From NCBI RefSeq assembly GCF_007829335.1, contig NZ_VIWO01000006.1:248001-312000 (forward strand): a stretch of 64,000 bases of DNA, given 5' to 3'. Origin of the DNA: Chitinophaga polysaccharea (GTDB lineage Bacteria > Bacteroidota > Bacteroidia > Chitinophagales > Chitinophagaceae). The position numbers and the translations under genes were made by a program. A model generated the notes under the pieces. It saw nothing but the letters and a program-made list of their open reading frames with translations, had not been told where the DNA came from and made no database searches. This document shows positions 1 to 64,000 of the stretch, in pieces. Each line of letters begins with the position of its first letter. Position 1 is the first letter of the stretch.

Positions 1-1
1 A

Positions 2-658
2 TTAAAAGTGGCACAAGATTGCGAACGCTTCGGTGCCGATGGCATTACCGTTCACCCCAGACCCGATGAACGTCATATTCGATACCAGGATGTGAGAGAC
101 CTGAAACCACTGGTCACTACAGAATTCAATATCGAGGGCTATCCTTCGAAAGACTTTATGGACCTGGTATTGGCTGTGAAACCACACCAGTGTACCCTGG
201 TACCAGATCCGCCAGATGCCATCACCTCTAACACCGGCTGGGATACTATTGCACATCAATCGCAATTAAGAGAAGTAATCGGTACATTGAAAAAAGCCGG
301 CATCCGTGTATCCATTTTCCTCAACCCGGATGTTAGTAAAGTGGAAGGCGCTAAAAGCGCAGGAGCCGACCGTATTGAACTATACACCGGCCCTTACGCC
401 GAAGAGTATACGAACGCACGTACACAACCGCAAAACCTGCAGCTCTTCAACGATTATAAAAACACCGCTAAAGAAGCCACCGCTATTGGCCTGGATCTCA
501 ATGCAGGACATGACCTGAATCTCGATAACCTCCGCTTCTTCAAGCTCCACATTCCCCAGCTGAAAGAAGTATCTATCGGTCACGCACTCGTTGCTGACGC
601 CCTGTATTTCGGACTGGAAAATACCATCCAACTCTACAAGCGACAACTAACAGATTAA
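2..658 (+). CDS. pdxJ: Pyridoxine 5'-phosphate synthase, 5' end cut by window
   Basis: Cytoplasmic enzyme that condenses 3-amino-2-oxopropyl phosphate with 1-deoxyxylulose 5-phosphate to pyridoxine 5'-phosphate, the last ring-closing step of DXP-dependent vitamin B6 synthesis. The visible part has the PdxJ signature around ITVHPRPDERHIR, the TEFNIEGYP segment and the C-terminal NAGHDLNLDNL active-site loop. The family is about 235-240 residues, so only some 20 N-terminal residues are missing. The reading frame is open from base 2; an in-frame GTG at position 8 lies in the middle of a conserved segment and is not the real start. It is followed by a hairpin and by the convergent gene lon. Assignment is firm. 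Confidence 0.95.
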   Translation, partial: LKVAQDCERFGADGITVHPRPDERHIRYQDVRDLKPLVTTEFNIEGYPSKDFMDLVLAVKPHQCTLVPDPPDAITSNTGWDTIAHQSQLREVIGTLKKAGIRVSIFLNPDVSKVEGAKSAGADRIELYTGPYAEEYTNARTQPQNLQLFNDYKNTAKEATAIGLDLNAGHDLNLDNLRFFKLHIPQLKEVSIGHALVADALYFGLENTIQLYKRQLTD

Positions 659-669
659 GCATAAAAAAA

Positions 670-701
670 CAAAACCATTCCGGTTCCCCGGAATGGTTTT
701 G
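670..701. terminator. Bidirectional intrinsic terminator between pdxJ and lon
   Basis: A perfect 14-bp stem (670-683 with 688-701) closes a TTCC loop. Read on the minus strand it is followed by seven T, so it fits best as the terminator of lon; on the plus strand it follows pdxJ closely but has only a short T stretch. The lon stop lies about 100 bp away. Confidence 0.8.
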
Positions 702-804
702 TCAACCCTTAAAACAATCAACATGAGTTCATAGCGGGGTCACAACAAACCGATATGAACTATATATAATTTGCCGCCATGACTGACGGCAATGTTACGC
801 CCCT

Positions 805-3207
805 TTACTTCTTTAATAACGCTATTTCCAGCACTTGGTTCATTTGTTTTACATAATGAAACTTCATGCCTTTGATATAAGAAGGATTTATGTCTTTGAT
901 ATCCTTCTCATTTTGCCAGCAAAGAATGATTTCCCGGATACCTGCCCTTTTGGCGGCCAGAATTTTCTCCTTGAGCCCACCTACCGGTAATACCTGTCCA
1001 CGCAACGTAATTTCACCACTCATGGCCAGGTACGATTTAACTTTACGGCCGGAAAATACCGACGCCAACGCTGTCAGCATCGTGATACCTGCACTCGGTC
1101 CGTCTTTAGGCACTGCCCCTTCTGGTATGTGTATATGTACACTTTTGCTTGAAAACAGCTTTGGATCCAGTTTCAGCTCCACCGCATGTGATTGCAGGTA
1201 AGTAAGTGCCGTCACAGCAGATTCTTTCATCACATTCCCCAGGTTACCTGTCAGCTTCAGATCTCCTTTTCCTTCGCTCAAGCTGCTTTCGATAAACAGG
1301 ATTTCGCCTCCTACATATGTCCAGGCCAGGCCTACGGCTACTCCCGGAGGATTACCCACTTTATAGATTTCATTGGAATAACGGGGTTTGCCCAATATCC
1401 GCTGTAAATCGGCCTCTGTCAGGCTATCCGGCAACGCTTTATCCATGGCTACCTGCTTGGCCAGGTTACGCATAATGGCGGCAAACTGCCGGTCCAACTC
1501 ACGTACCCCGCTCTCCCGGGTGTAATCTGAAATCAGCTGCTCTATGACCGGGTTGGTGATTTTTACTTTGATATCCTTCAGGCCATGGGCATCTTTCTGC
1601 TTAGGCAACAGGTGCCGCTTGGCTATCTCTACTTTCTCTTCTATAGAATACCCGCTCAGGTCTATAATTTCCAGCCTGTCGCGCAGCGCAGGGTGAATAG
1701 AATTGATATTATTGGCAGTGGCTATAAACAACACCTTGCTCAGGTCATACTCCAGTTCCAGGTAGTTATCGTAGAAAGTGCCGTTCTGCTCAGGATCCAG
1801 TACTTCCAGTAAGGCAGAACTAGGATCGCCCCGCATATCGTTGCCTATTTTATCAATCTCATCCAGGATCATTACCGGGTTAGATGACTTAATCTTACGG
1901 ATCGACTGTACCACCCGGCCCGGCATGGCGCCGATATAGGTTTTCCGGTGACCGCGGATTTCACTTTCATCATGCAGTCCCCCTAAACTCAAACGCACAT
2001 ACTTGCGCCCTACCGCATTGGCAATAGAACGGCCCAGTGAGGTTTTACCAATACCTGGAGGACCTACAAAGCACAGGATAGGCGACTTCATATCCCCTTT
2101 CAACTTCAGCACAGCCAGGTATTCCAGTATACGTTCCTTGATTTTTTCCATGCCGTAATGGTCATGGTCCAGTATTTTCTTGGCCTTTTTCAGATCGTAG
2201 CTATCCGTGGTGTATTCGTTCCAGGGCAAGTCCAGCATGAGATCCAGGTGATTGTATACCACGCTGTAATCAGGCGTGCTGGGATGCATGCGCTCCAGTT
2301 TCTCAATGCCTTTGGCAAAAGCTTCGGCTGCCGCAGCAGGCCACTTCTTCTCTTCCGCCTTGCGTTTCATCTCCTTCAGTTCCCGGTCATTGGCATCTCC
2401 CCCCAATTCTTCCTTGATCGACTTCATCTGCTGCTGCAGGAAGTAATCCCGCTGCTGCTTGTCCAGGTCTGCCTTGGTTTTATTGGTAATTTTATTCTTC
2501 AGCTCTGCCAGCTGCAACTCTGTTTGCAGCAATTTCATCAGTAATTCAGCCCTCGTACGCAGGTTATTGATTTCTAATAACTGTTGCTTTTCCTTCAGGT
2601 CGGAATTGAGATTGGAAGAAACAAAGTGCACCAGGAAAGAAGGATTCTCTATATTCTTCAGTATAATGCTGGCTTCAGATGGCAGGTTGGGAGATAATTG
2701 GATAATCTGCCCTGCCAGGTCTTTGATGGAAGAAATATAGGCTTCAAATTCGGAATCATCTTCCGCCGCCTCATCGTGCAGTATATTGATTTTGGCTTTG
2801 AAGTAAGGATCTTCCGACACAATTTCATCTATCTTAAAACGCTTGCGGCCCTGGATGATAATGGTAGTACCTCCATCGGGCATTTTGATCAGCTTCACAA
2901 TACGCGCTACCGTACCCACATCACTCAAATCTGCCACCGATGGGTCTTCTATCGTACTGTCCTTTTGTGCCACTACACCGATTGCTTTGTCGGTTTTGTA
3001 TGCATCGTTTACCGCCTTTATAGATTTATCCCGGCCTACCGTAATTGGCAGCACAACACCCGGAAATAATACTGTATTTCGTAATGGTAATAATGCCAGT
3101 TCATCGGGAATCTTCTCATCCTCCTGTCCCTCCCCATCTTCATTCAAAGGGATAATAGGCATGAACTCCATTTCATCTTCCGAATTTCCTAAATAAAATT
3201 TGTTCAT
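805..3207 (-). CDS. lon: ATP-dependent endopeptidase La (LonA)
   Basis: Cytoplasmic AAA+ serine protease that degrades misfolded and short-lived regulatory proteins. Domain order: acidic N-terminal extension (about 35 residues), LON substrate-binding domain from about residue 37, coiled-coil middle, AAA+ module with Walker [10 protein letters not shown] near residue 381 and the ILDEIDK Walker B, then the protease domain. The catalytic dyad is visible as Ser705 in PKDGPSAG and Lys748 in GLKEK, with the family's 43-residue spacing. At 800 residues it is of usual LonA length. It is monocistronic, convergent with pdxJ, and ends before a strong hairpin. No CIRCE-like operator was seen upstream. 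Identity is firm. Confidence 0.97.
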
Positions 3208-3344
3208 CTGTGATATTTAAAAAGACATTCTGTCAGACACTCCCACAAAAGTCTTCATTTTTTTAGATACCCCTACATTGTCAAGTTTGGTGCCAAGTGA
3301 CGCTCTGGCAGACCGCTATTAGGCCACTTAACCAGCTATTAGCA

Positions 3345-3393
3345 AAAAAGCAGCGAAGACAAATGTGATACACATTTGTCTTCGCTGCTTTTT
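3345..3393. terminator. Strong intrinsic terminator (23-bp stem)
   Basis: A perfect 23-bp inverted repeat (3345-3367 with 3371-3393) with a 3-nt ATA loop and T runs on both sides. It lies just downstream of the stop of the minus-strand outer-membrane protein gene that ends at 3420, and insulates lon from it. Confidence 0.88.
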
Positions 3394-3419
3394 ATGGAAA
3401 GCTATACTTTGCGGTACTT

Positions 3420-4031
3420 TTAGAAGCTTACCCCTACACCCAGCTGAATGCTCTGGTTTTTCCAGTTGCTGGTGTTGGTAACGCTTTCTGCATTCTTCAC
3501 ATCATTGAAGCCGATGATGTAGCGGGCACTTACGTTTACGATAGGCAGTTGTAACCATAAACCGGCAACACCGGAAATTTCACCACCTTTGAAAGCCTCA
3601 TTGGCAGCGCCAAATACTTTCCTGTCGCTGACCATAGCACCAAACTGAGGTCCTACCTGAAGTTTCAGGCGCGGGGTACCTAAATCAATGTTAGCTAATA
3701 AAGGAATGCTAAGGTAGTTGAGGTTTACTTTTTTGCGGTTATCGGAAGTACTTACATTCTTGTAGATGTCGCTAAAGTTGTCGGTAGTTTCTGTTTTGAT
3801 AGAAGAGAAAATCACCTCTCCCTGTACTCCGAATCCTTTTACCAGATTCAGTTGAGCGAAACCTCCCAAGTGGTAGCCTAATTTAAACCCATCCTGAAAA
3901 CCAGTTCCGTCAAGCTTTCCAAGGTTGGCACCGCCCTTGATACCGAAGCGCAGAAACTTCGTGGTTTGGGCATTTACGGCGGTTACGGCGGTCATCGTCA
4001 GCAACGCTGCGGCGAAAAACAGTTTTTTCAT
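3420..4031 (-). CDS. Outer membrane beta-barrel protein (porin family/PorT-like)
   Basis: Predicted secreted protein of 203 residues. A signal peptide is clear (MKK, hydrophobic stretch to about residue 20, cleavage near VNAQT). The mature part alternates polar and aromatic or hydrophobic residues with many glycines (FGIKGGANLG, YHLGGFAQLNL, LQVGPQFG) and ends in a phenylalanine-terminated strand (IQLGVGVSF), typical of the Bacteroidota 'outer membrane protein beta-barrel' family. The specific role is unknown. It stands alone, with a strong terminator behind it. The family call is good; a transport or surface function is only inferred. Confidence 0.75.
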   Translation of the reverse strand: MKKLFFAAALLTMTAVTAVNAQTTKFLRFGIKGGANLGKLDGTGFQDGFKLGYHLGGFAQLNLVKGFGVQGEVIFSSIKTETTDNFSDIYKNVSTSDNRKKVNLNYLSIPLLANIDLGTPRLKLQVGPQFGAMVSDRKVFGAANEAFKGGEISGVAGLWLQLPIVNVSARYIIGFNDVKNAESVTNTSNWKNQSIQLGVGVSF

Positions 4032-4143
4032 AAATCTTGAATTGTTAGTAATGGTTAAAATATAGACGTCCCAGGGAAACGTTACCCCTATTTTGTAATT
4101 ACAAATTCCGTAAATACAAATTCCGTGCTACTTGTTAAAAAAA

Positions 4144-5052
4144 TCAAAAACTGTAGGCCATACGGGCAGTGAAGTAACTCATAATCCCCTGATCCACACC
4201 GGTGAAAGGCTTGAAAACAGTGAAGGCGGGAGCCAGGTTAAAGCGACCAATAAAATACGATAAATTGAGGGTAAGATCCAGGGCGCGGGGCGCAAACTCG
4301 GTATGATCTTCAAAATTCAGCTCTTTTCCCGGGTGCTTTACTATTTTACTCAGCTTGGGAGAGCGGGTGATATATTGGAATGCCTTAAGATTGCTGTAAT
4401 AGTTGGCGGTGCCCATCGTGAAGTTAACGGAAGGGGTGAGCATTAATACATCCATACGGCCCAATACGCTGGAAAATATAAACGGATGCCTTACCGATAC
4501 GATGGTATTGAAATCATTGCCCCGCAGGGTTTCTCTTTTGTGCATGCCTTCAGACACGTCCTTTCCCCAGCCGTAATCCAGGCTCACACCAGGTTGCAGC
4601 CACCAGCGGCGATAGTAGAAGTAAGTAAATATTTCATTCCGGATAGGTGTAGCAGGCACATCTGTGGAATCGGCAAACAGGTAGTGGGTATAGGAAATGC
4701 CAGTGAGGAAGTCTTTGTTTTTCGTATAGTCATAACCGGCAGTCAGATCCCATTCAAACCATGGCTGATGATCTGAATTGAAAAGATAATAAGCGCTAAC
4801 GCTTGCGTATACACCGCTTTTATGATAATAACTCAGAGAGGGAGCTACAAATGTTTTCAAAACAATTGGCAACTCAAAGTTGGTGACCTTACTGCCGTAA
4901 GCAGGATTATTACCATACCCAACGCCCACCACCACTTCGCTCTTTTGCTGCTTCTGCAGCAATGAGTCCAGCTGTTTCTCCAGCTCTGCTAAAGTCTGTC
5001 CGGTTGCAACACGGCTACATAGCAACAGGAACGTTAAGAAGTATAGGCGCAT
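4144..5052 (-). CDS. Predicted outer-membrane or periplasmic protein, unknown function
   Basis: 302 residues. N-terminal signal peptide (hydrophobic to about residue 15, then TGQTLAELEKQLDSLLQKQQ, a short coiled-coil-like segment). The rest consists of alternating strands rich in Tyr, Trp and Phe with repeated Y-x-Y patterns and a C-terminal aromatic (ARMAYSF), which suggests a small outer-membrane beta-barrel. I do not recognise a named family. It is transcribed from its own candidate promoter with TATCTTGC at the -7 position. The barrel assignment rests on composition and end residues only. Confidence 0.6.
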   Translation of the reverse strand: MRLYFLTFLLLCSRVATGQTLAELEKQLDSLLQKQQKSEVVVGVGYGNNPAYGSKVTNFELPIVLKTFVAPSLSYYHKSGVYASVSAYYLFNSDHQPWFEWDLTAGYDYTKNKDFLTGISYTHYLFADSTDVPATPIRNEIFTYFYYRRWWLQPGVSLDYGWGKDVSEGMHKRETLRGNDFNTIVSVRHPFIFSSVLGRMDVLMLTPSVNFTMGTANYYSNLKAFQYITRSPKLSKIVKHPGKELNFEDHTEFAPRALDLTLNLSYFIGRFNLAPAFTVFKPFTGVDQGIMSYFTARMAYSF

Positions 5053-5070
5053 GTTTTAAAAGTACTGACT

Positions 5071-5078
5071 GCAAGATA
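5071..5078 (-). promoter_or_regulatory. Candidate -7 promoter box
   Basis: The minus strand reads TATCTTGC, 6-7 of 8 matches to the Bacteroidota -7 consensus TAnnTTTG, 18 nt upstream of the start codon at 5052. No convincing -33 TTG was found. Confidence 0.35.
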
Positions 5079-5092
5079 AGAGTAATTCAGTA

Positions 5093-5136
5093 TTTAACAC
5101 CCCCTATCCCGTGAATAAGGGGAATAGGGGGTTAAA
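5093..5136 (-). terminator. Probable terminator of the metallophosphoesterase gene
   Basis: Long imperfect inverted repeat: TTTAAC plus a C-rich arm (5093-5110) pairs with a G-rich arm and GTTAAA (5119-5136), with small bulges. It lies about 30 nt downstream of the stop at 5165. There is no long T run, so efficiency is uncertain. Confidence 0.5.
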
Positions 5137-5164
5137 CAGCGCTTTTCTGTCGGCCGGCCAGCAA

Positions 5165-6436
5165 TCAGGTCAGATCTATCACTGTAATCTCCGGCAATAT
5201 GCCCACCCGTCCGGGGTATCCGAGGAAACCGAATCCACGGTTAACGTACAGGAATTGGTCGCCTTTCTTATATAATCCGGCCCACTGTTTATAAAAGTAC
5301 TGCGCCGGGCTCCATTTTAAGCCAGGAATTTCCACGCCGAACTGCATACCGTGGGTATGGCCGGCGAGGGTCAGGGAAATGTCGGGATATTCCGGGCGCA
5401 CCTGTGCATCCCAATGGGTGGGGTCGTGCGACATCAATATTTTAAAGGGAATATCTGCCACACCTTCGTAGGCCCGTTTCAGGTCGCCGTAGCGGGGAAA
5501 ACGCTTAATGGAACTCCAGTTTTCCACCCCGAGCAGGGCTATTTTTTCACCACCGCGCTCCAGTACTACATTTTCGTTCATCATCAGTTTCCATCCCAGC
5601 TCCCCATGTAAGGCCTTCACCTGGTCCAGGTTAGCATGCTGCATAGCGCTATAGCCGTTGGGCGTTTTATCGGGCCAGGGGTAATAATCGCCGTAGTCGT
5701 GGTTGCCCAGGGTAGAATACACGCCCATAGGTGCTTTTACCTCCCTGAATACATCCATCCAATCGGCCATTTCCACGGCCCGGTCGTTGACCAGATCGCC
5801 GGTAAATAGTACCAGGTCGGGCTTTTGATCGTTGATCATCTTAATACCTTTGAGTACGGCCTCGCGGTTGGCGAAGCTGCCGGAGTGGATATCGGATATC
5901 TGTACAATACGCATGCCCCTGAAAGCGTTGGGCAGGTGCTTAAAGCCCATTTTAATCCGGTGTATGCGGTAATTGTATTTATTGGAAAACCCATATACCA
6001 GGGATGCAAAGAGGGTGCCTCCTGCAATAAGCCCCAGGCGGTTCAGGAACTGAGAGCGGGTGAGTCCGCTCACTACCCCACTGCCATCCGGCACAGCCGG
6101 TGTGCTACCAGAAAATCGGCGGATGATCCATACCACCCCTCTCCGGAGGTCGTCGATCAATAAAAACACGGATACCAGGAGCTTGGCTACCACCAGGCCC
6201 ATAAAAATAGCCATGAGATAGGATTTCAGCACGGGGGGCCAGCTATGCCAGTTGATATAGGGCAACAGGGCCACCATCAGGAGGCAGCTGATTGAAATAA
6301 ACCAGTAAATCGTATAGGTAATGTTCCGGACCCGTGGAGCCGACATATAGACCATGGCTCTAATGGCCTGGAAAACGTAAATATCTAACAACAGTAGAAA
6401 AAAAATCAGAATAATAGAGTTTAACCCGGGTCGCAT
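5165..6436 (-). CDS. Membrane-anchored metallophosphoesterase (YkuE-like)
   Basis: 423 residues. Three N-terminal membrane segments (about 7-27, 41-60, 72-94) and a fourth hydrophobic stretch (about 132-150) precede a calcineurin-like phosphoesterase domain. Its metal ligand motifs are all present: DIHSG (Asp182, His184), GDLVND, GNHDY and the late GHTHGMQFG. The active site would face the outer side of the cytoplasmic membrane. Relatives (YkuE, and the LpxH-like superfamily) act on phosphodiesters or on lipid or teichoic substrates; the substrate here cannot be read from sequence. It stands alone, followed by a hairpin. Confidence 0.85.
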   Translation of the reverse strand: MRPGLNSIILIFFLLLLDIYVFQAIRAMVYMSAPRVRNITYTIYWFISISCLLMVALLPYINWHSWPPVLKSYLMAIFMGLVVAKLLVSVFLLIDDLRRGVVWIIRRFSGSTPAVPDGSGVVSGLTRSQFLNRLGLIAGGTLFASLVYGFSNKYNYRIHRIKMGFKHLPNAFRGMRIVQISDIHSGSFANREAVLKGIKMINDQKPDLVLFTGDLVNDRAVEMADWMDVFREVKAPMGVYSTLGNHDYGDYYPWPDKTPNGYSAMQHANLDQVKALHGELGWKLMMNENVVLERGGEKIALLGVENWSSIKRFPRYGDLKRAYEGVADIPFKILMSHDPTHWDAQVRPEYPDISLTLAGHTHGMQFGVEIPGLKWSPAQYFYKQWAGLYKKGDQFLYVNRGFGFLGYPGRVGILPEITVIDLT

Positions 6437-6885
6437 TATGAATTTTTAATATAGTTTATAACCAGATAGCAATTTAGCGCAAGTAAACTGGTCGAAAAAG
6501 TTAAAACAGGTCTTGCAAGTATATAGACGAATAACAAGGAGAAGAATTGTATGTTTTATTTTTTTTGTTAAGTTAGGGGAAACAGTACATTTGCTGGCTG
6601 ACCGGTTAACGAAGATAACTTTAATATTTTAATAATATATTAGTCATGCGGAGGCCGAAACCGGCTAAAAATTAACCCGTTAACAGAGGACGGGAGCCTG
6701 TTCTGCGAACAGTTTGTGTATAAATAAATATACTGCAGCACCCGATTTTTATGTAATCGTTGTATTTTTGTCCGATTGAGCTACTTTTAATCGTTACTTT
6801 TAGATATAAGGCGTAGATTAATTACCAGTTACGGGACGATTTATCGCCCGCCGTTGGTGGGTGGTATTATTCAAATGAATTGATT
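6437..6885. other. 449-bp non-coding gap with promoter and short inverted repeats
   Basis: No ORF or RNA gene was recognised. It is AT-rich between divergent genes. It holds a TATTTTTG promoter box (6763-6770), a 6+6 bp inverted repeat CTGTTC-TGC-GAACAG (6698-6712), one exact DnaA-box match TGTGTATAA (6715-6723), and two copies of a CGTTAAC/GGTTAAC motif. A single DnaA box is not enough to call an origin. Confidence 0.5.
6763..6770 (+). promoter_or_regulatory. Candidate -7 promoter box for UPF0173 gene
   Basis: Exact match TATTTTTG to the Bacteroidota TAnnTTTG box. It implies a leader of about 110 nt before the start at 6886. No clear -33 TTG. Confidence 0.45.
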
Positions 6886-7566
6886 ATGAAGTATACTTGT
6901 TACGGACATTCTTGTTTTGCAGTGGAAATAAAGGGAAAAAACATTCTTTTTGATCCTTTCATTACGCACAACGAGCTGGCAAAAAAAGTAGACATTCATG
7001 CCATAAAGGCGGATTATATTTTTGTGTCGCATGGGCATGAAGACCATACCGCCGACCTGATTGACCTGGCAAAGCGCACCGGGGCTACCGTGGTATCCAA
7101 TTATGAAATTGTTACCTGGGCAGGTAAACAGGGGTTGACAAAGCTGCATCCCATGAATACCGGTGGTAAATGGGCTTTTGAGTTTGGTACCGTAAAATGC
7201 GTGGTAGCACAGCATTCCAGCAGTTTACCGGACGGCACTTACGGCGGCAACCCGATGGGCTTTATATTTATGACGGAAGAAGGAAATTTTTATTATTCCG
7301 GTGATACGGCGCTCACCCTGGATATGGAGCTGGTGCCATCTATTGCTACCCTGGATTTTGCTGTATTACCGATTGGTGATAATTTCACAATGGGTATTAC
7401 GGATGCCATTGCAGCGGCCGAATTAATAGAATGCGACAGGATAGTGGGTGTTCATTACAATACTTTTGGCTATGTAAAAATTGATCCCGTTGAAGCAATC
7501 GGGCAATTCGGAGATGCTGGTCTGGATTTGATACTTCCTGAAATAGGAAGTACTATAGAGGTTTGA
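6886..7566 (+). CDS. UPF0173 metallo-beta-lactamase-fold hydrolase
   Basis: 226 residues of the UPF0173 / YtkL-type metal-dependent hydrolase family, a compact metallo-beta-lactamase fold. The zinc-binding signature is present as SHGHEDHTAD, and later ligands are in AQHSSS, YYSGDTAL and GVHYNTF. The substrate is not known for most members. I chose the ATG at 6886, where MKYTCYGHSCF matches the usual family N-terminus; an upstream TTG at 6880 would add only two residues. It lies 67 bp before parA and may be co-transcribed with it. Confidence 0.88.
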   Translation: MKYTCYGHSCFAVEIKGKNILFDPFITHNELAKKVDIHAIKADYIFVSHGHEDHTADLIDLAKRTGATVVSNYEIVTWAGKQGLTKLHPMNTGGKWAFEFGTVKCVVAQHSSSLPDGTYGGNPMGFIFMTEEGNFYYSGDTALTLDMELVPSIATLDFAVLPIGDNFTMGITDAIAAAELIECDRIVGVHYNTFGYVKIDPVEAIGQFGDAGLDLILPEIGSTIEV

Positions 7567-7633
7567 GGAGGAAGTGATCATAGCTGATTTATCCTTTATC
7601 CTATAAATAACCTTAGAATTTTTAAACAACACA

Positions 7634-8455
7634 ATGGCTAGAATAATCGCAATCGCTAACCAGAAAGGTGGCGTAGGAAAAACTACAAGTGCAATAAACC
7701 TGGCAAGCAGCCTGGCTGTGCTGGAATTTAAAACACTGTTGGTAGATGCCGACCCGCAGGCCAACAGCACTACGGGGCTGGGTTTCGACCTGCGCAATGT
7801 GCAGCAGAGTTTGTACGACTGTATGGTGAACGATGTGCAGGCCAAAGATGTAGTACTGGAATCAGATACTCCCAACCTGAAAGTGCTGCCTTCCCATATC
7901 GACCTGGTAGGGGCAGAACTGGAGCTCATCAACCATCCCAACCGGGAACGGGTGATGAAACAGGTGATTGATAGCGTGGCATCGGACTATGATTTTGTGA
8001 TTGTAGACTGCTCCCCTTCCCTGGGCCTGATCACGGTAAATGCCCTGGTGGCTTCCAACTCGGTGATTATCCCGGTACAATGCGAATTCTTTGCCCTGGA
8101 AGGTTTGGGTAAATTGCTGAATACGATAAAAATTGTACAAAGCCGCTTAAATACAGCGCTGGAAATAGAAGGCATCCTGATGACCATGTACGATGGTCGT
8201 TTGCGCCTGAGTAACCAGGTTGTGGATGAGGTAAAACAACATTTTGAAGAAAGTGTGTTTAACACCATCATTCACCGCAACACCAAACTGGGAGAGGCTC
8301 CCAGCTTTGGTAAATCTGTAATTATGTATGATGCCGCCAGCACAGGAGCTATCAACTACCTGAACCTGGCCAAGGAAATCCTGCAAAAACATAACTACAC
8401 CAAAATTAAATCCAAAGACAAAATCCTAGCTATTAACGATGACCAATCCAAGTAA
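7634..8455 (+). CDS. parA: Chromosome partitioning ATPase ParA/Soj
   Basis: 273-residue deviant-Walker P-loop ATPase that forms nucleotide-dependent gradients on DNA and moves ParB-parS complexes for chromosome segregation. The deviant Walker A KGGVGKTT is near residue 13, with the signature lysine, and Walker A' LLVDADPQANST follows; FVIVDCSPSLG is the Walker B region. The final 17 bp overlap parB, so the pair is translationally coupled. It has the normal chromosomal ParA length with no N-terminal HTH extension, as in Soj. Confidence 0.95.
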   Translation: MARIIAIANQKGGVGKTTSAINLASSLAVLEFKTLLVDADPQANSTTGLGFDLRNVQQSLYDCMVNDVQAKDVVLESDTPNLKVLPSHIDLVGAELELINHPNRERVMKQVIDSVASDYDFVIVDCSPSLGLITVNALVASNSVIIPVQCEFFALEGLGKLLNTIKIVQSRLNTALEIEGILMTMYDGRLRLSNQVVDEVKQHFEESVFNTIIHRNTKLGEAPSFGKSVIMYDAASTGAINYLNLAKEILQKHNYTKIKSKDKILAINDDQSK

Positions 8456-9356
8456 GAAAGAGGCGTTGGGTAAGGGCATCCGCTCTCTGCTTCAAAACAT
8501 TGATACAGATCTGAAGCATACTGCCAGTACCCTGGGTGATAAGGTAGTAGCTGCTGCTACCGGTATTGAACGCATACCGCTGGATCTGATTGTAACCAAT
8601 CCGAAACAGCCACGTCGCGACTTTGATGAAGTTTCTTTACAGGAGTTGAGCCAGTCTATCAAACTGCACGACATTATTCAACCTATTACGGTATCAAAGG
8701 TCAACAGTAAGAAATACCAGCTGATAGCCGGTGAAAGGCGTTTAAGAGCCAGCAAACTGGCTGGTTTGAAAGATATCCCCGCTTATGTTCGCCAGGTGAA
8801 TGACCAGGAACTGCTGGAACTGGCGCTGCTGGAAAATCTCCAACGCGAAAACCTCAACGCGATTGAGGTAGGATTGAGCTACAAACGGTTAATGGAAGAA
8901 TGTACCCTTACACAGGAACAGGTGGCCGACCGTATGGGCAAGGAAAGAAGTACCGTTACCAACTATATACGCCTGCTTAAACTGCCCCCGGATATCCAGG
9001 TGGCCGTACGAAATGGCCAGTTAAGCATGGGACATGCCCGTGTATTGACCGGCGTGGAAAATGTGGAAAACCAGCTTTTCCTCTACAACGAAATTCTGAA
9101 AGCCGGTTTGTCGGTACGACAAACAGAAGACCTGGCCCGCAGAATTAATCAAACCGACAAAAACCGTCAGCAGCCATCTGCTAAACTAAAGTTACCTCCT
9201 GCATTTCAGAAGATCCAGGATAAGCTTTCCTCTCATTTCTCTACCAAAGTAAAACTGGACAGGGGTAAGAGCGGCAAAGGCAGTATTTTGATTGAATTCT
9301 ATTCGGACGAAGAACTGGATAGCATCCTGGAAAAAATAGATATATACGGTGGCTAA
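8439..9356 (+). CDS. parB: Chromosome partitioning protein ParB/Spo0J
   Basis: 305-residue CTPase and DNA-binding clamp that loads at parS. The N-terminus KKEALGKGIRSLLQNID is the typical ParA-interaction peptide. The ParB/Srx domain follows (NPKQPRRDFDEVSLQELSQSI, then the CTP-binding GERRLRASKLAG and LLENLQRENLNAIE motifs), then the helix-turn-helix (LTQEQVADRMGKERSTVTNYIRLLKLP) and a C-terminal dimerisation domain. It starts inside parA and ends 8 bp inside the next gene. No full parS palindrome was spotted in this window. Confidence 0.95.
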   Translation: MTNPSKKEALGKGIRSLLQNIDTDLKHTASTLGDKVVAAATGIERIPLDLIVTNPKQPRRDFDEVSLQELSQSIKLHDIIQPITVSKVNSKKYQLIAGERRLRASKLAGLKDIPAYVRQVNDQELLELALLENLQRENLNAIEVGLSYKRLMEECTLTQEQVADRMGKERSTVTNYIRLLKLPPDIQVAVRNGQLSMGHARVLTGVENVENQLFLYNEILKAGLSVRQTEDLARRINQTDKNRQQPSAKLKLPPAFQKIQDKLSSHFSTKVKLDRGKSGKGSILIEFYSDEELDSILEKIDIYGG

Positions 9357-10062
9357 CACGGCTCAACAAATACTTCATTTATCACAACGTTTTTGCTTAC
9401 TGCTTTTGTTCGCCATGGTAGCGGCTTTGCCGCTTCGGGCACAACAGGATACCCTGCGCCCTATTGCCAAAACCATGGACACCCTGATCCGGCCCGTTCC
9501 TGCACCAGGTACAGACACGGTAAAAAAGGCGAATAAAGCGTTGCTGACCGATTCGTCTTACGTTCCAGACTCCAGGTTGCCCCATAGTCCGCGTAAAGCA
9601 GCCCTCTACTCGGCCGTACTGCCGGGCCTTGGGCAGGTTTATAACAGAGAATACTGGAAAGTGCCACTGGTATATGCTGCCATTGGTACCTGTACGTATT
9701 TCTTTATAGACAATATGAAGACCTACAAACTGTTCCGCGACGCTTACCGGTTGCGGGTAGATGGAAACCCCGATACCAATGATACGGGGGAAACCGTAAA
9801 ATTCGATACCGAGTCGCTGAAACTCAACCGGGATCAGTTCCGGCAGTATGTAGATTATTCCGTATTATTTTTTGTACTGGCTTATGGCTTAAACATCGTA
9901 GATGCCACGGTGTTTGCGCACCTGCGTAATTTCGATATGTCTGATGACCTCAGTATGCGGATATCTCCTACATTGATTAACAACCGTACCCTGGGCATCG
10001 GTATTCATCTTTCCATTGGCAATAAAAAGTCCAAAGGAAGCCGGTATTTTGCCGGTCGCTGA
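9349..10062 (+). CDS. DUF5683 family membrane protein
   Basis: 237 residues. The N-terminus has a signal-peptide-like hydrophobic stretch (about residues 15-30, ending LPLRAQQ), then a low-complexity Pro/Thr/Asp linker and a conserved domain with PRKAALYSAVLPGLGQVYNREYWKVPLVYAAIG, the hallmark of DUF5683. Two to three membrane helices follow. The start is a GTG at 9349 that overlaps the parB stop by 8 bp; an ATG at 9415 would cut the signal peptide. It is a fixed neighbour of parAB and dapB in Bacteroidota. Function unknown; an envelope role is inferred. Confidence 0.8.
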   Translation: MANTAQQILHLSQRFCLLLLFAMVAALPLRAQQDTLRPIAKTMDTLIRPVPAPGTDTVKKANKALLTDSSYVPDSRLPHSPRKAALYSAVLPGLGQVYNREYWKVPLVYAAIGTCTYFFIDNMKTYKLFRDAYRLRVDGNPDTNDTGETVKFDTESLKLNRDQFRQYVDYSVLFFVLAYGLNIVDATVFAHLRNFDMSDDLSMRISPTLINNRTLGIGIHLSIGNKKSKGSRYFAGR

Positions 10063-10107
10063 TCACACATGTATCAATCCATCATCTAACATACAACTAT
10101 AAGGGTC

Positions 10108-10818
10108 ATGAAAATAGCGCTCATCGGATATGGGAAAATGGGAAAGGCTATAGACGCCATTGCTACTGCGAAAGGGCATGAAATAGTACTCCGTACCAGC
10201 AGCCAGCATCCGCTGACAAAGGAACAGCTGGCAGGGGTAGATGTAGCCATTGAATTTACCGTTCCGGAAACCGCCTACCAGAATATTATCACCTGCTTTG
10301 AAGCCAATGTACCCGTAGTAAGTGGTACTACCGGCTGGCTCGATAAATTGCCGGCTATAAAAGTACTGTGTGAAGAAAAGAAACAGGCTTTTTTACATAC
10401 CACCAACTTCAGCATAGGCGTCAATATCTTCTTTGAAGTCAATAAAAAGCTGGCTGAACTGATGGCACATCAGCCGCAGTATAATGTGTGGATGGAAGAA
10501 ATTCACCATACCCAAAAGAAAGACGCCCCCAGCGGCACCGCGCTTTCCCTGGCTGAACAGGTAATGTCGTCGGTAACGCGCAAAACCAAGTGGGTAAATG
10601 AAGAAAGCAATCAACCCGACACCCTGTCTATCATCTCTAAAAGAATAGATCCGGCGCCGGGTACGCATATTATCAGTTACACTTCTGCCATCGATGATAT
10701 TACCATTACGCATACGGCGCATTCCCGGGAAGGATTTGCTGCCGGTGCGGTAGTAGCGGCCGAATGGCTGAAGGGCAAAACCGGTGTGTTTACTATGCGG
10801 GAGGTATTGGGTTTGTAG
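10108..10818 (+). CDS. dapB: 4-hydroxy-tetrahydrodipicolinate reductase
   Basis: 236-residue cytoplasmic NAD(P)H-dependent enzyme of the diaminopimelate/lysine pathway, supplying cell-wall precursor. The Rossmann loop is GYGKMGKAI near the N-terminus; the GTTGW motif, SIGVNIFFEV and the catalytic EIHHTQKKDAPSGTA segment (His-His and the Lys of the DAPSGTA loop) are intact. It is slightly shorter than the E. coli enzyme, as usual in Bacteroidota. It lies 45 bp after the DUF5683 gene and probably ends the parAB transcription unit. Confidence 0.95.
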   Translation: MKIALIGYGKMGKAIDAIATAKGHEIVLRTSSQHPLTKEQLAGVDVAIEFTVPETAYQNIITCFEANVPVVSGTTGWLDKLPAIKVLCEEKKQAFLHTTNFSIGVNIFFEVNKKLAELMAHQPQYNVWMEEIHHTQKKDAPSGTALSLAEQVMSSVTRKTKWVNEESNQPDTLSIISKRIDPAPGTHIISYTSAIDDITITHTAHSREGFAAGAVVAAEWLKGKTGVFTMREVLGL

Positions 10819-10868
10819 CACCCGATCCCTGCTTTTAGCCCCCACTGGCTGCTAGCGAAAAACTGCTT

Positions 10869-10876
10869 ATCTTTAC
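10869..10876 (+). promoter_or_regulatory. Candidate -7 promoter box for Rrf2 gene
   Basis: TATCTTTA matches TAnnTTTG in all but the last base and lies 63 nt upstream of the Rrf2 start. TATCTTT recurs before other genes in this window. Confidence 0.35.
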
Positions 10877-10939
10877 AGGAATAATAAAAAGTGCCCGCTG
10901 CACTATTCGTTCATCCGGGAGGGATGCAAATCAGTCAGT

Positions 10940-11356
10940 ATGTTATCAAAAAAAACACAATACGCTTTTCACGCTTTAGTACACCTGGCAGAGAATGTAG
11001 ATAAGGGCCCTATCCTTATTTCTGAAATAGCCCAGGAGAAAAATATCTCTATCAAATTCCTGGAAAATATCCTGTTGGAATTGAAGAATGCCGGGATTCT
11101 CGGCAGTAAAAAAGGAAAAGGTGGTGGCTACTACCTGATGCGGCCTCCGAAGGAGATTGCATTAGCTAAGATTATTCGCTTGCTGGATGGTCCTATTGCC
11201 CTGCTTCCCTGCGTGAGCCTCAATTACTACGAGCGTTGCGAAAATTGCCGTGATGAAGCCGTTTGCGGCCTGAATGAAGTGATGGGAAAAGTAAGGGATT
11301 CCGCCCTGAAAATATTGGAAAACAAGACGTTGAAAGATATCCTGACACGGAGCTAA
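10940..11356 (+). CDS. Rrf2 family transcriptional regulator, cysteine-containing
   Basis: 138-residue winged-helix regulator of the Rrf2 superfamily (IscR, CymR, NsrR). The N-terminal HTH is typical (MLSKKTQYAFHALVHLAE, ISIKFLENILLELKNAGIL), with the GKGGGYYLMRPP wing. In the effector region there are four cysteines (91, 100, 103, 109; spacing C-x8-C-x2-C-x5-C), which could bind an Fe-S cluster or sense redox; the spacing differs from the C-x5-C-x5-C of IscR. It lies immediately before cysH-cysD-cysN in the same direction, so control of sulfate assimilation is the natural inference. Confidence 0.85.
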   Translation: MLSKKTQYAFHALVHLAENVDKGPILISEIAQEKNISIKFLENILLELKNAGILGSKKGKGGGYYLMRPPKEIALAKIIRLLDGPIALLPCVSLNYYERCENCRDEAVCGLNEVMGKVRDSALKILENKTLKDILTRS

Positions 11357-11364
11357 GCAAAAGC

Positions 11365-11467
11365 TTAAAGCAGAAAGCAAAAAGCTATTAAAACGAATGA
11401 TATGAGCGAATATTTTAATAACTCGCTGACATCATTCGTTTTAATAGCTTTTTGCTTTCTGCTTTAA
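11365..11467. repeat. Dispersed hairpin repeat, copy 1
   Basis: A perfect 37-bp inverted repeat (11365-11401 with 11431-11467) with a 29-nt loop that holds an inner 5-bp stem (AGCGA/TCGCT). The arms carry the repeated word AAAGC in AAAGCAGAAAGCAAAAAGC. It begins right after the Rrf2 stop and precedes the cysH promoter. Related copies are at 23913-24020 and 27762-27847. It could end transcription of the Rrf2 gene, but its size and its relatives point to a REP- or MITE-like element. Confidence 0.85.
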
Positions 11468-11551
11468 ACATTCGGCTCCTCTCCCATGGCCCCTTTGCAA
11501 GAAAGAAATAATTTTTTACCCTATTAGTCTATCTTTTTTATAGGTTTTATG

Positions 11552-11559
11552 TATTTTTG
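11552..11559 (+). promoter_or_regulatory. Candidate -7 promoter box for cysHDN
   Basis: Exact TATTTTTG match to TAnnTTTG, about 63 nt upstream of the chosen cysH start. It supports a separate transcript for cysH-cysD-cysN, starting near 11566, and argues against the upstream ORF extension being translated. Confidence 0.5.
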
Positions 11560-11621
11560 TTACGGGAGTGACCATAATCACTCGCTGGCACTACACACAT
11601 CAATTTATAAGGAAGAGCTAC

Positions 11622-12305
11622 ATGACAGACATTACCACCGCACTGGCCAACAAATCGGTGGAGGAGTCAATACAGTACCTGGTAGAGCAATACCCCGGGG
11701 CTGTGGCTTTCTCAACCTCCTTTGGTCAGGAAGACCAGGTAATAGCAGATATTATCTGGCGTAACCATTTGCCGGTTAGAGTTTTTACCCTCGACACAGG
11801 GCGCCTGTTCCAGGAAACATACGATGTAATGGACCTGACCATGGCCCGCTACAAACAGCCTGTAGAAGTATTTTATCCCGAAACAGCTGCCGTAGAAAAA
11901 CTGGTAGCTGCCAAAGGGCCCAACAGCTTTTACGAATCGGTGGAAAACCGCAAGGAATGTTGTGGTGTCCGTAAAGTAGTGCCACTCAACCGTGCACTGG
12001 AAGGCGTAAAAGTGTGGATTACCGGGCTCCGGGCAGAACAGTCTGACAACCGTCAGGGCATGGAAACCCTTGAATGGGACGCACAACGCCACCTTTATAA
12101 GTACAATCCGCTGATTCATTGGGGCTACGACGAAGTACTGGCTCACCTGGAAAAGTACCATGTTCCCTACAATAAGCTGCATGATAAAGGCTTCATCAGC
12201 ATTGGCTGCGCGCCCTGTACACGCGCCATCGAGCCGGGAGAACATCCGCGCGCCGGCCGTTGGTGGTGGGAACAGTCGCACAAAGAATGCGGCCTGCACG
12301 GATAA
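11622..12305 (+). CDS. cysH: Adenylyl-sulfate (APS) reductase, Fe-S type
   Basis: Reduces adenylyl sulfate (or PAPS) to sulfite with thioredoxin in assimilatory sulfate reduction. The PP-loop-like N-terminal domain (AFSTSFGQEDQVIAD) and the C-terminal catalytic ECGLH motif are present. Two cysteine pairs, Cys113-Cys114 (KECCGVRK) and Cys196-Cys199 (GCAPCT), are the [4Fe-4S] ligands that mark APS-reducing enzymes; no APS kinase gene is nearby, which agrees. The ATG at 11622 follows a purine-rich GGAAGAG and gives the normal 227 residues; the longer frame from 11568 adds an unlikely 18-residue lead. First gene of cysH-cysD-cysN. Confidence 0.93.
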   Translation: MTDITTALANKSVEESIQYLVEQYPGAVAFSTSFGQEDQVIADIIWRNHLPVRVFTLDTGRLFQETYDVMDLTMARYKQPVEVFYPETAAVEKLVAAKGPNSFYESVENRKECCGVRKVVPLNRALEGVKVWITGLRAEQSDNRQGMETLEWDAQRHLYKYNPLIHWGYDEVLAHLEKYHVPYNKLHDKGFISIGCAPCTRAIEPGEHPRAGRWWWEQSHKECGLHG

Positions 12306-12353
12306 AGTGATCAAGTATAGCTTTTAGAATTCAGCATAAATCATTTATAGTCT

Positions 12354-13262
12354 ATGACTAATCAAATCAATTGGGAATTTCCACAAGCACTGGAAGATGA
12401 AGCCATCTATATACTCCGCGAAACGGTAGCACAGTTCGAAAAGCCCGTGCTCCTGTTTTCCGGCGGAAAGGATTCTATCACCCTCGTAAGACTGGCCCAA
12501 AAGGCTTTTTATCCCGGTAAAATTCCTTTTTCCCTGCTGCACGTAGATACCGGCCACAACTTCCCTGAAACCATCGCTTTCCGCGACTGGCTGGTAAACA
12601 CACTGGGACTGGATATCATTGTAAGAAATGTACAGGACAGTATTGACCAGGGAAAAGTACAGGAAGAAACCGGCAAATATGCCAGCAGAAACGCCCTGCA
12701 AACCGTTACCCTGCTGGATGCCATCGAAGAAGGCAAGTTTGATGCCTGCATCGGGGGCGCCCGCCGCGATGAAGAAAAAGCACGCGCTAAAGAAAGAATA
12801 TTTTCTGTAAGAGATGAATTCGGTCAGTGGAACGCTAAAATGCAACGCCCTGAACTGTTCGACATCCTCAACGGAAAAATCAATATAGGCGAAAACGTAC
12901 GAGTATTCCCGATCTCCAACTGGACTGAGCTGGATGTATGGAATTACATTGTACGTGAAAAGCTGGAAATACCATCTATCTACTTCTCTCATGAAAGAGA
13001 AATCATTGAACGCGATGGTCTTTACTGGCCTTACTCCTCCTTCCTTAATACAACTGCCGATGAGGTGCCTTTCCTCCAGAAAGTACGCTTCCGTACCGTG
13101 GGCGATATGACCTGTACCGCAGCAGTACTTTCCGAAGCAGACAAACTGGAAGATATTATTGCCGAAATCATGGAAGCTAAAATCTCTGAAAGGGGTGCGC
13201 GTATCGACGACAAACGCTCAGAAGCCGCCATGGAAAAGAGAAAGCAGGCAGGATATTTTTAA
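12354..13262 (+). CDS. cysD: Sulfate adenylyltransferase subunit 2
   Basis: 302-residue catalytic subunit of the CysDN ATP sulfurylase, which makes adenylyl sulfate from ATP and sulfate. The PP-loop FSGGKDS is near residue 36, followed by LLHVDTGHNFPE; the CIGGARRDEEKARAKER motif and the C-terminal RFRTVGDMTCT segment are standard for CysD. It lies 48 bp behind cysH and 76 bp before cysN, so the three form one unit. Full length, no oddities. Confidence 0.96.
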   Translation: MTNQINWEFPQALEDEAIYILRETVAQFEKPVLLFSGGKDSITLVRLAQKAFYPGKIPFSLLHVDTGHNFPETIAFRDWLVNTLGLDIIVRNVQDSIDQGKVQEETGKYASRNALQTVTLLDAIEEGKFDACIGGARRDEEKARAKERIFSVRDEFGQWNAKMQRPELFDILNGKINIGENVRVFPISNWTELDVWNYIVREKLEIPSIYFSHEREIIERDGLYWPYSSFLNTTADEVPFLQKVRFRTVGDMTCTAAVLSEADKLEDIIAEIMEAKISERGARIDDKRSEAAMEKRKQAGYF

Positions 13263-13338
13263 TCAGTATCCTGGTATTTTCATTTAACTGAACACATTTT
13301 TTGAGCGGCAAGCCGCTGCATCTTAAAGCTAAAATATT

Positions 13339-14586
13339 ATGGAGGTTTTACGTATAGCCACTTCCGGTAGTGTAGATGATGGTAAAAGTACTTTAATAGG
13401 CCGTTTATTATACGATACCAATTCTATTCCCCAGGATAAAATGGAGGCACTCCACGCCGCCAGCAAAAGAAAAGGACTTGATTTTACGGATCTGTCGCTG
13501 CTGACCGATGGACTGGTAGCCGAGCGTGAGCAAGGTATCACCATCGATGTGGCGCATATCTATTTTTCTACGCCTACCCGCAAATACATTATTGCAGACA
13601 CCCCCGGGCATATTGAATATACCCGCAACATGGTAACAGGTGCTTCCAATGCACAGGTATCCCTGATATTGATCGACGCCCGCAAGGGAATTGTGGAGCA
13701 AACCCACCGTCACTTCTTTATTGCTAACCTGCTGCGCATCCCTTACCTGGTGGTATGTGTGAATAAAATGGACCTGGTAGATTACAGCGAAGCCCGCTTT
13801 AACCAGATCGTGGAAGATTTCCAGGTAATGCTGAGCAACGCCTCCTTCAAAGGCCAGGAAGTAAAATTCATCCCGATTTCGTCCCTGTACGGCGAAAATG
13901 TAGCCAGCCGCAACGGCACCATCAGCTGGTACCAGGGCGATACGCTGCTGGAATACCTGGAACAGGTATCGTTTGACCATGAAGATAATCAGCATCCCGC
14001 CCGCTTCCCGATTCAAAGTGTGATCCGCCCCAGAACTACCGAATACCATGATTTTCGCGGCTTTGCCGGTAAAGTGGCCAGCGGTCATTTTAATGTAGGC
14101 GATGAGGTGATATCGTTACCATCGGGACAAAAAAGCCGGATCAAAACGATTGAGCAATTTGAAAAGCAACTAACGGTAGCGCATGCACGTGAAAGCGTAG
14201 TGATTACCCTAGAAGATGAAATAGATAGCAGTCGCGGTAACATGCTGGTGAAAACCACCGAGGTACCGCCGCAACTGAAAGAAGTAAGCGCCAGTATCTG
14301 CTGGATGGATCAGCAAAAACTGACCAATGGTAAAACATATTTACTGCAGCATGGCGTTAACCGGGTGAAAGCAAAAGTACAGCAGATCCAATATATTACA
14401 GACGTTACCAACCACCTGCAGAAAGCAGATAAAACAGAAATGGGCTTGAACGATATCGGTAAAGTTGCTATCAAGACTGCTGCCCCGATATTTGCAGATG
14501 CTTATCAAAACAACCCGGCCAATGGTGCATTCATCCTCATCGATGAATTTAACAACACCACGGTAGCGGTAGGGTTTATTGACTAA
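13339..14586 (+). CDS. cysN: Sulfate adenylyltransferase subunit 1 (GTPase)
   Basis: 415-residue translation-factor-like GTPase whose GTP hydrolysis drives APS formation by CysD. GTPase motifs: G1 GSVDDGKST near residue 8, the REQGITIDVAH switch, G3 DTPGHIEY and G4 NKMD. EF-Tu-like beta-barrel domains follow. The length covers CysN only; there is no C-terminal APS kinase (CysC) domain, in line with the APS-type CysH upstream. Last gene of the unit, followed by a hairpin. Confidence 0.95.
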   Translation: MEVLRIATSGSVDDGKSTLIGRLLYDTNSIPQDKMEALHAASKRKGLDFTDLSLLTDGLVAEREQGITIDVAHIYFSTPTRKYIIADTPGHIEYTRNMVTGASNAQVSLILIDARKGIVEQTHRHFFIANLLRIPYLVVCVNKMDLVDYSEARFNQIVEDFQVMLSNASFKGQEVKFIPISSLYGENVASRNGTISWYQGDTLLEYLEQVSFDHEDNQHPARFPIQSVIRPRTTEYHDFRGFAGKVASGHFNVGDEVISLPSGQKSRIKTIEQFEKQLTVAHARESVVITLEDEIDSSRGNMLVKTTEVPPQLKEVSASICWMDQQKLTNGKTYLLQHGVNRVKAKVQQIQYITDVTNHLQKADKTEMGLNDIGKVAIKTAAPIFADAYQNNPANGAFILIDEFNNTTVAVGFID

Positions 14587-14602
14587 TCATATTCACATAA
14601 AA

Positions 14603-14639
14603 AAGAAGCAGCTAAGATGGGATAACTTAGCTGCTTCTT
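14603..14639. terminator. Bidirectional terminator between cysN and threonine dehydrogenase
   Basis: A perfect 14-bp stem (14603-14616 with 14626-14639) and 9-nt loop between two convergent genes. The minus-strand reading is followed by T7, so it ends the dehydrogenase transcript; it also lies just behind cysN. Confidence 0.82.
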
Positions 14640-14655
14640 CTGTTTTACAGATATA

Positions 14656-15594
14656 CTAAATGTTCTTCAGCATATCTTCCGTCATGCGGGCCAGATCATA
14701 CTCTGGTTTCCAGCCCCAATCCTGACGGGCCAGTGTATCATCAATACTGTTTGGCCATCCGTCTGCAATTTCCTGGCGATAATCCGGCGCATAAGCCATC
14801 GTAAACCCGGGAATATGCTTTTTAATTTCTGCACCTATTTCTTTTGGTGAGAAACTCATTGCCGAAAGATTATAGGCAGAGCGCACGTTGATTTTAGCCG
14901 CATCCGCTTCCATCAGTTCAATCGTAGCCCTGATCGCATCCGGCATGTACATCATTGGGAGGTACGTGTTTTCAGAAAGGAAGCTGGTATAGTGCTGATG
15001 TTCTTTGGCTTCATGGAAAATCTCGATCGCGTAATCGGTCGTACCGCCGCCTGGCGCTGATTTATAGCTGATCAGGCCGGGGTAGCGCAAACTTCTTACA
15101 TCTACGCCGAAACGGTGGTTATAGTATTCGCACCAGCGCTCACCGGCAAATTTGCTGATACCATAAATGGTAGTAGGCTCAATGATCGTGTGCTGTGGTG
15201 TGTCCTGCGCCGGAGAGTTAGGTCCGAATACTGCGATGGAACTAGGCCAGTATACTTTGTCGAGGTTTTCTTCTTTCGCAATATCCAGTACATTCAGCAG
15301 GCTTTGCATATTGATATGCCATGCCAGCAACGGATTTTTTTCACCGGTGGCCGACAGGATCGCCGCCAGCAGGTAAACCTGGGTAATATTATGGCGGATC
15401 ACCAGTACATGCAGCATTTCCTTGTTCATCACATCCAGCGACACATAGGGGCCTGTTCCTTTCAGCAAATCGTGCTCTTCCCGCAGATCTGAAGCCACCA
15501 CGTTGGTATCTCCATACATCTTTCTTAAGGCCAGCGTCAACTCCACGCCAATTTGTCCACAGGCGCCAATGACCAGAATCTTATCTTTCTTCAT
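14656..15594 (-). CDS. L-threonine 3-dehydrogenase, SDR (epimerase-like) type
   Basis: 312 residues of the extended short-chain dehydrogenase family. The NAD loop is VIGACGQIGVELT at the N-terminus; the catalytic triad is visible as the Ser of WPSSIAVFGP and the Tyr/Lys of YGISKFAGE. The sequence matches the UDP-galactose-epimerase-like NAD-dependent threonine dehydrogenases of Flavobacteria, which oxidise L-threonine to 2-amino-3-ketobutyrate. The partner 2-amino-3-ketobutyrate ligase is not adjacent. I start at the ATG at 15594 (MKKDKILVIGACG); the frame extends 23 residues further upstream but that part is not family-like. A sugar epimerase role is the main alternative. Confidence 0.82.
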   Translation of the reverse strand: MKKDKILVIGACGQIGVELTLALRKMYGDTNVVASDLREEHDLLKGTGPYVSLDVMNKEMLHVLVIRHNITQVYLLAAILSATGEKNPLLAWHINMQSLLNVLDIAKEENLDKVYWPSSIAVFGPNSPAQDTPQHTIIEPTTIYGISKFAGERWCEYYNHRFGVDVRSLRYPGLISYKSAPGGGTTDYAIEIFHEAKEHQHYTSFLSENTYLPMMYMPDAIRATIELMEADAAKINVRSAYNLSAMSFSPKEIGAEIKKHIPGFTMAYAPDYRQEIADGWPNSIDDTLARQDWGWKPEYDLARMTEDMLKNI

Positions 15595-15798
15595 ACAAAA
15601 ATATAATTGTAAGCTACTTTTTAAATCGGACCGTAATATTAACAGGTTCGTCGCTATTTCCACTCACGGCGCCTCAGCGGATGACAATGTGATAACAATA
15701 AAAATACAAATGAGCAGCGCACATGGTTTTGAATTACAATACCATGACAATTACGGTAAATGCACTCCTTTCGACCCATGCCTTTGCCGGATAATGCC

Positions 15799-15806
15799 TA
15801 TCTTTG
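15799..15806 (+). promoter_or_regulatory. Candidate -7 promoter box for kdsA
   Basis: Exact TATCTTTG match to TAnnTTTG. Transcription from here would start near 15812, which leaves almost no leader before the ATG at 15820 but a normal one before the ATG at 15841. Upstream, CATGGT and ACCATG (15722-15727 and 15741-15746) form a short inverted repeat. Confidence 0.5.
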
Positions 15807-15819
15807 CCCCTTCAATTAA

Positions 15820-16656
15820 ATGACCCAATTTTTTCAAGATATGAAGCACTTAAAAGCATTATTTAAAGAGCAATACAACCCGGAGAACTTTTTCCTGATT
15901 GCTGGCCCCTGTGTAATTGAAGAGGAAGAGATCCTGATGACGGTAGCGGAAAAAGTAACGAAGATTTGTAAACGTTTACAGATCCCCTATATCTTCAAAG
16001 CTTCTTACCGTAAGGCCAACCGTACCAGCGTACATTCCTTCACCGGTATTGGCGATGTAGAAGGACTGGAGCTGTTGCAAAAAGTGGGTAAAACATTTAA
16101 CGTTCCAGTTACCTCCGATATTCACTCTGCAGCGGAAGCAGCTATGGCAGCGGCTTATGTAGATGTATTACAGATACCGGCTTTCCTGTGCCGTCAAACA
16201 GACATCCTGCTGGCAGCGGCAGAAACTGGTAAGGTGGTGAATGTAAAGAAAGGGCAGTTCCTCAGCGGAGAGTCCATGAAATTTGCCGTAGAAAAAATCA
16301 AGGGCGCCGGTAATGATCATATTATCCTGACCGAGCGTGGTACTACTTTCGGTTACCAGGACCTGGTGGTTGACTACCGCAATATTCCGATTATGAAGCA
16401 CCTGGGCGAGCCGGTGGTAATGGATTGTACCCACTCCCTGCAGCAGCCTAATCAAACCAGCGGTGTAACCGGCGGTAATCCGCAAATGATCAGCACCATC
16501 GCCAAAGCAGCTATTGCTACCGGCGCTGATGGCCTGTTTATAGAAACACACCCCGACCCTTCCAAAGCAAAATCTGACGGCGCCAACATGCTGCGCCTCG
16601 ATCTGCTGGAAGAACTGCTGGAAAAACTGGTAGAAATCCGTAAGGTAGTGCGCTAA
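15820..16656 (+). CDS. kdsA: 3-deoxy-8-phosphooctulonate (KDO8P) synthase
   Basis: Condenses phosphoenolpyruvate with arabinose 5-phosphate to KDO 8-phosphate for the lipopolysaccharide inner core. 278 residues as written. The AGPCVIE motif carries a cysteine (Cys31) in the position that marks the metal-dependent class of KDO8P synthases, where E. coli KdsA has asparagine. KASYRKANRTS, the PVTSDIHS segment and the TERGTTFGYQDLVVD loop are standard. Two in-frame starts are possible: 15820 and 15841 (MKHLKALF); the promoter position favours 15841. Confidence 0.94.
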   Translation: MTQFFQDMKHLKALFKEQYNPENFFLIAGPCVIEEEEILMTVAEKVTKICKRLQIPYIFKASYRKANRTSVHSFTGIGDVEGLELLQKVGKTFNVPVTSDIHSAAEAAMAAAYVDVLQIPAFLCRQTDILLAAAETGKVVNVKKGQFLSGESMKFAVEKIKGAGNDHIILTERGTTFGYQDLVVDYRNIPIMKHLGEPVVMDCTHSLQQPNQTSGVTGGNPQMISTIAKAAIATGADGLFIETHPDPSKAKSDGANMLRLDLLEELLEKLVEIRKVVR

Positions 16657-16718
16657 ATAGCGCATGATGCTTTCAGCTTTTTTTCCGTAAATTCATAGCA
16701 CATAAAACTCTGTTCACT

Positions 16719-17120
16719 ATGATTAGCATTCACGAATTAAAATCAGGTGATACCGTTATCACAAACTATGGAGGCATGGAAAAAGAGGGGAAGATTTTGC
16801 AGGTAGACCATGAGGATAAGAAAGTGTTGGTAGCTACGGATGAAAATGAGTATTGGTACGACCTGGACAACCTGTTGCCAGTTCATTTGACGGAAGCTAC
16901 CTTGTTGAAACTACAGTTTCACAAAGATGAAACTGCTTCGTCGCCCGCAGGCGGCAGTTTATATGTAAGAGGGCCTTTCTCAGTCAGGATGTTTGAAGAT
17001 GGGCATAAACCCTTACTTCAGCTGCACTACCGGGATGAAAGCAGGAATCTGAATGCACCAATCACACTGAACGAACTTCAGAACCACTATTACGGCATGA
17101 CAAATTTCCACCTGGAATAA
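16719..17120 (+). CDS. Conserved hypothetical protein, 133 residues
   Basis: No recognised family. A soluble, acidic protein with no signal peptide or membrane helix. The N-terminal half (KSGDTVITNYGGMEKEGKILQVDHEDKKVLVA) reads like a small SH3- or KOW-like barrel; the C-terminal part (PITLNELQNHYYGMTNFHLE) is helical with an aromatic end. It lies 62 bp downstream of kdsA and before a strong terminator, so it probably belongs to the kdsA transcript. Function cannot be inferred. Confidence 0.7.
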   Translation: MISIHELKSGDTVITNYGGMEKEGKILQVDHEDKKVLVATDENEYWYDLDNLLPVHLTEATLLKLQFHKDETASSPAGGSLYVRGPFSVRMFEDGHKPLLQLHYRDESRNLNAPITLNELQNHYYGMTNFHLE

Positions 17121-17124
17121 ACAT

Positions 17125-17164
17125 AAAAACGCCGGCCTCGCAGTATTGTGAGGCCGGCGTTTTT
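17125..17164 (+). terminator. Intrinsic terminator of kdsA unit
   Basis: A perfect 15-bp GC-rich stem (17125-17139 with 17150-17164) with a 10-nt loop, ending in a T run. It sits 4 nt after the stop of the small hypothetical gene. Confidence 0.9.
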
Positions 17165-17295
17165 TATTAATACATTGGCGCCGCATTGTTTAATGCGATG
17201 TGGCGTAGCATAGCGCTCCCCTCACCCCACATTTCTTCACGAGCGTATTAATGCTTGTCCACAAGCATTCCTAATAACTTTAGCTTATTTATTTA

Positions 17296-17517
17296 TCAGA
17301 GATAGCGAAGGGGATTCCTTCTGGCATTCTGGATGTAATTTTTCATATTTACCCAGAACGCAAGGATCATATAAACAATGACGGGGGAACCCATTGTAAG
17401 GAAAGTGGCATAGATGAAAAAGAAGCGTATGCGGGATGTGGCAACTCCCAGTTTATCACCAATAGCGGTACAAACCCCGAACGCTTTCCATTCCACAAAG
17501 TCTTTAATCCGGTTCAT
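17296..17517 (-). CDS. PspC domain membrane protein
   Basis: 73-residue single-domain PspC protein. The N-terminal FGVCTAIGDKLGVATSRIRFFF is the PspC signature, followed by one hydrophobic helix (about 30-53) and a basic C-terminal tail. PspC-like proteins act in envelope stress responses in enterobacteria, but stand-alone members in Bacteroidota have no defined role. Neighbours give no functional hint. No other psp genes are in the window. Confidence 0.82.
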   Translation of the reverse strand: MNRIKDFVEWKAFGVCTAIGDKLGVATSRIRFFFIYATFLTMGSPVIVYMILAFWVNMKNYIQNARRNPLRYL

Positions 17518-17850
17518 AGTCCAAATTTATCAAATTCCGGCTGGAAAAACAAACTGAAAAAGGCTCCTTCCCTCTCTTGGTTTAGCATCCTGAATATCAG
17601 CAATTTGCCGCCGGGAGGGGTTTTGATATACCCGGATATTGCCTGGTAAGCAGGGCGCATAAATTTAATATAACACTTTTTAATAATTTTTCAACACCTG
17701 TTTTCCGTGTATAGCGGGAGTTTGGCGACAGCCTACCGGGACGGAAAGTTTATACACAGTAGGTATCTCTTAAGTATTTAATTTAAAAACTTGTTGTTTT
17801 TAGTGTAATTTTGCAACCAATTTTTAACTGCTCTTAAATTTTTTTTTATC
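17518..17850. other. 333-bp non-coding gap upstream of aconitase
   Basis: No gene recognised. The middle part holds a distant 7-bp inverted repeat (GTGTATA at 17707-17713 and TATACAC at 17751-17757) around a GC-rich core, and an exact DnaA-box match TTATACACA (17750-17758). A promoter box follows at 17806, and a run of nine T (17839-17847) lies just before the aconitase start codon. Confidence 0.45.
17806..17813 (+). promoter_or_regulatory. Candidate -7 promoter box for aconitase
   Basis: Exact TAATTTTG match to TAnnTTTG, 37 nt upstream of the ATG. No well-placed -33 TTG. Confidence 0.5.
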
Positions 17851-20121
17851 ATGGTGTTTGATATTGACATGATTAAAGGAGTGTATGCGGCATTACCGGG
17901 TAAAGTGGAAGCGACCCGGAAAATGTTAGGTCGTCCGCTCACCCTGGCCGAAAAGATTTTATACGCACACTTATCCGCACCTACTTCTACACCTTTTGAA
18001 AGAGGCAAATCCTATGTAGATTTTGCTCCAGACCGTGTAGCGATGCAAGATGCAACTGCCCAGATGGCGTTGCTCCAGTTCATGACCGCTGGTCGTGACA
18101 AAGTTGCGGTTCCGTCAACAGTACACTGTGATCACCTGATACAAGCTAAAGTAGGCGCTGTTCAAGATCTGGCGACTGCTAACGATACAAACAAAGAAGT
18201 TTACGCATTCCTTTCTTCTATCTCTGACAAATACGGTATTGGTTTCTGGAAACCAGGTGCGGGTATCATCCACCAGGTAGTACTGGAAAACTATGCATTC
18301 CCCGGCGGTATGATGATTGGTACCGACTCTCACACTCCTAATGCAGGTGGTTTGGGTATGGTGGCTATTGGTGTGGGCGGTGCCGACGCAGTAGACGTGA
18401 TGGCTGGTTTGCCCTGGGAGCTGAAGATGCCAAAGCTGATCGGTGTGAAACTGACCGGTAAAATGAGTGGTTGGACTTCTGCAAAAGATATTATCCTGAA
18501 AGTAGCAGGCATCCTGACTGTAAAAGGCGGTACCGGTGCTATTGTTGAATACTTCGGTGAGGGTGCTGATTCCTTCAGCGCAACCGGTAAAGCTACCATT
18601 TGTAACATGGGTGCTGAAATCGGTGCTACCTGCTCCCTGTTCGCTTACGACCAGAAAATGGCAGACTACCTGAAACTAACCAGCAGAGCGGAAGTAGCAG
18701 CAGCAGCTGACGCAGTGAAAGAACACCTGCGTCCGGATGCTGAAATATACGCTGATCCTGCTAAATACTATGACCAGGTAATCGAAATCAACCTGGATGA
18801 ACTGGAACCTTATGTAAATGGTCCTTTCACCCCGGATCTGGCATGGCCTATCTCCAAATTTGCACAGGCAGTGAAAGAAAACAACTGGCCTGAGAAACTG
18901 GAAGTAGCCCTGATCGGTTCCTGCACCAACTCTTCTTACGAAGATATCTCCCGTTCTGCATCCCTGGCTCAACAGGCCATCGACAAAGGACTGGATATGA
19001 AATCTGAATATACTATCACACCGGGTTCTGAGCTGGTGCGTTTTACCATCGAAAGAGATGGCCTGTTGAATACTTTTTCGCAGGTAGGCGGTGTGGTACT
19101 GGCTAACGCCTGCGGACCCTGCATCGGTCAATGGGCTCGTCACATCGATGATCCAAACCGTAAGAACTCAATCATCACTTCTTTCAACCGTAACTTCGCG
19201 AAAAGAAATGATGGTCTGGCTTCTACCCACGCATTCGTTGCTTCTCCTGAAATCGTAACTGCGCTGGCTATCGCTGGTGACCTTACTTTCAACCCGCTGA
19301 CTGATACCCTGACCAACAAGAAAGGCGAACAGGTGAAGCTGGATGAACCTAAAGGTTTTGAACTACCGGTGAAAGGTTTTGCAGTAGAAGATGCCGGTTA
19401 TCAGGCTCCTGCTGAAGATGGTAGCGGCGTTCAGGTAATTGTTTCTCCTACTTCCGATCGTTTGCAGCTGCTGGCTCCATTTGCAGCCTGGGAAGGCACT
19501 GACCTGAAAGGCCTGAAACTGCTGATCAAAGCAAAAGGTAAATGTACTACCGACCATATCTCTATGGCGGGTCCATGGTTGAAATACCGTGGTCACCTGG
19601 ATAACATCTCCAACAACATGCTGATTGGTGCGGTAAACGCATTCAACGACAAAACTGATACCGTTAAGAACGAGCTGACTGGCGAATACGGTGCAGTTCC
19701 AGCTACTATGCGCGCTTACAAAGCTGCTGGTCTGGGTGCTGTTGTAGTGGGTGATGAAAACTATGGTGAAGGTTCCAGCCGCGAACACGCTGCAATGGAG
19801 CCACGTCACCTCGGCGTTCGTGCTATCCTGGTAAAATCTTTTGCCCGTATCCACGAAACCAACCTGAAAAAGCAAGGTATGCTGGGTTTGACTTTCGCTA
19901 ACAAAGAAGACTACGATAAAATCCAGGAAGATGATACCATCGATATCCTGGGTCTGACTACCTTTGCTCCGGGTAAGCAACTGACTGTTGAACTGCATCA
20001 TAAAGATGGCAGCACAGAGCAATTCCCGGTAAACCACACTTACAATGAACAACAGATTGAGTGGTTTAAAGCAGGTGGCGCCCTGAACGTGATCCGTGCA
20101 CAGGCAGCCAAGAAAGCATAA
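17851..20121 (+). CDS. Aconitate hydratase
   Basis: 756-residue TCA-cycle enzyme interconverting citrate, cis-aconitate and isocitrate, of the mitochondrial-type aconitase lineage. The three [4Fe-4S] ligands are Cys358 ([10 protein letters not shown]), Cys421 and Cys424 ([10 protein letters not shown]). The swivel domain has [17 protein letters not shown]. Codon use is noticeably uniform and biased to a few favoured codons, which suggests high expression. It is monocistronic: own promoter, strong terminator behind. Full length. Confidence 0.96.
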
Positions 20122-20142
20122 TTAACGCTTTTAACATACAAC

Positions 20143-20177
20143 AGCGAGGCTGTATCAGTAACTGATACAGCCTCGCT
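20143..20177 (+). terminator. Intrinsic terminator of aconitase gene
   Basis: A perfect 16-bp stem (20143-20158 with 20162-20177), TAA loop, then TATTTTTT. Confidence 0.9.
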
Positions 20178-20230
20178 TATTTTTTACGGTATTTTTTCCT
20201 TTAAATTGTGCCAGCAAAAAGCACCTGATT

Positions 20231-20863
20231 ATGCTTACCGATAACGACTTAAAGACCCATTGGACCCAATTACACCAGCACCTGACTACAGATACGTCGC
20301 TGGTAGATTATCAATTTGAGCACCTCACGATGATGTACACCGGCGCCCAGCAGACTTATCACAATCTTGCACACATCCGTCAGCTGATATCCCTGCTGGA
20401 AACACATAAAGCGGCCATCAGCGATCCGGAAATAGTATTGTTTGCCATCTTCTTTCATGATATGGTATATAATATCCTATTTAAAGACAATGAAGAAAGA
20501 AGTGCAGAAGCAGCAGAAAAATATCTGCAACAACTGCAGTACCCGGCAGAAAAAATAACGGTGGTCAGCGAGTTTATCCTGGCTACCAAAACGCATATCA
20601 ACACCCTGAACAACCAGGACCTTGATTATTTCCTGGACTTTGACCTGGCTATATTAGGTACTGCTCCGGATATTTACCAGGAATATGCCAGGCAAATCAG
20701 AACCGAATATCTCATCTATCCTGACGCGGTGTATAAACCCGGCAGAAAAAAATTATTACGGCATTTCCTTGAGGCGCCAGCCATTTATCATACGCCTGTC
20801 TTTAGGAAATTATATGAAACACGCGCCCGGCAAAATATCCAGGCGGAAATAGACACTTTATAA
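20231..20863 (+). CDS. Predicted HD-superfamily metal-dependent phosphohydrolase
   Basis: 210 residues, cytoplasmic. The HD signature is visible: an early His in TYHNLAHI, then the FHDMVYN pair (about residue 77) and a later DFDLAILG acidic motif. It resembles the COG4339 group of predicted HD hydrolases, whose substrates are unknown. It shares a transcript with the LOG-family gene that starts 9 nt after its stop, so a nucleotide-related substrate is possible but unproven. Confidence 0.78.
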   Translation: MLTDNDLKTHWTQLHQHLTTDTSLVDYQFEHLTMMYTGAQQTYHNLAHIRQLISLLETHKAAISDPEIVLFAIFFHDMVYNILFKDNEERSAEAAEKYLQQLQYPAEKITVVSEFILATKTHINTLNNQDLDYFLDFDLAILGTAPDIYQEYARQIRTEYLIYPDAVYKPGRKKLLRHFLEAPAIYHTPVFRKLYETRARQNIQAEIDTL

Positions 20864-20872
20864 TTGAATGAT

Positions 20873-21454
20873 ATGAAAAGTATTGTGGTTTTTTGTGGCT
20901 CCAGTGGCGGAAACAACCCGGCATACCTGCAACAGGCCACCCTGTTGGGCGCTGCCCTGGGGCAACGCCAGATCACCCTGGTATATGGCGGCGCAAAAGT
21001 AGGACTAATGGGAGCTGTGGCGGATGGCGCCCTGCAGGCAGGTGGAAAAGTGATAGGCGTGTTACCTCATTTCCTGCAACAAAAAGAACTGGCACATGGA
21101 GGTCTTACCAAACTGATACTGGTAGATACTATGCATGAGCGCAAAACAAAGATGAACGAATTATGCGACGGGGTGATTGCATTACCCGGTGGCTTTGGCA
21201 CGATGGAAGAATTATTTGAAGTGCTGACCTGGGGGCAACTGGGCCTCCATAAAAAGCCTATCGGCCTGCTAAATGTAAACGGCTTTTATGATAATCTCAT
21301 TGCCTTATCCCATCACATGAGCCAGCAGGGCTTCCTCAGCGCAGCTAACCGGGATATGTTGCTATGCAGCGATAACATCGATGAGCTGTTATTAAAGCTG
21401 GAACAATACCAGCCACCAGCAGGTACCAAGTGGATTACGCCGGCACGGAGCTAA
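20873..21454 (+). CDS. LOG family nucleoside 5'-monophosphate phosphoribohydrolase (TIGR00730)
   Basis: 193 residues. Family motifs: VVFCGSSGG at the N-terminus, VYGGAKVGLMGAVADGA, MHERKTKMNE and the diagnostic PGGFGTMEELFEVLTWGQLG. Members cleave the base from nucleoside 5'-monophosphates (cytokinin-activating LOG enzymes; bacterial PpnN/YgdH relatives). I use the ATG at 20873; the frame also opens with a TTG at 20864 directly after the HD gene stop. Its stop codon overlaps that of the convergent DUF4421 gene (shared CTAA). Confidence 0.9.
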   Translation: MKSIVVFCGSSGGNNPAYLQQATLLGAALGQRQITLVYGGAKVGLMGAVADGALQAGGKVIGVLPHFLQQKELAHGGLTKLILVDTMHERKTKMNELCDGVIALPGGFGTMEELFEVLTWGQLGLHKKPIGLLNVNGFYDNLIALSHHMSQQGFLSAANRDMLLCSDNIDELLLKLEQYQPPAGTKWITPARS

Positions 21455-22494
21455 TTCCAAATCGGCTTCTTCAGGGTAAAGCGGCGCACCAGGCTTACCC
21501 TGAAATTGCCGGTACCAAAAGTTTGATAGGTGTGCGGAATAGACATGCCACTACGAATAGACATGCCTACATAATGTATACCGGCAAAATACCGGCTGGA
21601 ATTATAACCAATAGACGCACGTACGGTATTACTGAATTGAATCCCACCTTTACGGCTTACCTCCCCATTTTCCAGGTATAGGGTGGTAATATTGCCTCCC
21701 AGGCCCGCTGTGAGCGACATTGATAAAAAGAAATGTTGTTTCAGCACAAAAGTATAGGCATACCCCGCATTGGCTGCCAATGATGAAATACCGGTTTTGT
21801 AGTAATGTTCATCCCGCAAAAAGAGGGTATCCGTCATATTGGAGGGTATCAGGGAGGAATCCCCTTTTACCCTGCCCACAAAGAATTCGCCTCCCAGCAG
21901 GAAAGAGCCGGCACTCTTTTTCTGGTATTCGTTCTGCAGGTTAGAAGCCCGGTAAGAAAAGCGTTTATCATTGAAGATGTATTGGGCATTGAGTCCTAAT
22001 CCCAGATTCTTAATGTCGGGACGTTGAGGATAAGGATGCTGTTGGGCGTATTCTTTACCAAACACCCCCTGGGCGTTAGCAATATAATAGCCCTTGTATG
22101 ATTGCCCGTAAAAATCTATTACCAGCTTCCGCAGGTAAATATGCGATTGCAGATCGATATATTTTGTTTCTCCGAACTTATCATTATGCCGGTTGATAAA
22201 TGGCAGGTTAAATCCGAGGTTGATGCCAATAAAACGGTAGTTGGCACCAAAACCAATATTGAAAGGGGTATTGGGCCGGTACAGGATATGCTTGTTTTGC
22301 TTCCGGTCGGCAATGTCGTACTTGGTAAATTTACGGGAACCATATAAGCGGAAGGTGATATCTTCCGTATGTTCATCGATATACGAAGAATCATTGTCTG
22401 TTTTCAGCCACCGGAGAAACCTGCCCTGGGCCTGTGTTGCCACAGTCCCCGTACAAAGAGTTATCATCAGGCATAACAAAATACGATGCGTCAT
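21451..22494 (-). CDS. DUF4421 family outer-membrane protein
   Basis: 347 residues with a signal peptide (cleavage near TQAQG). The conserved N-terminal domain has FTKYDIADRKQNKHILYRPN and GFGANYRFIGINLGFNLPF, the DUF4421 pattern, followed by alternating aromatic strands and a C-terminal VSLVRRFTL strand, which suggests an outer-membrane beta-barrel. Function unknown. It ends in a 4-bp overlap with the convergent LOG gene. Confidence 0.78.
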   Translation of the reverse strand: MTHRILLCLMITLCTGTVATQAQGRFLRWLKTDNDSSYIDEHTEDITFRLYGSRKFTKYDIADRKQNKHILYRPNTPFNIGFGANYRFIGINLGFNLPFINRHNDKFGETKYIDLQSHIYLRKLVIDFYGQSYKGYYIANAQGVFGKEYAQQHPYPQRPDIKNLGLGLNAQYIFNDKRFSYRASNLQNEYQKKSAGSFLLGGEFFVGRVKGDSSLIPSNMTDTLFLRDEHYYKTGISSLAANAGYAYTFVLKQHFFLSMSLTAGLGGNITTLYLENGEVSRKGGIQFSNTVRASIGYNSSRYFAGIHYVGMSIRSGMSIPHTYQTFGTGNFRVSLVRRFTLKKPIWN

Positions 22495-22520
22495 AAAGTT
22501 GCAGGTTAAGAGGACGATGA

Positions 22521-23009
22521 TCAGGGCAATTCAATCACTTCCAGTTGTTGAATATTGCCGCTGTCCAGCTGAAAGCGCAATAATGTTTTCACGCTGTGCC
22601 AGCCCTGCTGGCCGCAGGCGCCCGGGTTCATGTGTAACAAATGCAGGGCCGGATCGGGCATTACTTTCAAAATATGTGAATGCCCGCAGATAAAGAGTTT
22701 CGGCGGATGCTTTTTCAAGATCTCCCTGACACCTGGGGCATATTTTCCCGGGTAGCCACCAATATGTGTCATCATCACCTCTACTTCTTCCAGGTTAAAA
22801 CGTAATATTTCCGGGTAACGTATACGGATATCCGCACCGTCGATATTGCCGAAAACGGCCCTGAATGGTTTAAAGGCTTCCAGTTTATCTGCCAGCTCTA
22901 CGTTGCCGATATCTCCGGCATGCCAGATTTCATCTACTTCTTCGAAGTATTTGAATACCTGTGGGTGCAGGTAACTATGGGTATCCGACATGAGTCCTAT
23001 CTTTTTCAA
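22521..23009 (-). CDS. YfcE/MJ0936-type phosphodiesterase
   Basis: 162-residue calcineurin-like metallophosphoesterase. Metal motifs: MSDTHSY, GDIGN, GNIDG, MTHIGG and CGHSHI. Small cytoplasmic enzymes of this group hydrolyse phosphodiesters in vitro; the biological substrate is unknown. The start is a TTG at 23009: the N-terminal strand KKIGLMSDTH is needed for the fold, and the first ATG (22991) would remove it. Divergent from purU, co-directional with DUF4421. Confidence 0.85.
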   Translation of the reverse strand: MKKIGLMSDTHSYLHPQVFKYFEEVDEIWHAGDIGNVELADKLEAFKPFRAVFGNIDGADIRIRYPEILRFNLEEVEVMMTHIGGYPGKYAPGVREILKKHPPKLFICGHSHILKVMPDPALHLLHMNPGACGQQGWHSVKTLLRFQLDSGNIQQLEVIELP

Positions 23010-23045
23010 GGGAGATTGTATTAATATTATTATTTTGGTAACTAT

Positions 23046-23912
23046 ATGTCAAACCACACTACACCTATCACCGCCTGCCTGTTGATCTGTTGTCCCGACA
23101 GGCCCGGTATTGTTGCCGGGGTATCCCGGTTTCTTTACCAATCCGGTGCAAATATACTTGATGCGAGCCAACACAGCACTGATCCCAGGGAGGGTTTATT
23201 TTTCATGCGTATGGAATTCCATTTGGACGAGCTGGACAAAGCCAGGCTGGAAGCCACTTTCCAGGAGGAAGTAGCCACGCCCCTGCATATGGAATGGAAG
23301 ATCGATTATAGTGATCAGCGCAAACGTATGGCTATCCTGGTATCTGCCTATGATCACTGTTTGCTGGAATTATTGTGGAGATGGAAAAGCGGGGAGTTGC
23401 CTGTAGAAATTCCGTTGGTAATCTCCAATCACACTAAACTGGAAAATGATTGCCGCGCGATGGGGATCCCGTTTCACTATCTCCCGGTAAACCCTGATAA
23501 CAAAGCTGCCCAGGAACAAGCGGCCATTCGCTTACTGGAAGAACATGCGATCGATTTTACGGTACTGGCCCGGTACATGCAAATATTATCCCCGGAATTC
23601 GTGGGCAGGTATCCACAACGGATTATTAACATCCACCACTCCTTTTTGCCTGCGTTTGCCGGCGCGCGGCCTTACCTCAACGCCTACACGAGAGGTGTTA
23701 AACTGATTGGCGCTACCGCGCACTATGTAACCAATGAACTGGACGAAGGACCCATTATAGAGCAGGATGTAGTCAGGGTAAGCCATAAACATACCGTGGA
23801 AGACCTGGTAATGCTGGGACGGGATATTGAACGGCAGGTACTGACCCGGGCGGTAAAAGCACATGTGGAAAACCGGGTATTGCTACATGGCAATAAAACC
23901 ATTGTTTTTTAA
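23046..23912 (+). CDS. purU: Formyltetrahydrofolate deformylase
   Basis: 288 residues. It hydrolyses 10-formyl-THF to THF and formate, balancing the one-carbon pool. An N-terminal ACT domain ([20 protein letters not shown], about residues 9-85) precedes the formyltransferase-fold catalytic domain with [23 protein letters not shown] and the catalytic Asp region [12 protein letters not shown]. Full length. The stop is immediately followed by copy 2 of the hairpin repeat, which fills the space to the next convergent gene. Confidence 0.95.
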
Positions 23913-24020
23913 TAGCAGAAGGCATAAAGCAAAAAGCTATTGTAGCGAATGAAAATAGCGGATAAATACTTACTCGCTCTGGTCATTCACTACAATCGCT
24001 TTTTGTTTTCTGCTTTCTAC
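23913..24020. repeat. Dispersed hairpin repeat, copy 2
   Basis: An imperfect palindrome that occupies exactly the gap between two convergent stop codons. The inner arms match at 20 of 22 positions around AAAAAGC.ATTGTAG.GAATGA; the outer arms share AAAGC words with copy 1 (AGCAAAAAGCTATT is identical). The loop repeats copy 1's layout: AGCGGATA ... ACTCGCT against AGCGAATA ... ACTCGCT. Probably a REP- or MITE-like element that also serves as terminator. Confidence 0.82.
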
Positions 24021-24608
24021 TTATTTACCCAGGAATTTAGCCAGTTTCTTTCCGGCTACTGCATACGACTCTGTGATGCGCATACCAGTATCGAAATCGA
24101 ATCCCATCATACGGCCAGGAGCATTATCTACGGATATTTTTGCCAGGGTTTTACCTTTGTTGGCTGTTTCCACGATCAGCACTTCCGCGTCAATGTAAGA
24201 GTTTTTGCGGGCCACGCCTACATTGAATCCCGGCTCTATGAAAGTGGTGTGAAAGATCAGGGTATACTTCGCATTGGGGAAGCTGCCTGCCTTGATGTCT
24301 CCGTTGTCATTAAACAACTCATCAAACTTAGGCTCATAGCGGGAAGCGCGATCGGCTACCCATGCTTTAGCCCAGGTATCGCCTTTACCTGGCTCTTTCT
24401 TATTGTACTCAGCTGTTTTCTTCTGCACATAATCTTCCTCGCTGTCTTTACCAACAGACAGGTGATCATACGTAAATTCGACATTGAGTTCTTTCTGGTC
24501 TTTTAATACGGCCGGATCGCCGTCTACCAGTTTAATCTTCTGTGCTGCCGCGGGAAGGCACAATACAGATAACAGCAATACTGCTGCCACTTTGGGGATT
24601 AGTTGCAT
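24021..24608 (-). CDS. Secreted protein of unknown function
   Basis: 195 residues with a clear signal peptide (MQLIPKVAAVLLLSVLCLPAAAQ). The mature part has an EFTYDHLSVGKDSEEDYVQKK segment, a Trp-Ala-Lys-Ala-Trp patch and strands such as YTLIFHTTFIEPGFNVG, with no cysteines and a basic C-terminus. It resembles hypothetical Bacteroidota periplasmic proteins, but I know no named family. Divergent from the CHAD gene; its 3' end abuts the hairpin repeat. Confidence 0.7.
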   Translation of the reverse strand: MQLIPKVAAVLLLSVLCLPAAAQKIKLVDGDPAVLKDQKELNVEFTYDHLSVGKDSEEDYVQKKTAEYNKKEPGKGDTWAKAWVADRASRYEPKFDELFNDNGDIKAGSFPNAKYTLIFHTTFIEPGFNVGVARKNSYIDAEVLIVETANKGKTLAKISVDNAPGRMMGFDFDTGMRITESYAVAGKKLAKFLGK

Positions 24609-24662
24609 AACATAACAATTTTGGGCAAAAATATTGAATTTCCCGGGATTGCGGCGGATTTT

Positions 24663-25511
24663 ATGTTAACTTTAGTAAGCATGTTACTTACCGCATTATA
24701 TCAGTATTTGCGTAAAGAGTGCGATACGGTGATATCGGCGTACGACACCCTGCAACAAATGCAGGGAGATGCAGATGCTGTACACCAGCTCCGGGTGGGC
24801 GTAAAAAAACTCCGGGCATTTTTCGCGCTCGCCAAACAATTGCCAGACTATTCTTTCGGTGCAGGAAAACACCTGCATACCGCAAGGCTGATACAGTCTG
24901 TGGGAGGGGCTTCCAGGGATGCGCATCTGCAGGAAAAACACCTGCGCCTATACGAAAAGAAAGTTGCCTGGCGCTTTTCGTTTGCGCATTTATTGCTACA
25001 AAAGAAACATACCACTGCTATCGACCTGCTACAGGACACGATCAAACATACTTCATTGAAAAAGCTGGAAACCTTGCCCGAACGCTTCAGCAAGGCCATT
25101 GAAAAAATGGATAAAACTGCCGCTACCGAGGCCCTCCGGCAATATCTCTATCAGCAGCATCAGCAGATAATTTTACCCGCTGGCAGGGTACATCATGCGG
25201 AATGGCATGAGGTAAGAAAGCAGGTAAAGTCGCTGTATTACCAGCTGACCATACTGGCTGAAGTACTGCCTACTACGTACACCGACACCTTGACCAAACA
25301 TACCGGCAAGGCGGGTGAATTGCTGGGGCAATGGCACGACACCAGCGAATTGTCGTTGTTTGTAGGCCACACCATTACCCAATTAAGGAAAGAAAAAATA
25401 GCATTGCCCGAACCAGTGCGGCAACTACAGTCACGCTTAAAAGCAGATACCAGAGCCCAGCTGTTGCAGTGTTCCAAACAAATAAAAATGTTGATGGAAA
25501 TTGGCTACTAG
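24663..25511 (+). CDS. CHAD domain protein
   Basis: 282 residues from the chosen ATG (24681 is an alternative; the frame extends up to a TTG at 24603). The CHAD fold is seen in VHQLRVGVKKLRAFFALAKQLP and in a second half with WHEVRKQVKSLYYQLTILAE, both with the spaced basic residues that bind polyphosphate. All-helical, cytoplasmic, rich in Lys, Arg and His. CHAD proteins bind inorganic polyphosphate granules. No polyphosphate kinase or CYTH partner is nearby. It ends 3 nt before the convergent hutG. Confidence 0.82.
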   Translation: MLTLVSMLLTALYQYLRKECDTVISAYDTLQQMQGDADAVHQLRVGVKKLRAFFALAKQLPDYSFGAGKHLHTARLIQSVGGASRDAHLQEKHLRLYEKKVAWRFSFAHLLLQKKHTTAIDLLQDTIKHTSLKKLETLPERFSKAIEKMDKTAATEALRQYLYQQHQQIILPAGRVHHAEWHEVRKQVKSLYYQLTILAEVLPTTYTDTLTKHTGKAGELLGQWHDTSELSLFVGHTITQLRKEKIALPEPVRQLQSRLKADTRAQLLQCSKQIKMLMEIGY

Positions 25512-25514
25512 CGG

Positions 25515-26519
25515 CTAAAAGCTAAACTCCCCACAATAGGCCATCACTGTTTCAAAAATGAGGGCAGCCCCCAGTTTGGCCGTGCGGCTGTCGATGTCCA
25601 GCGAAGGGTTCAGTTCCGCAATATCGACCCCTGCCACCTTTCCACTTTGTAATATTTTACGATAGCATTGTAGAAATAATCCTCCGGGCATAATGCCGTT
25701 ATAGGCCGTAGCACTTACGCCAGGTGCAAAAGGAGCGGCAAATACGTCCAAACAGGTAGTGAGGTACACTTTATCTACCTGGCTGAGAAAATGCTGAATG
25801 GCGGCAAACAGGGTGTCTTTATCATTCAGGTGGAAAGCGTCTGCGCTCACATAGGTAGCTTCCTCTTCCCCGGCGATATTGAACAACTGTCGGGTATTGC
25901 CCAGTTTCTGTATACCGAGAGCGAGGTAATGAAAAGGCGTTCCGGCCTGTTTGCAATCCTGCGCCAGCTGCCAGAAGCCGGTGCCGGAGCTGGCGCCCTG
26001 TTCGTCAGGAATACGGATATCGAAATGTGCGTCGAAGTTGATGAATCCTACCTGTTGCCGTGCCGCGAACTGGCGTATACCACTGGCATGACCATACGCA
26101 ATTTCATGTCCGCCACCCAGCAGTACCGGAAGGTAGCCGGCAAGCAGTATTGTTTGCACGGCTTCGCGGAGTACGGTTTGTGCATTTTCCAGCTCTCCGT
26201 TTACACATACGATATCTCCTGCATCCAGCAATATCGTTTGTGCGTTGAAGTGAACAGGGAAACCGGCGATGGCTTTACGTAGTGCCGCCGGGCCTTCTGC
26301 GGCGCCTACCCTGCCTTTATTACGACGCACGCCTTCATCGCAGGCAAACCCCAGCAGGGCAATCCCTTTCTGTCCGGGTAATAATGCGGGCAATGGTTCC
26401 TGTAGCAGGTTGGTTACTTTTATTACCTGGTGCCAGCGCAGCAAATCCGGTTCGGTGCCGTCGGTGCGGCCTGTCCAGGTATTTGCTGCGGTTGGCTGAT
26501 AGCTTTCCTTTGTTATCAT
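25515..26519 (-). CDS. hutG: Formimidoylglutamase (arginase/agmatinase family)
   Basis: 334 residues. It cleaves N-formimidoyl-L-glutamate to glutamate and formamide, the last step of this histidine degradation route. Binuclear manganese motifs of the ureohydrolase fold are present: GGGHE, NFDAHFDIR and a LDVFAAPFAPGVSA equivalent of the SxDxDxxDP motif with some changes, as in this Bacteroidota subgroup. The ATG at 26519 overlaps the hutI stop by 4 bp (ATGA), so translation is coupled; the frame extends nine residues upstream into hutI. Role is assigned from family and operon together. Confidence 0.85.
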   Translation of the reverse strand: MITKESYQPTAANTWTGRTDGTEPDLLRWHQVIKVTNLLQEPLPALLPGQKGIALLGFACDEGVRRNKGRVGAAEGPAALRKAIAGFPVHFNAQTILLDAGDIVCVNGELENAQTVLREAVQTILLAGYLPVLLGGGHEIAYGHASGIRQFAARQQVGFINFDAHFDIRIPDEQGASSGTGFWQLAQDCKQAGTPFHYLALGIQKLGNTRQLFNIAGEEEATYVSADAFHLNDKDTLFAAIQHFLSQVDKVYLTTCLDVFAAPFAPGVSATAYNGIMPGGLFLQCYRKILQSGKVAGVDIAELNPSLDIDSRTAKLGAALIFETVMAYCGEFSF

Positions 26520-27748
26520 ATTGATACTAGTTCTCCTTTTTTCCACACCATAGCAGGTTTCATCTTACCCTGATAATAGAGGATATCCCTGTAATCAGCG
26601 GTTGGATAAGCCTGTAAGTCGGCCATATAGCCGGGTATTAGTTGACCGGCATTGCGTAACTGCAGGGCCGGTGCGGCCCTCAGGGTCAATGCGGCCAGGA
26701 CTTCTGCTGTGGACAATTTCTCTGCGGCGCTCATCACGGCAGCCTGCACCAGCAAGTCGCCCATTGGCGCTGATCCGGGGTTCCAGTCGCTGGCGATGGC
26801 AACACAAGCGCCAGCGTTCAACAACTTACGGGCCGGTGCATAGGGCATGCCCAGTCCCAGCGAAGCACCCGGCAAAACTACAGCAACCGTATCAGAATTT
26901 GCCAGTAAAGCGATTTCTTTTTCTGTGCTGGCTTCGAGATGATCGGCAGATAAAGCGCCAGCGCTAACGGCTACTGCAGCGCCGCCGGCGCTGAACTGAT
27001 CGGCATGCACGGTGGCCGCAAAGCCTTGCTGCATGGCCTTTTGCAAAAAGGAGGCAGCAGCAGCGGCAGAAAAAGCTGTTTCTTCAATAAAAATATCCAC
27101 CCGTTGGGTCAGCTGTTCCTGTTTCAGTATGGGCAATAGCTCCTGTAAGATCCATTGCAGGTAAGCTTCTTCCGAATCGTTGTAGTCGCGGGGCTTCATA
27201 TGCGCGGCCAGGCAAGTAGGTACCAATGCAGCTTTTGTATGCAGCGCTGCCTGCTGGATGGCGCGCAGCATTTTTAATTCACTCTCTTCGTTGAGACCGT
27301 AGCCGCTTTTCACTTCAATGGTGGTAACGCCTTCTTTTAAATGGCGATTGGCCCGGGCGACTATATTTTCGGTAAGTGTAACGAGATCGGCTACACGCGT
27401 TTTGGTGACCGAATCCCAGATACCGCCGCCGGCACGGGCAATTTCCAGGTAGCTTTTCCCGGCAATGCGCATGGCATAGTCGCGGCTGCGGGTGCCGTCA
27501 TAACAGATATGGGTATGGCAATCGATAAACCCGGGTAGTAATACCATGGGCGTATCTATAAAAGCAATTTCACTGTCGGGGTATCGTTGCAGGAGCGACT
27601 TATAATCTGCCACCGCAACAATGTTACCGTTTTCCACCACCACGCCTCCTTTTTCTATCACCTTGAGCTGCTCATCCTGCAGGGCGCCCTTCAGCGACAG
27701 ATCTGTCATGGGTAATATTTGGGCGAAAGGACCGAGTAATGTTTTCAT
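26516..27748 (-). CDS. hutI: Imidazolonepropionase
   Basis: 410-residue amidohydrolase-superfamily enzyme that opens 4-imidazolone-5-propanoate to N-formimidoyl-glutamate. The first metal motif is DCHTHICYDG, the second HADQFSAGG, and the C-terminal SDWNPGSAPMGDL holds the metal-binding Asp. Full length. It overlaps hutG by 4 bp and is separated from hutU by about 110 bp occupied by copy 3 of the hairpin repeat. Confidence 0.94.
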   Translation of the reverse strand: MKTLLGPFAQILPMTDLSLKGALQDEQLKVIEKGGVVVENGNIVAVADYKSLLQRYPDSEIAFIDTPMVLLPGFIDCHTHICYDGTRSRDYAMRIAGKSYLEIARAGGGIWDSVTKTRVADLVTLTENIVARANRHLKEGVTTIEVKSGYGLNEESELKMLRAIQQAALHTKAALVPTCLAAHMKPRDYNDSEEAYLQWILQELLPILKQEQLTQRVDIFIEETAFSAAAAASFLQKAMQQGFAATVHADQFSAGGAAVAVSAGALSADHLEASTEKEIALLANSDTVAVVLPGASLGLGMPYAPARKLLNAGACVAIASDWNPGSAPMGDLLVQAAVMSAAEKLSTAEVLAALTLRAAPALQLRNAGQLIPGYMADLQAYPTADYRDILYYQGKMKPAMVWKKGELVSI

Positions 27749-27761
27749 GGTTTATTTTTTG

Positions 27762-27847
27762 AGCTGAAAGCACAAAGCATAAAGCCATTGGTGCGAATAA
27801 TTAAAGCGAATATAACACCATCAACTTTATGCTTTCTGCTTTCAGCT
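27762..27847. repeat. Dispersed hairpin repeat, copy 3 (inside hut cluster)
   Basis: Outer arms 27762-27784 and 27825-27847 are complementary at 22 of 23 positions and carry the same AAAGC words as copies 1 and 2. The centre again holds GCGAATAA. Unlike the other copies it lies between two genes of one pathway on the same strand (hutU then hutI), where a hairpin followed by T-rich sequence could reduce read-through. Confidence 0.8.
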
Positions 27848-27857
27848 TTTTTTGCTT

Positions 27858-29525
27858 TTAATAAATTTCAAACTTTCTTCCCCATTCCTGTGCCTTTTCA
27901 TAACCGGCATCTGCATGGCGATAAATGCCCAGTGCGGGATCATTGAACAGTACGCGGCTCAGGCAGGCTGCGGCACGCTCTGTACCATCGGCCAATACTA
28001 CCATTCCGGCATGTTGAGAATATCCCATGCCTACGCCACCACCGTGATGGAAAGATACCCAGGTAGCGCCGCCGCCGGTATTGGCCATGAGGTTGAGTAA
28101 TGGCCAGTCGCTAACGGCATCGGAGCCATCGAGCATCGCTTCCGTTTCCCGGTTAGGGGATGCCACTGAGCCACAGTCGAGGTGATCACGGCCAATAACA
28201 ATCGGCGCTTTCACTTTCCCTGTTCTTACCAGCTCATTGAAAATAAGGCCGGCCTTTTCGCGCTCACCGAGGCCCAGCCAGCAAATGCGGGCGGGAAGTC
28301 CCTGGAAGGCCACCTTTTCCTGGGCTTGTTTCAGCCAGTTGATCAGGTGGGTATTTTCGGGGAATGCTTCCATGAGTGCGCGATCGGTGGTATAAATATC
28401 TTCCGGATCGCCGGAGAGGGCTACCCAGCGGAAGGGTCCTTTTCCTTCGCAGAATAACGGGCGAATATAAGCGGGCGTGAAGCCGGGGAAATTAAAAGCG
28501 TTAGGCTCTCCTCCTTCCCTGGCAAACTCGCGCAGGTTGTTACCATAGTCGAAAGTAATGGCGCCTTTCTGTTGTAATTGCAGCATGAAGCCAACGTGAC
28601 GAGCCATGCTTTTCAGCGATAATTCGCGGTACCTGGCCGGGTCTTGCTTACGAAGGTCCAATGCCGCCGCCAACGTCATGCCATTAGGTACATAACCATT
28701 CAGCGGGTCATGGGCCGAAGTTTGGTCGGTGAGGATATCGGGAATGATATTGTCTCTCAGCATTCTTTCCAGCATATCACCGGCATCGCTTACCAGGCCA
28801 ATGGAGAGCGCCTGCCCTTTGGCCTGGGCCTCTTTGGCCCATTGGATGGCTTCTTCGTAAGAATAAGTCATGCGATCGATATAGCGGGTATCTAGTCTTT
28901 TCTGGATACGGGTAGGATCGATGTCGGCGCCAATGAATACAGCGCCCGCCATGGTAGCAGCCAGGGGCTGGGCGCCACCCATACCACCGATACCCGCAGT
29001 AACCAGTAGTTTACCGGACAGGCTGCCGTTGAAATGTTGACGGCCGCATTCCATAAAGGTTTCATAGGTACCTTGTAAGATGCCCTGGGTACCAATATAG
29101 ATCCAGCTACCGGCAGTCATTTGCCCGTACATCATCAGGCCTTTGGCTCTTAACTCGTTGAAATGCTCCCAGGTAGCCCATTTGGGAACCAAGTTGCTGT
29201 TGGCAAGCATTACGCGTGGAGCCTGGGGATGGGTGCGTACAATACCCACCGGCTTTCCCGACTGCACCAGCAGGGAGTGATGGTCGTCCAATACCAGCAG
29301 GGATTCAATAATTTTTTGCAGCGCTTCGCGGTTGCGGGCTGCCTGGCCTATACCACCGTATACCACCAGTTCATCCGGGTTTTCGGCTACTTCGGCATCC
29401 AGGTTATTGAGCAACATGCGCAGGGGCGCTTCTGTTTGCCAGGATCTGGCATGCAGCTGTGTACCGCGTGGGGCCTTATAATGCGGGTGGGCTGCGTAGG
29501 TTTTAATAAAGTCCAAACTGGTCAT
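27858..29525 (-). CDS. hutU: Urocanate hydratase
   Basis: 555 residues. It converts urocanate to 4-imidazolone-5-propanoate using tightly bound NAD. Family segments are intact: [21 protein letters not shown] at the N-terminus, the NAD-contacting [24 protein letters not shown], and the active-site [16 protein letters not shown] with its conserved Cys. It overlaps hutH by 23 bp at its 5' end, so the two are translationally coupled. Usual length. Confidence 0.96.
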
Positions 29526-31071
29526 TGTAAACTCCGTTTAAGTTAAGTTGATGACTGGTGGCGGCTTCATTGGCTACGCGTACCAGCGATTGATTGGTGA
29601 TGATATGATGAAGGGCGGCAATATCGTTGGCGAAGATGCGGTCCTTAGCGGCAAACGTTACCTGTTCGCGGGTATAGCGATGCACGGCTTCCAGTACCGG
29701 GCCCGATTTCAATGGCCGGCGGAAATCCACTGCCTGGGCGGCATACAGCAACTCTATAGCCAATATGTATTCCAGGTTATCGATCACCTGGTTCAGTTTT
29801 CGTCCACTGATAGATCCCATGGATACATGGTCTTCCTGGCCCAGGGAAGTGGGTACACTATCGGCGCTGGCAGGGAAACAGAGTGTTTTGTTTTCTGTTA
29901 CCAGGGCGGCTGTGGTGTATTGGGGGATCATGAAACCGGAGTTAAGCCCGGCGTCCTGGATCAGGAGTTTAGGCAGGCCATATCTTCCTTCGATCATCAT
30001 ATAACAACGCCTGTCGGAGATATTGCCCAGCTCCGCAGCCGCTACGGTGGCGTAGTCCAGGGGAAGGGCCATAGGTTGTCCGTGGAAGTTACCACCGCTG
30101 ATAGTATCTTCTGCGCTGAAAATAATCGGGTTATCGGTAACGGCGTTCAACTCTATGGTAGTGAGTTCGAGTAAATGCAGCCAGGCAGTGCGGGAGGCGC
30201 CATGTACCTGTGGCATACAACGCAGGGAGTAAGGATCCTGTACGCGGCCACATTCTACATGCGATGACATAATTTCAGAATGGTCGAGCAATGTTTTCAA
30301 GCGGTGCGCTACCAGCTGGTTACCAGGGAAAGGACGGATGGCATGTAAGCGGGGATCGAAAGGTTTGGCGGTGCCCATGAGCCCTTCGAGGGAAAGGGCG
30401 CCGATGATATCGGCCGCTTCCAGCGCGTTGTGCAGGCGTTGCACGGCTTTTACGGCAAACGACAGGATGAACTGAGTACCGTTGATCAGTGCCAGTCCTT
30501 CTTTGGGCCCCAGTACAATGGGTTGTATGCCTTCCTGTTGCATCATGGCGGCGGTATCAGTTTTCTGCCCTTTGTACCATACGAGGCCAAGTCCGATCAG
30601 CGGGAGGAAGAGGTGCGACAATGGCGCCAGGTCGCCGGAGGCGCCCACAGAGCCTTTTTCAGGCACGAGGGGAGTTACCTGGTGATCGATATGCCAGATG
30701 ATCCGTTCCAGGGTAGACAATGCCACCCCTGAAAAGCCCTGTGCCAATGCATGCACTTTGGTGATCAGCATAATACGGGCCACTTCTTCCGGGATAGGAT
30801 TTCCTACGCCTACACTGTGGCTTTGCAGGATGTTGTACTGGAGCGCGCGGGTATCTTCTTCGGATATTTTGGTATCACAGAGCGGGCCAAAGCCGGTGTT
30901 GATACCGTATACCGTGGTATGTTGGGACACGATGGTTTGTACATACCCGAAGCTGGTTTGTACACGGTTGATGACTTCCGGTATCAGTATTCCTTTCACT
31001 TTGCCGGCCGCAATATCGATGGCGGTGGCAACGGTGAGCTGGTCAATACCATACTTAAAAATGTCACTCAT
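29503..31071 (-). CDS. hutH: Histidine ammonia-lyase
   Basis: 522 residues. It deaminates L-histidine to trans-urocanate. The electrophilic MIO cofactor forms from Ala144-Ser145-Gly146 in [21 protein letters not shown], the [14 protein letters not shown] segment and [18 protein letters not shown] are typical for the family. First enzyme gene of the hut cluster, 29 bp after the MarR regulator, and overlapping hutU. Slightly longer than the common 505-510 residues, without visible insertions of note. Confidence 0.96.
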
Positions 31072-31100
31072 ATTAGGAAGATTTTCTGGTGTATGATGTA

Positions 31101-31580
31101 TTAAAGTTGTTGTTTGATCCTTTCTGACAGCGGCTTTTGCTGTACGGCTTGTTCAATTTGTGCGATGGCTGCCAATACCTGCTGACTTTGTTTGTTTTCC
31201 ATGGCCAGTTCATTCATGGCACTGGTAATAGCTTCCCATATGGGTTGTATCTGGTGCAGTAGTTCTTCTCCTTTTTTAGAGAAGGCCACCAGCTGCCGGC
31301 GTCCATCCTCTTTGCAGGGAGTGGTTTTCAGCAGTCCTTTCTTTTTCAGGTTAGTCACCATCTGGCTAACGGCGGAATGGGATATTTCCAGCTGTTCGGA
31401 GATGTCGATCATGGGGATGGACTGTTGCTTCGACAACAGGTAAAATACGGGGAACCAGCTGGCGTCAAAGGCGATGCCTGCCTGTTCATATACTTTATTT
31501 ACTTCCATGAGGAAGTATTCGCTCAACCGGCGAAGGCGGCTGCCAAAGACGAGATAACCTAGTGATGGATAGAATGACAT
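31101..31580 (-). CDS. MarR family transcriptional regulator, probable hut regulator
   Basis: 159 residues. The winged helix is clear: ISEQLEISHSAVSQMVTNLKKKGLLKTTPCKEDGRRQLVAFSKKGEELL, with the DGRR wing. Flanking helices form the usual MarR dimer interface. It is the first gene of a unit with hutH, hutU, hutI and hutG (29-bp gap to hutH), and two near-palindromic repeats lie just upstream, so autoregulated control of histidine use is likely. The ligand (urocanate would be a guess) cannot be read from the sequence. Confidence 0.85.
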   Translation of the reverse strand: MSFYPSLGYLVFGSRLRRLSEYFLMEVNKVYEQAGIAFDASWFPVFYLLSKQQSIPMIDISEQLEISHSAVSQMVTNLKKKGLLKTTPCKEDGRRQLVAFSKKGEELLHQIQPIWEAITSAMNELAMENKQSQQVLAAIAQIEQAVQQKPLSERIKQQL

Positions 31581-31594
31581 ATCTTATTATTTAC

Positions 31595-31637
31595 ATAAGT
31601 GATTATACAATTCAATTTATATAAGCACTTATACAAT
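31595..31637. promoter_or_regulatory. Candidate MarR operator pair
   Basis: Two direct repeats 26 bp apart (31595-31611 and 31621-31637) agree at 14 of 17 positions: ATAAG...TTATACAAT. The second has a near-perfect palindrome ATAAG-CA-CTTAT. They lie 14-57 bp upstream of the MarR start codon, where the promoter must be. Confidence 0.55.
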
Positions 31638-31694
31638 ATTACAAAAGAAATACGAAAAAAAGCCGCAGGCGGGTATTTTTTCGTATTTCTTTAA

Positions 31695-32096
31695 TTACTT
31701 AGTTTTTTGTTTCTTTTTTACATCGAACCAAAGCGGGGAGGTATCAGTGATATCGCCATTATAGTTAATAAAAAGTTCTTCTCCTTTTTTGATTTCACGG
31801 AGGGTAATGATGCTCATGGTTTCTTCAGAAAAATCCATTTCATACTCACAGTTAGGGTGGTAGTCGTGGTTATAGATGGAGCAAAAGCCCAGTGCCACGC
31901 AGGATTTGGTTTCTTTAGGTCCCCAGAGAAAGATATAATTATGGAGCCTGGTCTGGTCCACAATGTCGGTATCGCTGTTAGAGAGAACAAGTACGGGGGA
32001 TGTTTCTATTCTTGTTCCAGCCGGAATATTTTCGGTAGTATATACTCCTCTGCCTCTGCCCTTCGATTTATCAATGTACAAGTACGGCTTTATCAT
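31695..32096 (-). CDS. Small SET-domain protein (putative protein lysine methyltransferase)
   Basis: 133 residues, essentially a bare SET domain. The S-adenosylmethionine-binding motifs are intact: GRGRGVYTTENIPAG at the start, the pseudoknot YNHDYHPNCEYE (NHxxxPN) and GEELFINYN with the catalytic Tyr. There is no pre-SET or post-SET cysteine cluster; the C-terminus is lysine-rich (KKKQKTK). Such proteins modify lysines in eukaryotic histones; in free-living bacteria their targets are mostly unknown. Convergent or co-directional partners are absent: it stands alone between marR and the divergent bestrophin gene. Confidence 0.85.
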   Translation of the reverse strand: MIKPYLYIDKSKGRGRGVYTTENIPAGTRIETSPVLVLSNSDTDIVDQTRLHNYIFLWGPKETKSCVALGFCSIYNHDYHPNCEYEMDFSEETMSIITLREIKKGEELFINYNGDITDTSPLWFDVKKKQKTK

Positions 32097-32171
32097 AGCG
32101 CTATTTCAGATAATAAGAAGACGTAAAGTAAAGTTAAACGAAGAAGTTATCAAAATCATGTTGAAAAAATT

Positions 32172-32179
32172 TAGGTTTG
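32172..32179 (+). promoter_or_regulatory. Candidate -7 promoter box for bestrophin gene
   Basis: Exact TAGGTTTG match to TAnnTTTG, 43 nt upstream of the start codon at 32223. Confidence 0.45.
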
Positions 32180-32222
32180 CGGCCCGGAAAATATTTTTTT
32201 TGCCTTTCATGAACCTGAATAT

Positions 32223-33101
32223 ATGATCAATTATAACCCAAAAGAGTGGTTTACGTTTATTTTCCGTATTCACAAAGCGGATACGGTGAGAAAGCTGTTT
32301 CCGATGTTTATAGCCCTCGCTGTTTATGCCACCATCATTGCCTGGCTGGAGTTGTCGGTATGGAAGCTATCGGCCAACAGCGAGGTGAAGAACATATCCC
32401 TCATGCACGGTTTGCTGGGTTTTGTGATTTCGCTGCTGCTGGTATTCCGCACCAATACGGCGTATGACCGTTGGTGGGAAGGCAGGCGGCAATGGGGGGC
32501 GCTGGTCAATTCCAGCCGCAACCTGGCCATGAAGCTACAGGCCATATTGCCAGCCGGTAATACCGAAGCCCGGGAGTTCTATAAAGTAATGATCCCCAAT
32601 TTTGCCTACGGCCTCAAGAACCATTTGCGCAAAAGCTATATAGCCGCCGAGATGGAAGCCCTGCCCGGCCAGGAAGCCTTCCTGGCTGATACCGGCAAGC
32701 ATGTCCCTAATCAGCTGGCTTTGCAGATCACGACCAAAACCATGGAGCTATACCGTAGTGGCAACATCAGCGGCGATCAGCTGATTGTGATCAATAACGA
32801 GTTACAGAGCTTCGCCGATGTATGCGGCGCCTGTGAGCGGATCAGGAATACCCCTATCCCCTTTTCCTACAGCGCATTTATTAAAAAGTTTATATTCTTT
32901 TATGTGATGTCCATGCCATTTGGATATGTATTCAGCCTGGGCTACCTGATTGTGCCCATGATTGTATTCGTATTCTTTGTATTGGCCAGCCTGGAGCTGA
33001 TCGCAGAAGAAATTGAGGATCCGTTTGGCTGGGATGCCAACGACCTGCCCCTGGATACCATTTGCGGCAATATCCGGCTGCATGTATCAGAATTATTATA
33101 A
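32223..33101 (+). CDS. Bestrophin family ion channel (UPF0187)
   Basis: 292 residues. Inner-membrane pentameric channel family; bacterial members conduct ions, often cations. Helical hydrophobic segments are at about 22-45 and 55-75, and a pair at about 225-260. Signature parts are RTNTAYDRWWEGRRQWGALVNSSRNLA near residue 80 and the C-terminal EEIEDPFGWDANDLPLD. It lies 58 bp before mgtE in the same direction, but mgtE has its own candidate promoter. Ion selectivity is not readable from the sequence. Confidence 0.9.
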   Translation: MINYNPKEWFTFIFRIHKADTVRKLFPMFIALAVYATIIAWLELSVWKLSANSEVKNISLMHGLLGFVISLLLVFRTNTAYDRWWEGRRQWGALVNSSRNLAMKLQAILPAGNTEAREFYKVMIPNFAYGLKNHLRKSYIAAEMEALPGQEAFLADTGKHVPNQLALQITTKTMELYRSGNISGDQLIVINNELQSFADVCGACERIRNTPIPFSYSAFIKKFIFFYVMSMPFGYVFSLGYLIVPMIVFVFFVLASLELIAEEIEDPFGWDANDLPLDTICGNIRLHVSELL

Positions 33102-33131
33102 CGACTGTCCCGGCAGCGTGCTATTTTAACT

Positions 33132-33139
33132 TATTTTCG
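33132..33139 (+). promoter_or_regulatory. Candidate -7 promoter box for mgtE
   Basis: TATTTTCG, 7 of 8 matches to TAnnTTTG, 20 nt before the ATG at 33160. The same TTATTTTCGCA word occurs upstream of the VanX-like gene. Confidence 0.35.
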
Positions 33140-33159
33140 CAGATAGAGGCAATTTGTAC

Positions 33160-34536
33160 ATGGAAAATGAAGCTTTACTGGAAAAATTCCAGACACTGAC
33201 AGATGAAAAGAATTACCGCGAGCTGTCAGTATACCTGGATGATCAGCTGATAACGGATATAGCCGAACTGATTCACGAAGATCCGGATGAAGCCGATGTG
33301 ATTATCAATAACCTGTCGATCAGCAGAGCGGCAGCGGCTTTCCGCATCCTGGATTTTCCTTTGCAGGAAGATGTGATCCGTACTTTGTCGGCCGCGAAGA
33401 TTGCGGAACTGATGAATGAGCTGCCGGCGGATGACCGCACCGCCTTCCTGGAAGAATTGCCTAGCGAGGCGGTAAAAGAACTGATTAAGCTACTCGATCC
33501 CGAAGAAAGACGTATTACCCTGTCGCTCCTGGGCTACAAGGAAAACAGCGTAGGCCGTATCATGACGCCCGACTACATTGCCGTCAGGGAAGAGTGGACA
33601 GTAAAGCGCGTACTGGATTATATCCGGGAATATGGAAAAGACAGTGAAACGATCGATGTAATATATGTGATCGATGAAAAAGGTCATCTGCTGGATGACT
33701 TCCGGATACGGGAATTCCTGCTGGTATCTACAGATACGGTAGTGCATACCCTGATGGACGACCGGTTTGTATCCCTGCATGCCAATGATGACCAGGAAGA
33801 AGCCATCCAGGTGTTCCGGATGGAAAACCGGGTAGCCTTGCCCGTAGTAGACGACCAGGGCATCCTGCTGGGCATTGTGACCATCGACGATATGTTGTGG
33901 ATCGCTAACGAAGAACATACAGAAGATATCCAAAAGATTGGTGGTACCGAGGCCCTGGATGAGCCTTATCTCGATATGCCTTTGCTGAAACTGGTAAAAA
34001 AACGTGTAGGCTGGCTGGTAGTATTATTTATCGGGGAGATGCTGACCGCTACCGCCATGGGATTTTTTGAAGACGAAATAGCCAAAGCGGTAGTGCTGGC
34101 ACTATTTGTACCTCTCATTATTTCCAGTGGAGGTAACAGCGGTTCCCAGGCTTCTACCCTGATTATACAGGCCATGGCCCTGGGCGAAATTACCGTAACC
34201 GACTGGTGGCGGGTCATGCGCCGGGAAATTCTCTCCGGCCTGCTACTGGGCGGCGTATTGGGTTGTATCGGCTTTATACGCATCCTGCTCTGGAATACCC
34301 TGTTCCATACTTATGGCGCCCATACAGTGCTGATTGGCGCTACAGTGGGCATTTCGCTGATAGGCGTGGTGTTATGGGGTACCCTTTCCGGATCGATGCT
34401 ACCGCTTGTACTTAAAAAATGCGGCGCCGACCCGGCTACTTCCTCCGCACCGTTTGTAGCTACCCTGGTAGACGTAACGGGGTTACTGATTTACTTCTCT
34501 GTGGCTTATACCCTTATGAGGGGAATATTATTGTAA
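33160..34536 (+). CDS. mgtE: Magnesium transporter MgtE
   Basis: 458 residues. Mg2+ channel/transporter of the inner membrane. Domain order: N-terminal superhelical MgtE_N domain (to about 130, with ELPADDRTAFLEELPSEAV), two CBS domains (about 135-255, with VGRIMTPDYIAV and DDQEEAIQVF), a connecting helix, and five C-terminal membrane helices holding SSGGNSGSQASTLIIQAMALGE, the pore signature. Cytosolic magnesium gates these proteins through the CBS part. The ATG at 33160 is used; a TTG six bases upstream is less likely. Confidence 0.95.
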   Translation: MENEALLEKFQTLTDEKNYRELSVYLDDQLITDIAELIHEDPDEADVIINNLSISRAAAAFRILDFPLQEDVIRTLSAAKIAELMNELPADDRTAFLEELPSEAVKELIKLLDPEERRITLSLLGYKENSVGRIMTPDYIAVREEWTVKRVLDYIREYGKDSETIDVIYVIDEKGHLLDDFRIREFLLVSTDTVVHTLMDDRFVSLHANDDQEEAIQVFRMENRVALPVVDDQGILLGIVTIDDMLWIANEEHTEDIQKIGGTEALDEPYLDMPLLKLVKKRVGWLVVLFIGEMLTATAMGFFEDEIAKAVVLALFVPLIISSGGNSGSQASTLIIQAMALGEITVTDWWRVMRREILSGLLLGGVLGCIGFIRILLWNTLFHTYGAHTVLIGATVGISLIGVVLWGTLSGSMLPLVLKKCGADPATSSAPFVATLVDVTGLLIYFSVAYTLMRGILL

Positions 34537-34561
34537 GGTAAAAGCCTCCGGCTTTTGCCTT
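34535..34561 (+). terminator. Intrinsic terminator overlapping the mgtE stop
   Basis: Arms 34535-34546 and 34550-34561 pair at 11 of 12 positions around a TCC loop; the mgtE stop codon (34534-34536) touches the first arm. Six T follow shortly after. Confidence 0.75.
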
Positions 34562-34579
34562 ACGTTTTTTAGCGCCTTA

Positions 34580-35113
34580 TCAAAAGCTGATCTCTTTCAG
34601 CGTTGTTTCCGCCTTAGTCTTTCTGACAATAAATAATTTATCGTACTCCATGTCCCGGATAGAATCCCTGGCAGGACTTACTTTCAGGCTGCGTAGCAGG
34701 GGGATGATTGTGTGCGCATGTCCGACCACCAGGATACGTTTGCCCCAGTCTTCATGCCGGGTTACCTGGTAAATAAAAGACTCCCCACTGGTATCTGCCT
34801 GGTAAAAACAGGTGTCGAGATGCAGCTGTATACGTAGACTGTCGGCCGTGGCCACTGCTCTTTTATAGGGCGTGGTGTAAATTTTATTCAGCCCTGAATC
34901 CTTTAGCAGCCTGTATAAAGCGCCTGCGCGGGCATTGCCGGCAGCGGTGAGTACAGAGTCCGGACCCGGGCATTCTTCTGCATGCCGTACGATATAAAAA
35001 GTGCCGGTTAAAAAAGTGGTGTCTTCCGCTACTGGTATGGGTTGCCGTACCGGTTGTTTGGGCTGGCAGGCTATGAATAGCAAGAGGGAAAGCAATATTG
35101 GCATTATGCGCAT
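34580..35113 (-). CDS. Histidine phosphatase family lipoprotein
   Basis: 177 residues. A lipoprotein signal peptide is evident (hydrophobic LLSLLLFIAC, lipobox Cys at about 16). The phosphoglycerate-mutase-like fold has the catalytic YIVRHAEE near residue 43, a second Arg in TPYKRAVATADSL and the late VVGHAHTI histidine. SixA-like or broad phosphomonoesterase activity in the periplasm is plausible; the substrate is unknown. Convergent with mgtE, divergent from the peptidase gene. Confidence 0.82.
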   Translation of the reverse strand: MRIMPILLSLLLFIACQPKQPVRQPIPVAEDTTFLTGTFYIVRHAEECPGPDSVLTAAGNARAGALYRLLKDSGLNKIYTTPYKRAVATADSLRIQLHLDTCFYQADTSGESFIYQVTRHEDWGKRILVVGHAHTIIPLLRSLKVSPARDSIRDMEYDKLFIVRKTKAETTLKEISF

Positions 35114-35215
35114 AAAGCGGATTTAAAACAGATGACCGCAGTACGTCCATCCAAAACTTATGTCAATTTATGATTAAACTGTTACATTTATTCCCCAACA
35201 AATTAATGAACCACT

Positions 35216-37582
35216 ATGAGATATTGGGTAATACCCGCCATTATTTTTTTTTCAGCCAACAGCACCTTTGCCCAGCAAGCCGGGCCGCTTACGGTAGAAA
35301 AGATGATGCGAGATCCGAAATGGATAGGAACTTCTCCTGATCATGTTTTCTGGGGTACCGACAACCAAACCGTGTACTTCGACTGGAACCCGGATAAACA
35401 GCTGAGCGACTCCCTATACTATGCCAGCACAAAGAACAACACGCCCCGAAAAACCGATGCGGCCGAAAGGGCCCTCATCAAGGCCAGGGCCTCCGGCGCC
35501 TATAACACGGATAAAACTTTACTGGCTTATAGCTACCAGGGAGATATTTATTTACTGGAGATAAAAACCGGGAAGGTGACCCGTATTACCAATACTGCCG
35601 CCACGGAAAACAGCCCTGTGTTCAGCTTTGGCGGTAAGCAGGTGGTATTCCAGCAAAACAACGACCTGTTTGCGTGGGACCGTGCCGGCGGGTTGATCAG
35701 CCAGCTGACCAGCTTTGATAACGGCAGTAAGCCGGTTGACCGCGACGAGCGCAAGGTGGGTAACGTGGAAGAACAAACGCTGAAAGCACAACAACTGGAG
35801 CTGATGCAGGTTGTACGCGACCGCACGGCTAAGAAAGACGCTGCCACGGCCTTCAATAGAGCACATGAGCCGGCAACCCTGCGCCGCCTGTACCTGCAAA
35901 ACAAATCGCTTTATAATATCGGTATCAGCCCCGACGGACGATTCATTACCTATACCCTGTATACGGCGCCTACCGGCATACGCAATACCATCGTTCCTGA
36001 ATTCGTGACGGCCAGCGGCTATACCACCGATATCTCCACCCGCGATAAAGTGGGGTCGCCGCAGGGCAGCTATGAAAGCTATGTATACGACCGGCAACGC
36101 GATACCATGCTTCCGGTTAAAACGACCGACCTGCCGGGAATAAAAGATCAGCCGGATTACGTAAAAGACTATACGAAAAAGGATACGCCCGCGGTAAGGG
36201 ACGTACAGGTAAACGGGCCCTGGTGGTCTGACCAGGGCACCCATGCCATCGCAGAAGTGCGCTCCCAGGACAATAAAGACCGCTGGATAGTATTGCTGGA
36301 TGCCGCCACCGGTACCCTGAAAACATTGAACCGGCAGCGGGACGAGGCCTGGATTGGCGGTCCGGGTATCGATTGGGGCAATGGCAACATTGGCTGGATA
36401 GATGAAAATACCGCCTGGTTTCAATCGGAAGCCACCGGCTATTCCCACCTATACACGGTAAACGTGAACAACGGCGACGTGAAACAACTGACCAGCGGTC
36501 AGTACGAGATACAGGACGCGCAGCTATCGCCCGATAAAAAGTATTTCTATCTCACCACCAACGAAGTACACCCGGGAGAAAAACAGTTTTACCGTATGCC
36601 TGTTCAAGGTGGAAGGGCTGAAAGAATTACCACGCTGCCTGGCGCCAACGAAGTGCAGGTATCTCCGGATGGCAAGTGGTTAGCGTTTCGTTATTCTTAT
36701 TCCAACAAGCCCTGGGAGCTATACCTGCAGCCTAATAGCCCGGGTAGTCCGTCGGTACAGGTAACCCGCCTGGGACAATCGGATGAGTTCAAATCCTATC
36801 CGTGGCGCGATCCGCAGGTGATCACCTTTATGGCCCGCGATCAGCAACCGGTGTATGCCCGCCTGTATACACCCGATCCTGCCAAAAATAATGGAGCAGC
36901 AGTAATATTTGTACATGGCGCCGGTTACCTGCAAAATGCACACAAATGGTGGAGCAGCTATTTCCGGGAATATATGTTTCACAACCTGCTCACTGATAAA
37001 GGATACACGGTACTGGACATGGATTATCGTGGCAGCGCGGGTTACGGACGTAACTGGCGTACCGGTATTTACCGGCATATGGGCGGCAAAGACCTGGACG
37101 ATGAAGTAGATGGCGCTAAATATCTGGCAGAAAAATTGCAGGTCGATGCCCGGCGTATCGGGATTTATGGAGGCAGCTATGGTGGCTTTATGACGCTCAT
37201 GGCTATGTTTACCCAACCCGGTACCTTTGCAGCTGGTGCGGCTTTGCGCTCTGTTACCGACTGGGCGCATTATAACCACGGTTATACCAGCAATATACTG
37301 AATGAGCCATTTACGGACAGTATTGCATATCGCCGTTCCTCTCCTATTTATTTCGCAGAGGGATTGCGGGGCAAACTGTTGATGTGTCATGGTATGATAG
37401 ATACCAACGTGCATTTCCAGGATATCGTGCGTTTATCGCAACGATTGATAGAATTAGGTAAGAATAACTGGGAGCTGGCGGTATATCCGGTAGAAGACCA
37501 CGGATTTATTACGCCCAGCAGCTGGACAGATGAATATAAAAGAATACTTTTGTTGTTTGAGAGCACGCTCTTAAAACCGTAA
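35216..37582 (+). CDS. S9 family peptidase, dipeptidyl peptidase IV-like
   Basis: 788 residues, secreted (signal peptide to about AQQ at residue 21). An N-terminal beta-propeller (DPPIV_N-like; repeated WD-like segments such as ISPDGRFITYTLY and LSPDKKYFYLTT) precedes an alpha/beta hydrolase domain. The catalytic triad is Ser654 (GGSYGGF), Asp729 (GMIDTNVHF) and His762 (VEDHGF). It removes dipeptides or oligopeptides in the periplasm; the P1 preference is not certain. A run of nine T (35244-35252) lies in the signal peptide codons. Confidence 0.92.
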   Translation: MRYWVIPAIIFFSANSTFAQQAGPLTVEKMMRDPKWIGTSPDHVFWGTDNQTVYFDWNPDKQLSDSLYYASTKNNTPRKTDAAERALIKARASGAYNTDKTLLAYSYQGDIYLLEIKTGKVTRITNTAATENSPVFSFGGKQVVFQQNNDLFAWDRAGGLISQLTSFDNGSKPVDRDERKVGNVEEQTLKAQQLELMQVVRDRTAKKDAATAFNRAHEPATLRRLYLQNKSLYNIGISPDGRFITYTLYTAPTGIRNTIVPEFVTASGYTTDISTRDKVGSPQGSYESYVYDRQRDTMLPVKTTDLPGIKDQPDYVKDYTKKDTPAVRDVQVNGPWWSDQGTHAIAEVRSQDNKDRWIVLLDAATGTLKTLNRQRDEAWIGGPGIDWGNGNIGWIDENTAWFQSEATGYSHLYTVNVNNGDVKQLTSGQYEIQDAQLSPDKKYFYLTTNEVHPGEKQFYRMPVQGGRAERITTLPGANEVQVSPDGKWLAFRYSYSNKPWELYLQPNSPGSPSVQVTRLGQSDEFKSYPWRDPQVITFMARDQQPVYARLYTPDPAKNNGAAVIFVHGAGYLQNAHKWWSSYFREYMFHNLLTDKGYTVLDMDYRGSAGYGRNWRTGIYRHMGGKDLDDEVDGAKYLAEKLQVDARRIGIYGGSYGGFMTLMAMFTQPGTFAAGAALRSVTDWAHYNHGYTSNILNEPFTDSIAYRRSSPIYFAEGLRGKLLMCHGMIDTNVHFQDIVRLSQRLIELGKNNWELAVYPVEDHGFITPSSWTDEYKRILLLFESTLLKP

Positions 37583-37630
37583 AGGCATTTTAATTTTTTT
37601 TATTTAGTTATCTCTATAAAAAAAATTAGC

Positions 37631-37705
37631 AAGGGAATACAGTGAATAATATGGGTGAATGTTAAGGAATCTTAATTTTCTCCTGCATGTTCACGGTATT
37701 CCCTT
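37631..37705 (+). other. Structured element upstream of glmS
   Basis: Two 16-nt arms (37631-37646 and 37690-37705) are complementary at 15 of 16 positions, with a 43-nt loop that contains an inner hairpin TTAAG-GAAT-CTTAA (37662-37675). A T-rich tail follows. It could end the peptidase transcript or be a folded leader or small RNA ahead of glmS, which starts 138 nt later. The rest of the 261-bp gap shows nothing else. Confidence 0.55.
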
Positions 37706-37843
37706 TTTCATTTTACTTTAGGACTATCGTAGAATGCACGCAGACCATATCTTTAACTTAAACAATATTCACATTTCCTGATGTGATTTTAACAATTAAT
37801 GCGATATTGCAATGATAAACCTTAGCACAAATCCAAAAACCTT

Positions 37844-39679
37844 ATGTGTGGAATAGTAGCTTATATCGGGCAGCGAGAAGCCTACCCGGTAGTATTAAAA
37901 GGCCTCAAAAGACTGGAATACCGCGGCTATGACAGCGCGGGGGTAGCCCTCATTAACGGCAGCCTGAAGGTATACAAGAGAAAAGATAAAGTGGCCGCAC
38001 TCGAAGAGTTCGTGGCAGGCAAAGATATGCACAGTCATATCGCCATCGGGCATACCCGTTGGGCCACCCATGGAGAGCCCTGCGACCGGAATGCCCACCC
38101 GCACTTATCCGGCGACGGTAAACTGGCCATGATCCACAATGGCATCATCGAAAACTATGTGCAGTTAAAACAGGAACTGATCAAACAGGGACATACGTTT
38201 CTCAGCGATACCGATACGGAAGTTTTGCTCCACTTCATTGAAGAGATCAAAAAACAAAACCAGTGTTCACTCGAAGAAGCCCTGCGCATAGCTTTGAAAA
38301 GAGTGGTAGGCGCTTACGTGATCGTATTGATCGATGAAGATAATCCGGATACCCTGATTGCCGCCCGTAAGGGAAGCCCGCTGGTTATCGGCGTGGGTAA
38401 AGGAGAACATTTCCTGGCATCAGATGCTTCTCCCATTATCGAGTATACGAAAGAAGTAGTATATGTGAATGACTACGAAATAGCGATTATCAAAGCCGAT
38501 GAGCTGATCCTGAAAAATATTTCCAATGAAAGGCAAACGCCTTACATACAGCAACTGGACATAGAGCTGGCCGCTATTGAAAAAGGTGGTTATGATCATT
38601 TCATGCTGAAAGAAATATTTGAACAACCGCAAACAATCTTCGATAGTTTACGCGGACGCCTCGATGCTAAAAATGGTACGCTCACCATGGGCGGTATGCG
38701 CGAGTATGCCGATGTGCTCAGCAATGCCAAACGCATTATCATCGTGGCCTGTGGTACCTCCTGGCACGCCGGGCTGGTAGCTGAGTATATGATTGAAGAG
38801 CTGTGCCGTATCCCGGTGGAAGTAGAATACGCGTCGGAGTTCCGTTACCGTAACCCGGTAGTGGGTGAAGGCGATGTAATCATTGCCGTATCACAATCCG
38901 GCGAAACTGCCGATACCCTGGTAGCCATTGAAAGCGCCAAAGAAAAAGGCGCTATCATCCTGGGCGTATGTAACGTGGTAGGGTCTTCCATTGCCCGTTT
39001 ATCACACGCCGGCGCCTATACACATGCAGGCCCTGAAATTGGCGTTGCCAGCACCAAAGCCTTTACCGCCCAGCTGGCGGTGCTTTGCCTGGTAGGCCTG
39101 AAACTGGCTGCAGACAAAGGCACCATCACCCCGCAACGTTTTCAACACCTGCTGGACGAACTGGACCAAATCCCGGAAAAAGTAGCCGTGGCACTGAAAC
39201 TCGACGACCAGGTGAAACAGATAGCAGATAAGTATAAAGATGCCCGCGACTTCCTTTACCTGGGCCGTGGATACAATTTCCCGGTAGCCCTGGAAGGCGC
39301 CCTCAAACTGAAAGAAATTTCTTACATCCACGCGGAAGGATACCCTGCAGCAGAAATGAAGCATGGCCCTATTGCCCTGGTAGATGACCAGCTGCCGGTA
39401 GTCATAGTGGCTACCAAAGACAGCTATTACGAAAAAGTAGTGTCGAACATCCAGGAAATAAAAGCACGCAAAGGCAAGGTGATCGCCGTAGTTACTGAAG
39501 GCGACCAGACCATTCCGCCTATGGCAGATGATGTGATCTTCGTGCCTGCTGCCGATGAAATGGTAGCCCCTATCATTTCCGTTATACCATTACAATTACT
39601 GGCTTATCATATAGGCGTATTAAAAGGACTGGACGTTGATAAACCCAGGAACCTTGCGAAATCCGTGACAGTAGAATAG
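37844..39679 (+). CDS. glmS: Glutamine-fructose-6-phosphate aminotransferase
   Basis: 611 residues. Makes glucosamine 6-phosphate from fructose 6-phosphate and glutamine, the entry to UDP-GlcNAc for peptidoglycan and lipopolysaccharide. The N-terminal nucleophile Cys2 directly follows Met1 (MCGIVAYIG), with the Ntn glutaminase motifs GHTRWATHG and the later SDASPIIEYT. Two SIS isomerase domains follow (ACGTSWHAG and SQSGETADT; LGRGYNFPVALEGALKLKE), and the C-terminus ends LAKSVTVE as in the family. No glmS ribozyme was recognised upstream. Confidence 0.97.
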   Translation: MCGIVAYIGQREAYPVVLKGLKRLEYRGYDSAGVALINGSLKVYKRKDKVAALEEFVAGKDMHSHIAIGHTRWATHGEPCDRNAHPHLSGDGKLAMIHNGIIENYVQLKQELIKQGHTFLSDTDTEVLLHFIEEIKKQNQCSLEEALRIALKRVVGAYVIVLIDEDNPDTLIAARKGSPLVIGVGKGEHFLASDASPIIEYTKEVVYVNDYEIAIIKADELILKNISNERQTPYIQQLDIELAAIEKGGYDHFMLKEIFEQPQTIFDSLRGRLDAKNGTLTMGGMREYADVLSNAKRIIIVACGTSWHAGLVAEYMIEELCRIPVEVEYASEFRYRNPVVGEGDVIIAVSQSGETADTLVAIESAKEKGAIILGVCNVVGSSIARLSHAGAYTHAGPEIGVASTKAFTAQLAVLCLVGLKLAADKGTITPQRFQHLLDELDQIPEKVAVALKLDDQVKQIADKYKDARDFLYLGRGYNFPVALEGALKLKEISYIHAEGYPAAEMKHGPIALVDDQLPVVIVATKDSYYEKVVSNIQEIKARKGKVIAVVTEGDQTIPPMADDVIFVPAADEMVAPIISVIPLQLLAYHIGVLKGLDVDKPRNLAKSVTVE

Positions 39680-39696
39680 CTGCTGCTGATCATTGC

Positions 39697-39750
39697 TGAC
39701 CGTCTTTCAACCTATCCGTTTTCAACGGGTATGTTGGAAGCGGACAGTCA
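39697..39750 (+). other. Hairpin between glmS and DUF4954 gene
   Basis: An imperfect stem: TGAC...GTC pairs with GAC.AGTCA at the outside, and CAACCTATCCG with CGGGTATGTTG (9 of 11) inside. No T run follows. It explains why the downstream frame opens 87 bp before the real start. Possibly an mRNA processing or stability structure. Confidence 0.45.
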
Positions 39751-39779
39751 ATGGCCCCCAGCTCTTAAAAGTTATATCC

Positions 39780-41981
39780 ATGAATAACATCCAGAAAAAA
39801 CCCCTTTCCGAACTGGGGTATAATTTTATTGAAACCACGTTACCAAAAGGCAAAGACGAATATTATTTACGTAACGAGCAATGGAGCCGGAAAGACCAGT
39901 ACCGCAAGCTGACCGCTTACGAAGTAGAAGCATTGGTACGTAACGACAACACTTCAGACGACTGGAACATCATATTTGTATCCGATGAATTTAACCCGCA
40001 ACTGGTACAACACTGCCATTTCTTTGGCATGGTACGCATCGGTAAGCTGGAGCCGTACTACCTGGAGTTTCACAACCTGCGCATGCCGGTAGGACTGTAC
40101 AACAGTACCATCTGCGCCTGCGATTTTGGCGACAATGTGGTAGTACATAACGTCAACTATCTTTCGCATTATATACTGGGCAACGAAGTCATTGTAGCCA
40201 ATGTAAATGAAATGGCTACCACCGACTATGCTAAATTCGGGAATGGTATTGTGAAAGAAGGGGAAAATGAAAACGGCCGCATCTGGATGGAGCTCTGCAA
40301 CGAAAATGGTGGAAGAAGCGTGATGCCTTTCGATGGCATGCTGCCCGGAGATGCTTACCTGTGGACCCGCTACCGCGATGACGACGCCCTGCAACAGCAG
40401 TTTAAAAACTTTACCGAAAAACAATTCGATAAAAGGCGCGGTTATTACGGCATGGTAGGCGATCGTACCGTGATCAAGAATTGTAAGATGATCAAAGACG
40501 TGACCATTGGTACGGATGCCTATCTAAAAGGAGCCAACAAGTTAAAAAATCTCACCATCAACAGCAGCGCCGACGCCTCTTCCCAGATAGGAGAAGGTTG
40601 CGAAATGGTAAATGGTGTAGTAGGCTATGGATGCCGTGTATTCTACGGCGTTAAAGCCGTTCGCTTTGTGATGGCTTCCCATTCCCAGCTCAAGTATGGC
40701 GCCCGGCTAATCAACTCCTACCTGGGCAACAATGCCACCATTTCCTGCTGCGAAGTATTGAACTCATTGATTTTCCCGGCACACGAGCAACATCATAATA
40801 ACTCGTTCCTTTGCGCCGCACTGATCATGGGGCAAAGCAATATGGCAGCCGGCGCCACCATCGGTTCCAATCACAATTCCCGCGGGGCTGACGGCGAAAT
40901 CATTGCCGGCAGGGGATTCTGGCCGGGACTCTGTGTGAGCCTGAAACACAACTCTAAATTTGCCACCTTCACGCTGATATCCAAAGGTAACTATATGTCT
41001 GAACTGAATATCCCCATTCCGTTCAGCCTGGTGGTAAATGACGAACACGATAACCGGCTCAAAATAATCCCTGGTTATTGGTTTCTCCATAACATGTATG
41101 CCATTGCCCGCAATTCCTGGAAGTATGTAGACCGCGACAAACGTACCGATAAAGTACAGCTCATTGAATACGATTACCTGGCGCCCGACTCTGTAGAAGA
41201 AATGTTCCATGCGCTGGCCATTATGGAAACAGCTACCGGGAAAGCCTGGTATGCCCTCCCGGAAAATACGCCTAAAAAGGAATTAACGGAAAAGGATCTA
41301 CGCAAAAAGGGGAAAGAACTGTTGCTGCATCACCAGGAAGAAGTATCCAGGCTCCATATCCTCGCTACCGGCTTTGAAAACAGTTCCCGCGAAGTACAGC
41401 TGCTCAAGGTGCACCGTGCTTACCCGGTGTTCCGGGAGATGATTGTACTCTACGGTATCAAAAATATCCTGGCTGCCAATAAGCCGTCCTTCCTGGCTTT
41501 ACAGGCTGTTGCCAAAACTGCGAAAAGAGGCGAATGGCTGAATATCGGCGGACAACTGATGAAAGCCGATACGGTGACCCTGCTCAAATCGAAGATCAAG
41601 AAGAATAAAATCAGCAGCTGGCCACAGCTACACGCCGCCTATGAAGAAATAGGCAGCGGCTATGCCGCCGATAAGCTGCAACATGCTATCGCCGCCCTGC
41701 TGGATATCAAAGAAGTATCGCTGAAAGATTTAACGCCCGCCCTGCTGGCAGAGTGGATGAATGAAACCACCCGCACCATGGAGTGGATCACGATACAAAT
41801 AAAACGCTCCCGCGAAAAAGATTACAAAAATCCTTTCCGCCGCCTGGCCTATGAAAGCGAAAAAGAAATGAATGCCGTAGTGGGCAGCCTGGAAAATAAT
41901 AGCTTCATTCATCAAACTATTACCGACCTTGAGTCCTATAAAGAAAAAGTACATCAAATTATAGGAGAATGGGAACTGTAG
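39780..41981 (+). CDS. DUF4954 family protein, large left-handed beta-helix
   Basis: 733 residues from the ATG at 39780 (MNNIQKKPLSELG). The middle part has many short repeats of hexapeptide type (for example GVVGYGCRVFYGVKAVRFV, LIMGQSNMAAGATIGSNHNSRGADGEI), pointing to a left-handed parallel beta-helix as in acyl- and nucleotidyl-transferases. The C-terminal 200 residues are helical and lysine-rich. DUF4954 proteins are common in Bacteroidota and have no known activity. It follows glmS by 100 bp in the same direction, so a role around amino-sugar nucleotides is a reasonable guess. Confidence 0.85.
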   Translation: MNNIQKKPLSELGYNFIETTLPKGKDEYYLRNEQWSRKDQYRKLTAYEVEALVRNDNTSDDWNIIFVSDEFNPQLVQHCHFFGMVRIGKLEPYYLEFHNLRMPVGLYNSTICACDFGDNVVVHNVNYLSHYILGNEVIVANVNEMATTDYAKFGNGIVKEGENENGRIWMELCNENGGRSVMPFDGMLPGDAYLWTRYRDDDALQQQFKNFTEKQFDKRRGYYGMVGDRTVIKNCKMIKDVTIGTDAYLKGANKLKNLTINSSADASSQIGEGCEMVNGVVGYGCRVFYGVKAVRFVMASHSQLKYGARLINSYLGNNATISCCEVLNSLIFPAHEQHHNNSFLCAALIMGQSNMAAGATIGSNHNSRGADGEIIAGRGFWPGLCVSLKHNSKFATFTLISKGNYMSELNIPIPFSLVVNDEHDNRLKIIPGYWFLHNMYAIARNSWKYVDRDKRTDKVQLIEYDYLAPDSVEEMFHALAIMETATGKAWYALPENTPKKELTEKDLRKKGKELLLHHQEEVSRLHILATGFENSSREVQLLKVHRAYPVFREMIVLYGIKNILAANKPSFLALQAVAKTAKRGEWLNIGGQLMKADTVTLLKSKIKKNKISSWPQLHAAYEEIGSGYAADKLQHAIAALLDIKEVSLKDLTPALLAEWMNETTRTMEWITIQIKRSREKDYKNPFRRLAYESEKEMNAVVGSLENNSFIHQTITDLESYKEKVHQIIGEWEL

Positions 41982-42577
41982 AAAAAATACGCTGCGGTTG
42001 GGCAGGTAAAGACAAGCTTTACCAGGACTACCACGACCAGGAATGGGGCACCCCCCATCATGATGACACCCACCTGTTCGAAATGCTTTGCCTGGAGGGG
42101 GCCCAGGCGGGACTTAGCTGGTACACCGTGCTCACTAAAAGAGAAAACTACCGCAAAGCATTCAGTAACTGGGATGCTAAAAAAATAGCGAAGTACGACG
42201 AAAAAAAGGTAGCGCAACTCATGCTCAATGAGGGCATCATCCGCAACCGCCTTAAAATAAACTCCGTTATTGGTAACGCAAAGGCTTTTCTCGCTGTTCA
42301 AAAAGAATTCGGCAGTTTTGATCAGTATATCTGGTCATTTGTCAACCACCAGCCCATCCACAACCACTTTAAAACAATGGCGGAAGTACCTGCCAAAACA
42401 GCGATCTCCGATGCTATGAGTAAGGACCTGCTGAAACGGGGTTTTAAGTTTGTGGGCTCTACTATCTGTTATGCGTATATGCAGGCAGTAGGAATGGTAG
42501 ATGATCACATAGCGGATTGCTGGAGGAGTGGGAAGGGGAATATGACTACCAGCATATCACCTGAAAAAGACAACTAA
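41969..42577 (+). CDS. tag: DNA-3-methyladenine glycosylase I
   Basis: 202 residues. Excises 3-methyladenine from alkylated DNA. The zinc-binding set of the Tag family is present: Cys9 and His22 (RCGWAGKDKLYQDYH) and the C-terminal HIADC pair. The HhH-like core has LFEMLCLEGAQAGLSWYTVLTKRENYR with the catalytic-site Glu. It overlaps the end of the DUF4954 gene by 13 bp, so it is the third gene of the glmS unit. Its stop overlaps that of the convergent cytochrome gene (CTAA). Confidence 0.94.
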   Translation: MGTVEKIRCGWAGKDKLYQDYHDQEWGTPHHDDTHLFEMLCLEGAQAGLSWYTVLTKRENYRKAFSNWDAKKIAKYDEKKVAQLMLNEGIIRNRLKINSVIGNAKAFLAVQKEFGSFDQYIWSFVNHQPIHNHFKTMAEVPAKTAISDAMSKDLLKRGFKFVGSTICYAYMQAVGMVDDHIADCWRSGKGNMTTSISPEKDN

Positions 42578-43623
42578 TTAATCAACACCTCACTCAATTC
42601 CTTATTATTTAAAAACGAATAATCTGTCAGTGTGTTCAGGAAAAAGTAAAGCTGCCTTTTTTCTCTATCGGAAAGTGGGATACCTGGTTTCACCAGGGGA
42701 TCGGTGGTTGGAGTTACTTTAATACCGTGGTCGTAGAAGTCAAATACCTGGAAGATATCGAAGAAACGGCCGTCGTGCATATAAGGGGCGCTTTTAAGGA
42801 TATTGCGCAGGGAAGGCACCTTAAAACGAAGATTATCGTCGGTATTACCGGTGATTTTCATACGACCTACATCGTTCAGGGCAGGCAGATAGGGAAGCCC
42901 GTTACTGCGGTAGGTTAGATCGGTAAACAGTGGTTCTTTATGGCAGGCAGCGCATTTCTCCTGGAATACGCTATAGCCGGCTTTTTCCTCATCTGAAAAG
43001 GTGGCTCCGGGTAAGTGTTGTATAACGCTATCGTATTTGGAATTGGCAGATACCATAGTGGCGATAAACTGGGTAAATGCCTTAAACATGCGTTCACTGG
43101 TAATTTCGGGAGAACCGAAGGCCGCTTTGAACATTTTACGATACTGGGGATCTGCCTGCATTTTCTGCAACAGCTCTTTCAGGTCCATGGCCATTTCATT
43201 ATGATCGGTGAGCGGGGTAAGCGGCTGTATTTCGAGATGATTCACACCCCCATCCCACATAAAAGCTTTTTGCCAGATCATATTGAATAGTGTGGGTACG
43301 GATCGGGTGCCCTGCTGACCGGCTACGCCGTGCGCCAGCGCATGATCAAAATGTCCGAATGCCGCGAACTGCTGGTGGCAAAAGCCACAGGATACAGTGC
43401 TGTCTTTCGACAGGCGGTAATCATAAAACATGAAACGGCCCAGCGCTACCCCGGGTTTAGTAAGCGGATTGCGGGAGAAATCGTATACCGGCCGGGGAAA
43501 GTGCGATGGCAGCTGCAAAAAATAAGGCGCAGGCTCGCCACGGTGAGGCTTTCGGGCACCCGCCTGCACCAACGCCAGCCAGGCGCAAAACGCTGCTATG
43601 ATATATATCGCTTTATGCTTCAT
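42574..43623 (-). CDS. Diheme cytochrome c peroxidase / MauG family, MbnH-like
   Basis: 349 residues, periplasmic (signal peptide to about ALVQA). Two c-type heme sites are visible: CGFCH near residue 80 and CAACH near residue 225. The general fold is bacterial diheme peroxidase/MauG. Its direct partner upstream is an MbnP-domain protein, 8 bp away; in characterised MbnH-MbnP pairs the MauG-type enzyme oxidises a tryptophan of MbnP to kynurenine so that MbnP can bind copper. That role is inferred from pairing. A plain hydrogen peroxide-detoxifying peroxidase is the alternative. Confidence 0.85.
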   Translation of the reverse strand: MKHKAIYIIAAFCAWLALVQAGARKPHRGEPAPYFLQLPSHFPRPVYDFSRNPLTKPGVALGRFMFYDYRLSKDSTVSCGFCHQQFAAFGHFDHALAHGVAGQQGTRSVPTLFNMIWQKAFMWDGGVNHLEIQPLTPLTDHNEMAMDLKELLQKMQADPQYRKMFKAAFGSPEITSERMFKAFTQFIATMVSANSKYDSVIQHLPGATFSDEEKAGYSVFQEKCAACHKEPLFTDLTYRSNGLPYLPALNDVGRMKITGNTDDNLRFKVPSLRNILKSAPYMHDGRFFDIFQVFDFYDHGIKVTPTTDPLVKPGIPLSDREKRQLYFFLNTLTDYSFLNNKELSEVLIN

Positions 43624-43631
43624 GTACGCTA

Positions 43632-44381
43632 TCAGTCGGATATACCCGTTACCCGGAACATATGCTGGTAATTACTGGCTACCTTACGCGCATTCACCCC
43701 TGGCGCCATAATGACCGCCACCTGTTTGAAGCTCACGGTATCTGGTAAAAACCATTTGGCGACGTCGGCGCTGAGTTGCACCTGTGGCTGTTTTCCGGTG
43801 GCTATGGTTAATGGCTGCGGGAAGGGAAGCTCCACATATTTCAATACCTGGTTGGCAGCTTTATAACCACCTGTATGAAACAGAAATTCCTTTGTGGGAG
43901 AAGTTATTACCGGGGAATATCCTTCCAGTTGCGCCATAATATACCCGCTGTTCCAGGTCCAGAACATGCCCGATTCCACTGCCAATGCGCCGGCTTGTAC
44001 GCCGCTTACATTGCGGATACTGTCCACCCCGATAAGAAAACGAATACTTTTATATTGCCCGGCGGGTACGTTATCTAACCGTATTATTTTAGAACTGTCG
44101 ATAGCATCATCTACCAGGAAATAAGATACGGGCAAGATGCTTCTTTTGCCATCTACTGTTTCCAGGGAAAAATTACTGAGGAAATAACGGAAACGGCTAA
44201 TCGTAAAAGGCTCGCCGGAGGAATTAGTATAAGTTACCTGTTTTCTTTCCAGCGGCTGTGCGCCCATGATATGCGTGATATGCAGCTGCAGGGACGGATC
44301 ACCGTTGCCCGGAGCGCCGGCAAACAGGATGGCTATCAATAGGAACCAACCAGCATAGGCAAAAAAAGTCCGCAAAATCAT
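43632..44381 (-). CDS. MbnP family copper-binding-type protein
   Basis: 249 residues, exported (hydrophobic N-terminus to about residue 22). The MbnP domain pattern is clear: VTYTNSSGEPFTISRFRYFLSNF, the conserved GMFWTWNSGY with Trp141 and Trp143, then LEG, FHTGGY (His169) and the C-terminal NYQHMF. Members bind copper after a tryptophan is turned into kynurenine by a partner MauG-like enzyme, and such an enzyme is encoded 8 bp downstream. No methanobactin biosynthesis genes are in the window. The ATG at 44381 lies inside the second arm of a terminator-like hairpin; moving the start downstream would spoil the signal peptide. Confidence 0.82.
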   Translation of the reverse strand: MILRTFFAYAGWFLLIAILFAGAPGNGDPSLQLHITHIMGAQPLERKQVTYTNSSGEPFTISRFRYFLSNFSLETVDGKRSILPVSYFLVDDAIDSSKIIRLDNVPAGQYKSIRFLIGVDSIRNVSGVQAGALAVESGMFWTWNSGYIMAQLEGYSPVITSPTKEFLFHTGGYKAANQVLKYVELPFPQPLTIATGKQPQVQLSADVAKWFLPDTVSFKQVAVIMAPGVNARKVASNYQHMFRVTGISD

Positions 44382-44418
44382 GGTATCCTCTTTTACAGGA
44401 AGTTACATGATTTTGCGG
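44370..44418 (-). terminator. Terminator-like hairpin containing the MbnP start codon
   Basis: A perfect 13-bp inverted repeat (44370-44382 with 44406-44418, CCGCAAAATCATG/CATGATTTTGCGG), 23-nt spacer. On the minus strand the second arm contains ATG ATT TTG CGG of the MbnP gene and is followed by ACTTTTTTT. It ends the fucose-type operon (fucP stop at 44445) and could also attenuate or hide the start of MbnP. Confidence 0.75.
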
Positions 44419-44444
44419 ATTATATATGAAAAAGAAATAACTGG

Positions 44445-45683
44445 TTATACTCTCTTATACCCCTTCCAACCGTATAGGAACACGATGAAAAAGCAGATAG
44501 TAGGAATACCGTAGGAAATAGCCAATGACTGCCATTCGGTAACAATACCCATTACATAAGGCACAGAAGCACCTCCCACTATAGACATTACCTGGAAGGA
44601 AGCGCCCCGCTTGGTATTTTTTCCCAGGTCTTTTACGCCCAGCGCAAAAATGGTGGGGAACATGATAGACATGAAGAAGAAAACAGCGATCAGCGCATAC
44701 ACAGAAGGCGCACCGTTACCCGTCATCACAAACGCGCATAAGCACATATTGATAAACGCATAAATAGCGAGTAACTGGTTAGGGGCAACTTTACGCATTA
44801 ACGCGGTACCCACAAAACGGCCTCCCATAAATAAAGCCATGCCTACAGACAACAGGTAAGATGCGTTTTCGGTGGAAATACCATGCCAGTAAGCGGTAAC
44901 GTAGTTGATAAACAGCGCTCCTACTCCTACCTGTGCCGCCACATAGAAAAACTGGGCTACTACGCCAAGTACAAAGTGACGGTGGGCAAAAAGCGGGCGG
45001 GTATCTTCCATTACTTCCTTTCCCTCCTGCTCTGCTTCTTTAATTTCAGGCAGCGGTGTTCTGTAAAAGAATCCTGCAATCAATAACACCACCACGCCAA
45101 TGGCGATGTAGGTCAGTTTTACCGTAGTCAGGTCATTGCTGCCACTTCCAAAAAACAACTTGGCGCCGATGATAGGCCCCAGGAAAGAGCCCAGTCCATT
45201 AAAGCATTGCGATAAATTGAGTCGTTGTTCAGAGGTTTCTTTAGCACCCAATACTGTTACATATGGATTGGCAGCGGTTTCCAGGCAAGCTAATCCACAA
45301 GCCAGGATAAATAATGCCGCCAGGAAAAAATCAAAATTGAGTGCATTGGCAGCCGGATAAAACAGGAAAGCACCAATGGCATATAACATCAGCCCCAGGA
45401 TAATACCTTTCTTGTATCCGAATTTATTCATAAACATTCCTGCGGGCAATGCCATCAGGAAATAAGCACCAAAATAAGCGCCTTGTAATAAGGTAGAACG
45501 TTTGGTGGTAATATTCAATACTTCCTGGAAATGCTTATTCAACACATCTAACAGACCATAAGCCAGTCCCCACAGGAAAAACAGGCTGGTCACTAATATA
45601 AACGGGAAAAGGTAGCTACCTGGCTTTGCGCCGGTATCCTTGGTACTGGTATAGGTGGAATTACTTACTGCGCCTCCGGCCAT
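44445..45683 (-). CDS. fucP: FucP-like sugar:proton symporter (MFS, FHS family)
   Basis: 412 residues, twelve predicted membrane helices, inner membrane. The sequence follows the L-fucose permease group: FILVTSLFFLWGLAYGLLDVLNKHFQ in helix 1, GAYFGAYFLMALPAGMFMNKFGYKKGI, and ACGLACLETAANPYVTVLG. It is the last gene of a cluster encoding oxidative deoxysugar catabolism, which supports L-fucose as substrate; other FHS members carry glucose, galactose or N-acetylglucosamine. It is followed by the terminator-like hairpin that overlaps the MbnP gene. Confidence 0.85.
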   Translation of the reverse strand: MAGGAVSNSTYTSTKDTGAKPGSYLFPFILVTSLFFLWGLAYGLLDVLNKHFQEVLNITTKRSTLLQGAYFGAYFLMALPAGMFMNKFGYKKGIILGLMLYAIGAFLFYPAANALNFDFFLAALFILACGLACLETAANPYVTVLGAKETSEQRLNLSQCFNGLGSFLGPIIGAKLFFGSGSNDLTTVKLTYIAIGVVVLLIAGFFYRTPLPEIKEAEQEGKEVMEDTRPLFAHRHFVLGVVAQFFYVAAQVGVGALFINYVTAYWHGISTENASYLLSVGMALFMGGRFVGTALMRKVAPNQLLAIYAFINMCLCAFVMTGNGAPSVYALIAVFFFMSIMFPTIFALGVKDLGKNTKRGASFQVMSIVGGASVPYVMGIVTEWQSLAISYGIPTICFFIVFLYGWKGYKRV

Positions 45684-45744
45684 AACGAAGAATTTAATGT
45701 TTCAGGTAAAATATATAATGATAACGTGTATTGGCTCTTGTTCC

Positions 45745-46527
45745 TTAGCTGATGGATCTGTCGAGATGGGTGTAACCACCATCTACATAAACTATTTGTC
45801 CGGTTGTATGAGACGAACGTGGCGACAGCAAAAATACGGTGGTGTTGGCGATTTCTGCTGAAGTGGTCATTCTTCTTTCGAATGGAATTTTGGCCGTGAT
45901 GGATGCCAGCTTTTCCTGCGGGTTAGGTAAGGAATTAATCCATGTTTCATACAATGGTGTCCATACTTCGGCAGGGATCACGGTATTGATACGGATGGAA
46001 TACGGCAGCATTTCTACCGCCCATTCGCGGGTAAGTGCATTGATAGCGCCTTTGGAAGCCGCATAGCCGCTGGTATTACCCTGACCAGTGGTTGCTACTT
46101 TAGAACCGATGTTTACAATATTACCTTTGGTAGCTTTCAGGTAAGGCAATGCGAAATGAGCCAGGTTGTAGTAGTGGGATAAGTTATTTTGCAATGATTG
46201 CATAAATCTTTCCGGGCTACCATTTTCCAGGCCTACGCCGTCGTTGGCGCCGGCATTGTTTACCAGTCCGTCTATTTTGCCATACTTAGCTACAGTTTCA
46301 GTGATTACTTTTCTGCAGTCATCTACCAGTCCGAGTTCGGCGGTAACAGCGAGTGCCTTACCACCGGCGGCGATGATGTCATTGACTGTTTTTTCATTGT
46401 CTGCCGTACTTCTGCCGGCAATTACCACAATACCTCCTTCTGCAGCTACCAGCTTAGATATGGCTTCTCCAATGCCTTTAGCGCCACCGGTAACTATTAT
46501 CACTTTCTCCTGTAATCCTAAATCCAT
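45745..46527 (-). CDS. SDR oxidoreductase, probable L-fucose dehydrogenase
   Basis: 260 residues of the classical short-chain dehydrogenase family. NAD(P) loop VTGGAKGIGEAI, NNAG motif (LVNNAGAND), catalytic Ser in NIGSKVATTG and YAASK. Close in overall pattern to the 'SDR family oxidoreductase' found in fucose clusters, which oxidises L-fucose to L-fucono-1,5-lactone. The lactonase gene lies 20 bp upstream in the operon and the permease just downstream. The substrate is inferred from this context. Confidence 0.8.
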   Translation of the reverse strand: MDLGLQEKVIIVTGGAKGIGEAISKLVAAEGGIVVIAGRSTADNEKTVNDIIAAGGKALAVTAELGLVDDCRKVITETVAKYGKIDGLVNNAGANDGVGLENGSPERFMQSLQNNLSHYYNLAHFALPYLKATKGNIVNIGSKVATTGQGNTSGYAASKGAINALTREWAVEMLPYSIRINTVIPAEVWTPLYETWINSLPNPQEKLASITAKIPFERRMTTSAEIANTTVFLLSPRSSHTTGQIVYVDGGYTHLDRSIS

Positions 46528-46547
46528 AGTGTGTATGATATTATTTT

Positions 46548-47375
46548 TTATAGATGATAAAATGAGCAGGCATTACCTCCCATTATTTGTTGTTGTTCTG
46601 ATGTTGATAACGTGCTGATGAAATCGGTGACGATATGTTTCACCTCATGGTATTGTGCTGCCAGCAGACATACGGGCCAATCGGAGCCATATACCAGCCT
46701 GTTGGCGCCAAATGCCTCCAGGGCCACTTCCAGGAAGGGCCGGAAATGCGCGGGCTTCCACTGCTGCCAGTCGGCTTCTGTAACCAGTCCGCTCAACTTG
46801 CAATAGACATGCGGAGCCCGGGCGATGCGCCGCATTTGTGCGGCCCATTCTGCCAGTTCACCGGTTTTAACATACGGTTTGGCCAGGTGATCGATGATGA
46901 GCGCCTGGTCGGGAAACAGCTGTACAAACTCTTCTACGGCAGGTAACTGTTTTGGATATACGAGGATATCATACGTGAACTGGTGTTGCGCCAATGCTTT
47001 GATACCCCGGCAGAAATCTCCTCCCAGCAGGAAATTGAAATCCGGTTCTGCCTGTACAATATGACGGAAGCCTTTCAGCAGCGGGTGGCCGGCATATTGT
47101 TGCAATTGCTCATGGATGTTATCGGCCCGCAGGTCGATCCAGCCCACTACTCCCTTGATAAAGTCGTGCTTTTCGGCAAGCGACAGTAAAAAGGAAGTTT
47201 CTTCGACCGATTGATCGGCCTGTACGGCTATACAGCCATGAACACCATTATCTTCCAGCACCGGTATTAAATCTTCCGGCAAAAAATCGCGGCGGATCAC
47301 CTGCATGGATTCATCTATCCAGGCATCCCGAACCGGCTGATACTGCCAGAAATGTTGGTGTGCGTCAATAACCAT
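46548..47375 (-). CDS. Amidohydrolase, probable L-fuconolactonase
   Basis: 275 residues of the amidohydrolase_2 TIM-barrel family. The N-terminal metal motif is MVIDAHQHFWQYQP; VQADQSVEET, the GFRHIVQAEPD segment and the C-terminal YGSDWPVC Asp are typical for COG3618 lactonases acting on fuconolactone or similar deoxysugar lactones. I use the ATG at 47375: the frame opens 18 residues earlier, but that stretch is the hairpin behind the mutarotase gene. Cluster neighbours (mutarotase, dehydrogenase, permease) support the role. Confidence 0.85.
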   Translation of the reverse strand: MVIDAHQHFWQYQPVRDAWIDESMQVIRRDFLPEDLIPVLEDNGVHGCIAVQADQSVEETSFLLSLAEKHDFIKGVVGWIDLRADNIHEQLQQYAGHPLLKGFRHIVQAEPDFNFLLGGDFCRGIKALAQHQFTYDILVYPKQLPAVEEFVQLFPDQALIIDHLAKPYVKTGELAEWAAQMRRIARAPHVYCKLSGLVTEADWQQWKPAHFRPFLEVALEAFGANRLVYGSDWPVCLLAAQYHEVKHIVTDFISTLSTSEQQQIMGGNACSFYHL

Positions 47376-47393
47376 ATAAGTATTTGTGTGATA

Positions 47394-47426
47394 CTCCTGT
47401 CCCCCGCCATGCGCAGGGGACAGGAG
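47394..47426 (-). terminator. GC-rich hairpin between mutarotase and lactonase genes
   Basis: A perfect 11-bp stem (CTCCTGTCCCC with GGGGACAGGAG; 47394-47404 and 47416-47426) with an 11-nt loop, 9 nt after the mutarotase stop. No T run follows, so it may be an intercistronic stem that partially ends or stabilises the transcript. Confidence 0.55.
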
Positions 47427-47435
47427 CACATAGTA

Positions 47436-47765
47436 TTACAATGCAAAAATTTGTTCCATGATCATCCACTTCTCGCCGTTTTTGGCTACCGGCAAAGATT
47501 GCTGGTATTTCCACATCAGGTCTTCCCATACTTTTACCGCAGGGTTAGCCGCATCCATGGCTGCTTTACGTTCGAAAGAGAAAGTATCATCTACTTCCAT
47601 GATCATAAATAAACGGTTACCGATGCGGTAAATGTCCATGACCGTAATACCGGCGTCCGTAATGCTTTTCTTTATTTCGGCAGATACGTTGCGGTGATAA
47701 GCTTCGTATTCACTGATCAACTGCGGATCATCTACCAGGTCCAGTGCCAGACAATATCTTTTCAT
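47436..47765 (-). CDS. L-rhamnose/L-fucose mutarotase family protein (DUF718)
   Basis: 109 residues. The RhaM-type ferredoxin-like fold is seen in KRYCLALDLVDDPQLISEYEAYH, then ITVMDIYRIGNRLFMIMEVDDTFSFERK and KVWEDLMWKYQQ. These small enzymes interconvert the alpha and beta anomers of 6-deoxysugars. In this cluster the natural substrate would be L-fucose, though the family name comes from L-rhamnose. Cytoplasmic, full length. Confidence 0.88.
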   Translation of the reverse strand: MKRYCLALDLVDDPQLISEYEAYHRNVSAEIKKSITDAGITVMDIYRIGNRLFMIMEVDDTFSFERKAAMDAANPAVKVWEDLMWKYQQSLPVAKNGEKWMIMEQIFAL

Positions 47766-47857
47766 CCGTTAATATTTGTTTTTTAGTTGTCGGATGGAAC
47801 CTCGCATTAACATTGCCTTATGTGATGAAGAATTTATCATGCTCGGTTTCATACCGG

Positions 47858-48709
47858 TTATTTATAAGCTACTGCTGTTTGTTTGGAAGTGCCCAGGCCA
47901 TCAATGCCCAGTTCAATCACATCGCCTGCCTTCAGGTATACCTGTGGATTCATACCCAGGCCCACTCCTGCCGGTGTACCAGTAGAGATGATATCTCCCG
48001 GGAGCAAGGTCATAAACTGGCTGAGGTAAGAAACCACGTATTGTACATTGAAAATGAAGTTGGAGGTGTTGCCATCCTGCATTTTCTGGCCATTAACGGT
48101 GAGCCATAAACGAAGATTATTTACATCGGCAATTTCATCTTTGGTAGCCATCCATGGGCCCAGGGGAGCAAACGTATCGCAGCTTTTTCCTTTCACCCAT
48201 TGTCCGCCTCTTTCAATCTGGAAAGCTCTTTCGCTATAGTCGTTGTGGAGGCAATAACCGGCTACATAGTCCAGCGCATCTTTTTCCTCTACATAAGTAG
48301 CTTTTTTACCAATCACGACTACCAGTTCCACTTCCCAGTCTGTTTTTTCACTGTTGCGGGGAATTACCAGGTTATCATTAGGTCCTACCAGCGCGGTAGT
48401 GCTTTTGAAGAACACGATAGGTTCTGCGGGGATAGCAGCATTGGTTTCACGGGCGTGGTCAGCATAGTTAAGACCAATACAAATGATTTTGGAAGGACGT
48501 TGGATAGGGGCTCCGAGGCGGGTGCCTGCAGGTACCTGCGGGCATTCGCCGGCGTGCTGGGTAAACCAGGCAGCCAGGCGCTCCAGTCCATTAGTGGCAA
48601 AGAATTTCTCTCCATAGTCTTCTCCAAATGCACTCACATCAAACATACCGGCATCTGTTACAAGACCTGCTTTTTCTTCTCCCGGTAAACCGAACCTGAT
48701 CAGTTTCAT
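47858..48709 (-). CDS. Fumarylacetoacetate hydrolase family protein, probable 2,4-diketo-3-deoxy-L-fuconate hydrolase
   Basis: 283 residues. FAH fold: ICIGLNYADHARE, metal ligands in DWEVELVVVIG and NDYSERAFQ, the KGKSCDTFAPLGPW loop and STGTPAGVGLG near the C-terminus. In the oxidative fucose route of Xanthomonas and relatives, a hydrolase of this family splits 2,4-diketo-3-deoxy-L-fuconate to pyruvate and lactate. The adjacent second SDR could supply its substrate. Family certain; substrate from context. Confidence 0.85.
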   Translation of the reverse strand: MKLIRFGLPGEEKAGLVTDAGMFDVSAFGEDYGEKFFATNGLERLAAWFTQHAGECPQVPAGTRLGAPIQRPSKIICIGLNYADHARETNAAIPAEPIVFFKSTTALVGPNDNLVIPRNSEKTDWEVELVVVIGKKATYVEEKDALDYVAGYCLHNDYSERAFQIERGGQWVKGKSCDTFAPLGPWMATKDEIADVNNLRLWLTVNGQKMQDGNTSNFIFNVQYVVSYLSQFMTLLPGDIISTGTPAGVGLGMNPQVYLKAGDVIELGIDGLGTSKQTAVAYK

Positions 48710-48731
48710 TTCAATATATTTTTTATTATGC

Positions 48732-49481
48732 TTACTTAATTTCTTTCAATGTTTTTACCTGCAACCGTCCATTTTCTACATGCAGATCAATCATCGGTTC
48801 TGCCTTGTTGTCTTTTACAAAGGAGAAATACACATGATCTGGCTGACCGGTTGGTTGAATCACTCCTTTGGAACCTTTAGGAACGGCCATGAACATGCTT
48901 TTCCTGATACCGCCAAATTCCACATACAGCTCCAGGCTATCCGGTGAAGCATCGGGCTTGATTTCTGCAATGAAATCGCCGATGATGTTGCCTGACTGGA
49001 AATTTTTCTTGTATTGCTGCACCATGTCGCTGCCGGCAGATACTTTACCCAGTCCCATGGTATTTTCCATGTAGCCCCAGATACGTTCTGACGGAGAAGC
49101 AAACCATAATATCTTCAGATCATTTTTATCACTCACGGAGGCGTGATAATAACGTGGCTGGTGGTTAGCTTTCAATACGCCGATATAACAGCTGTTTGGC
49201 GCATCCCACAACACTTTGTACAGGTCGGCATCTGATATCTCTTTTAAAATAGTTTGTTCAAAGGTCTTTTCCTTGGTCTGACCATTCAGCTGGAAGTTGA
49301 TGGTGACCAACGCCGTATCTTTATCCCGGTTAGCAATACTAACCGCTATTTTTCCTGCGGGTGTAGCCGGTACCACGGCAGATGTATCTGCGCCGGGTTT
49401 ACTGTTTGCAGATTGATTGCCGCTGTTACAGGCAGTAAATATGGCCAATGCGATTGTCAGCCCTATCCGAAATTGTTGCAT
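48732..49481 (-). CDS. Lipoprotein of unknown function in fucose-type cluster
   Basis: 249 residues from the ATG at 49481. Lipoprotein signal (MQQFRIGLTIALAIFTAC, lipobox Cys18) followed by a Ser/Asn/Pro-rich linker and a beta-rich domain with no family I recognise (KIAVSIANRDKDTALVTINF, WDAPNSCYIGVLKANHQPRYYH). The frame runs 19 residues further up, but a TATCTTTC promoter box lies in that stretch. It sits among catabolic genes, so a periplasmic sugar-related role is possible. Confidence 0.7.
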   Translation of the reverse strand: MQQFRIGLTIALAIFTACNSGNQSANSKPGADTSAVVPATPAGKIAVSIANRDKDTALVTINFQLNGQTKEKTFEQTILKEISDADLYKVLWDAPNSCYIGVLKANHQPRYYHASVSDKNDLKILWFASPSERIWGYMENTMGLGKVSAGSDMVQQYKKNFQSGNIIGDFIAEIKPDASPDSLELYVEFGGIRKSMFMAVPKGSKGVIQPTGQPDHVYFSFVKDNKAEPMIDLHVENGRLQVKTLKEIK

Positions 49482-49513
49482 GATATAATTAAAAATTAAT
49501 GAATGAATAAATC

Positions 49514-49521
49514 GAAAGATA
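49514..49521 (-). promoter_or_regulatory. Candidate -7 promoter box before the lipoprotein gene
   Basis: The minus strand reads TATCTTTC, 7 of 8 matches to TAnnTTTG, 32 nt upstream of the chosen start at 49481. It suggests an internal promoter within the cluster. Confidence 0.4.
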
Positions 49522-49555
49522 CGGGTAATCGTCCGCACTTTGATACCCCATTCTA

Positions 49556-50341
49556 TTAATTATTCAACCTGATAAAACCACCATCAATAGGATAATCGGT
49601 ACCGGTAATAAATCCTGCTTCATCGGAGCAGAGATATAATGCCAGGTTACCTACTTCCACGGGTTTGGCCATGCGCCCGATAGGCTGTGTTTTACTCAGT
49701 TTTTCAAACATTTCCGCCTCTTTACCGGGATAGTTTTTGGCAATAAACCCGTCTACAAACGGCGTATGCACCCTGGCAGGAGATATGCAGTTGCAGCGGA
49801 TATTGGCGCCCAGGTAGTCTTTCGCCACGGATAAAGTGAGCGTTAATACGGCTCCTTTACTCATAGAGTAGGCCAGCCGGTCTGGTATGCCCACGCTGGA
49901 AGCAATGGAGGCTACGTTGAGGATGACCCCGCCGCCTTGCGCTTTCATTTGTTTAATTACTGCATACATGCAGTTATAAGTCCCTTTTACATTGACCTGG
50001 TATACCCGGTCGAAGTCCTGTTCTGTAGTATTCTCCAAATTCCCCACATGTGCAATACCGGCGCAATTCACCAGGATATCCAGTTTTCCGGCTGTTTTCA
50101 CAATACCATCCATTACCCGGATCACTGCTGCCTGATCGGCCACATTGCAGGCATGTACCGTAGCCTGACCGCCTGCCGCCCTGATTTCCTCCGCTGTAGT
50201 CTTCCCGCCATCTTCATTCAACTCCAGGATATGCACCTGTGCACCCTGTGCGCCAAATGTTTTCGCTATTGCCTGTCCTATGCCGCTACCACCACCTGTG
50301 ATAACCGCCACTTTACTATCTAATCTGAACAGTTCCATCAT
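49556..50341 (-). CDS. SDR oxidoreductase, probable 2-keto-3-deoxy-L-fuconate 4-dehydrogenase
   Basis: 261 residues, classical SDR: ITGGGSGIGQAIAKTFG, NCAG, catalytic Ser in NVASIASSVG and YSMSKGAV, C-terminal GTDYPIDGGF. It is the first gene of the fucose-type cluster and, with the FAH hydrolase, would provide the last two steps (oxidation at C4, then cleavage). The start may be either of two adjacent ATG codons (50341 or 50338). SDR substrates are hard to read from sequence; the role depends on the cluster. Confidence 0.8.
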   Translation of the reverse strand: MMELFRLDSKVAVITGGGSGIGQAIAKTFGAQGAQVHILELNEDGGKTTAEEIRAAGGQATVHACNVADQAAVIRVMDGIVKTAGKLDILVNCAGIAHVGNLENTTEQDFDRVYQVNVKGTYNCMYAVIKQMKAQGGGVILNVASIASSVGIPDRLAYSMSKGAVLTLTLSVAKDYLGANIRCNCISPARVHTPFVDGFIAKNYPGKEAEMFEKLSKTQPIGRMAKPVEVGNLALYLCSDEAGFITGTDYPIDGGFIRLNN

Positions 50342-50424
50342 TAAAAATTTTAAGGGTTCTAAAATACCTATTAATATAAGGCGATTACAATTGTATTTTC
50401 ACTGTATTTCATACTTTCTTGCCT

Positions 50425-50432
50425 TATTTTCG
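50425..50432 (+). promoter_or_regulatory. Candidate -7 promoter box for VanX-like gene
   Basis: TATTTTCG, 7 of 8 matches to TAnnTTTG, in the word TTATTTTCGCA that also precedes mgtE; 53 nt before the start codon. Confidence 0.35.
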
Positions 50433-50485
50433 CAAAATTCAATAATTAGGCGCGAATTTGATGCTTTTTTGAGAATTTTAAGGAC

Positions 50486-51163
50486 ATGAGAATACGATTG
50501 CTATTACCACTGCTGGGCGCTATTATCAGCCAGGCAAACGCCCAGAAAATACCTGTTAACAAGTACGGATTAGCGGTGCTCAACACCCAGCAACAATACG
50601 AACAATTGGTAAAAAATGACAGCAATCAACAGCTGGTAAACCTGGAGCATTATATCCCCGGTATCAAAAAAGATATACGGTATGCTACCACGAATAATTT
50701 TACCAAACAACGCCTGTATACCCGGACCGATATTTACCTGCGGCTACCCGCTGCCAAAGCGCTGAAGGCCGTCCAGGAAGCCTTACGGAAAAAAGGGTAC
50801 GGGTTATTAATATATGATGCGTACCGCCCCTATCATGTAACGGAGGCCATGTTTAAAATAGTGCCCAACGATCTGTATGCCGCCGATCCCCGCAAAGGAT
50901 CAGGGCACAACCGTGGCGTGGCCGTAGACCTCAGCATGGTAGATCTGACAACCAATAAGCCCGTGGCCATGCCTACGGACTTCGATGATTTTACGCTGAA
51001 AGCACATGAAAACTATACACCTGCCGACCCGGGGGTGACAGCCAACCGCAAACTACTGCGGGATACCATGAAACAACATGGATTTAAGGGAAGTTCTACG
51101 GAATGGTGGCATTATTACCTGCCCGATTATAAAAAATATCCCCTGATGGATATCTTCTTTTAA
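50486..51163 (+). CDS. D-alanyl-D-alanine dipeptidase (VanX/DdpX family)
   Basis: 225 residues with a signal peptide (cleavage near ANAQK), hence periplasmic, unlike cytoplasmic VanX of glycopeptide resistance. Zinc-peptidase motifs: YDAYRP, SGHNRGVAVD (His and Asp ligands) and EWWHYYLP (Glu base, His ligand). It likely recycles D-Ala-D-Ala from peptidoglycan. No vanA/vanH or other resistance genes are near, so resistance is not implied. It ends 2 nt before the convergent lipoprotein gene. Confidence 0.92.
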   Translation: MRIRLLLPLLGAIISQANAQKIPVNKYGLAVLNTQQQYEQLVKNDSNQQLVNLEHYIPGIKKDIRYATTNNFTKQRLYTRTDIYLRLPAAKALKAVQEALRKKGYGLLIYDAYRPYHVTEAMFKIVPNDLYAADPRKGSGHNRGVAVDLSMVDLTTNKPVAMPTDFDDFTLKAHENYTPADPGVTANRKLLRDTMKQHGFKGSSTEWWHYYLPDYKKYPLMDIFF

Positions 51164-51165
51164 CA

Positions 51166-51558
51166 TCAACGGATAAAAACAGTGTCTATGCGATTGGGTA
51201 CTCCCTTCCACTTTATATAATAAGTACCGGCAGCACTGGGGGTAAACACAAAATTTTTGGTAGCAGAGATCGGCATGAGGATGCAGGCAGTACAGGTATT
51301 CAGAACAGATTCCGCCCCTACAACAACGGTATCTTTATCTTTTGTTAATATAAATTTATTGATAGCATAACAACCATGGGGAAACACACAGGTAACATCA
51401 AAAAAGGCAGTGCCCTGTTGTCCTGCTTCTCCCCGGCTGGTGCCTATATATCTGACGCCGTTGATATCAGCCATGCCATATCGGGAGCAGTTATCACTGT
51501 CTTTCTTACAGGCAGGGAATATCAATAATACTATTAGTAGTATAAATGCTGTTTTCAT
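51166..51558 (-). CDS. Small lipoprotein, unknown function
   Basis: 130 residues. Lipoprotein signal (ILLIVLLIFPAC, lipobox Cys17, then Lys-Lys-Asp-Ser-Asp). The mature part has several further cysteines (NCSRYG, VTCVFPHGC, NTCTAC) and a beta-sandwich-like end (FTPSAAGTYYIKWKG). No named family recognised. The 40-bp palindrome behind leuA lies 48 bp upstream of its start. Confidence 0.68.
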   Translation of the reverse strand: MKTAFILLIVLLIFPACKKDSDNCSRYGMADINGVRYIGTSRGEAGQQGTAFFDVTCVFPHGCYAINKFILTKDKDTVVVGAESVLNTCTACILMPISATKNFVFTPSAAGTYYIKWKGVPNRIDTVFIR

Positions 51559-51605
51559 CGGGTTGTATTATATATCTGTATAACGTGAACCCGCGTTAAA
51601 AGTTA

Positions 51606-51645
51606 CAGGGGTGATCTGAACGGACGTCCGTTCAGATCACCCCTG
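51606..51645. repeat. 40-bp perfect palindrome behind leuA
   Basis: Bases 51606-51625 are the exact reverse complement of 51626-51645, with no spacer; the centre is GAACGGACGTCCGTTC. It lies 20 bp after the leuA stop (minus strand) and 48 bp before the lipoprotein start. No T run on either side. It may be the leu operon terminator, or an operator for the lipoprotein gene. Confidence 0.8.
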
Positions 51646-51664
51646 TTCAATGCTATCGTATAAC

Positions 51665-53170
51665 TTAATATATCTTATTCAGGGCATCTACATAAGCATG
51701 TACAGAAGCATTTACGATATCGGTAGAGATACCGAAACCATAGTACGACATACCGTTATGTTTCACCCGCATATTTACTTTACTTACGTCTTCGCTACCG
51801 CCGCGCATAGACTGGATATTGAATTCGTCCAGTTCAATCTCATCTTTCACAATATTATGAATAGCGTTGATGGTAGCATTTACCGGGCCATTGCCGGCTG
51901 CGCTGGCTTCTCTTTCTTCCCCATTGATTTTGAGTTTTACGGTCGCCATCGGGCGGAGCGGATCACCACATACCACCTGTAACAGGGTTACCTTGATCGC
52001 TTTATCATCGTAATTCTTTTCGTCGCCATCGCCCATGAGCTGTAACAGGTCGGCATCGCTGATTTCCTTTTTGGAATCGGCCAATACCAGGAAGCGCTGG
52101 TATACTTCATCAACGTTTACGATATCGAGATTGTAGCCCAGGCGCTGCAGGTGGTGCTTCAGGGCATGCCGTCCGCTGCGGGCAGTGAGAATAATGGAGT
52201 TGGAGTTGATACCTACGTCTTCCGGATTCAGAATTTCGTAGTTTTCGCGGTGTTTCAGTACCCCATCCTGGTGAATACCGGAGCTGTGTGCAAACGCATT
52301 ACGGCCTACAATTGCTTTATTAGGCTGTACCGGCATATGCATCATGGTTTCTACGAGATTACTGATTTCGTAGATACCTTTTGAGTTGATGTTGGTATGA
52401 TATCCCAGCGCATGGTGCGTTTTCAGGATCATGGCCACTTCTTCGAGTGAAGTATTACCGGCACGTTCGCCGATACCATTGATGGTACATTCTACCTGGC
52501 GGGCGCCATTCACTACACCGGCAATGGTATTGGCAGTGGCCAGTCCCAGGTCGTTGTGGCAATGTACGGAGATAATCGCTTTATCGATATTGGATACGTG
52601 ATCTACCAGGTATTTGATTTTAGCGCCGTATTGATCCGGGAGGCAATACCCGTTGGTATCGGGGATATTTACGGTGGTGGCACCTGCTGCAATCACCGCC
52701 TCGATCATACGGGCCAGGTATTCGTTGTCGGCGCGACCGGCGTCTTCTGCATAAAATTCCACATCATCAGTAAACTTGCGGGCATATTTCACTGCGGCTA
52801 CCGCACGTTCCAGGATTTCGTCCCGGGTACTGTTGAATTTATACTTGATGTGCATATCAGAAGAACCGATACCAGTGTGGATACGTCCGCGTTTAGCAAA
52901 ACGCAACGCATCGGCGGCGGCGTCAATATCTTTGGTATTGGCGCGGGTAAGGGCGCAGATAACGGGTTCCGATACTGCTTTGGATATTTCCACTACGCTC
53001 TGGAAATCGCCAGGGCTGGAAATGGGGAAACCGGCTTCGATAATATCTACGCCTAAAGCTTCCAGTTTTTTCGCTACTTCAATTTTTTCTACAGTTGTCA
53101 GCTGACAGCCAGGAACTTGTTCTCCATCACGCAAGGTGGTATCAAAGACGTATACACGATTTTTATCCAT
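51665..53170 (-). CDS. leuA: 2-isopropylmalate synthase
   Basis: 501 residues. Condenses acetyl-CoA with 2-oxoisovalerate, the first committed step to leucine. TIM-barrel motifs [12 protein letters not shown] at the N-terminus, [13 protein letters not shown] (metal-binding His-x-His) and [16 protein letters not shown]; the C-terminal LeuA dimer/allosteric domain (about 390-501) includes [11 protein letters not shown]. Last gene of the operon leuC-methyltransferase-leuD-leuB-leuA, 27 bp after leuB. Feedback by leucine is expected from the family. Confidence 0.95.
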
Positions 53171-53197
53171 GATAGGTGTAATAATTTTATTGAATGA

Positions 53198-54277
53198 TTA
53201 ATTCAGATTCTCTAATACTTTGGCACCCATTGCATCGGTGCCCATGATACAATCGTTAACGGTATGTTTGTTGGCAATATCCATTGTCCTGAAACCTTGT
53301 TTGAGTGTAGCTTCTACCGCTTTAATCACCCGTTGTGATTCGGTTTTCAGCCCAAAGGAAATATCCAGCAGCAGGGCGGCAGATAAGATAGACGCCAGCG
53401 GGTTGGCAATACCTTTACCGGCAATATCATGTGCAGAACCGTGGATAGGCTCATAAAATCCGGTGCTGTCACCTACGGAAGCAGATGCCAGCATCCCCAT
53501 GGAACCAGCTATCTGTGACGCTTCATCGGTGAGGATATCCCCAAACAGGTTACCGGTTACCACTACATCAAAGCGTTTAGGATCTTTAATCAGCTGCATA
53601 GCGGCATTATCAATAAACATGTGCTCTGTTTCCACATCTGGATATTCTTTGGCCACTTCCTGTACTACTTCTCTCCAGAGGCGGCTGGCTTCCAGTACGT
53701 TTGCTTTATCTACGGAGCAAAGCTTTTTACGGCGGGTACGGGCAGCTTCATATGCTTTGCGGGCAATACGCTCTACTTCGTAGCGATGATAGATCATGAG
53801 ATCGGAAGCGGTATTACGGTCGGCAGTCCTGATCTTTTCTCCGAAATACACATCCCCGGTCAGTTCCCGGAAGAAGAGGATATCCGCTCCACGCAGTATT
53901 TCCGGCTTAATGCTGGAAGCTTCCAGCAGCTCATCAAACAACTTTATCGGGCGAAGATTAGCATATAATCCCAGTTCTTTCCTGATTTTCAGCAATCCCT
54001 GTTCTGGTCTTACTTTCAGAGTAGGATCGTTGTCGTATTTGGCATGACCGATAGCCCCGAAGAGGATGGCATCTGAACGCCTGGCCTTTTCTAACGTTTC
54101 GTCGGGAAGCGGGTTACCCGTAGCTTCAATTGCTACGTGTCCCATGATCCCTTCTTCGAAAGTGAAAGTGTGATGATAGTTTTGTGCAATCGCCATCAGT
54201 ACTTTCTGTCCCCATGCCGTCACTTCCTGTCCGATCCCATCACCGGGTATTACTAATATTTTCTTGTCAACGCCCAT
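53198..54277 (-). CDS. leuB: 3-isopropylmalate dehydrogenase
   Basis: 359 residues. NAD-dependent oxidative decarboxylation of 3-isopropylmalate to 2-oxoisocaproate. Motifs: VIPGDGIGQEV, the substrate-binding LRPIKL and FFRELTGDVYFG, VDKANVLEASRLWR, the Mg-binding VTGNLFGDILTDEAS, and NAD loop EPIHGSAHDIAGKGIANP. It lies 44 bp behind leuD and 27 bp before leuA. Confidence 0.96.
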   Translation of the reverse strand: MGVDKKILVIPGDGIGQEVTAWGQKVLMAIAQNYHHTFTFEEGIMGHVAIEATGNPLPDETLEKARRSDAILFGAIGHAKYDNDPTLKVRPEQGLLKIRKELGLYANLRPIKLFDELLEASSIKPEILRGADILFFRELTGDVYFGEKIRTADRNTASDLMIYHRYEVERIARKAYEAARTRRKKLCSVDKANVLEASRLWREVVQEVAKEYPDVETEHMFIDNAAMQLIKDPKRFDVVVTGNLFGDILTDEASQIAGSMGMLASASVGDSTGFYEPIHGSAHDIAGKGIANPLASILSAALLLDISFGLKTESQRVIKAVEATLKQGFRTMDIANKHTVNDCIMGTDAMGAKVLENLN

Positions 54278-54321
54278 AAAGCTTTATTTTGTTAGCTGTT
54301 TTTTTCGTTAGTATTTAACGG

Positions 54322-54921
54322 TTAGAAATTAAATGGTCTGGTGGTTTCGTATTGTTCGATTTCCTTACGGAGACTGAGCAGGTAATCGATATCATCGTAA
54401 CCGTTCATTAAACAGGTTTTTTTATACTGGTTAATGTCGAAGCTTTCTTTTTCGCCGGTAGCCACAATGCGGATAAACTGGTTTTCGAGATCTACTTCCA
54501 GCGCTGCTTTAGGATTGGCGGAAATGGCTTCAAATATTTTGTCGAGGAAAGCCTCTGTTACCTGGATGGGCAGGATGAAGTTGTTGAGGGCGTTATTTTT
54601 GAAGATGTCTGCAAAAAAGCTGCTCACTACTACTTTAAACCCTGCGTCGGCAATAGCCCAGGCTGCGTGTTCGCGGGAAGATCCACATCCGAAATTCTTT
54701 CCTGCTACCAGGATTTCACCGCTGTAGAGCGGGTTGTTCATGACAAAGTCGGCCTTAGGTGTATTATCGGCTTCGTAACGCCAGTCGCGGAACAGGTTTT
54801 CCCCGAAGCCTTCCCGGGTAGTAGCCTTCAGGAATCGTGCCGGGATGATCTGGTCGGTATCTATATTTTCGATCGGTACAGGTACCGCAGGTGAAACGAG
54901 ATGTTGGAATATTTTACTCAT
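54322..54921 (-). CDS. leuD: 3-isopropylmalate dehydratase small subunit
   Basis: 199 residues. Swivel-domain subunit that pairs with LeuC to isomerise 2- to 3-isopropylmalate. Motifs: [14 protein letters not shown] at the N-terminus and [17 protein letters not shown] in the middle. The gene is split from leuC by a methyltransferase gene, which starts 15 bp upstream of the leuD start; normally leuC and leuD are adjacent. Confidence 0.96.
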
Positions 54922-54936
54922 GGTGAATATTACATT

Positions 54937-55689
54937 TTAAATTTTTGTGGCAGCCACCCGTAAGCGGACGTAATCGGCATACAGCGCGTTGTCTTTCATC
55001 AGTTGCCCCGCTACTTCCTGCTGCACTTGCGCCAGTATGGCCATTTTATCGGTTTCCGGTACGGTGGCGAAGAAATGTTGTCCGAACATTTCGAGCCAAT
55101 CGCTGATTCCCGTTTCGGGGTTTACCAGTTTGGAAGGACGATCAAAGAAGTGTACGCGGTCTACCCGGAACCCCGCCTTTTCCAGCAGGGTAGTATATTC
55201 TGCCGGGGAAGGGAAGTACCAGAAGGGCGCATAGCTATATCCTCTTTGCTGCATCGCCTTTTCCAGGGCGGCAAGTATGGTTTGTACGTTGCCCTTACCT
55301 CCCATTTCAATCGCCAGGCGGCCGCCCTTTTTCAGCTGGGCGTACATGCGGGCAATCGCTTTCTCTTTTTCGCGCACCCAATGCAGGGTGGCATTGGAAA
55401 AGATACCATCGAAAGCTGTTGGCAGCACGAAAGTGGTGGCATCGGCTACTTCAAAGTGGATGCCCGGGAAATGCGCGTGGGCGCTTTGAACCATGGCTGC
55501 GGAGGCATCTATGCCTGTTACTTCCGCGCCGGATTGTGCCAGTTGCGCCGTCAGTTCGCCGGTACCGCAGCCCAGGTCCAGGATTTGTTCCCCGGCCTGT
55601 GGTTGCAACCAGTCGATCAGACTGTTGCCATATTCAAATACAAAGGCATGTTTCTCCTTATATAATTCAGCGTTCCATTGATCTGCCAT
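54937..55689 (-). CDS. Class I SAM methyltransferase, trans-aconitate methyltransferase-like
   Basis: 250 residues. SAM-binding motif I ILDLGCGTGELT near residue 35, followed by VTGIDASAAMV, FDGIFSNATLHWV and LKKGGRLAIEMGG; the C-terminal lid (FWYFPSPAEYTTLLEKAGF) resembles trans-aconitate 2-methyltransferase (Tam). It is embedded between leuC and leuD with gaps of 11 and 15 bp, so it is co-expressed with the isopropylmalate isomerase. A role on a leucine-pathway acid or on trans-aconitate is inferred from this position; the actual substrate is unknown. Confidence 0.82.
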   Translation of the reverse strand: MADQWNAELYKEKHAFVFEYGNSLIDWLQPQAGEQILDLGCGTGELTAQLAQSGAEVTGIDASAAMVQSAHAHFPGIHFEVADATTFVLPTAFDGIFSNATLHWVREKEKAIARMYAQLKKGGRLAIEMGGKGNVQTILAALEKAMQQRGYSYAPFWYFPSPAEYTTLLEKAGFRVDRVHFFDRPSKLVNPETGISDWLEMFGQHFFATVPETDKMAILAQVQQEVAGQLMKDNALYADYVRLRVAATKI

Positions 55690-55700
55690 CGTTGTTGCTT

Positions 55701-57098
55701 TTATAATAATTCCCTTACGTCTGCTACTTTACCGGTAATGGCTGCTGCTGCTGCGGTGAGCGGGCTGGCCAGGAAGGTGCGGGCATTGGGCCCCTGGCGA
55801 CCTTCGAAGTTACGATTGGAAGTAGAGATGCAATACATACCGGCAGGCACTTTGTCTTCGTTCATGGCCAGGCAGGCAGAGCATCCGGGTTCACGCAGCT
55901 GAAAACCAGCCTCTGCAAAGACTTTGTCGATGCCTTCTTCTTTTGCCTGTGCTTCCACCTGTTTGGAGCCGGGTACAATCCATACCACCACGTCATCGGC
56001 TTTGTGCTTGCCTTTCACGAAATCGGCTACCAGTCGCAAGTCTTCGATGCGGGAGTTGGTGCAGCTACCGATGAATACGTAGTCTACTTTTTTGCCCAGC
56101 AGTTCAGCACCGGGTTGCAGGTCCATGTATTCGAGGGATTTTTTGAAAGAAGGCCTTTCCTTTTCTTCCAGTTGCTCCAGGGCAGGAATATGGCGGGTAA
56201 CGCCCATGCCCATTCCTGGATTGGTACCGTAGGTAATCTGTGGTTCTATATCGGCGGCATCGAAGGTAAGTACCTTGTCGAAAGTGGCGTCTGCATCGGA
56301 GTACAGCGTTTTCCAGTATTCCAGGGCTTTATCCCAGTCGGCGCCTTTGGGAGCAAACTCCCTGCCTTTGATATAATCGAACGTGGTGCTGTCCGGAGCA
56401 ATGAGTCCACCGCGTGCTCCCATCTCAATACTCATATTACAGATGGTCATACGGGCTTCCATGCTCAGGTTGCGGATCGCTTCCCCGGCATATTCCACAA
56501 AGTAGCCGGTAGCACCGGAAGCGGATATTTTGGAGATGATATAGAGAATGATGTCTTTAGAGAGTACGCCTTTGCCCAGCTGCCCGCTCACTTCAATCTT
56601 CATGCGCTTAGGCTTGTATTGCAGGATACACTGGGTGGCCAGTACCTGCTCTACTTCGGAGGTGCCAATGCCGAAAGCAACGGCGCCAAAAGCACCGTGG
56701 GTGCTGGTGTGGCTGTCGCCGCATACAATGGTCATACCCGGCAGGGTGATACCCAGCTCGGGACCTATCACGTGTACAATGCCCTGGTAGCGGTGACCTA
56801 ATCCATACAGCTCTACGCCGTATTCACTGGTATTTTTGGTCAGCATTTCCACCTGGTGGCGGCTCAAAGCCTCTTTGATGGGCTGATCCTGGTGTAAGGT
56901 AGGTACGTTGTGGTCGGCGGTGGCCCTGGTTTTGGCCGGACGAAATACCGGGATACCACGCTTACGTAATCCATCAAATGCCTGGGGGCTGGTTACCTCG
57001 TGGATAAAGTGTGTATTGATGTACACGGCATCGGGATGCCCCGGCTTGCTCATCACAATGTGACTGTCCCAGATTTTATCAAATAACGTTTTTCCCAT
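55701..57098 (-). CDS. leuC: 3-isopropylmalate dehydratase large subunit
   Basis: 465 residues. Aconitase-superfamily [4Fe-4S] subunit of isopropylmalate isomerase. Cluster ligands: Cys in [13 protein letters not shown] and the CSACLAMN pair. [26 protein letters not shown]-type segment and NRNFEGRQG are standard. First gene of the leu operon with a candidate promoter (TAGATTTG) just upstream. No leader peptide rich in leucine was seen. Confidence 0.96.
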
Positions 57099-57131
57099 CC
57101 TTTTGCTTCCTTTTAGAATTGTTTATACCTT

Positions 57132-57139
57132 CAAATCTA
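57132..57139 (-). promoter_or_regulatory. Candidate -7 promoter box of the leu operon
   Basis: The minus strand reads TAGATTTG, an exact TAnnTTTG match, 33 nt upstream of the leuC start. The short leader leaves no room for classical leader-peptide attenuation. Confidence 0.5.
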
Positions 57140-57250
57140 ATGGTCATTAATAAATGCCATATTGCTAAATTTGCTTTAATTACAACCTTTAACAGCACTT
57201 GATATACACTAAAACACTGTTTATCAGTCACTTACAAGATTTTAATAACG

Positions 57251-58804
57251 ATGCCCAACAGTCAAAGTGATGCCTTATTCATATTAATAAAAACACTCAC
57301 AAAAGCCGAAAAACGTAGTTTTCAGCTGGCGTTCAATAAAAATAACACCAAGGAAGACGTCTTATTCATCCAACTTTTTAACACGTTGGACAAAATGAAG
57401 GAATATGACGAGGAGCAGATACTGAAGAAAATTACCGATATCAAGAAACAGCAGTTGTCGAATGTAAAGGCACATCTTTACAAACACCTGTTATCCAGTT
57501 TAAGACAATTGTACAAGCAGAAAGATCCGCTGATCGACCTTCGGGAGCAGTTGGATCATGCGCGGGTGCTGTACAATAAAGGGTTGTATAACCAGAGCCT
57601 GAAAATATTGTCCAAAGCCAAGTCCATGGCCATGGAGCAGGAAGAAGTTATGCTGACCTACGAAATTGTGGAGTTTGAAAAACTGATTGAGTCGCGCCAC
57701 ATCACCCGCAGCCTGGAAAACCGGGCGGAAGTGCTCAGCAGCGAGTCCCGGCAGATAGAGCAACAACTCACCAATATCAGCCGCCTCTCTACCCTGTCGC
57801 TCCGCATGTATGGGCTGTACCTCAAACTCGGCCATGCCCGCAATGAACGGGATGGGGAAATGGTGAAATCCTTTTTCGAAAGCCAGTTGCCGGCCCTCCA
57901 GCATGCGCATATGAGCTTTTACGAAAAAGTATACATGTACCAGGCCTCCAGCTGGTATTACTATATCCTGCAGGATTTCCTGATGTATTACCGCTATACG
58001 CAGAAATGGGTAGACCTGTTCCGCAAATACCCTTCCCTGCAGCAAACCGATATGGACCTGTACATCAAGGCGCAGCATAACCTGCTCACCGCTCATTTCT
58101 ATACTTCCAATTTCGAAAAGTTCAAAGCGGCATTGCAGGACCTGGAAGATTTTATACAGGCCAACCAGGATAATTTTCATGAGAATACCCGCACGTCGGC
58201 TTTCGTATACCTATATACCGCCAAAATCAACCGTTACTTCCTGGAAGGCACATTCAGCCAGGGTTTAGCAATGGTGCCGGAACTGGAAACCGAGATCAGT
58301 AAACATACGCTGAAAATAGACCAGCACCGGGTGTTGGTGTTTTACTATAAGATAGCCTGTTTGTACTTTGGTAGCGGAGATAACAGCAAAGCCATTGTTT
58401 ATCTCAATAAAATCATTAACCTGAAGATAGGTAACCTGCGGGCCGATATCCAATGCTTCGCCCGTATCCTGCACCTGATCGCCCATTACGAGCTGGAAAA
58501 CTACAGCCTGGTAGAATACCTGATTAAATCGGTGTATCACTTCATCTCCAAACACAAAGACCTTGGACTGGTGATGGAAGAAATTATGAAGTTCTTGCGC
58601 CGGTATATCTATGCCAATCCTAAAGCGTTGCGCAATGCCTTTGCCGACCTGAAGGAAAGACTGGAACAGATTTCACAGGATCCGTATGAACGCCGTTCCT
58701 TCCTTTACCTGGATATCATTTCCTGGCTGGAAAGTAAAATTGAAGGCATCCCTGTACAGGAAGTTATTCACCGCAAGTTTGTGAATAAAGAGAAACGCAT
58801 ATAA
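57251..58804 (+). CDS. Conserved hypothetical protein, all-helical repeat type
   Basis: 517 residues, no signal peptide, no membrane segment. Almost entirely helical with TPR-like helix pairs (ARVLYNKGLYNQSLKILSKAKSMA, YKIACLYFGSGDNSKAIVYLNKIINL) and a basic N-terminal part (LIKTLTKAEKRSFQLAF). It resembles large TPR-like hypothetical proteins seen across Bacteroidota, without a known activity. Divergent from leuC, 34 nt upstream of the FMN reductase start, so the two are likely co-transcribed. Confidence 0.75.
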   Translation: MPNSQSDALFILIKTLTKAEKRSFQLAFNKNNTKEDVLFIQLFNTLDKMKEYDEEQILKKITDIKKQQLSNVKAHLYKHLLSSLRQLYKQKDPLIDLREQLDHARVLYNKGLYNQSLKILSKAKSMAMEQEEVMLTYEIVEFEKLIESRHITRSLENRAEVLSSESRQIEQQLTNISRLSTLSLRMYGLYLKLGHARNERDGEMVKSFFESQLPALQHAHMSFYEKVYMYQASSWYYYILQDFLMYYRYTQKWVDLFRKYPSLQQTDMDLYIKAQHNLLTAHFYTSNFEKFKAALQDLEDFIQANQDNFHENTRTSAFVYLYTAKINRYFLEGTFSQGLAMVPELETEISKHTLKIDQHRVLVFYYKIACLYFGSGDNSKAIVYLNKIINLKIGNLRADIQCFARILHLIAHYELENYSLVEYLIKSVYHFISKHKDLGLVMEEIMKFLRRYIYANPKALRNAFADLKERLEQISQDPYERRSFLYLDIISWLESKIEGIPVQEVIHRKFVNKEKRI

Positions 58805-58837
58805 ATGTATATATTCGTTGGCCAAAATGATGAGCAT

Positions 58838-59401
58838 ATGTCTGACGAAAAACACTATCACTTTGTAGCCATCTCCGGCAGTTTACGCAAAGGTTCCTAC
58901 AACACGATGGCCTTAAAAGCCCTGCAGCAGCTGGCGCCTTCGCACATTCACATTGAGCAGGTACATTACGATAATATCCCGCTGTATAATGCCGATCTGC
59001 ACACCGAGCAATTACCGGAACAGGTAGTACCGCTGGTAAAGAAAATAAAAGAGTCGGATGGAGTGATCATTGTATCGCCTGAATACAACTACTCCGTGCC
59101 CGGCGCGTTGAAAAACGCGATAGACGTGGTTTCCCGCCATCCTGACAAACCTTTTAGTGAAAAGGCGGTAGCTATTATGGGTGCTTCACAGGGACAAATA
59201 GGTACGGCCCGCATGCAGTACCACCTGCGCCAGGTAATGGTATTCCTGAATGCTTATATTATCAACAAACCGGAAATTATGATTGCGCATGCACAGCATA
59301 AATTTGACGAGGCCGGTAATTTAACCGATGAATTCCTCATCAAACAATTCCCATTGCTATTGGAATCGCTGGCTAAGCTGAGCGATAAGATGAAGTCATG
59401 A
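58838..59401 (+). CDS. NAD(P)H-dependent FMN reductase
   Basis: 187 residues of the flavodoxin-like NADPH-dependent FMN reductase/azoreductase/chromate reductase group. FMN phosphate loop SGSLRKGSYN at the N-terminus and SPEYNYSVPGALKNAIDVVSR in the middle. It probably reduces quinones or other acceptors in the cytoplasm. I start at the ATG at 58838 (MSDEKHYHFVAISGSLR); another ATG at 58805 directly after the previous stop adds 11 residues. Its stop forms TCATGA with that of the convergent ABC gene. Confidence 0.88.
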   Translation: MSDEKHYHFVAISGSLRKGSYNTMALKALQQLAPSHIHIEQVHYDNIPLYNADLHTEQLPEQVVPLVKKIKESDGVIIVSPEYNYSVPGALKNAIDVVSRHPDKPFSEKAVAIMGASQGQIGTARMQYHLRQVMVFLNAYIINKPEIMIAHAQHKFDEAGNLTDEFLIKQFPLLLESLAKLSDKMKS

Positions 59402-60523
59402 TTCCGGTGGAATATAGGGCTCGTACGAACGATACTTTTTAAAGAAAATGATGGCCGATGCTGCCTGTAACAACAGGATAGCCGGCCATTCGTAATGTCC
59501 GAGGATCATGAACAATACGATGAAGGAAGTGAGCATAGTATATCTCACATGAATTTCCGGGTTCATTTTCGGAAAATATAACAGGCAGCGGAATAAAATG
59601 AGTAACGACAGTGCCGTACAAAAAACGGTAATGAGTCCGCCGATAGGAGTTTTCGTATAGGCGTTTACCGTAATCATGATCATCTCCGGTAAAAACATGA
59701 TCAGATATACGCCTATAAGCCGGGCGTAGTGGCCGGCCAGGCGTATGGGCAGGTTTTCCATGAAGTGGAGATACGTATCATCAAAGGCGCGATGGTGTAC
59801 CATCAGCTGCATATGAATCATTACGCTTACCATCACGCCGATCTGCAATCCACGCAAATCAAAATATTCCCCTCTCTCCATGATCAGGAAAGTAAGCCAC
59901 AATACGCCGGCAGAAAACAATTTAGTGCTGACAATGCGGCGCGGGAAATTGGTCAATAATTCATAAAGGAAAAACAGCACGGGCGGTTTGGTGAAATGCC
60001 GGTTGAGCCAGCGTTGCAGGTGGCTGGTAAAAAAGAGAACATCCGGTTGTGCCAGTTTCCGCTCATATAACCTCAACGGCCAAACGCAGTTGGCCATATT
60101 CAATACCACGATCAGGGCGGCGGGCACGTAGTACTGGTGTTGTATCGCTATGATGAGGGCGATGCCGGCGTATACCAGCACCGGCATATAGATGGCGGTA
60201 TGCAGCAGCAGCCATAATCGTATGCGTGCCGGTTTGCTGACGCTGCCCAGGGTAGGGAAAAGGAAATCGTACCCTTGCAGCTGGAATGTTTTCAGGATAA
60301 ATCCCACGCATTTGAGGGCATAGGACGTCCATAGCAGCATGACGAGAAGCAGGAAAGAGTAGTTTCCCAGGAAGCCGAGCATCAGTGCTTTGTGATAGGC
60401 GACCAGGTTGGCGCCGTTGACCACGCCGAAGAGCAGGTAAAACAGTACCAGGAAAAAGCCCGTATTCTGGATATAGAATCGTTGAGTGAATATCTTACTG
60501 AGTATAGCCGATGTGGTACGCAT
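59396..60523 (-). CDS. ABC transporter membrane protein (ABC-2-like)
   Basis: 375 residues with about eight hydrophobic segments spread over the whole length and basic cytoplasmic loops; no signal peptide, no ATPase motif. It lies 1 bp after the ABC ATPase gene in the same direction, which makes it the permease partner. The substrate cannot be inferred; a lipid or export function would be usual for ABC-2 proteins. The last bases overlap the convergent FMN reductase gene. Confidence 0.75.
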   Translation of the reverse strand: MRTTSAILSKIFTQRFYIQNTGFFLVLFYLLFGVVNGANLVAYHKALMLGFLGNYSFLLLVMLLWTSYALKCVGFILKTFQLQGYDFLFPTLGSVSKPARIRLWLLLHTAIYMPVLVYAGIALIIAIQHQYYVPAALIVVLNMANCVWPLRLYERKLAQPDVLFFTSHLQRWLNRHFTKPPVLFFLYELLTNFPRRIVSTKLFSAGVLWLTFLIMERGEYFDLRGLQIGVMVSVMIHMQLMVHHRAFDDTYLHFMENLPIRLAGHYARLIGVYLIMFLPEMIMITVNAYTKTPIGGLITVFCTALSLLILFRCLLYFPKMNPEIHVRYTMLTSFIVLFMILGHYEWPAILLLQAASAIIFFKKYRSYEPYIPPES

Positions 60524-60524
60524 A

Positions 60525-61166
60525 TTAACTGAGCGTAATATTTTTATGAGCTACTTTCAGTGTGCCCGTGACCGTTAATTCTTCCGCATCCAGTGCCTGG
60601 TGGGAAGTAATGCAAAAAGAAACGCCTTTGGCGCTATAAGTCCGAATGAGGTCGTAGAGTACCGTCAGTGCGCGGGTATCGATGGTGATGAGGGGTTCAT
60701 CGAGCAGGATGAGGGCGGGGTTGCCGGTAAAGGCCAGGAGCAGGGACAGCTTTTTCAGCATGCCGCTGGAGTAGCTGCTTACCGGGTTATTCACATAGAT
60801 ATCCACACCCATACTGTCGCTGATGTCGCGTACCGCTTCCCGGTCGCCCCCTTTGGTATTGAGGTACAGCTCCAGCAGGTCGCGCCCTGTAAGGAAAGAG
60901 GGGTACAGTGGCTCTGCTTCAGCGTAATTAATAAGGCGGCGGAACTGTACCGGGTGCTGGCGGCTGCTCACATTTCCCTGCAGGAGGATTTCGCCTTTGA
61001 AGGGAATGAGCCCGGCCATCACCTTCATACAGGTGGTTTTGCCGGCGCCATTTTCGCCCTGCAGCCAGTAGATGCCCTTTGGAAGCTCCAATTGGGGGAT
61101 ATCCAGGATAGGAACATCCTGGTAATTCTTCTTAACCGCATGTAGGGCGATAACCGGGTCGGGCAT
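60525..61166 (-). CDS. ABC transporter ATP-binding protein
   Basis: 213 residues. Walker A GENGAGKTT near residue 37, signature SYSSGMLKKLSLLLAF, Walker B ALILLDEPLITID and the switch His in ITSHQALDAEE. Domain layout is that of short exporter ATPases (CcmA/YhaQ type). First gene of a two-gene unit with the membrane protein immediately downstream. Cytoplasmic face of the inner membrane. Confidence 0.9.
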   Translation of the reverse strand: MPDPVIALHAVKKNYQDVPILDIPQLELPKGIYWLQGENGAGKTTCMKVMAGLIPFKGEILLQGNVSSRQHPVQFRRLINYAEAEPLYPSFLTGRDLLELYLNTKGGDREAVRDISDSMGVDIYVNNPVSSYSSGMLKKLSLLLAFTGNPALILLDEPLITIDTRALTVLYDLIRTYSAKGVSFCITSHQALDAEELTVTGTLKVAHKNITLS

Positions 61167-61617
61167 ATGTGTATATCTTAAAGATGTAAATATGAAAAAT
61201 TATCGCATATATATCTATAAGGGGAAGTCTTTTTAACAAAAGTTTTTTTCGGGCTTTTTTCCTGTTGAAGTTCATGGATTTAGCAGTAAAGGGGAAAAAA
61301 ATGTCATATATCTACACTTTTTTACACCACTTTTTCACATACAAATGATATTACATATACAGGGTATACAAAACCCGTGAAACATGCTACACCACTGCGT
61401 TCTGATAATGTTCCCACTGTTTTTCCACACCTGTTGAAAACTATATCTTCCATCCCTTAACCGGATGCTTACATTTGTAATCCTGAGCGTATGGATTTTT
61501 AGGATGCAGAGATGTTGAAATATGAATGGTGGCAGAGGAAACGTGTAGATTTCAGTATGCTGACCCCAATCAGAAAAACCAAAAACCTTTCGACAGTACC
61601 CATATAAATAATTAACG
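61167..61617. other. 451-bp non-coding gap upstream of nrdB
   Basis: AT-rich divergent intergenic region with no gene recognised. It contains a TACATTTG promoter box, a DnaA-box-like TTTTCCACA (61421-61429) and a TGT-CATATATCT-ACA pseudo-palindrome (61303-61317). The canonical NrdR tandem box was not found. Confidence 0.45.
61470..61477 (+). promoter_or_regulatory. Candidate -7 promoter box for nrdBA
   Basis: Exact TACATTTG match to TAnnTTTG, implying a leader of about 135 nt before the nrdB start. No convincing -33 element. Confidence 0.45.
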
Positions 61618-62592
61618 ATGAGTAACGAGAATGAAATTCTTCTAAGAGAGAACAAGGAGCGTTTTGTGTTATTGCCGATCAAATTCCCGAAAATCTGGGA
61701 GCAATATAAGAAGCACGAAGCCAGTTTCTGGACAGCCGAGGAAATAGATTTGAGTAGTGACCTGAAAGATTGGGCCTCCCTGAATGATGGGGAACGTCAT
61801 TTTATATCGCATGTACTGGCTTTCTTTGCCGCCAGCGACGGTATCGTAAATGAAAACCTGGCAGTCAATTTTATGAGTGAAGTACAGATCCCGGAAGCCC
61901 GTTGTTTTTACGGTTTCCAGATCATGATGGAAAACATTCACTCTGAAACATATGCTTTGCTGATCGACACTTATGTGAAAGATCCGGCAGAAAAAGACCG
62001 TTTATTCCACGCTATCGACACCGTTCCTGCAGTGAAAAAGAAAGCCGAATGGGCATTGCGCTGGATTGAGAACGGTACGTTTGCTGAGCGCCTGGTAGCC
62101 TTTGCCGCCGTAGAAGGGATCTTCTTCAGCGGTAGCTTTTGCTCTATATTCTGGTTAAAGAAAAGAGGACTGATGCCCGGCCTCACCTTCTCTAACGAGC
62201 TGATCAGCCGGGATGAAGGTCTGCATTGCGAATTCGCCTGCCTGTTATACAGCATGCTGGAAAACAAACTGAGTGAGGAACAGGTACATACCATTATCCG
62301 TGATGCTGTGTCCTATGAAAAAGAATTCATTACAGAAGCCCTGCCGGTTGGACTGATCGGAATGAACGCCGAACTGATGTCGCAATACATCGAGTTTGTA
62401 GCCGACAGATGGATCGCAGAACTGGGCTATCGCAAAATATTTAATGCCTCTAACCCATTTGACTTCATGGAAATGATTTCATTACAGGGTAAGACCAACT
62501 TCTTTGAGAAACGTGTGGGAGATTATCAAAAATCAGGTGTAATGGGCGGTAGCAAGGAAGCTCAGACCTTCAGCCTGGAAGAAGACTTCTAG
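61618..62592 (+). CDS. nrdB: Ribonucleotide reductase class Ia, beta subunit
   Basis: 324 residues. Radical-generating subunit of aerobic ribonucleotide reductase. Di-iron ligands visible: Asp74 (AASDGIV), Glu105 and His108 (MENIHSE), Glu in AVEGIFFSG, and Glu/His in RDEGLHCEF. The radical Tyr112 is in HSETY, so this is a tyrosyl-radical class Ia enzyme. The sequence is close in pattern to eukaryotic R2 ([24 protein letters not shown]-terminal SLEEDF). It lies 104 bp before nrdA, in the order B then A. Confidence 0.96.
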
Positions 62593-62696
62593 CAGGAATG
62601 GCCCGCACAACGCCGGGCAGCGAACAAAATTCATATTTACTAACCTCTTTGGCTGTTGGCAAACGGCTGACAGTTAAAATCTAAATTCACAAACCC

Positions 62697-64000
62697 ATGT
62701 TCGTAATCAAAAGAGATGGAAGAAAAGAAGCAGTAAAATTCGACAAAATTACTGCCCGTATTGAAAAACTGTGTTACGGTTTCAATACAGAATATGTTGA
62801 TGCGATAGATGTAGCGAAGAAAGTGATACAAGGTTTGTATGATGGGGTAACCACCAGCGAACTGGATAATCTCGCCGCCGAAACAGCGGCCTCCCTGACC
62901 ACGAAACACCCGGATTACGCCCTGCTGGCTTCCCGCATTGCAGTAAGTAACCTGCATAAAAATACCATCAAGTCGTTTTCCAAAACGATGAAGAAACTGT
63001 ATGAGTACATTGATCCTAAAACCGGCAAATCAGCCGCCTTGCTGTCTGATGACGTGTGGGAGATCATTAAGAAAAATGCAGATATCCTGGATTCCAGCAT
63101 CATCTACGACCGCGACTTTGCCTATGACTACTTCGGCTTCAAAACCCTGGAACGCTCTTACCTGCTGAAAACAGACGGTAAAGTACAGGAACGCCCGCAA
63201 CATATGCTGATGCGCGTAGCCGTAGGGATCCACAAAGACGATATTGATGCTGCCATCAAAACATATAACCTGATGAGTGAACGCTGGTTTACACATGCCA
63301 CGCCTACCCTCTTCAACGCAGGTACACCCAAACCACAGATGTCTTCCTGCTTCCTGCTCACCATGCAGGACGATAGCATTGAAGGCATCTACGATACCCT
63401 GAAACAAACAGCTAAGATTTCCCAAAGCGCCGGCGGTATCGGTTTAAGCATTCATAACATCCGCGCAACTGGCTCTTATATCAGCGGTACCAACGGTACT
63501 TCCAACGGTATCATTCCCATGCTGCGCGTATTCAACGATACCGCACGCTATGTAGACCAGGGCGGTGGTAAACGTAAAGGCGCCTTCGCTATTTACCTGG
63601 AACCCTGGCATGCCGACATCTTCGAATTCCTGGATCTGCGCAAGAACCACGGTAAAGAAGAAATGCGCGCCCGCGACCTGTTTTACGCCCTCTGGATGCC
63701 CGACCTGTTCATGAAACGCGTAGAATCCAATGGCGACTGGGCGTTGTTCTGTCCACATGAAGCACCAGGACTGCATGACTGCTGGGGCGAAGCTTTTGAA
63801 ACCCTGTACGAGCAATACGAAAGAGAAGGCCGTGCCCGCAAAACCGTGAAAGCACAAGACCTCTGGTTTGCCATCCTGGATGCACAGATCGAAACCGGTA
63901 ACCCTTACCTGCTGTATAAAGATGCGGCTAACCGCAAATCCAACCAGCAGAACCTGGGCACCATCAAGAGCTCCAACCTCTGTACAGAAATCATCGAATA
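62697..64000 (+). CDS. nrdA: Ribonucleotide reductase class Ia, alpha subunit, 3' end beyond window
   Basis: First 434 residues; open to the window edge. N-terminal ATP-cone ([25 protein letters not shown]) for allosteric activity control, then the ten-stranded barrel with [11 protein letters not shown] and the first active-site cysteine Cys218 in [25 protein letters not shown] specificity-site region, and [20 protein letters not shown]. It reduces ribonucleoside diphosphates with NrdB. The ATG at 62697 follows nrdB by 104 bp; the second and third active-site cysteines lie outside the window. Confidence 0.95.

Follow-up and report, generated by a model that had tools for sequence, protein, structure and literature searches.

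A hairpin built like an intrinsic terminator lies between the last gene of an L-fucose operon and an mbnP-like gene in Chitinophaga polysaccharea, and its second arm contains the mbnP start codon. Our best reading is that this element is an insulator rather than a copper attenuator. We consider it likely that the intrinsic terminator of the L-fucose operon has merged with the start of the mbnP-mbnH gene pair, that the pair has its own promoter in the loop, and that the hairpin insulates the pair from the operon; within this reading, we infer actual termination, the promoter, its start site, and translational masking from sequence comparison. The hairpin would terminate the L-fucose operon after fucP, with mbnP codons 1 to 7 providing both its second arm and its U-tract, and mbnP would be transcribed from its own promoter, the −7 box of which would be found in the loop. 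The mRNA of mbnP itself would then begin in the loop, and, with the first arm missing, its AUG would be more open. RNA from the fucose operon would carry both arms and would either stop at the U-tract or read through with the AUG buried. Thus, mbnP-mbnH would be insulated from the fucose operon at two levels.

The Locus and Its Hairpin

The window, that is, the whole stretch of 64,000 nucleotides that was analyzed, carries on its minus strand an L-fucose operon composed of a fuconolactonase-like gene, an L-fucose dehydrogenase gene, and fucP, which ends at 44445 (Table 1). The stop codon of fucP and the ATG of mbnP are 63 nt apart, and the mbnH-like gene, which is probably co-transcribed with mbnP, starts 8 nt past the end of the latter. 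The mbnP product scores 34.2 bits against TIGR04052 (the MbnP copper-binding equivalog), for which the curated cut-off is 140 bits; because it falls below this value although it exceeds the cut-off of the Pfam MbnP family, PF20243, we refer to the protein as MbnP-like. It is 93% identical to the MbnP proteins of C. eiseniae Ak56 and Chitinophaga sp. Ak27, the nearest named relatives found.

Table 1. Features of the fucP-mbnP junction and its neighboring genes (positions in the window).
Feature	Position	Strand	Basis or remark
fucP-like MFS permease, last gene of the L-fucose operon	44445..45683	minus	ORF; TIGR00885 fucP, 342.6 bits (cut-off 280.4)
First (5′) stem arm, intergenic, TCCGCAAAATCATG	44406..44419	minus	retained by 33 of the 79 Chitinophaga genomes
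Putative −7 promoter box of mbnP, TAACTTCC, TAnnTTTG-like, sub-consensus	44398..44405	minus	GTA..TT invariant in 33 aligned loci
Loop, 23 nt	44383..44405	minus	14-30 nt between arms in relatives (28 loci measured)
Predicted mbnP transcription start, 12-nt leader	44393	minus	placed from a box position of −12 to −5
Second (3′) stem arm, CATGATTTTGCGGA, with the mbnP ATG (44379-44381) and codons 2-4	44369..44382	minus	synonymous sites frozen
T7 run, candidate terminator U-tract, coding (mbnP codons 5-7)	44361..44367	minus	sequence
mbnP-like gene, 249 aa	43632..44381	minus	PF20243 (Pfam), 171.1 bits (cut-off 27)
mbnH-like di-haem peroxidase/MauG-family gene	42574..43623	minus	PF03150, 162.6 bits; TIGR04039, 190.3 bits, below the cut-off of 362.85

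A preliminary description of this DNA had reported a perfect 13-bp stem followed by seven T on the minus strand, with the ATG and first codons of mbnP in the second arm and a T run that is coding. Both observations are correct, except that the stem is one pair longer, with a perfect match over 14 bp (44419-44406 with 44382-44369), and that a single C (44368) stands between it and the T7 run in the window copy. The stem begins 25 nt past the fucP stop and has a G/C-rich foot. The MFE of a 106-nt region around it is −28.9 kcal/mol, compared with −15.97 (sd 2.88) in 200 shuffles (z = −4.49). The hairpin is absent from the output of a consensus terminator scan because that scan admits only loops of 3 to 8.

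Strong hairpins are not rare in this genome, as 48 perfect stems of at least 13 bp (loop 3-45) were counted in 464 kb, compared with none in one first-order Markov shuffle. One such stem per window is unsurprising by itself, and the hairpin might therefore be regarded as a chance inverted repeat arising from signal-peptide coding sequence, but its retention in 33 genomes, with double changes and frozen codons, makes this explanation extremely improbable. Furthermore, among 352 called genes (ORFs of at least 120 aa, with the first ATG taken), mbnP is the only one whose ATG is covered by a stem of 9 bp or more with a T run behind it; in three others, a stem covers the called ATG, but no T run follows. 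According to PMC6060812, inverted repeats are scarce immediately before start codons in E. coli, which fits the oddity of the mbnP hairpin.

We rejected the idea that the element is a dispersed repeat of the REP or MITE type, as the junction DNA, searched on both strands of the genome, matches no place but its own; the exact arm CCGCAAAATCAT occurs at five places, two of which are this stem. The foot of the stem was also considered as a stock terminator of the genome, but ATCCGC...GCGGATTTTT is found at only two places, so support for this possibility is weak.

Other long inverted repeats were observed near gene starts. For instance, the window contains a perfect 40-bp palindrome at 51606-51645, directly before TAACTT at 51605 and between a leuA-like gene (a name that reflects our reading of the ORF) and a minus-strand gene at 51166-51558; this is another hairpin-then-box junction, without overlap. 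In locus L084, the TGTTCCACGTGGAACA palindrome, which we take to be parS-like, appears twice in a 19-bp inverted repeat, 31 nt apart, spanning the start of the called gene at 4144-6091. In L087, a perfect 34-bp inverted repeat, with 27 nt in its loop, has its end over the start codon called for the gene at 16197-17142, with no clear T run.

Conservation of the Hairpin in Chitinophaga

The covariance model R1, built from 28 loci, located the hairpin across the start of mbnP in 33 of the 79 genomes of Chitinophaga, with one strong site in each (E < 1e-13); this strong set is made up of the original 28 loci and 5 new ones. Three more of the 79 genomes gave weak matches only. When 195 genomes drawn evenly from the family were searched, strong matches came solely from G000 and G042, both Chitinophaga. 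Elsewhere, there were 16 weak places, 11 within the genus search and 5 within the search of the 195 family genomes, both of which were run with stricter filters, at the cost of weak matches. Owing to the symmetry of the element, R1 also matches the opposite strand of the same places, and these matches were left uncounted. Seven weak places were inspected: L146, L148, L154, and L155 have similar stems and resemble ordinary terminators, L147 and L150 fall within an ORF, and L149 is an unrelated long repeat.

The preliminary description had proposed that conservation of the stem and compensatory changes be sought in relatives. In the 33 loci, 97.0% of 460 stem cells are standard pairs, double changes occur in three stem pairs, and the covariation score is 0.060, compared with at most 0.015 when partners are slid; none of 500 shuffles reached this score. 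One-sided G-U changes are tolerated in the stem. The covariation is thus genuine but modest: 7 of the 15 stem pairs are invariant, and 7 of 31 distinct rows lack pairing at one inner position. As the 33 genomes are related, counts made over them are not independent.

The codons of the second arm are also constrained. Leu3 is encoded by TTG in 32 of the 33 hairpin loci and Arg4 by CGG in all 33, while TTG makes up 15.7% of Leu codons in the 352 genes of this genome and CGG stands at 20.8%. The modal codon share is 38-84% in nine other conserved Leu columns of mbnP, and 5 of 60 conserved columns outside the hairpin (Phe twice, Thr, Asn, and Glu, with no Leu) also have one codon in at least 90% of rows. 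The U-tract shows a similar bias: nucleotides 13-21 of the ORF contain at least six T in 29 of the 33 hairpin loci, compared with 20 of the 352 genes and 7 of the 45 mbnP genes that lack the hairpin (L029 and L055 included), and the third position of codon 7 is T in 32 of 33, compared with 31%. Judged by these alignments, the hairpin is a conserved paired element over the mbnP start codon, with nucleotide-level constraint on codons 3 and 4, and it is an old element of the genus Chitinophaga.

A perfect inverted repeat around a putative promoter could also be a DNA-level operator, bound by a regulator of mbnP or of the fucose operon. We consider this very unlikely, as the spacing of the arms varies from 14 to 30 nt and helical phasing is therefore broken, the stem tolerates one-sided G-U changes, and the element has been found only where fucP is adjacent.

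A Probable Terminator at Every fucP-mbnP Junction Seen

In a census of the 79 Chitinophaga genomes, one mbnP was located per genome, and fucP was taken as adjacent when its end lay at most 150 nt upstream. By this definition, fucP directly precedes mbnP in 56 genomes: 33 of them carry the fused hairpin, and in the remaining 23, a separate terminator of the ordinary kind precedes the ATG. Thus, every fucP-mbnP junction seen has one terminator, either fused or separate. A second small-loop terminator was found in the gap of none of the 33 fused junctions, and the fused hairpin was found in none of the 23 genomes without an adjacent fucP. This last group includes L145, a locus with a fragmented mbnP and no start, whose genome is 65% complete and has no R1 match; L145 was left outside the tree and all start-based counts. 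Automatic starts were wrong for L014, L029, and L055; that of L014 was reset by its hairpin.

Of the separate terminators, 22 were found by a script and the 23rd (L059) was recognized by its hairpin. With a minimum of 11 pairs, the script recovered terminators in 22 of the 23 junctions, compared with 1 of 460 shuffled versions of them and 0 of 224 coding stretches. It also returned a terminator for 10 of 64 same-strand gaps of this genome that measure 60-150 nt, for 2 of 23 on the opposite strand, and for 1 of 22 mbnP starts that have no adjacent fucP. These separate terminators comprise at least six unrelated sequences (in our grouping, sets of 14, 4, and 2 genomes plus three singles). Moreover, the hairpin is kept beside a distant version of FucP (49-52% identity) in 8 of the 33 loci (L007, L009, L014-L018, and L130). 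At the junctions compared, the fused hairpin and ordinary terminators are mutually exclusive, and the hairpin sits where the operon must end, which strongly backs a terminator role, in keeping with the earlier remark that it looks like the terminator of the fucose-type operon.

On a tree of 78 MbnH proteins, the distribution of the fused state needs three changes, at least two of which are forced by well-supported branches. The fused hairpin is found in one clade of 29 and in three lineages (L024; L031; and L030 with L032) that diverge low in the tree's other half. The simplest reading would be that the fused hairpin is ancestral and has been lost about three times, under a midpoint root that serves for drawing only, in a tree with some weak inner branches and with long ones for L130 and L055. 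By eye, a first-arm-like remnant can be recognized in L048, L138, and L144, which have a separate terminator and no second arm; in L144, fucP is not adjacent.

A Putative Promoter in the Loop

In the alignment of the 33 loci, the invariant columns of the loop read G, T, A, two free positions, T, T, and one later T, a pattern that fits TAnnTT. PMC9723704 and PMC6847099 give TANNTTTG as the −7 box of Bacteroidota, and the former places it at −12 to −5 in F. psychrophilum. Upstream of the ORFs of this genome, TANNTTTG ranks first among 840 permuted motifs, with 64 sites vs. 47 for the next, and 33 of the 64 are located 15-44 nt before an ATG. Upstream of mbnP, TAnnTT has its first base 6-30 nt ahead of the ATG in 77 of 78 loci with the starts as called, and also in the 78th (L029) after its start was re-chosen; it is likewise present at most 30 nt from the ATG of mbnP genes with separate terminators.

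However, 78 of 231 genes also have TAnnTT in the corresponding upstream interval, and in this AT-rich DNA, it is no commoner near the start than far from it (62 vs. 60 of 197 upstream regions). As the motif alone is common, the promoter call rests on conservation among related loci. No clear −33 element was seen for mbnP. This element is weak even among 52 TANNTTTG sites, 5 of which have TTTG at −24, and for F. johnsoniae, PMC6847099 describes the −33 motif as far less evident than the −7 motif. With the promoter being the least certain part of our reading, mbnP RNA probably starts inside the hairpin loop, without the first arm.

A transcription start in the spacer was what the preliminary description had set against its own proposal, and the conserved −7-like box suggests, if only putatively, such a start. 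The whole hairpin would then be made by read-through only. The proposed masking of read-through RNA stands, and the part of that proposal that saw a possible attenuator of MbnP-MbnH is not supported. As an attenuator, the hairpin would switch between termination and read-through in response to copper or fucose, and mbnP-mbnH would be expressed from the fucose operon. The conservation of a hairpin over the start codon and the adjacency of fucP and mbnP in 56 of 79 genomes are in keeping with this, but we saw no conserved aptamer, antiterminator, or alternative fold in the 47-70 nt gap, where the bases before the stem vary. An Rfam search returned two sub-threshold matches only (E = 0.3 and 0.51, both on the plus strand), with none near a gathering score. 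In addition, at least six unrelated plain terminators stand in for the hairpin in relatives, and the −7-like box is kept in both the fused and the separate groups. We therefore find a conditional attenuator, for which we saw no sensor, quite unlikely and not needed.

Very short leaders are also predicted at other mbnP loci. In L012 and L129, where just 14 nt separate the arms, the predicted start coincides with the A of the ATG, and a leaderless mRNA is expected. In L038-L044, L132-L135, and L137, which have no adjacent fucP, TACTTTCG or TACTTTGG is found 12-13 nt before the mbnP ATG.

Predicted Accessibility of the Start Codon

In read-through RNA, the predicted probability that the mbnP AUG is unpaired is 0.003 for the window and averages 0.014 (range 0.001-0.021) over the 33 loci. 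The corresponding predicted means are 0.361 for 43 mbnP genes without the hairpin (L029 and L055 excluded), 0.433 for 332 genes, and 0.461 for hairpin-locus RNA beginning at the predicted own start. The own-promoter RNA is sometimes predicted to keep the AUG buried, with values of 0.027 in L027 and 0.081 in L016, and low predicted values also occur at other genes: at most 0.05 in 27 of the 332 called genes, mbnP included, and below 0.2 in 13 of the 43 mbnP genes without the hairpin. These predictions support the earlier suggestion that transcripts entering from upstream would end or have their start codon masked. According to PMC6847099, Bacteroidota mRNAs are without Shine-Dalgarno sites, and RNA structure close to the start codon modulates initiation; burying the AUG should therefore matter.

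It could be argued that the hairpin is purely a translational mask, which hides the AUG on read-through RNA without terminating transcription. The low predicted accessibility in all 33 loci agrees with this, as do two features that speak against a plain terminator, namely, the large distance between the arms and the C between the stem and the T run in the window. Nevertheless, the U-tract codons are rich in T, as described above, and the hairpin swaps with ordinary terminators at the same junction, so we regard a mask that leaves transcription untouched as unlikely and favor a hairpin that would act both as terminator and as mask.

Implications and Comparison with Known Systems

We lean, by a modest degree, toward a more far-reaching version of this reading, in which a three-in-one junction was inherited from the ancestor of the genus. 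The terminator hairpin would hold a promoter in its loop and a coding start in its second arm, only RNA begun in the loop would be translated, and the N-terminal sequence MILRIF would be dictated by the terminator. If true, about 60 bases can accommodate a terminator, a promoter, and a coding start in an arrangement that persists through much of a genus, and the N-terminus of a protein can be shaped by RNA termination. The census of 79 genomes provides a natural experiment, with non-fused lineages that have either a separate terminator or no fucP beside mbnP. It also suggests caution, in that one should ask where the transcript starts before reading hairpins over start codons as attenuators. 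Among the matches listed, and within open-access text, we found no report of such an arrangement.

Several known systems share some of these features. As in attenuators and riboswitches, a terminator-like hairpin lies before or over a start codon; unlike them, the mbnP hairpin shows no sensor or alternative structure among the 33 loci or in Rfam, and it belongs to the end of the upstream operon. It resembles intrinsic terminators in the G/C pairs at the foot of the stem, the U-tract, and its position just past the last stop codon, where 23 relatives have ordinary ones, but its second arm and U-tract belong to the coding region of the gene that follows, its arms are 14-30 nt apart, and its loop probably holds a promoter. 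In IS10 and IS200, read-through RNA folds over the start of the transposase gene, shielding the transposase from outside transcription. In contrast to these elements, the mbnP hairpin is not mobile, is present in a single copy in the genome, and would shield an ordinary chromosomal gene pair.

One of the closest known parallels is in phage T4. According to PMC2988022, a hairpin hides the ribosome site of I-TevI on RNA begun upstream, and RNA from a late promoter is too short to form it and is translated. The same source describes a similar arrangement for I-TevII, I-TevIII, segB, and mobE of phage Aeh1, and names T4 soc, e, 39, 25, and 26 for hidden ribosome sites. As with the T4 hairpins, we propose masking only for RNA begun upstream and place the own promoter past the first arm. 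Unlike them, the Chitinophaga element lies on a chromosome and would cover the AUG itself, and its U-tract should make it a terminator of the upstream operon as well. By this analogy, the mbnP hairpin would work like the read-through hairpins of T4, and it would be new in its added termination and in its location on a bacterial chromosome.
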